IMG/VR virus record: IMGVR_UViG_3300005826_000193 | Coordinates: 1-24,525 of that record | Strand: one strand, 5' to 3' | Length of the DNA stretch: 24,525 nucleotides | Source of the DNA: a virus | Notes under the pieces: model-generated | What the model was told of the DNA's origin: nothing | Seen by the model: only the letters and a program-made list of their open reading frames with translations | Database searches by the model: none | In this document: piece by piece, positions 1 through 24,525 of the stretch | Layout of the letters: every line of letters begins with the position of its first letter | Position numbering within the stretch: position 1 is the first letter of the stretch | Position numbers and translations under genes: made by a program

Positions 1-4
1 GCCA

Positions 5-60
5 GCCCTCATGCACACCAGCCCTCATGCACACCAGCCGGCCAGCCCTCATGCACACCA
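5..60. repeat. 16-bp tandem repeat, three copies
   Basis: The unit GCCCTCATGCACACCA occurs exactly at 5-20, 21-36 and 45-60. The first two copies are adjacent; an 8-bp spacer (GCCGGCCA) separates the third. A decayed piece (GCCATGCACA) follows at 66-75. The array reaches the left edge, so further copies may lie outside. The function is unknown; iterons of an origin, a terminal repeat, or an assembly-breaking repeat are all possible. Confidence 0.85.
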
Positions 61-122
61 TGCTCGCCATGCACATCGAATCCCCCCGTATGGTGTAAGG
101 CCGCGGGGTCGCATGGCCTGTG

Positions 123-203
123 TGACAACGTGTTGTCATGTGCCATGTTGGTGTCACTGTGACAACGTGTTGTCAAGGGGTGTGTTGTGACACGTTGTTG
201 TCA
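123..203. promoter_or_regulatory. Cluster of three TGACA(N6)TGTCA palindromes, putative operator
   Basis: TGACAACGTGTTGTCA occurs at 123-138 and again, identical, at 160-175. A variant, TGACACGTTGTTGTCA, lies at 188-203. The first two have 7-bp arms (TGACAAC/GTTGTCA) around 2 bp. A further perfect 13-bp palindrome (TGTCAC-T-GTGACA, 152-164) overlaps the second copy. Repeated dyads of this size ahead of a gene block are typical of dimeric repressor or activator sites. The protein that binds is not visible in the window. Origin iterons are an alternative. Confidence 0.6.
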
Positions 204-312
204 TTCGAATTGCGGGTTGGCGGAATTGTTACCACACCCCCCGGGGTGGCGACGGCCAAGAGACGTTACTAGGTACTTTAACTGCGTGAGTATTTTTTCA
301 TGTTAAGATAGG

Positions 313-336
313 CAATCCCGCCATCCCGTCATCCCG
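313..336. repeat. Three 8-bp direct repeats (NMATCCCG)
   Basis: CAATCCCG, CCATCCCG and TCATCCCG follow each other without gaps at 313-320, 321-328 and 329-336. They sit between the palindrome cluster and the first gene. Role unknown; this may simply be a short slippage repeat. Confidence 0.6.
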
Positions 337-481
337 CTGTTGCATACGTGGCATCCCCACCTATGGAATCGTCCCAAAATGAGACGAACGTGGCTCTTTC
401 AGCTTGACACAGGTCCTCCGGTAGACCATGACAGCAATTTGGGGACTTCTCCACCTCGTTTCAACGCAAAAGGGCAGGAAT

Positions 482-847
482 ATGAGTGGACATCGCGTCC
501 GGCAGGACATCGCGCTGACCGACACGATTATCGTGAGCTCAACCGCAGGCGAACTTTTGGATGCGCGTCGCGTTTGGGGCGCCCAGTACGTCATCAATAC
601 GGGGGGTGCGGAGGCGCGAACTGTCGTGGAACCCGCAATCGCGGGGCAGCGAATGGAATTAGTGGGCGGAACCATGGCGGGCACGGCCACGATTGCCGCT
701 CCTTCCGGCCAGGACTTTGACGGGGGAGGCGGGGATGCGATCGCGATCGCGGCGGAAGGCCAGTGGGCGATTCTGGAATCCTTCCTGATCGGATCCGCTT
801 ACGAGTGGAGGGTGACCTCGAAGCATGCCAGCGTGACCGTGTCCTAA
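482..847 (+). CDS. Small hypothetical phage protein, 121 aa
   Basis: I do not recognise this protein. It is small, rich in Val, Thr, Ala and Gly, without Cys, and reads like a beta-rich structural protein (for example VINTGGAEARTVVEPAIAGQ followed by a Gly-rich turn with GGGG). The ATG at 482 is chosen because AAGGG at 470-474 lies 7 bases upstream; an upstream in-frame ATG at 428 has no ribosome site. It is the first gene after the repeat-rich leader and stands 43 bases before the nozzle gene, so a virion role is likely but inferred only from context and composition. Confidence 0.65.
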   Translation: MSGHRVRQDIALTDTIIVSSTAGELLDARRVWGAQYVINTGGAEARTVVEPAIAGQRMELVGGTMAGTATIAAPSGQDFDGGGGDAIAIAAEGQWAILESFLIGSAYEWRVTSKHASVTVS

Positions 848-890
848 CCCTGGCGCGTCGCGTCAAATATCGTGAACACGATGATTTCGC

Positions 891-3731
891 ATGCCAAAAC
901 ACGCAAGTATCGAGCTCGTTTGGCCGATCGCCGGCATCGATCGGTCACTAGGGTTCAACAAACAGCCGCCTTATACGACCCCTGAAGCGCTGAACGTCCG
1001 CACGGACGAGATGAGCCAATATCGGGAGCGTGGCGGGAGTCGCCCCGGCCTGGGGTTGGCGATTCGCACCCAGTTGCCCGCTGAAATCCGTCTTCTGACC
1101 AGCGTATCCGTGCTGAAGGCCCAGTGGGGGAAGAATTATGCACCCATCGGCGGCACGGGTCTCCGTGATACTCTGCTGCCCGTGCCCTGGGCGGCCTCGC
1201 CCACGTATTTGCCGTCTTCGAGCAACCAGGGCCTTTCCTCGGGGATTGCAGGTAATTCTTGGGGACAGGGAATTCCGGTCGTCGATCAGCGCGATTCGAC
1301 GAAGCCCTATGAGGCGACAGCCCACGTCCGGCTCTCCGATCAGACCGGCATTTCCCAGTACAACGGAGAGGCCCGTCTCTATCTGGGCCTACTTGGCCCG
1401 GCTTCCGACCCGGCGGAAGACGGAGTCGAGGTGGCCCTGGTACTCGAAAACGGTGAGTATTTCTGCCGAATACAAGAGCGAGCGTCATCTTCGGTTGTTC
1501 AGACCGTCATCTCGCCGACTTTTGACGATAATCCGAATTCACCCGGAGTATTTGCGGTTCATGTCGTCCCGGGTACGCTGAAACTCACCGCGTGGTGGCG
1601 GGATCGGGAACTCGCCACGATCACCGTCGCCTCGTTGCCAGGGGACTACGTCTCCGCAGCGGCGGTCAGCCCTGATGACTCGCTGGTCGTGACTCTGCTG
1701 TCCACCGAGTTCGGAATCGACACGGCCGTCTCCTCGGTCTACCACGATCTGAGGCGGGACGTTCTGGTCGCGGTTTCCAACGGCCAGATTTTCATGGAAG
1801 ACAACGCGGATTCGTTGCGGCTGATTACGACGGATCTCAATCTCAACCCGAACGTCGAACTGACCGCGACGGACCGTGAACAGAAACTTTACATCGCGGA
1901 CTACGGGATCACGGTCACCGGCAGCGGCGCGAGTGTCGCCGCGACCGATTACAACGAGCTGACCGATGGGGCGAAAAACTTTCCCGCCCTGGGGGTGACC
2001 GAGAATTTCGCCCTTGAAATCGTCGATTCCGACTACAGCCAGAACGAGAAACAAGAAGTCGCGGTCGATACGGCCGATGGCGGGACTTTCCTGCTCTCCT
2101 TCATGGGCCTGACGACAGACCCCCTCGCCTGGGACATCTCCGCCGGACAACTCAAGATCGAACTCGAAGAGCTCGTGGCGATCGACGAGGTGACCGTCAC
2201 CAAGCCGGAAGTGGGCCGCTGGGTCGTGGAGTTCACAGGCGACCATGCCGGCAAGAGCCAGGACCAGCTTTCCGCCGATGCGACCAACCTGACCTACTCG
2301 GGAGTCGGCTCCCCTACCGTCTCGATCAACCGGCTCCAGAACGGAGCTGGCGGGGAAGCGATGCTCGGCCAGTACGCGATCACGGGGGTCACGGGGTCGA
2401 CTCTGACCTTCTCCCCTCCCCTGGCGGTGGCCGAAGGGTTCACCGATCCGGTCGGTGCGATCGACTACCGGATCGTGCGGGCGCCGAAGATCTTCGACCC
2501 GCGAGAGGAGACGCTCACCCTCCATACGGCCAGCACGGGGTTCACTCCGGCCGGCTGCCGGTTGGTGACGCTCTACCGAGACCGGATCGTTTACGCGGGC
2601 AGCGATCTCCTCCCTCACGTCTGGTACATGTCACGACAGGGCGACCCGGACGACTGGGACTACAGTCAGGAGGACTCCGCCGCTGCGGTGGCGGCGCAGA
2701 ACTCGATCGCGGGGCAACTCGCGGACCCGATCACCGCGATCATCCCTCACTCGGATGAATGCCTCGTCTTTGGATGCTACAACAGTCTATGGATCCTGCG
2801 GGGCGACCCAGGCTTCGGCGGAACACTCGATCAACTGAGCCATGAGATCGGGATCGTTTCGCCGCGCGCTTGGTGCCGCACCCCGGATGACATGCTGGTC
2901 TTTCTGTCTCCAGACGGCCTGTATGTCATGCCCGCAGGATGTGCCGGATTCCCGACCTCGCTATCTCGAGAGCGACTGCCCGACGAACTTCTCTGCCTCA
3001 ATGCGAGTCGGGAATCCGTGCACCTTCAGTACGATATGCTCCACCGAGGCGTGCACATCTTTGTGACTCGGAGAGACGGAAGCGAATCTCCCCATTGGTG
3101 GTTCGACTGGGAAGCGAAAGCCTTCTGGCGCGTCGGCCTGCAGTCCCAGCATGAACCCTACGCTTCGCACCAACGGATCGCTTGGGATACCTGCCCAATC
3201 ATCCTCGTCGCTGGCCGGGATGGCGTGATCCGCTACTTCGACCGTCAATTCGAGGTCGACGACGGGAACAATATCATCCAGTCCTACTGCGACATCGGGC
3301 CCTTCTACCTCGTGCGAGGCGGGATCGATGAAGGGCTGCTTTCCGAACTGGTCGGAGTCCTGGGGAACAACTCAGGACCCGTCAAATGGTGGCTACGGGT
3401 GGGTGACTCCGCCGAGTCGGCCTTCCTCGCGGCCGATAGAGAAGAAGGTCGCTGGGCGCGAAACGGTCAGAACTACCGGGCTCGGCCCCGCGCGAGAGGC
3501 GTGGCGGCGGTCCTGCGAGTCGGCAACCAGATGCCCCAGGGGATCGAGACGACCACCCGGGGCTGGGGCTGGCAACACGACGCTCAACTCGAGTGGCAGG
3601 ACGGCGATGCCGGCGTCTGGCAAGGATCGGTCACAACCGTCGGGACGGAAGATCTCGGTCGCCAGCGACGCTGGTACTTGGAACGCATCACGTCCATTCT
3701 CACTTCCGCAGGGAGGCGACGTGTGCGATGA
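891..3731 (+). CDS. Tail nozzle protein, T7 gp12-like (tail tubular protein B)
   Basis: At 946 residues this is somewhat longer than T7 gp12 (about 800). The N-terminus (VWPIAGIDRSLGFNKQPPYT followed by PEALNVR and a Gly/Arg-rich RERGGSRPGLG) resembles the opening of phage nozzle proteins. The middle and C-terminal half carries blade-like repeats of a beta-propeller: RLVTLYRDRIVYAGSD, a WYMSRQGDPDDWDYS segment typical of 'output values at this location' blades, then AIIPHSDECLVFGCYNSLWI and MLVFLSPDGLYVMPA. Such proteins form the narrow distal end of the short tail, below the adaptor ring. No strong ribosome site precedes the ATG, so the start is the likeliest rather than certain. The stop overlaps the next start (ATGA, 3728-3731), suggesting coupled translation. 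The matching adaptor is about 18 kb further on (22013). Confidence 0.75.
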   Translation: MPKHASIELVWPIAGIDRSLGFNKQPPYTTPEALNVRTDEMSQYRERGGSRPGLGLAIRTQLPAEIRLLTSVSVLKAQWGKNYAPIGGTGLRDTLLPVPWAASPTYLPSSSNQGLSSGIAGNSWGQGIPVVDQRDSTKPYEATAHVRLSDQTGISQYNGEARLYLGLLGPASDPAEDGVEVALVLENGEYFCRIQERASSSVVQTVISPTFDDNPNSPGVFAVHVVPGTLKLTAWWRDRELATITVASLPGDYVSAAAVSPDDSLVVTLLSTEFGIDTAVSSVYHDLRRDVLVAVSNGQIFMEDNADSLRLITTDLNLNPNVELTATDREQKLYIADYGITVTGSGASVAATDYNELTDGAKNFPALGVTENFALEIVDSDYSQNEKQEVAVDTADGGTFLLSFMGLTTDPLAWDISAGQLKIELEELVAIDEVTVTKPEVGRWVVEFTGDHAGKSQDQLSADATNLTYSGVGSPTVSINRLQNGAGGEAMLGQYAITGVTGSTLTFSPPLAVAEGFTDPVGAIDYRIVRAPKIFDPREETLTLHTASTGFTPAGCRLVTLYRDRIVYAGSDLLPHVWYMSRQGDPDDWDYSQEDSAAAVAAQNSIAGQLADPITAIIPHSDECLVFGCYNSLWILRGDPGFGGTLDQLSHEIGIVSPRAWCRTPDDMLVFLSPDGLYVMPAGCAGFPTSLSRERLPDELLCLNASRESVHLQYDMLHRGVHIFVTRRDGSESPHWWFDWEAKAFWRVGLQSQHEPYASHQRIAWDTCPIILVAGRDGVIRYFDRQFEVDDGNNIIQSYCDIGPFYLVRGGIDEGLLSELVGVLGNNSGPVKWWLRVGDSAESAFLAADREEGRWARNGQNYRARPRARGVAAVLRVGNQMPQGIETTTRGWGWQHDAQLEWQDGDAGVWQGSVTTVGTEDLGRQRRWYLERITSILTSAGRRRVR

Positions 3732-6019
3732 CCGATCGCCTTGATGCGTGGAAGCGGATTGTCCTGGACCCGTGTAATGCTTCCGTTCAACGGAGGAACA
3801 CGGCGGCCGTTCGGGACTCCCTCGAGCAGATCGTGAACTACATCACGAACATCAATCAAGAGGGGGGCGCGGATGAGATCGTCTTCTTTGAGGTGCAAGA
3901 AGACGACATCGGAGATCCGGATAACGATGGGGTCCATGTAAAAGCCCTCGATCTGACAACATTTGGGGCAACGGGGGTAGACTACACACTCTATGACTAT
4001 ACCCCCAATAAGAGGTTCGTGCAGAACTTCGTCCAGGGGTTCCGAGGAGTCGGAAGGATTTCGCCCGAGATTGGCGAGCTCAGTCTGGTCGTAATCGAAC
4101 TGGAGGGAATGGCCCGCTGGATCGACGGTACGTTAACTGAAGACTGGGGTGCGACGGCGGCAAATTCAATCGAAGCCTCGGTTGAAAATTACTGGGGCGC
4201 GTTTCCGAACATCCATGATCCTGGCGCCACCGTGACGGTGTATGACCGAGATCACGTAGGCTTCAACGCGAAAGAGGGCGACCGGTTTCTTGCGGTCTGG
4301 GATGAGAAGGATCAAGAATACATCCTTGTGAAGGTGAACGACGAGGAAGTCGTCTTCTTTCGCGTGAAAGACTCAACGGGTCAGTTCACTCAAAGTACGG
4401 TCGTCGAAGAGCTCGAGTTCACGCAGTCCGGGACGGCGAATATCACGGTCACTAAGACAGGCCGCGAATTCATCGCCTATGACTACACCCCGAATCTTCG
4501 GTTCGCGCCGAACTTCGTGGAAGACTACTACGGGGTGGGCCGGCACGCCCCGGAACTGGACGACGCCTTGATCGTAATGGAGGTCGAGGGGCTGGCTCGG
4601 TTCATCGATGGGGAATTCCTGTCCGACATGATCGGAGGATTCGCTTCGGGCCGGGTCGACCATTTCTGGGGGGCCCATCCCAATGTCTATGATCCAGGAT
4701 CTCCCGTTCAAGTTTGGGACCCTAACCGGCTCGCCTCGGACGCGAAGACCGGGGACGCCTTCATCGCGATCTGGGACGAACAGCGACAGAAGTACATCCT
4801 GATCGTGAGCAAGCGGGATTGCCCCTGCGGCTTCTCGGGCGAAGTCGAGTACATCCGGGTCTGCAACACGGATACCAACTCCTGCTGCCTCTGGGATGGC
4901 GTAATTAAACGTCTCGACGCGGAACGCACCGACAACTTCTGCGCTCCGGAATACTGTTTCAAACCGATCTGGATCTGGGACTTCGTCACGGCGCCAAACG
5001 GGGAAGGCGTGACCTTCCCTATGCCCTGCCCTCCCAGCTACCAGTGGTGCGGCTACGGGATGCTGCTCAAACGCGGGCACGATTGCAACGGAGACATTCG
5101 TGACGTCTACGCCGTGATGCGGGATAGCTGCTGCGAATGCTTCTGCCCAGGGACTACCGTCAAGGTCACGATCCCCGCGTTCGACTGCCAGCCGGAACTC
5201 GTATTCAACGCCACCTGCGTTACGAAGAACCCGATGGAGCCAGAAATCGAACCCGGCTGGTGGGGCGAGTTCGAGTACACGGGAGAGTACCCTCTCATCG
5301 GCCGAGTCGTGAATATCGATCCGCTTTTCCCACTCATCATAGGCGGGGAGAACATCGATTCGGTTTACGTGGTGCTAGGCTGTAACACAAGAAACCTGAC
5401 CGGCGACAACCTCACCTTCGCGGACTTCTGCCGAATTGACCGGACCTTCTACAACCCCGTCGACTCCGATGAGTTTGTCGAATACTTCGGGGACTTCACT
5501 TCGATCGGAACCGTTTCGGGTCCCGACGTTCCGATTCTTGATTCGGAAGGCCACTTGATCTTCTGCTCTCGCAAAGAACAGTACGGTCTCTTCTTCAAGT
5601 GCAGTCAAGGAAACACATTCGGCGCGACGCTCTATCACCTTAGCCCGGAAGGCGATCGTACCCTGAACATCGACGCCTGCACGGGGACCCTTCAAGTGCC
5701 GGGTGAAGGCGAACACATCGGAGACGCGAACGGATCCGATGACTCGGCGTCCGGCTGCTGTGACTTCCAGGACGCGAGTACACATGACACGGTCTTCGGG
5801 GGTTCCTATTCCTGTGACAGTGTGTTGTCAAAGGACACGAATAATCTGGTCTTTAACGGTTGGAACCCCTGGCAATACCATGTCCTGGGCGGGTGCCGTG
5901 CGACGATTGCCGCTCACTTCCCGGCTCTCGCACCTTACATCCCCGCCGTGGATCCGGGGGAGACGATCGTGACGTTCGATATTGATTGGAGCGGAACCGA
6001 CGAGTGCAAGGAACTGTAG
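3728..6019 (+). CDS. Cys-rich repeat protein, putative tail or adhesion protein
   Basis: This 763-residue protein is not recognised. Residues about 89-203 and 251-362 are two copies of one module: each begins YDYTPN-RF--NFV, continues with GVGR--PE, EG-AR-IDG and WGA-PN--DPG, and ends WDE--Q-YIL. A short lead-in strand (EIVFFEV, EVVFFRV, EVEYIRV) recurs at residues about 50, 207 and 372, so a third, diverged unit may start there. From residue 365 the composition changes sharply: about 26 Cys in the last 399 residues, several in pairs (NSCC, DSCCECFC, SGCC), against one Cys before. That suggests disulfide-stabilised or metal-binding exposed domains. The ATG overlaps the nozzle stop and has GGAGG at 3712-3716; longer in-frame starts would sit inside the nozzle gene. 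Its place next to the nozzle suggests a tail-tip or receptor-binding role, which is inference. Confidence 0.7.
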   Translation: MTDRLDAWKRIVLDPCNASVQRRNTAAVRDSLEQIVNYITNINQEGGADEIVFFEVQEDDIGDPDNDGVHVKALDLTTFGATGVDYTLYDYTPNKRFVQNFVQGFRGVGRISPEIGELSLVVIELEGMARWIDGTLTEDWGATAANSIEASVENYWGAFPNIHDPGATVTVYDRDHVGFNAKEGDRFLAVWDEKDQEYILVKVNDEEVVFFRVKDSTGQFTQSTVVEELEFTQSGTANITVTKTGREFIAYDYTPNLRFAPNFVEDYYGVGRHAPELDDALIVMEVEGLARFIDGEFLSDMIGGFASGRVDHFWGAHPNVYDPGSPVQVWDPNRLASDAKTGDAFIAIWDEQRQKYILIVSKRDCPCGFSGEVEYIRVCNTDTNSCCLWDGVIKRLDAERTDNFCAPEYCFKPIWIWDFVTAPNGEGVTFPMPCPPSYQWCGYGMLLKRGHDCNGDIRDVYAVMRDSCCECFCPGTTVKVTIPAFDCQPELVFNATCVTKNPMEPEIEPGWWGEFEYTGEYPLIGRVVNIDPLFPLIIGGENIDSVYVVLGCNTRNLTGDNLTFADFCRIDRTFYNPVDSDEFVEYFGDFTSIGTVSGPDVPILDSEGHLIFCSRKEQYGLFFKCSQGNTFGATLYHLSPEGDRTLNIDACTGTLQVPGEGEHIGDANGSDDSASGCCDFQDASTHDTVFGGSYSCDSVLSKDTNNLVFNGWNPWQYHVLGGCRATIAAHFPALAPYIPAVDPGETIVTFDIDWSGTDECKEL
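3992..4813 (+). repeat. Internal protein duplication (two ~115-residue modules)
   Basis: Copy 1 spans about 3992-4336 and copy 2 about 4478-4813, separated by a linker containing a second EVVFFRV strand. The copies share aligned YDYTPN, GVGR, IDG, WGA-PN, DPG and WDE landmarks but are well diverged at the DNA level, so the duplication is old. Confidence 0.8.
5815..5830. promoter_or_regulatory. Isolated operator-like palindrome inside a gene
   Basis: TGACAGTGTGTTGTCA matches the leader palindrome TGACAACGTGTTGTCA at 14 of 16 positions, with the outer TGACA/TGTCA arms intact. It lies in the coding sequence near the end of the Cys-rich protein, about 190 bases before the small genes at 6021 and 6217. 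It could be an internal operator or a chance match. Confidence 0.35.
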
Positions 6020-6020
6020 C

Positions 6021-6248
6021 GTGGGGTGTTGTGGAGGGGGAGGCGGAATACCGATTTCCCGTTTAACGCGGCCAGCGAAAGTTCGACCGAAAGGGCGAGT
6101 TTTGATTGAGGTTCGTAACTTCTCGAAGAAATTCGCCCTGCTGTACGGAGTGAGCGGAGAGTTTTACGGCCTGAGAATTGACGGCTCCCGAGTGTGGATG
6201 CGAGAGGAAGATCAATGTGCTGATCCCGAGCGATTTAGTCTGGTTTGA
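6021..6248 (+). CDS. Small hypothetical protein with Gly/Cys start, 75 aa
   Basis: Not recognised. The GTG at 6021 is preferred over an in-frame ATG at 5982 because AAGGA (6008-6012) lies 8 bases upstream and the gene then starts one base after the previous stop. The product begins MGCCGGGGGIPISRL, followed by a basic, mixed stretch (RPAKVRPKGRVLIEVRNFSK) and a strand-like C-terminus. The paired Cys after the start is unusual; no signal peptide or membrane segment is visible. It overlaps the next gene by 32 bases. Its role is unknown. Confidence 0.6.
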   Translation: MGCCGGGGGIPISRLTRPAKVRPKGRVLIEVRNFSKKFALLYGVSGEFYGLRIDGSRVWMREEDQCADPERFSLV

Positions 6249-6564
6249 TATGTTTGTCGTCGCGTTTGCGTCGTTCCGGTTGTCCCGATTCTTACTCGTC
6301 GATTATGGGCCATTCATGGTGATGGAGTATGCTCGTCTGTGGATGGGGATTCGACGCAATGAATTTGGAGTTCGATACGCGGAGCCTGGAAGTCCGGCGG
6401 AAATGTTCACTTGCCTGTGGTGCAATTCCGTTTGGACGGTCCTGTTTTGCTTCCTGTGCTACACGACGTCAGCGACAGGCGAATTATTGATTCAACTACT
6501 GGCCCTCATGGGGGTCACCGGATTGCTTTTACATGTCGTTGAGGTGCTCACATGCCACGAATGA
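6217..6564 (+). CDS. DUF1360-like small membrane protein
   Basis: This 115-residue protein fits the DUF1360 pattern seen in phages and bacteria: an N-terminal hydrophobic helix with FASFRLSRFLLVDYGPF, a polar middle (GIRRNEFGVRYAEPG), then a C-WC motif (FTCLWCNSVW) at the start of a second membrane segment and a third hydrophobic stretch (LLIQLLALMGVTGLLLHVVE). The function of the family is not established; a holin-like or membrane-anchoring role is sometimes suspected from its size. The GTG at 6217 is chosen because AGGA (6205-6208) lies 8 bases upstream; an internal ATG at 6250 would cut into the first helix. It overlaps both neighbours, so all three are probably made from one transcript. 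Confidence 0.7.
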   Translation: MLIPSDLVWFDMFVVAFASFRLSRFLLVDYGPFMVMEYARLWMGIRRNEFGVRYAEPGSPAEMFTCLWCNSVWTVLFCFLCYTTSATGELLIQLLALMGVTGLLLHVVEVLTCHE

Positions 6565-7316
6565 CGAAACTTCGTTACTCGCGACTTCCCCGTCCGCTGC
6601 AAGGCGGAATGCAAGTCGCTTACCCACGTCAGCAAATGACGATGGCGGATCAGTATCAGGCCGCGCTAGACAAAGCGAATGCAGCCAACGAGTCTCGCTA
6701 CCAGGGGATCCTGAGTGGCTATGACGACCTTCGCGGCCGGGTGATGGGCGACCTTCAGAACGTCGGCCAGCAGGAGCGAAGGGACATCGACCGGACCTAC
6801 CGGAACATGGGGTCCGACGTTTACCAACGTCTGGTGAACCGAGGATTCGGGAACTCGACGATTCCCGGGACGATGCGTCAGGGCGTGGAGCGCGAGCGGA
6901 CAGCGGCCTACGGCCGGCAGAATGACCGGCTCCTCCAGCAGCGGGCTGGCTATGACACCCAGCTCTCCCAAGGGAAGTTCGGGGTGATGGAGCGGCGGAC
7001 CGACTTGGGGCCGGACCCCAATCAGCTGATCGCCCTTTCTCAAAACCTCGGACAGGGAGGATACGGAATGCCGGGTGGCGGGATGCCGATGGGCGTTCCG
7101 CCAGGGGCCTACCAGAACATGTACGCCAACGCGATGCAGCAGCACATGATGGGGGCGATGTGGCCCTTCATGGGCGGTGGGGGAGGCGGAGGCTACCCGC
7201 CAATTCGCGCGAACGTGAAGGCCCAGGAGACGCGCAGGAAGCGGGCGGGCCTGGACCGGATCCCTATGCAACGACTTGGTGAATGGCTCGCTAACATGCA
7301 GAAATTTGCTCGCTAA
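6552..7316 (+). CDS. Putative virion protein, helical with Gly/Met-rich tail
   Basis: This 254-residue protein is not assigned to a family. Residues about 30-150 are charged and helical (QYQAALDKANAANESRYQ, then RDIDRTYRNMGSDVYQRLVN), including the segment NRGFGNSTIPGTMRQGVERE, a pattern common in phage internal or ejection-type proteins. The C-terminal third is flexible and rich in Gly, Met and Pro, with a run of seven Gly before YPP, then a short basic end. The ATG has GAGG at 6541-6544, 7 bases upstream, inside the end of the previous gene. It opens a run of low-complexity genes leading to the giant virion protein and may be packaged with it. Confidence 0.6.
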   Translation: MPRMTKLRYSRLPRPLQGGMQVAYPRQQMTMADQYQAALDKANAANESRYQGILSGYDDLRGRVMGDLQNVGQQERRDIDRTYRNMGSDVYQRLVNRGFGNSTIPGTMRQGVERERTAAYGRQNDRLLQQRAGYDTQLSQGKFGVMERRTDLGPDPNQLIALSQNLGQGGYGMPGGGMPMGVPPGAYQNMYANAMQQHMMGAMWPFMGGGGGGGYPPIRANVKAQETRRKRAGLDRIPMQRLGEWLANMQKFAR

Positions 7317-7327
7317 GGGGTCTTCCG

Positions 7328-7621
7328 ATGTTTCAGTTCGATCCGCTCACCAACTACCATGCTCAGCTCCGGGGAACCCGCGCGTCAGGCTACCCGATGA
7401 TGCCCCTCCAGTCGCCTCATCCTTACGAGATGGCGATGTACCACGCCATGCCGCCTCAGCAGACGAGTTACCCTTTTCAGCAACAGCAGGGCTACCCTCT
7501 GCGGATGAACATCAACCCGGGAGGCGGAGGGTATCGTCAGGGGATCGCCCGCCGAACACAGAGACAAAACCGGGGCTACCGGATTCCTAACTACGCGCTC
7601 GCGCCTTCCATGATGGGTTAG
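7328..7621 (+). CDS. Small Gln/Tyr/Pro-rich hypothetical protein, 97 aa
   Basis: Not recognised. The protein is short and apparently disordered, rich in Tyr, Pro, Gln and Met (for example PPQQTSYPFQQQQGYPLRMN), with a Gly-rich turn and a basic patch (RQGIARRTQRQNRGYR) near the end. It has no Cys and no membrane segment. The start is supported by AAGGGG at 7315-7320, 7 bases upstream and overlapping the previous stop. It lies between two other low-complexity genes in the internal-protein block, so a virion or assembly role is inferred. Confidence 0.6.
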   Translation: MFQFDPLTNYHAQLRGTRASGYPMMPLQSPHPYEMAMYHAMPPQQTSYPFQQQQGYPLRMNINPGGGGYRQGIARRTQRQNRGYRIPNYALAPSMMG

Positions 7622-7624
7622 ATC

Positions 7625-8704
7625 ATGCCAATCGTCGTCAGCCACCAGCCGAATATGAACCTGCTCGCGGATGCGAGCTACCGGGCCGGCCTCGGTCAGT
7701 ACCAACAGCAGCAGCAGGAAATGCAGCAGCGAGAGCGGATGCAGATCCGGGCCCTGCAAACCAACCTCTATTCGCAAGCGCAGGCGCAGGAAGCGGCGCT
7801 TCAGCGTCAACTGATTGGCGGCGAGCAGGACTTCCGGCGTCAAAGCCTGCTGATGGAAGAACAGCAGAAATTTCAGCGTGAAATGCAGCGCGAAAAAATG
7901 CAGGCTGACAACGATCAGTTCCGCGCGGACATGGAAAATCGGAAAACCGAGGCGATGCTCCAGCGGGAGTCAATCGAACGTCGGCCGATTGCTAAGTTCT
8001 ACATGAATGAATCGTCGCGGATCATGAAACAGATTGATGACGCCTTGGCCGAGGGGATGGTATTTGACTCGAGTCCAGCAGCTAACGAGGAAGCGATGCG
8101 GCAATGGATGGGCGCAAAACGAGAGATAGGAATAATCCAGTCGGAAGGGACAATGTTCCCATTTCAGCAAGGAGAAACAATTTACCAAAAGCTCGTTAAT
8201 CAACCGGTCCCCAGCATACGCGCTAAGGGGTTCCAGGATGAACTCAACGAGAACATGGCTGAGATACCCGATCCATTCAACCCGGAACTCAAACGAAAGA
8301 TCATCCGGCGAGGGATGGCCGAAGACATCACCCCCGACCCGCCAAAACAGGAAGACCCAAAACCGCAAAGCATGAAGGACCTGATATTCGGTGTCAGCGC
8401 GGAGGCGATCACAAACCATATGAAGCTCCGGGCACAAGCGATGAAAGAGCTAACGAAAAAGGTCCCTGACGGAACAGGCGGATTCAACGAGCAGCCGCCC
8501 ACTTCGGCGGATATTGACGAGTGGATTCAGAACTACGTGGACAACGAGGGGAAGACGACAAAAGGAGAACAGAAGCAAAAACCGGAAGGGCCGGTATCGG
8601 CTTGGCCTCCACCACCCCCATCGAATCCGCTTAACGGGATTCCGACGGATGAAGAACCGCTTAGCTGGTCTTATCAAACCGGACCTACCCCCAGGGGGTT
8701 GTGA
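7625..8704 (+). CDS. Gln-rich coiled-coil virion protein, 359 aa
   Basis: The N-terminal half is a long Gln/Glu/Arg-rich helix with heptad-like spacing (GLGQYQQQQQEMQQRERMQ, then EEQQKFQREMQREKMQADND), strongly suggesting a coiled coil from about residue 25 to 120. The middle is mixed helical, and the C-terminus is Pro-rich (PPPPPSNP) and probably unstructured. Composition and position directly before the giant protein suggest an internal core or ejection protein, as in T7 gp14/gp15, but no family match is claimed. The start has only a weak ribosome site and lies 3 bases after the previous stop, so translational coupling is likely. The stop overlaps the next start (TGATG). Confidence 0.6.
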   Translation: MPIVVSHQPNMNLLADASYRAGLGQYQQQQQEMQQRERMQIRALQTNLYSQAQAQEAALQRQLIGGEQDFRRQSLLMEEQQKFQREMQREKMQADNDQFRADMENRKTEAMLQRESIERRPIAKFYMNESSRIMKQIDDALAEGMVFDSSPAANEEAMRQWMGAKREIGIIQSEGTMFPFQQGETIYQKLVNQPVPSIRAKGFQDELNENMAEIPDPFNPELKRKIIRRGMAEDITPDPPKQEDPKPQSMKDLIFGVSAEAITNHMKLRAQAMKELTKKVPDGTGGFNEQPPTSADIDEWIQNYVDNEGKTTKGEQKQKPEGPVSAWPPPPPSNPLNGIPTDEEPLSWSYQTGPTPRGL

Positions 8705-11700
8705 TGCCTCGAGTCGAAACTGAATTCGGCGATACGTTTACTTTCCCTTCAGGGACACCCCATGAAGAGATCGATCGCTACATCCGCGGGTTCTACGATT
8801 CAAAGAAGGTCTCCCCGGCATCACGAGACCCGATGAAGATCGCCATGATGAAGGTCGCCAATGCAAAACGGCAGACCGAACTGTTAGGGGAAGTCCCGAG
8901 CGCTCTCGAGTACATTCGGCAAGCGGTTGGCTACGGTGCGGGACCGACAACTCAAGCAGGGACTCAAGAAGAACGCTTTGCGGCTCACCAGAAAGCGATA
9001 GGGAAAACCAGCCACCGAAACGCGATGTACGCTTTGGAGAGGCTCCCTTTCAGCCCAATTGGGTATCTACGAATGCGGCTTCTCCGCAAGGCGAAAGAAA
9101 GGTATGACGCGGGGAAAGCGACCGATATCGATCTGGCCGCTCTCGCGGAAGCCCAGGCTGAACAACAAAGCCAATCCGAAACGGGTCTCTTGGGTGGGGC
9201 GGTTGACATCGCGACTGCGGTTCCTGGAATGGGGGTCGAGTTCGCGGCCACAGCGGGGCTTGGGTCCGCCGCCGCGAAACGGATTGGGGTCGCTCTTGCG
9301 GGCAAGTCAGGAGGGGCAGTTCGCGCCGCTTCAGTCGGCGCTGCGAAGTTCGGTGCTCGAGCGGGAGTTCAAGCCGCACTGATGCCGCATCGGTCCCTTC
9401 AAAATGCGGAAGCTCGACTTATCCAAAATCCGGACAAGGGGTACTCACGTTCGCTGTTTGACGGGTACGTCGATACGGCGATTGAAGTGGGGACTGAATT
9501 AGTGGGGGCCTATCTTCCTCGGCCCAAAGTGTTGAATCGATTGAGTAAGTTCCTGCAAGAGAAATCCGGGCTGTCTTTAGAGGCGTTCAATAAGCTTCGG
9601 TCCAGGATGGGGATCCAAGGCGTGTTCTCCGAGTACCTCGAAGAACGGATTGGTGAGAGCACCAAAGGGCTGACTATCGATCGTGGCAAGTTCGATGGGC
9701 CCATAGGTGATCTGCTGCAAGGCAACATCAATGATGCCATCGACAAGTCGCTGCAAGAGTTCATCGCTTTCTCGATCCCGGGTGCGGCATTCAAGGCGAC
9801 TCAGGCTTCGGTCGCAGGGTTCAAAGCGCTCAAAGACCTGGGGGAGAGATTCGACGCAAGGACCACGGCGCCGCCTTTGGCCCCTACCGAGAAAAAAGTA
9901 GAACAGTCCGCCGCCGAACTTTTCTTTGACGACAATCCCGGCAAGGTGGACAGCGTGGCCTCCTTGGAGGACGTCCCTTCGCGTACCGCGTTCTCCAAAG
10001 CGACCGGATTGCCGCGTGCCGATGTGAACTCCGCTACTCGAGCGGACTTTGTAAAAGCGGCACGTCAACTGCAAAAGGAATCGCCGGCAGAAGCTCCCGT
10101 TGAAGAAACTCCCGCCGAAGAAACACCACCAGCCCAGTTAAAGGGCAGCCACGATATCCTTCAGCGGGTATCAGCGATTCTTGATTCACCACCCAGCCTA
10201 CAAGAAAGGAAAGTGTTTCAGGCCCCTGAAGCGAATGGCGCGATTCGCGAAGAGCTTCAAGGCATGTCCGCAAGAGAGATTGCAACTGAGTTCGGATACA
10301 AGAAAGGAGCGTATCGAAAACAATGGATGATCGACCAAGTAATAAAACGGTTGGATCAACAGCTCCAGCGCCCTGCACCGGAGAAGAAGCCGGAGACCCC
10401 GACTTCGCCCGCTGCACCGTCTACTCCTGGTACAGCTACTGTTGGGCCGGACTTGCCGACCACTACGGAGACGCCCGTTGTCGAAGCTCCCGTTGTCGAG
10501 CAAGTGAAATCCGAAGAAGGGCCGCAGCTCTCCGAGAGCGAGAAGAGGACCAATGACTCGCTGCCAAGCGACCGAGAGGGTCTCGTAAGCCTCGCAAGCA
10601 CGCTGGGGATGAAAGTACCCAAGGCCGGGACGAAAGCGTACCAGAAGCTCGATCCGGAAGCGCTAAGGGTCGAGCTGGCGAAATTGATGCCGTCTCAAGA
10701 GGCTCCGGCCAAGAAGATCGGGGTGAAGGAAGCTCCAGTCGAGGAAGCTCCAGTCGAGGAAGCTCCAGTCGTTGAGAAGAAGCCTAAGGTTGGTTTAAAG
10801 ACTGAGGAGGAAGCTCCGGTCGTTGAGGAGAAGCCTAAGGTCGGTCTAAAGGCGAAAAGCACGAAAGAACGGCTCCGTATCACCCCGGAAACGGAAAGAG
10901 ATACTTCGGTAAGAGACACCTCGGATACGTCAGTTGCAGAGGGGCTTGCTAGGTTCAAATATTTGATGGGAGTCGAAATGAGAATCGCTCCCGCAGAGAC
11001 CGACGAAGAACGAGACGCCGAAGAGATAGTTAAGAGATTTGGATTACGCCCTGTTTTTATTACAGGAAACTCGGCACTCCATGGGTTCTCCCACAAAGGG
11101 GTGATCTACATCAACAAGGGATCAGAGAAGGGGGTTATGTCAATTGTGGGCCATGAATTGGCCCATGGGACTGAGATCGACCTTTTAGAAGACACTTTCG
11201 ATTCTGATTTCGTTGCAGAGTACTCGGACAAGTACTACAAGAAAGCACCAAAAGCTTATCAGAAACAGCTCGATAAGAACCCAAAATTGAAGTACCGAGA
11301 AGGGGTCGCGATGATCGTTGAAGAATTCTTCAGCGATCCAAAATTCAGGTCCAACGTGATGAATAATCACCGCCTTGGGTGGGCGTGGATTGTTACCAAG
11401 GCTTGGAATGCGATCAACGGGACTTCAGCCCGATCCAACGCGATGCAGAAGGTGATGAGTCTGCTCAAGCATCACCTCTCGATGGAGCGATACAAACGGG
11501 CCGAAATTGAACGTCGGGCCAAAGAGTTCGCTCGCACCTTTAGCGTGGAAGCGGGACTGAACCTAAGTGAATCCGAACTCAGACAGATGGAGTCGGATTA
11601 CGTTAAGCTCGTCGATCAGTTTCAAACTGAAAGAGTTCAGGTATGGAGAGATATTGAGGACGCGAAAAGCAAAATTAAAAAGAACATCGGCATGGATGCT

Positions 11701-14700
11701 GGCCGGCTCCGGAAACATGTTGAAAGTGGAAAAGACTATTCCGCCCAAGGTCTTAGATTGGACGAATGGGCCCAATCGCTTGCCCGCGAAACGCATGGGC
11801 TCCATGGGGTATTTTCCGGAACTGGAGAACAGGGCCCCGACTATGCGGCGGAAATTTGGCCGTACCTTATTGAGAACCAGGACACTTCCCCTCCGTCCAT
11901 CTTAGATGACGGTCTTCACCGTGCAGTAGAAGAAGCAGTTGCGAGTGGGATGGGTCCTGAAGTATCGGAAAGTACTGAGTATACGGGGTATACGGATGCC
12001 CGTTTTGACGAGGACTTGAAAACGGCAAACGAACTTTCCGAAGACGACGCGGCCATCCTAGGCGAAATCGCGAAAGAGTTGGCCAAGGAGAATGAGATTT
12101 CCGGGTTCGGACCTACGGACCTTAAATCTGACGAAATGAAAGTGGAAGCATTCCGCCACCTGCGGAGACTGCTAGAAACTCCACCGGATAGTGACATGCC
12201 ATTCTCCGTCACAAAGGGAAAAGACGATCGAAGCGCGGAAGAACTGAAACAGATCAGGGAGCGAATCGCGAGGATCCCAGGTACGAAAACATTGGCGGCG
12301 CGGCTGGCAAAAGAAGGAAAGCTCCCCTCTCTGGAAGAGGTGGAAACCTTACGTGCTTTCGGTCGGTCGAATGTGGGGACCACCCAGGCTACCCGTGAAC
12401 GAATCTTCGCAATGGATCTGGCGAAGGGAGCACCCGACTACACGTCACGCGCGTGGCTCCAGAAGTTGGCGGATTCGGAATACAAGAAAGACCCAGAAAA
12501 GGTAAAGAAGGAGTTCATCGCTAGGTTCAGAAAGAACCCCGAAGAGATGCTGAGTCCGAAAGACACGCTGCTGGCCCAAAAGATCATCGACGAAACTGCA
12601 CTAGACGTTGTAATGCAGGGGTCGCCTAAAGCACTCTTCGATCTCGGTAAAATTCGATTGGGGTATCGTCTTGGCCGATCTCAACAGTCGATTGCTCTCG
12701 CGACTCGCGACCCGCTGATTAATAACAAAAGGATCCTTCATCAGCGTGCGATTCTAGACGCGTTCGCTGACTTGACTGAAGACGAACAGACAGCCTTCAA
12801 GCTGGAACTGAAGCAGAATGGGATCGACCTCACCAAAAAAGAAACTTACGAAGATTCGGAGAAGATAATCCGAGCGCTTTCGCTTAAGCGGGCCGGGAAG
12901 TGGGGGTCGATTTCGGACGTTGCCTTTGAATTCTTCCAGAATTCGATTCTATGGGGCCCCCAAACACATGTCAGAAACATCGAAGGTAACTTGGTGATGG
13001 GGGCCCTATTTAACACGTTTGTGCGGGCTGCAGAAATCATTACCTCGCAAACGAGGGCCATCCTGAAACAGTCGGTTGGCATTAAGGTAAACCAGAACGA
13101 TGTCAAAGACTTCAACGAGATGCTCTATCTCTTCAAAGCGCTGGGCCCCTCTTTGCAAATCGCCGCCCGAAGAATGGCTCTTGCTTGGAAGTACGAATAC
13201 TCGCCGCTTAATTTGATGCTCGATCAGGAAGGCGAGCTCAAATGGGCCGCAAAGGCATCCAACGCGATTGGTTCAGTCACTGTAGGCGGAAAGAAGATTG
13301 ACGTGGGGAAGAAAATCCGAATTCCTTTCCGGCTTTTGAAGGCAGCCGACGAGTTTGCGAGAACGACAGCGGCCCACACGGCGGTCGCACTTCACGCCTA
13401 TCGGATCGCGAAGCAGGAAGGAGTAGCGGACAATTTTGCCGTCCTTGAGAGGCGAATGAGCGAACTGGTGGCGGATCACTCCTCCCTGGCTTGGTCAAGG
13501 GCTATCGCGGAAGCAGACTATCAGACGTTCCAGCAAAAGGGCGGCCCCATGGCTCGCGGGACCAAAGTCGCAGTCCAAAAGCTGAAAGACATTCCGTTTG
13601 CGGGATGGCTCATCAAGTACAAAATCCCCTTCTCGAACTTTTTGATTAACGTCCTGGGTGTGATTAGCGATTTCACTCCAGGGGCTGGCGTGGTGATAGC
13701 CCACATCAACAACTACTACAAGAACAAGAACCCGAAGGAATACCGAGACTTTGAGATTAACTGGGACCGAGTCTACGGGAACCAGATGAACGGGATTCTG
13801 CTCATGGGGGCGATCGCTTACCTGATGCAGCCCGATGAGGATGACGATCTTCCGAGGCTCACCGGAACGCGGGAGGTGCGAGTCGAAAGGGCCGGATCTC
13901 AATACCGAACTGCCCCTCCGAAATCAGTTCTTCTCAGAGGGAAATACGTCAGCTATGACGGGGTTGAACCTATCGATTCGCTGATCGCTGGCTGCGTCGA
14001 CTACTTCAATGGACGATTGACTGCGCCTCAAGTATCGCGGCTGGAGCAGGTCCTCACTTCGGGGATCGGCCAGATCGACGATAAGAACTACTTCCAGGGC
14101 GCTCAGGACATTCTCGATTTGTTCCGGACAGAAGAAGGTCGAAGCTTTGTGGACCCGGTTGTCGATATCGGCGTCGGGTTTGTCCCCAACGGGTGGAAAC
14201 AACCTCATCGAGAATATCGAAACGCGATCGCAGACACGCGAATTCGGTATACGGATACCTGGGCCCAAACCGCTCATAAAATTGCCATGAAAGCGGAAAT
14301 CCCGTTCATTGGCTACATCTACAAGTATGATCCTTGGGGGAACAAGATGCACCCGAGTTCGCCCAACACATGGCTCCCTTTGCGGCTCTTGGGCCCCAAC
14401 ATAAAAGACACGAAGGACATCCTGCCCGTGGATATGGTGATGTTCAAGTGGAACACCAAGCACCCTGATAAAGCCATCCATTTCGGGATGACGAAATATC
14501 CCAAGATCCCTGGTCCGCCGCTCACCCCGTCCGAGTTTGAAAGCTACGCCAGGGAAGTGGGGCAGCGGGCCCTGAAGTACGTGAACAACACGGTTGACCT
14601 TAAGAAAGAACCCACTGAAGAGACGATGACTCTGATTCAGAGTCTCCGAAGAAAGGCCCAGTCGGATGTCAGAGAAGAGCTCGTCTACAAGCGGTACAAA

Positions 14701-14739
14701 CGAGGTATCACAGGACAAGCAGAAGGAGTCACTCGCTAG
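8704..14739 (+). CDS. Giant multidomain internal virion (ejection) protein with zinc-protease motif
   Basis: This 2011-residue polyprotein-like product fits the large polyvalent proteins of podoviruses. Residues 1-30 hold a short N-terminal motif (GDTFTFPSGTPHEEIDRYI). Residues about 150-230 are Ala/Gly-rich and hydrophobic and could insert in membranes. About 460-740 is an acidic Pro/Glu/Ala-rich linker with repeats. Around 740-930 lies a protease-like domain: HELAH at residues 817-821 and a possible third ligand in EGVAMIVEE (E866). The C-terminal third has WGPQTHVRNIEGN (residue 1417 on), a pattern recurring in giant phage virion proteins, and a hydrophobic segment near 1633-1653, resembling the LPD38-type domain. 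Such proteins are usually packed in the capsid and enter the cell with DNA; T7 gp16 is the shorter analogue. The ATG at 8704 is preferred to the GTG at 8701 because AGGGGG (8693-8698) is better spaced. Confidence 0.75.
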   Translation: MPRVETEFGDTFTFPSGTPHEEIDRYIRGFYDSKKVSPASRDPMKIAMMKVANAKRQTELLGEVPSALEYIRQAVGYGAGPTTQAGTQEERFAAHQKAIGKTSHRNAMYALERLPFSPIGYLRMRLLRKAKERYDAGKATDIDLAALAEAQAEQQSQSETGLLGGAVDIATAVPGMGVEFAATAGLGSAAAKRIGVALAGKSGGAVRAASVGAAKFGARAGVQAALMPHRSLQNAEARLIQNPDKGYSRSLFDGYVDTAIEVGTELVGAYLPRPKVLNRLSKFLQEKSGLSLEAFNKLRSRMGIQGVFSEYLEERIGESTKGLTIDRGKFDGPIGDLLQGNINDAIDKSLQEFIAFSIPGAAFKATQASVAGFKALKDLGERFDARTTAPPLAPTEKKVEQSAAELFFDDNPGKVDSVASLEDVPSRTAFSKATGLPRADVNSATRADFVKAARQLQKESPAEAPVEETPAEETPPAQLKGSHDILQRVSAILDSPPSLQERKVFQAPEANGAIREELQGMSAREIATEFGYKKGAYRKQWMIDQVIKRLDQQLQRPAPEKKPETPTSPAAPSTPGTATVGPDLPTTTETPVVEAPVVEQVKSEEGPQLSESEKRTNDSLPSDREGLVSLASTLGMKVPKAGTKAYQKLDPEALRVELAKLMPSQEAPAKKIGVKEAPVEEAPVEEAPVVEKKPKVGLKTEEEAPVVEEKPKVGLKAKSTKERLRITPETERDTSVRDTSDTSVAEGLARFKYLMGVEMRIAPAETDEERDAEEIVKRFGLRPVFITGNSALHGFSHKGVIYINKGSEKGVMSIVGHELAHGTEIDLLEDTFDSDFVAEYSDKYYKKAPKAYQKQLDKNPKLKYREGVAMIVEEFFSDPKFRSNVMNNHRLGWAWIVTKAWNAINGTSARSNAMQKVMSLLKHHLSMERYKRAEIERRAKEFARTFSVEAGLNLSESELRQMESDYVKLVDQFQTERVQVWRDIEDAKSKIKKNIGMDAGRLRKHVESGKDYSAQGLRLDEWAQSLARETHGLHGVFSGTGEQGPDYAAEIWPYLIENQDTSPPSILDDGLHRAVEEAVASGMGPEVSESTEYTGYTDARFDEDLKTANELSEDDAAILGEIAKELAKENEISGFGPTDLKSDEMKVEAFRHLRRLLETPPDSDMPFSVTKGKDDRSAEELKQIRERIARIPGTKTLAARLAKEGKLPSLEEVETLRAFGRSNVGTTQATRERIFAMDLAKGAPDYTSRAWLQKLADSEYKKDPEKVKKEFIARFRKNPEEMLSPKDTLLAQKIIDETALDVVMQGSPKALFDLGKIRLGYRLGRSQQSIALATRDPLINNKRILHQRAILDAFADLTEDEQTAFKLELKQNGIDLTKKETYEDSEKIIRALSLKRAGKWGSISDVAFEFFQNSILWGPQTHVRNIEGNLVMGALFNTFVRAAEIITSQTRAILKQSVGIKVNQNDVKDFNEMLYLFKALGPSLQIAARRMALAWKYEYSPLNLMLDQEGELKWAAKASNAIGSVTVGGKKIDVGKKIRIPFRLLKAADEFARTTAAHTAVALHAYRIAKQEGVADNFAVLERRMSELVADHSSLAWSRAIAEADYQTFQQKGGPMARGTKVAVQKLKDIPFAGWLIKYKIPFSNFLINVLGVISDFTPGAGVVIAHINNYYKNKNPKEYRDFEINWDRVYGNQMNGILLMGAIAYLMQPDEDDDLPRLTGTREVRVERAGSQYRTAPPKSVLLRGKYVSYDGVEPIDSLIAGCVDYFNGRLTAPQVSRLEQVLTSGIGQIDDKNYFQGAQDILDLFRTEEGRSFVDPVVDIGVGFVPNGWKQPHREYRNAIADTRIRYTDTWAQTAHKIAMKAEIPFIGYIYKYDPWGNKMHPSSPNTWLPLRLLGPNIKDTKDILPVDMVMFKWNTKHPDKAIHFGMTKYPKIPGPPLTPSEFESYAREVGQRALKYVNNTVDLKKEPTEETMTLIQSLRRKAQSDVREELVYKRYKRGITGQAEGVTR
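10729..10851 (+). repeat. Coding tandem repeats in the giant protein linker
   Basis: A 15-bp unit (GAAGCTCCAGTCGAG, coding EAPVE) occurs at 10729-10743 and 10744-10758, and its start recurs at 10759. From there a 42-bp unit coding EAPVVEKKPKVGLK occurs at 10759-10800 and again, slightly changed, at 10810-10851. Similar acidic EAPVE pieces are scattered earlier (about 10090-10130 and 10470-10500). The linker probably grows and shrinks by slippage between relatives. Confidence 0.85.
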
Positions 14740-15163
14740 AGCGATCGACGAAGGTCGACTTGAGGAGGACGCCTATTGGGTTTACTTGGCGCTCGGGCAA
14801 CTCGACAAGATCGCTGTAAGCCAAGGAACGTCCGCATGGAAGGAGAGGGTGGCTCAGCTCCTCGAGGAGGCACCTACTCCCGGCGCGGTGGGGCTGTTCC
14901 AATACGGTCTCGACTATCGTAAGGATTTCTACAAAGAGTTCGCCGTGAAGGCGATGAACCGTAAAAACCGTGATGCAGCGAAGAAAGACGATGGCAGAAA
15001 ACTCTTGGAGATCTTCGATCAGGCAAGTTCTTTCTTCACTAAAAAATATAAGAACGAACGAAAATGCCCCGCCTGTGGACGAGCAAATAAAAGAGCTCCC
15101 GTACTACCACAACGTACCGAAGGATCCACTAAGAAACCTCGACTACCGAAAGTATCTTCTTGA
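14666..15163 (+). CDS. Putative small terminase subunit
   Basis: This 165-residue protein is assigned only by position directly before the large terminase. It is mostly helical and charged (ARAIDEGRLEEDAYWVYLAL, then TSAWKERVAQLLEEAPTPGA), compatible with a small terminase DNA-binding ring protein, but no clear helix-turn-helix is seen. A Ser/Thr-rich N-terminus overlaps the giant gene by 74 bases; GAAAGG at 14651-14656 supports this ATG and no later start is better. The last 33 residues, from KCPACGRANK, use unusual codons and read like the large terminase in the wrong frame, so the true end may be earlier, or the two genes genuinely overlap. Confidence 0.5.
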   Translation: MSEKSSSTSGTNEVSQDKQKESLARAIDEGRLEEDAYWVYLALGQLDKIAVSQGTSAWKERVAQLLEEAPTPGAVGLFQYGLDYRKDFYKEFAVKAMNRKNRDAAKKDDGRKLLEIFDQASSFFTKKYKNERKCPACGRANKRAPVLPQRTEGSTKKPRLPKVSS

Positions 15164-16916
15164 CGTTGCCTACGATGACGTCGACATTCAGCAACAATTG
15201 TGGATCGCCTCTTCAAGAGACATTTTGTTTTTCGTCAACACGTTCCTCTGGGTCTTTGAACCTCGCGAATCGATGGTCCTCCCTTTCATCACTTGGCAGT
15301 ACCAGGACGAAGACTTCGTCCATCTCAACCGCGATATCGGAGTGAAAGATATCGGCGTTGAGAAGTCTCGCGATATGGGCGTGACCTGGGAGACGTTGAC
15401 GGTGCTCTACTATCGGTGGATGTTCCGAAGTCGTCAGATCTTCGGGGTGGTCTCCCGAACAGAAGACGTCGTTGATAAAACGGACGACCCGGACACCCTC
15501 TTCTGGAAGCTCGACTTCCATACGAAGAACCTCCCCCGCTGGATGCAGCCCAACTGTGAGCGGATCCGGCTGTCGCTTAAGAACACCGATACAGACTCGG
15601 TCATCACCGGGTATTCGGCCACGGCTGACGTGGCGCGGGGTGGACGCAAAACGGCCTTCCTGATGGACGAGGCGGCTTCCTGGCAGATCGATGCCGGGTT
15701 TTCCGCCTGGGCATCCACCCAACACGTCACCCGGTCACGGGTGATGGTTTCCACCCCTCAGGGGATGAGCGGAATCTTCGCGGAACAAATGCAGAAAAAA
15801 GACGCCGCGATGACGAAAATCTCCTTGCATTGGGCGCTGAACCCTCTTAAAAATGCGGGGCTCTACCGTTCATTCGACGGCGAGTTAACGATCATTGACA
15901 CGGATTACGAGTTCGATCCGCACTACCCGTTTGTGATAGACGGTAAACTCCGGTCCCCCTGGTATGATGAGGAGTGTCGCCGGCATCCCGTCCCTGCTCT
16001 TATCGCGCAGGAATTGGATATCGACTATGGGGGGTCGGGGTTTCCCTTCTTCGACGCGAACGCGGTCGCGGATCACGCCGCTCGCTATGCGTGTGAACCA
16101 ACTCACTGTGGTGATCTGGACTACGATTCGGACAACTACGAATCGATCTGGAGGAAAGAAGAACGGGGACCTCTTCAGCTCTGGATCCAGCTCACGACGG
16201 ATGAGCGGCCCCCTTCTGACGACTACGCCATCGGTTGTGACATCGCGACCGGTTCTGGCGGGGATCTGAGCACGAACTCGGTCGCGAGTGTCGTGAACCA
16301 GAATACGGGCGAGAAGGTGGCGGAATACGCGACCAACACGCAGGCCCCTTATCAGTTTGCCAACACGGTTATCGCCCTCCGGAAGTGGTTCGCCTCGGAA
16401 AACGGCGAAGCCTTCGTCATCTGGGAGCGTAACGGCCCGGGATACCAGTTTGGCAAACACTTCATGGACCGCTCGCCGCACCGGGTCTACTACAAAGAAG
16501 CCCTTGACCAGTACGGGGCCAAGGTGACTAAATCTCCTGGCTGGCACTCCGGAAAAGCAGAGAAGAAATTCCTGCTGGGTGAATACGGGAAGGCGATCGT
16601 CAAGGGCTACATGATTAACCGGTGCGCTTCAGCGCTCGACGAGATGCTGCACTACGTTTACCTTCCGGATGGGAAGGTCGAACATGATCGGTCCAAATCA
16701 ACGCTGGACCCCACTTCGTCGGGAGAGAACCACGGCGACCGCGTGATTGCCGATGCGCTGGCCTGGAGGATGGTTCGATCTTCGGTGCTCGCCAATACCG
16801 ACGAGGACGGAGTCAAAAAGAAGAACGTCGTTCATAAGGTGCTTCCCGGCTCGATGGCCTGGAGGATGGAGATGATTGATCGGAAGAACCAAGAAAGGCA
16901 GGAGTCCTGGTTATGA
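15075..16916 (+). CDS. terL: Terminase large subunit (packaging ATPase and nuclease)
   Basis: This 613-residue protein cuts and pumps DNA into proheads at the portal. The ATPase part shows a Walker A-like EKSRDMGVTW (residues 96-105), Walker B LMDEAAS with D198/E199, and the coupling motif MVSTPQG (224-230). The RNase H-like nuclease shows IGCDIATGSGGD (D389), VIWERNGPG (E451) and DRVIADALAWR (D555, D560) as candidate metal ligands. Length is close to T7 gp19. The start is uncertain: GTG at 15075 is where terminase-like sequence begins (VDEQIKELPYYHNVPKD), but no strong ribosome site precedes it. An ATG at 14991 would add 28 residues that look like the upstream gene read out of frame. The stop overlaps the next start (ATGA). 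Confidence 0.9.
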   Translation: MDEQIKELPYYHNVPKDPLRNLDYRKYLLDVAYDDVDIQQQLWIASSRDILFFVNTFLWVFEPRESMVLPFITWQYQDEDFVHLNRDIGVKDIGVEKSRDMGVTWETLTVLYYRWMFRSRQIFGVVSRTEDVVDKTDDPDTLFWKLDFHTKNLPRWMQPNCERIRLSLKNTDTDSVITGYSATADVARGGRKTAFLMDEAASWQIDAGFSAWASTQHVTRSRVMVSTPQGMSGIFAEQMQKKDAAMTKISLHWALNPLKNAGLYRSFDGELTIIDTDYEFDPHYPFVIDGKLRSPWYDEECRRHPVPALIAQELDIDYGGSGFPFFDANAVADHAARYACEPTHCGDLDYDSDNYESIWRKEERGPLQLWIQLTTDERPPSDDYAIGCDIATGSGGDLSTNSVASVVNQNTGEKVAEYATNTQAPYQFANTVIALRKWFASENGEAFVIWERNGPGYQFGKHFMDRSPHRVYYKEALDQYGAKVTKSPGWHSGKAEKKFLLGEYGKAIVKGYMINRCASALDEMLHYVYLPDGKVEHDRSKSTLDPTSSGENHGDRVIADALAWRMVRSSVLANTDEDGVKKKNVVHKVLPGSMAWRMEMIDRKNQERQESWL

Positions 16917-17278
16917 GCGACGAAATTCTCTACACGCACGGGCTTCACTTCTCAAAAGGGAGTGTCAACTTTGTGCGGGATTACGGGGTCCGGAAAAGCG
17001 ATGTCGCTGGCGATAACGCTGTCAGCGGAAGCCTTGACCTGACAACTGCCTGGGAGCTGATCCCCTTGGCGGATGTCGCGACTCCCGGCGTTTGCTCGTT
17101 CGAGAACATCGGATCGGATACGATTGAAATCCGAGAAGACGATACGGGAGACCCGCGTCTTGAAATTGCACCCGGCGAGGCGTGGAGCTTCCGCGTCAGC
17201 GCGACGGGGTTCGCTACTCCCGCAGCTCGAGCGGCCAACACGGTCTCCCGGCTGTCCTACTTGATTGTCGAGGCTTGA
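16913..17278 (+). CDS. Small hypothetical virion-module protein, 121 aa
   Basis: Not recognised as a family. The sequence alternates hydrophobic and polar residues with Gly/Asp turns (for example VCSFENIGSDTIEIREDD, then EIAPGEAWSFRVSA), the look of a compact beta-sandwich. The segment FENIGSDTIEI...IAPGEAWSFRV resembles small phage proteins that carry a supporting structural or decoration role. It overlaps the terminase stop by 4 bases and ends 1 base before the portal start, so the three are surely co-translated. Membership in the head module is inferred from that position. Confidence 0.65.
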   Translation: MSDEILYTHGLHFSKGSVNFVRDYGVRKSDVAGDNAVSGSLDLTTAWELIPLADVATPGVCSFENIGSDTIEIREDDTGDPRLEIAPGEAWSFRVSATGFATPAARAANTVSRLSYLIVEA

Positions 17279-17279
17279 C

Positions 17280-19052
17280 ATGCTTGACCCAAACAATCCC
17301 GGCCAGATGAAGAACTTCATCTCCTCGGTTCGCGCCAGTCATCGGAAGCTGGAAAGCTTCAGGACTCAGCGCCAGGAGCTGATCCGCGATTACGTGGGGA
17401 GCAACTACGGGGAAAGCGGATCCTCCGTCAACGAGATGCCGGTCAACATGTTATCATTGATGGTTGACACCTATCTGATGAATCTAGCGGGTTCAACGCC
17501 CCAGGTCCTGTTACCAACCCCGCGACAGGATCTACTTCCGTTCGTTGCGAATCTCGAAGCGATCGTGAATCAAGAACTCCTTGACATGCGTTTCAACAAA
17601 ACGCTCCGTCGTTGGGTCCTGGAGGCAATATTTTGCATGGGGATCATCAAGAACGGCTTGGTCGATGCTGAATACATCGAGATCTTGCCGGGCGAGCCCC
17701 AACCCTATCAGGAATACTTCGCGGAGGTGATCGACTTCGACGACTTCGTGTTCGACACCGACGCGAAGGACTGGACCAAGATCGCTTACCTGGGGGACCG
17801 CTACGTCGTCGACTACGACGCGGTTATGGCGAGCAACGCTTACGACGATCGCGGGAAAGCGGCTCTCCGAGCTCGAGAAGAGTACCAGGGCGGAGAGGCT
17901 CGCGCTTCGGATATCGAGTTCTCTAAGGAGAGCGAGTATTCCGGGCAGACATGGCGAAAGACCGCGAACGTCTGGGACATTTGCTTGCCCGAACAGCGGA
18001 TGATTATCACGGTCCCCGACTCAGACGACTCGGCCTTCCCTCTGAAAGTGGTTCAGTGGGACTGGCCAAGCACCAGCCCCTACAAGTGCCTCTTCTTCAA
18101 TGAAGTTCCGGGCAATCTGATGCCGCTTTCGCCGGCCATGGTTGTGAAGTCACTGAACAAGTCGCTGAATGCCCTCTATCGGAAACTGGTCAATCAGGCG
18201 AAGCGACAAAAGACGATCGGACTCTTCCGGCACGGGGAGCAAGATAACGCGGAACGGATCGCCAAGGCGAACGACGGAGAACTGGTCCCGGTCACGCATC
18301 CGGACTCCATTAAGGAAGTCTCTTTCGGTGGTGCTGCTCAAGAGAACCTCGCGTTCGCGATTCAGGCGAGAGACCTGTTCAGTATGCTGGCCGGAAACCT
18401 GGACGCAATGGGCGGGCTTGGTCCTCAGAGCGATACGGCCCGCCAGGACGCGATGATCGCGGGAACGGTCAGCCAGAAGCTTGCTAAGATGAGCGAACTG
18501 GTCGTGGACGCGACTACCGAAGTTCTCCGGGACATTGTCTATCACATCTGGAACGACCCGATCCGGACTTATCAAGCGACTCGGCAGATCGCCGGAACGG
18601 ACGTTATCATCCAGGCGGACATGCCACCGGGAGAGCGGTTTGGCGACATCAACGACTTCGATATCAAGATTGAACCTTACTCGATGAAGTATAAATCGCC
18701 CAACCAACGGGCCAACGAGATCACCAACCTGATGGCGACGATCGTGATGCCGATGCTCCCCATGCTCCAGCAACAGGGGGTTGGAGTGAACTACCAGAGT
18801 CTTTTCGAGATGCTCAGCAAATACATGTCGTTGCCTGAGCTCCAGCACATCTTCGAGTTCATGGGTCCGCCCATGCCGGGTACGTCCGGCCAGGAGGCGA
18901 GACAGCCGCAAGTTTCTCATCGAACTTACGAACGGGTGAATCGGCCGGGGGCGACCCGCCAGGGGAACGATCAAACGATGGTTCAGCTCCTGATGGGCGG
19001 TAACCCTCAACCCGATCAAGTCGCATCTCTGGGACGGCCTACAGGAGTTTAA
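17280..19052 (+). CDS. Portal protein (head-tail connector)
   Basis: At 590 residues it is a little longer than T7 gp8 (about 535). It would form the dodecameric ring at one capsid vertex through which terminase packs DNA. Supporting sequence includes the N-terminal helix region (SSVRASHRKLESFRTQRQEL), an acidic wing (YFAEVIDFDDFVFDTDAKDW), a stem-like stretch (KSLNKSLNALYRKLVNQAKR) and a helical segment with SMLAGNLDAMGGLGPQSDTA that is typical of podovirus portals. The ATG at 17280 is preferred to an upstream TTG at 17265 because GAGG (17270-17273) is 6 bases before it. It follows the terminase with one small gene between and precedes the scaffold, as expected. Confidence 0.85.
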   Translation: MLDPNNPGQMKNFISSVRASHRKLESFRTQRQELIRDYVGSNYGESGSSVNEMPVNMLSLMVDTYLMNLAGSTPQVLLPTPRQDLLPFVANLEAIVNQELLDMRFNKTLRRWVLEAIFCMGIIKNGLVDAEYIEILPGEPQPYQEYFAEVIDFDDFVFDTDAKDWTKIAYLGDRYVVDYDAVMASNAYDDRGKAALRAREEYQGGEARASDIEFSKESEYSGQTWRKTANVWDICLPEQRMIITVPDSDDSAFPLKVVQWDWPSTSPYKCLFFNEVPGNLMPLSPAMVVKSLNKSLNALYRKLVNQAKRQKTIGLFRHGEQDNAERIAKANDGELVPVTHPDSIKEVSFGGAAQENLAFAIQARDLFSMLAGNLDAMGGLGPQSDTARQDAMIAGTVSQKLAKMSELVVDATTEVLRDIVYHIWNDPIRTYQATRQIAGTDVIIQADMPPGERFGDINDFDIKIEPYSMKYKSPNQRANEITNLMATIVMPMLPMLQQQGVGVNYQSLFEMLSKYMSLPELQHIFEFMGPPMPGTSGQEARQPQVSHRTYERVNRPGATRQGNDQTMVQLLMGGNPQPDQVASLGRPTGV

Positions 19053-19054
19053 GC

Positions 19055-19330
19055 ATGCCGAGAAGCCGATTCTTTCGTTACGACGAAGAGCACGACGAGG
19101 TAGTGGAAGTGGATCGACCCATGATCCACAACCGACCTCACTACCCTTTCCGATGCGAGGCTCTGGGAGTTCACCCCGAGCAGATTGGGGAGTTTCGAGA
19201 ATTCGATAAGCAGATGGGAGTTTCGACCGAGTATTCGGAAGACGGCTGCCCGATTATCGAAGACGCGGCCCATTACCGACGTTATCGGCGGGCCCACCAA
19301 GTTCACTTTAACAACGGGTACGAATCATGA
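19055..19330 (+). CDS. Small conserved phage protein between portal and scaffold, 91 aa
   Basis: Function unknown. The pattern of an N-terminal MPRSRFFRYDEEHDEVVEVD, a central ALGVHPEQIGEFREFDKQMG and a C-terminal basic end with HYRRYRRAHQVHFNN resembles small proteins found in head modules of many phages ('xxALGVHPEQ' type). The protein is charged and soluble, with two Cys. The start has a good AGGAG at 19043-19047, 7 bases upstream. The stop overlaps the scaffold start (ATGA). Confidence 0.7.
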   Translation: MPRSRFFRYDEEHDEVVEVDRPMIHNRPHYPFRCEALGVHPEQIGEFREFDKQMGVSTEYSEDGCPIIEDAAHYRRYRRAHQVHFNNGYES

Positions 19331-20304
19331 GTTCTGATATCAACGAACAGGAATTGTTGCCGCCGGCCGGTCCGCCACCGAGCAGTACCGAGGGCATTTT
19401 GCCCGAGATCACTCCAGGCCCCCAGCCGAAAGCAGACACCACCAAGTCCGCCGTTGATCCCCAGGTTCTAGAGCGGGCCAGCGGGCTGGGGCTGACCGAG
19501 GAAGAGATCCAGTCCCTGGGCCCGGAAGTCGTAACCGGCCTTGTGGACCGGATGGAAGCGCTGGCCTTTGAGCGGTATCAGCAGCAGCTCCGGCAGTCGA
19601 TGCCCCAGCAGCCCCAACCGCCCCAAAACCAGGAATTTCCACCTCCCTGGGGGGCTCCCCCCTCGCCCCCGCCGGCCTGGAGTCCACCTCCCCCAGCCCC
19701 GGCCTGGAGCCAGCCGCCGGCCCAACCCCCGGCTCAGATGCCTGAGTTCAAGATCGATCTGGACCCGGAAATCTATGACGAGGGGCTGGTCAAAACCCTG
19801 AAGGAGATGGACCAGTTCTACCGAAATCAGGTGGCTCAGCTCAATTCTGCTTTGCAAATGACGAGCCAATCTGTTAATACATGGGAAGCACAGCAACATG
19901 CTGACTTTTCCGCCTGGTTCGATAATCATCTGACATCAGGCGATGAATCTGCCGTCTTTGGGAAAGGGCCGATTGATCGGCTCCAGGAATCCTCGGCGGA
20001 AGCGAAGGCAAGGCTTGAGGTTTACCAAGCCTACACCGACTACCTTCGCTTCAACGGGCTTCCTGCGAATTCTCGCGACGATGAGTTGTTATCGCGCGTC
20101 ATAAGGATGAAGCGCGGCGGTCCTTCGGAATTTCAAAAGCAACTCTCGGATCAGCTCAAAGCTCGCGCCAAAGGAACGATCGGGAAACCCTCCGGTACGA
20201 AACGTACCACCGGGGACTCCGAACGTGACCCCATGACTGGGCTCGCCAGATCAACTGTGGCAGAAGTGCAGCAGATGATTGACGACATGATTTCTCGCGA
20301 ATGA
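19327..20304 (+). CDS. Capsid scaffolding protein
   Basis: Assigned from position between portal and major capsid genes and from its composition: 325 residues (T7 gp9 is about 307), acidic, no Cys, largely helical and extended. A Pro-rich block sits at residues about 95-137 (for example PPPWGAPPSPPPAWSPPPP), followed by a helix with EIYDEGLVKTLKEMDQFYR and a long Gln-rich coiled region, and a basic C-terminus (RAKGTIGKPSGTKR) as in scaffolds that bind capsid protein through basic C-terminal helices. It helps shape the prohead and leaves before or during packaging. No sequence motif is diagnostic, so the call rests on context. Its start overlaps the preceding stop. Confidence 0.75.
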   Translation: MSSDINEQELLPPAGPPPSSTEGILPEITPGPQPKADTTKSAVDPQVLERASGLGLTEEEIQSLGPEVVTGLVDRMEALAFERYQQQLRQSMPQQPQPPQNQEFPPPWGAPPSPPPAWSPPPPAPAWSQPPAQPPAQMPEFKIDLDPEIYDEGLVKTLKEMDQFYRNQVAQLNSALQMTSQSVNTWEAQQHADFSAWFDNHLTSGDESAVFGKGPIDRLQESSAEAKARLEVYQAYTDYLRFNGLPANSRDDELLSRVIRMKRGGPSEFQKQLSDQLKARAKGTIGKPSGTKRTTGDSERDPMTGLARSTVAEVQQMIDDMISRE

Positions 20305-20333
20305 GTGTCGGCTGATCCTTAAGGGATCCAATC

Positions 20334-21416
20334 ATGCCTAGTGCGTATACCAACGGGCTCCGGCCCGAACAGATCGACGATCTGGTCAACAACACGCTCC
20401 ACAAGTTTGACAAAGATCGTTGGACCGACATTTCGCTGGAGTTGCAACAGTACTTCGCCTACGACAACATGCTGCTCGGTGAGCGGATTGGGGTCGACGG
20501 TGGAGATCAACTCCAGTGGCAGGTCAAAGTCCGCAACACCGGTTCTGCAAAGAACACGGGAATGTACGCGGTCGATGACGTCAAAGTGTCAGACGTTTCC
20601 AAGAGCTGCTTGCTCCCCTGGACCAAGCAGACCTGCAACATGGGATACGATGTCGACGAGCCGGCCTTCAACACGCCGGACGCCGTTCGTATTCTGGCTC
20701 TGATTAAGCTCCGCCGGCACGACGCGCTGACTAGCTACGCCGAACTGATGGAGCAGAACTTCTGGGGCTATCCGGCCAACCTGACCGACGAGTCGGAACT
20801 GGTGAAGCCACGGGGCGTCCCTTACTGGATCGTCAAGAACAGCTCCAAGGGGTTTGAGGGGCTGGCCCAATCCGGTCACACGACGGTCGCGGGGCTGAAC
20901 CCTTCGACCTACAACATGTGGCGGAACTGGACCGACACCTACAAGGTGATCGACAAGCACGATCTGGTGCGGAAGCTGCGAGAAGCTTGCACGAAGTGCA
21001 AGTTTAAAGCTCCCGTCCCTTATCCGAGCACGACGAACACCTCGGCGCCTCGTTACGTCATGCCGACGACCTATGAGGTCATCAGCAAATTTGAAGAGAT
21101 CGTCGAATCCCAGAACTCGAATCTCGGAAACGACATCGCATCGAAGGATGGTCAGGTCCTTTTCCGTCGAACCCCGTTCATCTGGGTGCCTTACCTGGAC
21201 AACGCGGCGGGCGCGGCCACGGTTTACGGGGCCAACCCGATCTACGGGATCAACAAGGACTCCTTCTCGATGGTCTTCAAACGGGGTTCGTTCATGCGAC
21301 GAAGTCCGGTGCTCACCGCTCCCGAGCAGCACACGGTCCGCCACATCCACTGGGATACCTGGATGCAGTTCCGTTGCGTCGATCGCCGGGGTAACTTCCA
21401 CATTTCGCAGGTCTGA
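20334..21416 (+). CDS. Major capsid protein (HK97-fold)
   Basis: This 360-residue protein forms the icosahedral shell, like T7 gp10. Features of podovirus capsid proteins: an N-terminal helix (EQIDDLVNNTLHKFDKDRW), a conserved C-terminal run (SFSMVFKRGSFMRRSPVL, then VRHIHWDTWMQFRCVDRRGN) and a P-domain-like strand region (VRILALIKLRRHDALTSYAE). No lysine crosslinking or protease maturation gene is visible nearby. The start is supported by AAGGGA (20321-20326), 7 bases upstream. The Shine-Dalgarno region lies in a short inverted repeat (GATCC at 20314-20318, GGATC at 20324-20328). It follows the scaffold and precedes a small decoration-type gene. Confidence 0.88.
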   Translation: MPSAYTNGLRPEQIDDLVNNTLHKFDKDRWTDISLELQQYFAYDNMLLGERIGVDGGDQLQWQVKVRNTGSAKNTGMYAVDDVKVSDVSKSCLLPWTKQTCNMGYDVDEPAFNTPDAVRILALIKLRRHDALTSYAELMEQNFWGYPANLTDESELVKPRGVPYWIVKNSSKGFEGLAQSGHTTVAGLNPSTYNMWRNWTDTYKVIDKHDLVRKLREACTKCKFKAPVPYPSTTNTSAPRYVMPTTYEVISKFEEIVESQNSNLGNDIASKDGQVLFRRTPFIWVPYLDNAAGAATVYGANPIYGINKDSFSMVFKRGSFMRRSPVLTAPEQHTVRHIHWDTWMQFRCVDRRGNFHISQV

Positions 21417-21454
21417 TCCCTGCTGTTCTGAATTTGATTTAGAGGATAAGAACC

Positions 21455-21937
21455 ATGCGATTGGTCCAACGAGATCTGGGGGCTCTCCCCCTGACGTTTA
21501 TCGCCTTCTATCTGGATACCGGGACGGGGGCGATTTCGGTCGGTGACAACGTCTGTTACAAGCATGACGAAGACATCACGGCCGGCGCGGATGAGTGGGC
21601 GGAACTTGAGCGTTTCAAAGTGGTCGCCAAGCCGGTCACCGCGAACCTCAACTTCTATGCGGGGGTCGTCGTCGACATCGTTCGGCGGCAGGGCACGGGA
21701 ACCGACTATTCCAGTTTCGTCCGGATCCAAGCCCCTAACCACGGGTCCGTAATGCAGGCCCTGAATCATGCCAACGCCACGGCGGGAGCGACGTTCCTCA
21801 AGCTGGCGAACAATGATTGGGGGTTGGTTGCGGAAACGACTCCCACGACACGCACGGTAAGCACCGTCGCGGTCGCGGGGGAGACGGCCAACACCAGTTC
21901 CACGGCGGCCGTCAAGTTGACCTATGGCCTGACCTAG
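21455..21937 (+). CDS. Putative capsid decoration or stabilising protein
   Basis: 160 residues, beta-rich and Thr/Ala/Gly-rich, with an N-terminal MRLVQRDLGALPLTFIAFYL and C-terminal repeats of small residues (TVSTVAVAGETANTSSTAAV). The protein lies directly after the major capsid gene with its own strong AGAGGA (21441-21446) 8 bases upstream, consistent with high expression of a head-surface protein. Alternatives are a minor head or head-completion protein; there is no family match I can name. It is followed by a hairpin terminator, closing the head operon. Confidence 0.6.
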   Translation: MRLVQRDLGALPLTFIAFYLDTGTGAISVGDNVCYKHDEDITAGADEWAELERFKVVAKPVTANLNFYAGVVVDIVRRQGTGTDYSSFVRIQAPNHGSVMQALNHANATAGATFLKLANNDWGLVAETTPTTRTVSTVAVAGETANTSSTAAVKLTYGLT

Positions 21938-21950
21938 TCGATCGCGGGGT

Positions 21951-22001
21951 GGGTGGCGGCGATTCTTTGAATCTCCGGGGTCGCCGTCACCCTTTTCTCT
22001 T
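21951..22001 (+). terminator. Rho-independent terminator after the head module
   Basis: GGGTGGCGGCGA (21951-21962) pairs with TCGCCGTCACCC (21981-21992) in a 12-bp stem with one G-T pair; the loop holds a second small hairpin (GATTC-TTT-GAATC, 21961-21973). It is followed by TTTTCTCTT (21993-22001). It lies between the decoration-type gene and the adaptor, so it would lower tail-gene transcription relative to capsid genes. The T-run is short. Confidence 0.75.
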
Positions 22002-22012
22002 AAGGTGATCGA

Positions 22013-22801
22013 ATGGATCTAGGCATGAACGTGGGGGCCCTCCGCCGCGAAGTGGGGCGATATCTCGGATTCGACCGAGACCCGGCCAACTGGGGAACGA
22101 ACGAAACTCAAGATGTCTGGGACATCATTGATTCGGGGCTTCGTCAGTTCTATCGACCTCCTCGTCTCGAGGGGGAGGTGATCTCTTATCAGTGGTCGTT
22201 CCTTAAGCCCTTCTTTTCGATCAATCTGGTCCCCGATCAAGAAGACTACGACATGCCGAGCGACTTTGCTGGCCTGGACGGGAGTCTCTATTACCAATTC
22301 AACGACTACTCCACTTCCACGATCCAGATCGTGAACGAGGCGTTCATCCTGGGCCTGCGTCAATCGACTTGGTATGAGACGACTCAGGAAACACCCAAGT
22401 ACGCCGCGTTCACGCCGCTACAGGTCAACGGGATTCAGCAGCAAGTTCAGCGGATGCTTGTCTGGCCCAAGCCGGATGCCGCTTACACGATCAAAGGGAA
22501 GTACTACGTCCGGCAGCGAACCCTTCGGGATGATACTGAGATCCCTTCCGGAGGGCCCGACCACGCCGAGACGATCAAGTGTTCTTGCTTGGCTGCCGCC
22601 GAAGCTCACCTGAATGACGAAGCGGGTGGCCCTCAATACCAGCTCTTCATCCGCCAGTTGCAGTCAAGCGTTGACTTCGATCGCCGCGCGACAAGTCCCA
22701 TGAACGTGGGCTACAACCGGGATCGCGAGAGCTTCAACGATCAGGATCAAGGGTACATCCGCAGTACCCGCTTAACCCGCTACGACAAATTTCCCGAATG
22801 A
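22013..22801 (+). CDS. Head-tail adaptor, T7 gp11-like (tail tubular protein A)
   Basis: 262 residues. It begins with helices of the gatekeeper type (NVGALRREVGRYLGFD, NETQDVWDIIDSGLRQFY), with a beta-rich core (FFSINLVPDQEDYDMPSDF, YTIKGKYYVRQRTL) and a helical end with AETIKCSCLAAAEAHLNDEA, matching podovirus adaptors that form the ring under the portal and seal the packed DNA. The start has AAGG (22002-22005) within AAGGTGATC (22002-22010), which matches the extended 16S rRNA complement. It overlaps the next gene's ribosome site with its stop (TGA 22799-22801). The partner nozzle lies at 891. Confidence 0.8.
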   Translation: MDLGMNVGALRREVGRYLGFDRDPANWGTNETQDVWDIIDSGLRQFYRPPRLEGEVISYQWSFLKPFFSINLVPDQEDYDMPSDFAGLDGSLYYQFNDYSTSTIQIVNEAFILGLRQSTWYETTQETPKYAAFTPLQVNGIQQQVQRMLVWPKPDAAYTIKGKYYVRQRTLRDDTEIPSGGPDHAETIKCSCLAAAEAHLNDEAGGPQYQLFIRQLQSSVDFDRRATSPMNVGYNRDRESFNDQDQGYIRSTRLTRYDKFPE

Positions 22802-22809
22802 GGTGATCG

Positions 22810-23151
22810 ATGGACTCCGACCATATCGTTAATTCCGTCTCGTTTGAAGTCGGAACCCTGATCGCGAATTCCGGATGGATCCCCGTTCAGTCTTACACCT
22901 CGGGGCACATCCATGTCCCTTCCGGTGAAACCGCGACACTCACGTTTTACGTGGCGGTCGAAGACACGGACGACGCGGTCTACAGCCTCGTGACCAAGGA
23001 AGATGGGTCCGCCCTGGCAACCGGGAGTATCGCGGGCCCAAAATCCGTTCCTCTGCATTCCGCTTTGGTCGGCGCCGTCCGGCTGAAAGTTCTCGCCTCC
23101 GCCATTTCGGGCGGAACGAGTGTCGCTTACCGAGCCACCCTGAAGGGCTAG
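22810..23151 (+). CDS. Small beta-rich hypothetical tail-module protein, 113 aa
   Basis: Not recognised. It has a Gly/Ser/Val/Thr-rich sequence with alternating strands (for example HIVNSVSFEVGTLIANSGWI, then VYSLVTKEDGSALATGS) and no Cys, consistent with a compact beta-sandwich. The ribosome site is excellent: GAGGTGATC (22800-22808) overlaps the previous stop. It lies between the adaptor and the fibre, so a tail-attachment or fibre-base protein is plausible but unproven. Confidence 0.65.
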   Translation: MDSDHIVNSVSFEVGTLIANSGWIPVQSYTSGHIHVPSGETATLTFYVAVEDTDDAVYSLVTKEDGSALATGSIAGPKSVPLHSALVGAVRLKVLASAISGGTSVAYRATLKG

Positions 23152-23154
23152 ACT

Positions 23155-23934
23155 ATGGCCGTCGAACTGGAAACCATTCTCGAACAGACGACGGTGACTT
23201 CAGTAGATATCGACGATACGTCCAAGGTCTGGATGGGCGTCGATCTCGAGGTGGCCGCTTCCTCCACGATCGCGGCTCAGGTCTCGCGAAAGATCGCGCT
23301 GGCCGAGCTCATCATCGCGGGGTCCACCAATCAGCTCAGATCGGGCTCAGGCGTCCCAGATCCGGGCCTCGGAGTCAACGGCGACTTCTACCTCAATACA
23401 GACAACCAGGACCTCTACGGGCCCAAAATGGGCGGCTCCTGGGGGACTCCGGTTTCTCTAGTTGGCCCGCAAGGCGATCAAGGTCCCCAGGGCGATCCTG
23501 GACCGCAAGGACTCCAGGGAATTCAAGGTGTCCAGGGCGACCCCGGCGCGCAGGGTGACCCCGGCCCGCAAGGTGATCAAGGGATCCAAGGGATTCAAGG
23601 CGACCCGGGAACACCCGGTGCGGCAGGGGATCCCGGCGCGGACGGCCGGACCGTTCTCAACGGGACGGGCGCCCCGACAACCGAAGGGGTGAACGGCGAC
23701 TTCTACATCGACACCAGTGCTTGGGAGATCTATGGACCCAAGACAGGGGGTGCGTGGGGGAGTGGAGTTTCGCTCATCGGGACTAACGGCACCGACGGGA
23801 ATACGATCCTCAACTCGGCGTCGACCGGACCGAATCCTGGGGATGGCGTGGATGGCGACTTCTTCATCCGCACGGACCTTCAGCTGGTCTATGGGCCCAA
23901 GGCGGGTGGGACATGGCCGGCTGGCGTGTCCTAA
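23155..23934 (+). CDS. Collagen-like tail fibre, first part to an in-frame TAA
   Basis: 259 residues to the TAA. The N-terminal about 60 residues ([20 protein letters not shown], then [18 protein letters not shown]) are helical/strand and probably anchor the fibre. A module ending YGPKMGGSW is followed by a Gly-X-Y collagen stretch (about 23464-23646, e.g. [20 protein letters not shown]). Then come two further modules of the form NGD/DGDFYI-T--YGPK-GG-W-GV. The TAA at 23932-23934 falls where sister modules encode Leu (CTA, CTC, CTG), and the same frame stays open beyond. AAGGG (23143-23147) is 7 bases before the ATG. Trimeric fibres of this type bind receptors. Whether the TAA is read through, a mutation or an error cannot be told. 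Confidence 0.75.
23464..23646 (+). repeat. Collagen-type Gly-X-Y repeat
   Basis: An uninterrupted run of Gly-X-Y triplets, with many GDP, GPQ and GIQ triplets, codes about 61 residues. Repeated DNA words such as CAAGG and GGCGATCC make it prone to slippage and to assembly error. Many CAAGGTGATC words also look like extended Shine-Dalgarno sites. Confidence 0.85.
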
Positions 23935-24525
23935 GTTGGGCCGCAGGGCATTCAAGGTGATCCTGGAGTCGACGGGACGAGCTTTGTCATCAAGGGTACT
24001 GTCGCGGACGTCCCTTCGCTCCCACCAACCGGAAATGACATCGGCGACCTCTACATCGTCCAGTCAGACGGTCACGGCTACGCATGGGACGGAGCCGCCT
24101 GGGTCGACGTCGGCATGATCCAGGGTCCTGCGGGTGATCCAGGAACGAATGGCGTGGATGGGAACACGATCCTTTACGGGACCGCGGGGCCCGCACCTGG
24201 GGATGGTGTCGACGGCAACTTCTACATCGAGACCGACATCCAGTATCTGTACGGCCCCAAGGCCGGCGGAGCATGGCCGGCGGGCGTCCCGCTAAAAGGG
24301 AATACCGTCCTCAACGGGACGAGCGACCCCACGACCGAAGGCGTCTACGGTGACTTTTTCCTTCGAACCGACACGAGCGAGATGTTTGGCCCGAAGAGCG
24401 GGACTTGGCCGGCCGGGGTCTCACTGATCGGGCCAACGGGGCCAACCGGTCCGCTCGGGCCTGACGGACCTCAAGGCGATCCCGGCGACCCCGGAGCTGA
24501 CGGAAGCACCGTCCTCAATGGGACA
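23935..24525 (+). CDS. Collagen-like fibre, continuation after the TAA, partial at right edge
   Basis: The frame of the upstream fibre stays open for 197 codons to the window edge, and its protein is plainly the same fibre. It begins [15 protein letters not shown], then a distinct module (GNDIGDLYIVQSDGHGYAWD), then two more YGPK/FGPK modules, and finally a collagen run with GPTGPTGPLGPDGPQGDP. There is no ATG, GTG or TTG near the TAA; the first in-frame ATG is at 24115, inside a module, so an independent gene is unlikely. It therefore reads as the second half of a single fibre gene that is interrupted or read through. The gene continues off the window. Confidence 0.7.

Follow-up and report, generated by a model that had tools for sequence, protein, structure and literature searches.

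An in-frame TAA, possibly a private nonsense change, in the predicted collagen-like tail fibre gene of a tailed phage

The coding frame of a gene predicted to encode a collagen-like phage tail fibre was found to be interrupted by an in-frame TAA and to be otherwise intact, in an arrangement that is not due to chance. The window, by which we mean the whole stretch of DNA analysed, is an entire IMG/VR record, a linear fragment of 24,525 bases. As to the origin of the TAA, we give about an even chance to a private and recent nonsense change affecting a tailed-phage adsorption fibre that is modular and collagen-like. The features concerned are as follows.

17265–19052, + strand: portal gene; its stop is TAA, whereas TGA stands at this place in three related portals
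23155–23934, + strand: upstream part of the collagen-like tail fibre gene, 259 amino acids to the stop, with an N-terminal region, a collagen Gly-X-Y stretch and three YGPK...W...GVS modules
23464–23649, + strand: collagen-like Gly-X-Y stretch (Pfam Collagen, E 1.1e-8; repeats D3 and D7)
23845–23931, + strand: core of the module ending at the stop, 29 residues
23932–23934, + strand: in-frame TAA, where parallel modules have Leu (no stop at 175 module ends in relatives)
23935–24525, + strand: open frame past the TAA to the contig end, with a KGTV...WDGAAWVDVG module, two more YGPK modules and a collagen stretch (phrog_3904, Pfam Collagen)
24115–24117, + strand: first in-frame ATG past the TAA, with no Shine-Dalgarno sequence seen, an unlikely start

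The upstream 259 residues matched the tail-fibre profile phrog_6320 with an E of 1.3e-16 and the downstream 197 residues matched the tail-fibre profile phrog_3904 with an E of 6.5e-20, PF01391 (Pfam Collagen) was matched on both sides of the TAA above the gathering score (E 1.1e-8 and 9.9e-7), and annotated tail fibres were matched by the window fibre in tblastn. The synonymous codon bias (0.121 upstream and 0.106 downstream) and GC3 (0.703 and 0.701, respectively) were equal across the TAA, and the other two frames downstream of it contained 3 and 6 stops. Furthermore, the comparison of module M3, upstream, with module M4, downstream, resulted in a dS of about 1.6 and a dN of 0.19, indicating purifying selection across the TAA. 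At the site itself the window has TCC-TAA-GTT, whereas the parallel modules have TCT-CTA-GTT, TCG-CTC-ATC, CCG-CTA-AAA and TCA-CTG-ATC. Because the profile matches, codon bias, GC3, frame stops and parallel modules agree, the two parts represent one interrupted coding frame. These results bear out an earlier note on this DNA, which had described an in-frame TAA inside an otherwise intact collagen-like fibre, Leu codons at the same point of the parallel modules, and the same modules continuing for at least 197 codons past the TAA; the frame is indeed open for 197 codons, up to the contig end at 24525. The gene is incomplete, as this end falls inside the modules and the distal tip lies beyond it.

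The fibre gene stands last in the order terminase, portal, capsid, SU10-type adaptor, 113-residue protein and fibre. A search of viral_contigs with the portal yielded five siblings, and no matches were obtained with the capsid in viral_contigs or with the portal in genome_contigs. The siblings, at about 55% portal identity, keep the gene order of the window as far as their contigs reach, and their fibre slot is occupied by other, unrelated proteins that are mostly tailspike-like. No collagen stretch was present in the three sibling contigs scanned, and no true orthologue of the window fibre was found, the siblings carrying other fibre genes. Since the siblings hold other proteins there, the slot at 23155–24525 is, judging from gene content, a fast-changing site of receptor-binding swaps. 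In L082 (6232–6549), and downstream of the adaptor in L083, L084 and L085, different fibre or tailspike genes follow the adaptor and a small protein of the 113-residue type. It was also observed that the window encodes, at 8701–14739, a 2,012-residue protein with EAPVEEAPV-type repeats and no Pfam or PHROG match, which has relatives of 32–41% identity in two sibling contigs and may be a large internal protein of the virion. Since the longest two of the sibling contigs measure 50–51 kb and the window is cut off within the fibre modules, the record probably represents about half of a genome.

To place the stop among related fibres, a wider survey covered 144 loci carrying the module, with 175 distinct module ends, in a viral collection from which the nearest records to the window are excluded, so that near-identical strains lie outside the comparison. 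The residue at the site equivalent to the stop was Leu at 154 of these ends, Ile at 15, Met at 3, Val at 2 and Asn at 1, and a stop at none; a search of relatives for the Leu codon had been proposed in the earlier note as a check. No in-frame stop with modules on both sides was present among the loci fetched by the two fibre halves, nor was any other in-frame stop among the 144 module-bearing loci, and searches of viral_contigs for the motif with TAR, or for a longer motif with TRA, returned 0 matches versus 114 stretches for the sense motif. Same-frame neighbours in the wider survey proved to be separate genes or antisense frames. Of 35 related ORFs whose end falls within the locus, 34 have their stop at least 53 residues past the last module, after a distinct C-terminal segment, and the remaining one, in L155, is itself frame-broken. 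Because related ORFs stop this far downstream, GVS would be an unusual end for such a fibre. Frame breaks in collagen repeats were observed in two relatives, at about 5351–5465 in L155, in a GGGG run, and at about 5359–5453 in L198, in near-identical repeats; these are probably indel errors or damaged genes.

The interruption is thus private among the fibres compared and the remaining frame is intact, as would be found with a nonsense mutant or a consensus error. With regard to the base changes, two neighbouring bases separate CTA from TAA, and TTA is the only Leu codon one step away, by a single transversion. TTA was found at 20 of the 175 module-end codons in the relatives but is uncommon in the window genome (17 of 557 Leu codons). 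A one-step origin would thus have had to begin from a rare codon, and any other route needs two adjacent changes or two compensating indels. The earlier note had offered a nonsense mutation and compensating indels as separate options; the former stands, together with a consensus error, and a paired indel cannot be distinguished from either a double substitution or a change of TTA into TAA.

If the TAA is a nonsense change, translation would end after residue 259, and the product would keep the N-terminus that binds the virion, a single collagen stretch and three modules but lose the distal tip. The carrier would then make a shortened and probably non-functional fibre, in an event of the same kind as the fibre loss in lambda stf. 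The intact downstream frame may mean that the change is too young for decay or that intact variants co-exist in the population.

A serious possibility, to which we give roughly one chance in three, is that the metagenome consensus is wrong at the TAA, or mixes strains there, and that the real gene is uninterrupted. The IMG/VR fragment stops amid repeated modules 591 bases past the TAA, the change from CTA involves the two adjacent changes or paired indels described above, and the breaks in L155 and L198 show that such records do carry broken frames. However, it is unlikely that a pair of errors would put the frame right again within four bases, and the absence of a broken frame in the 17 other genes of the window, together with the absence of an exact repeat of at least 16 bases in the fibre region, argues against a general error problem. 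Misassembly through internal repeats was rejected as a candidate, the longest exact repeat in the fibre being 15 bases.

Programmed or leaky readthrough of the UAA, by which one gene would give fibres of two lengths, was also among the options of the earlier note. The frame is intact past the TAA, which sits at a module border, and phages do use readthrough for minor virion proteins, as in the A1 protein of Q-beta at UGA (PMC8067240). The coat/A1 arrangement resembles that of the window in having an in-frame stop and an open extension in a virion protein; in Q-beta, however, UGA is read through about 1 in 15 times (PMC8067240), whereas the stop of the window is UAA and is private to one record. 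No related fibre shares the stop, the searches for stop-containing motifs were empty as described above, and no tRNA gene, and hence no suppressor tRNA, was found in the window or in the sibling contigs L326–L332 (121 kb). The UAA stop is usually the tightest, that is, the least leaky, in bacteria. Neither a leaky context nor a stimulatory structure was found, the context being UAA G and the RNA folds near the stop being ordinary, with z-scores against shuffles of −0.13 for the 100 bases after the stop and of −1.53 and 0.43 for two windows around it. The proposal of readthrough is therefore not supported by these results and we regard it as improbable, and the same low probability applies to the idea that the balance between short and long collagen-like fibres on the virion is governed by a UAA readthrough switch.

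Other modes of expression of the downstream part were considered. Programmed frameshifting or bypassing was rejected, as the downstream part is read in the zero frame and has lost no residue relative to the parallel modules; of the overlapping frames, +1 runs into a stop codon in about ten codons or fewer, and −1 (ORF 23717–24118) encodes no module. A split gene with reinitiation was likewise rejected, since no start codon adjoins the TAA in the continuing frame. The earlier note had stated that a downstream independent start is missing; an in-frame ATG is in fact present at 24115, 180 nt downstream, but no Shine-Dalgarno sequence was seen at the usual distance from it and its use would discard a module. 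The stop region reads TAAGTTGG in the window versus TAATG or TGATG in L161, L195 and L203–L209.

Separately, in eight or nine related contigs, a collagen-like fibre was observed to be split into two genes inside a "WDG-AWVDVG" module, at 113–140 in L161, 5351–5354 in L195, 5123–5150 in L203, 5117–5150 in L204, 5090–5150 in L207, 835–862 in L208 and 2778–2805 in L209, and also near 3995–4005 in L160. In most of them the stop shares bases with the following start (TAATG or TGATG), with the first part ending in ...YIWDGV and the second beginning with MAWINAG, which looks like stop-start coupling of two fibre parts. The same module is intact in the window, at about 24078–24114.

Slightly less probable still than readthrough is the view that the 259 residues make up a finished, working short fibre, with the downstream part left as a dead remnant. 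The stop falls right at a module end, but none of the 35 related ORFs ends at a module, and the downstream frame is without the decay expected of a remnant. Finally, decoding of TAA as a sense codon by the phage can be practically dismissed: its one attraction is the in-frame TAA in the fibre, whereas the 17 other genes of the window, which end in TAA (3), TAG (5) or TGA (9), contain no internal stop, TAA included, and the TAA that follows ...RPTGV at the portal C-terminus sits in the same place as the TGA that follows ...RPTGV or RPTGT in L082, L083 and L084. The portal comparison shows that TAA acts as a terminator in this genome and refutes a general reassignment of TAA, in agreement with the earlier view that a whole-genome code change is unlikely.

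Taken together with known systems, the window fibre resembles the collagen-like tail fibres (PHROG 6320, 3904 and 819; PF01391), in which Gly-X-Y stretches alternate with small YGPK...W modules, although in all the relatives surveyed, unlike the window, the frame is open through the module. A nonsense change in the window fibre would find its closest parallel in lambda stf, likewise an adsorption fibre gene broken by a small mutation with the rest intact; stf was mutated in 19 of 21 independent low-adsorption lambda mutants (PMC2762979). The lesions in stf are mostly single-base frameshifts in homonucleotide runs, whereas that of the window is an in-frame TAA. In lambda, stf is dispensable, and disrupted copies occur in many mutants as well as in the laboratory strain.

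If the TAA is an error, it calls for caution in annotating fibre genes near contig ends, and only if readthrough were shown would it represent a new way of setting fibre length. The loss of adsorption-fibre genes is a recognised source of phage polymorphism, as exemplified by lambda stf, and, if the mutation is real, the window would add one more example from nature in which a small lesion has inactivated an adsorption fibre gene.
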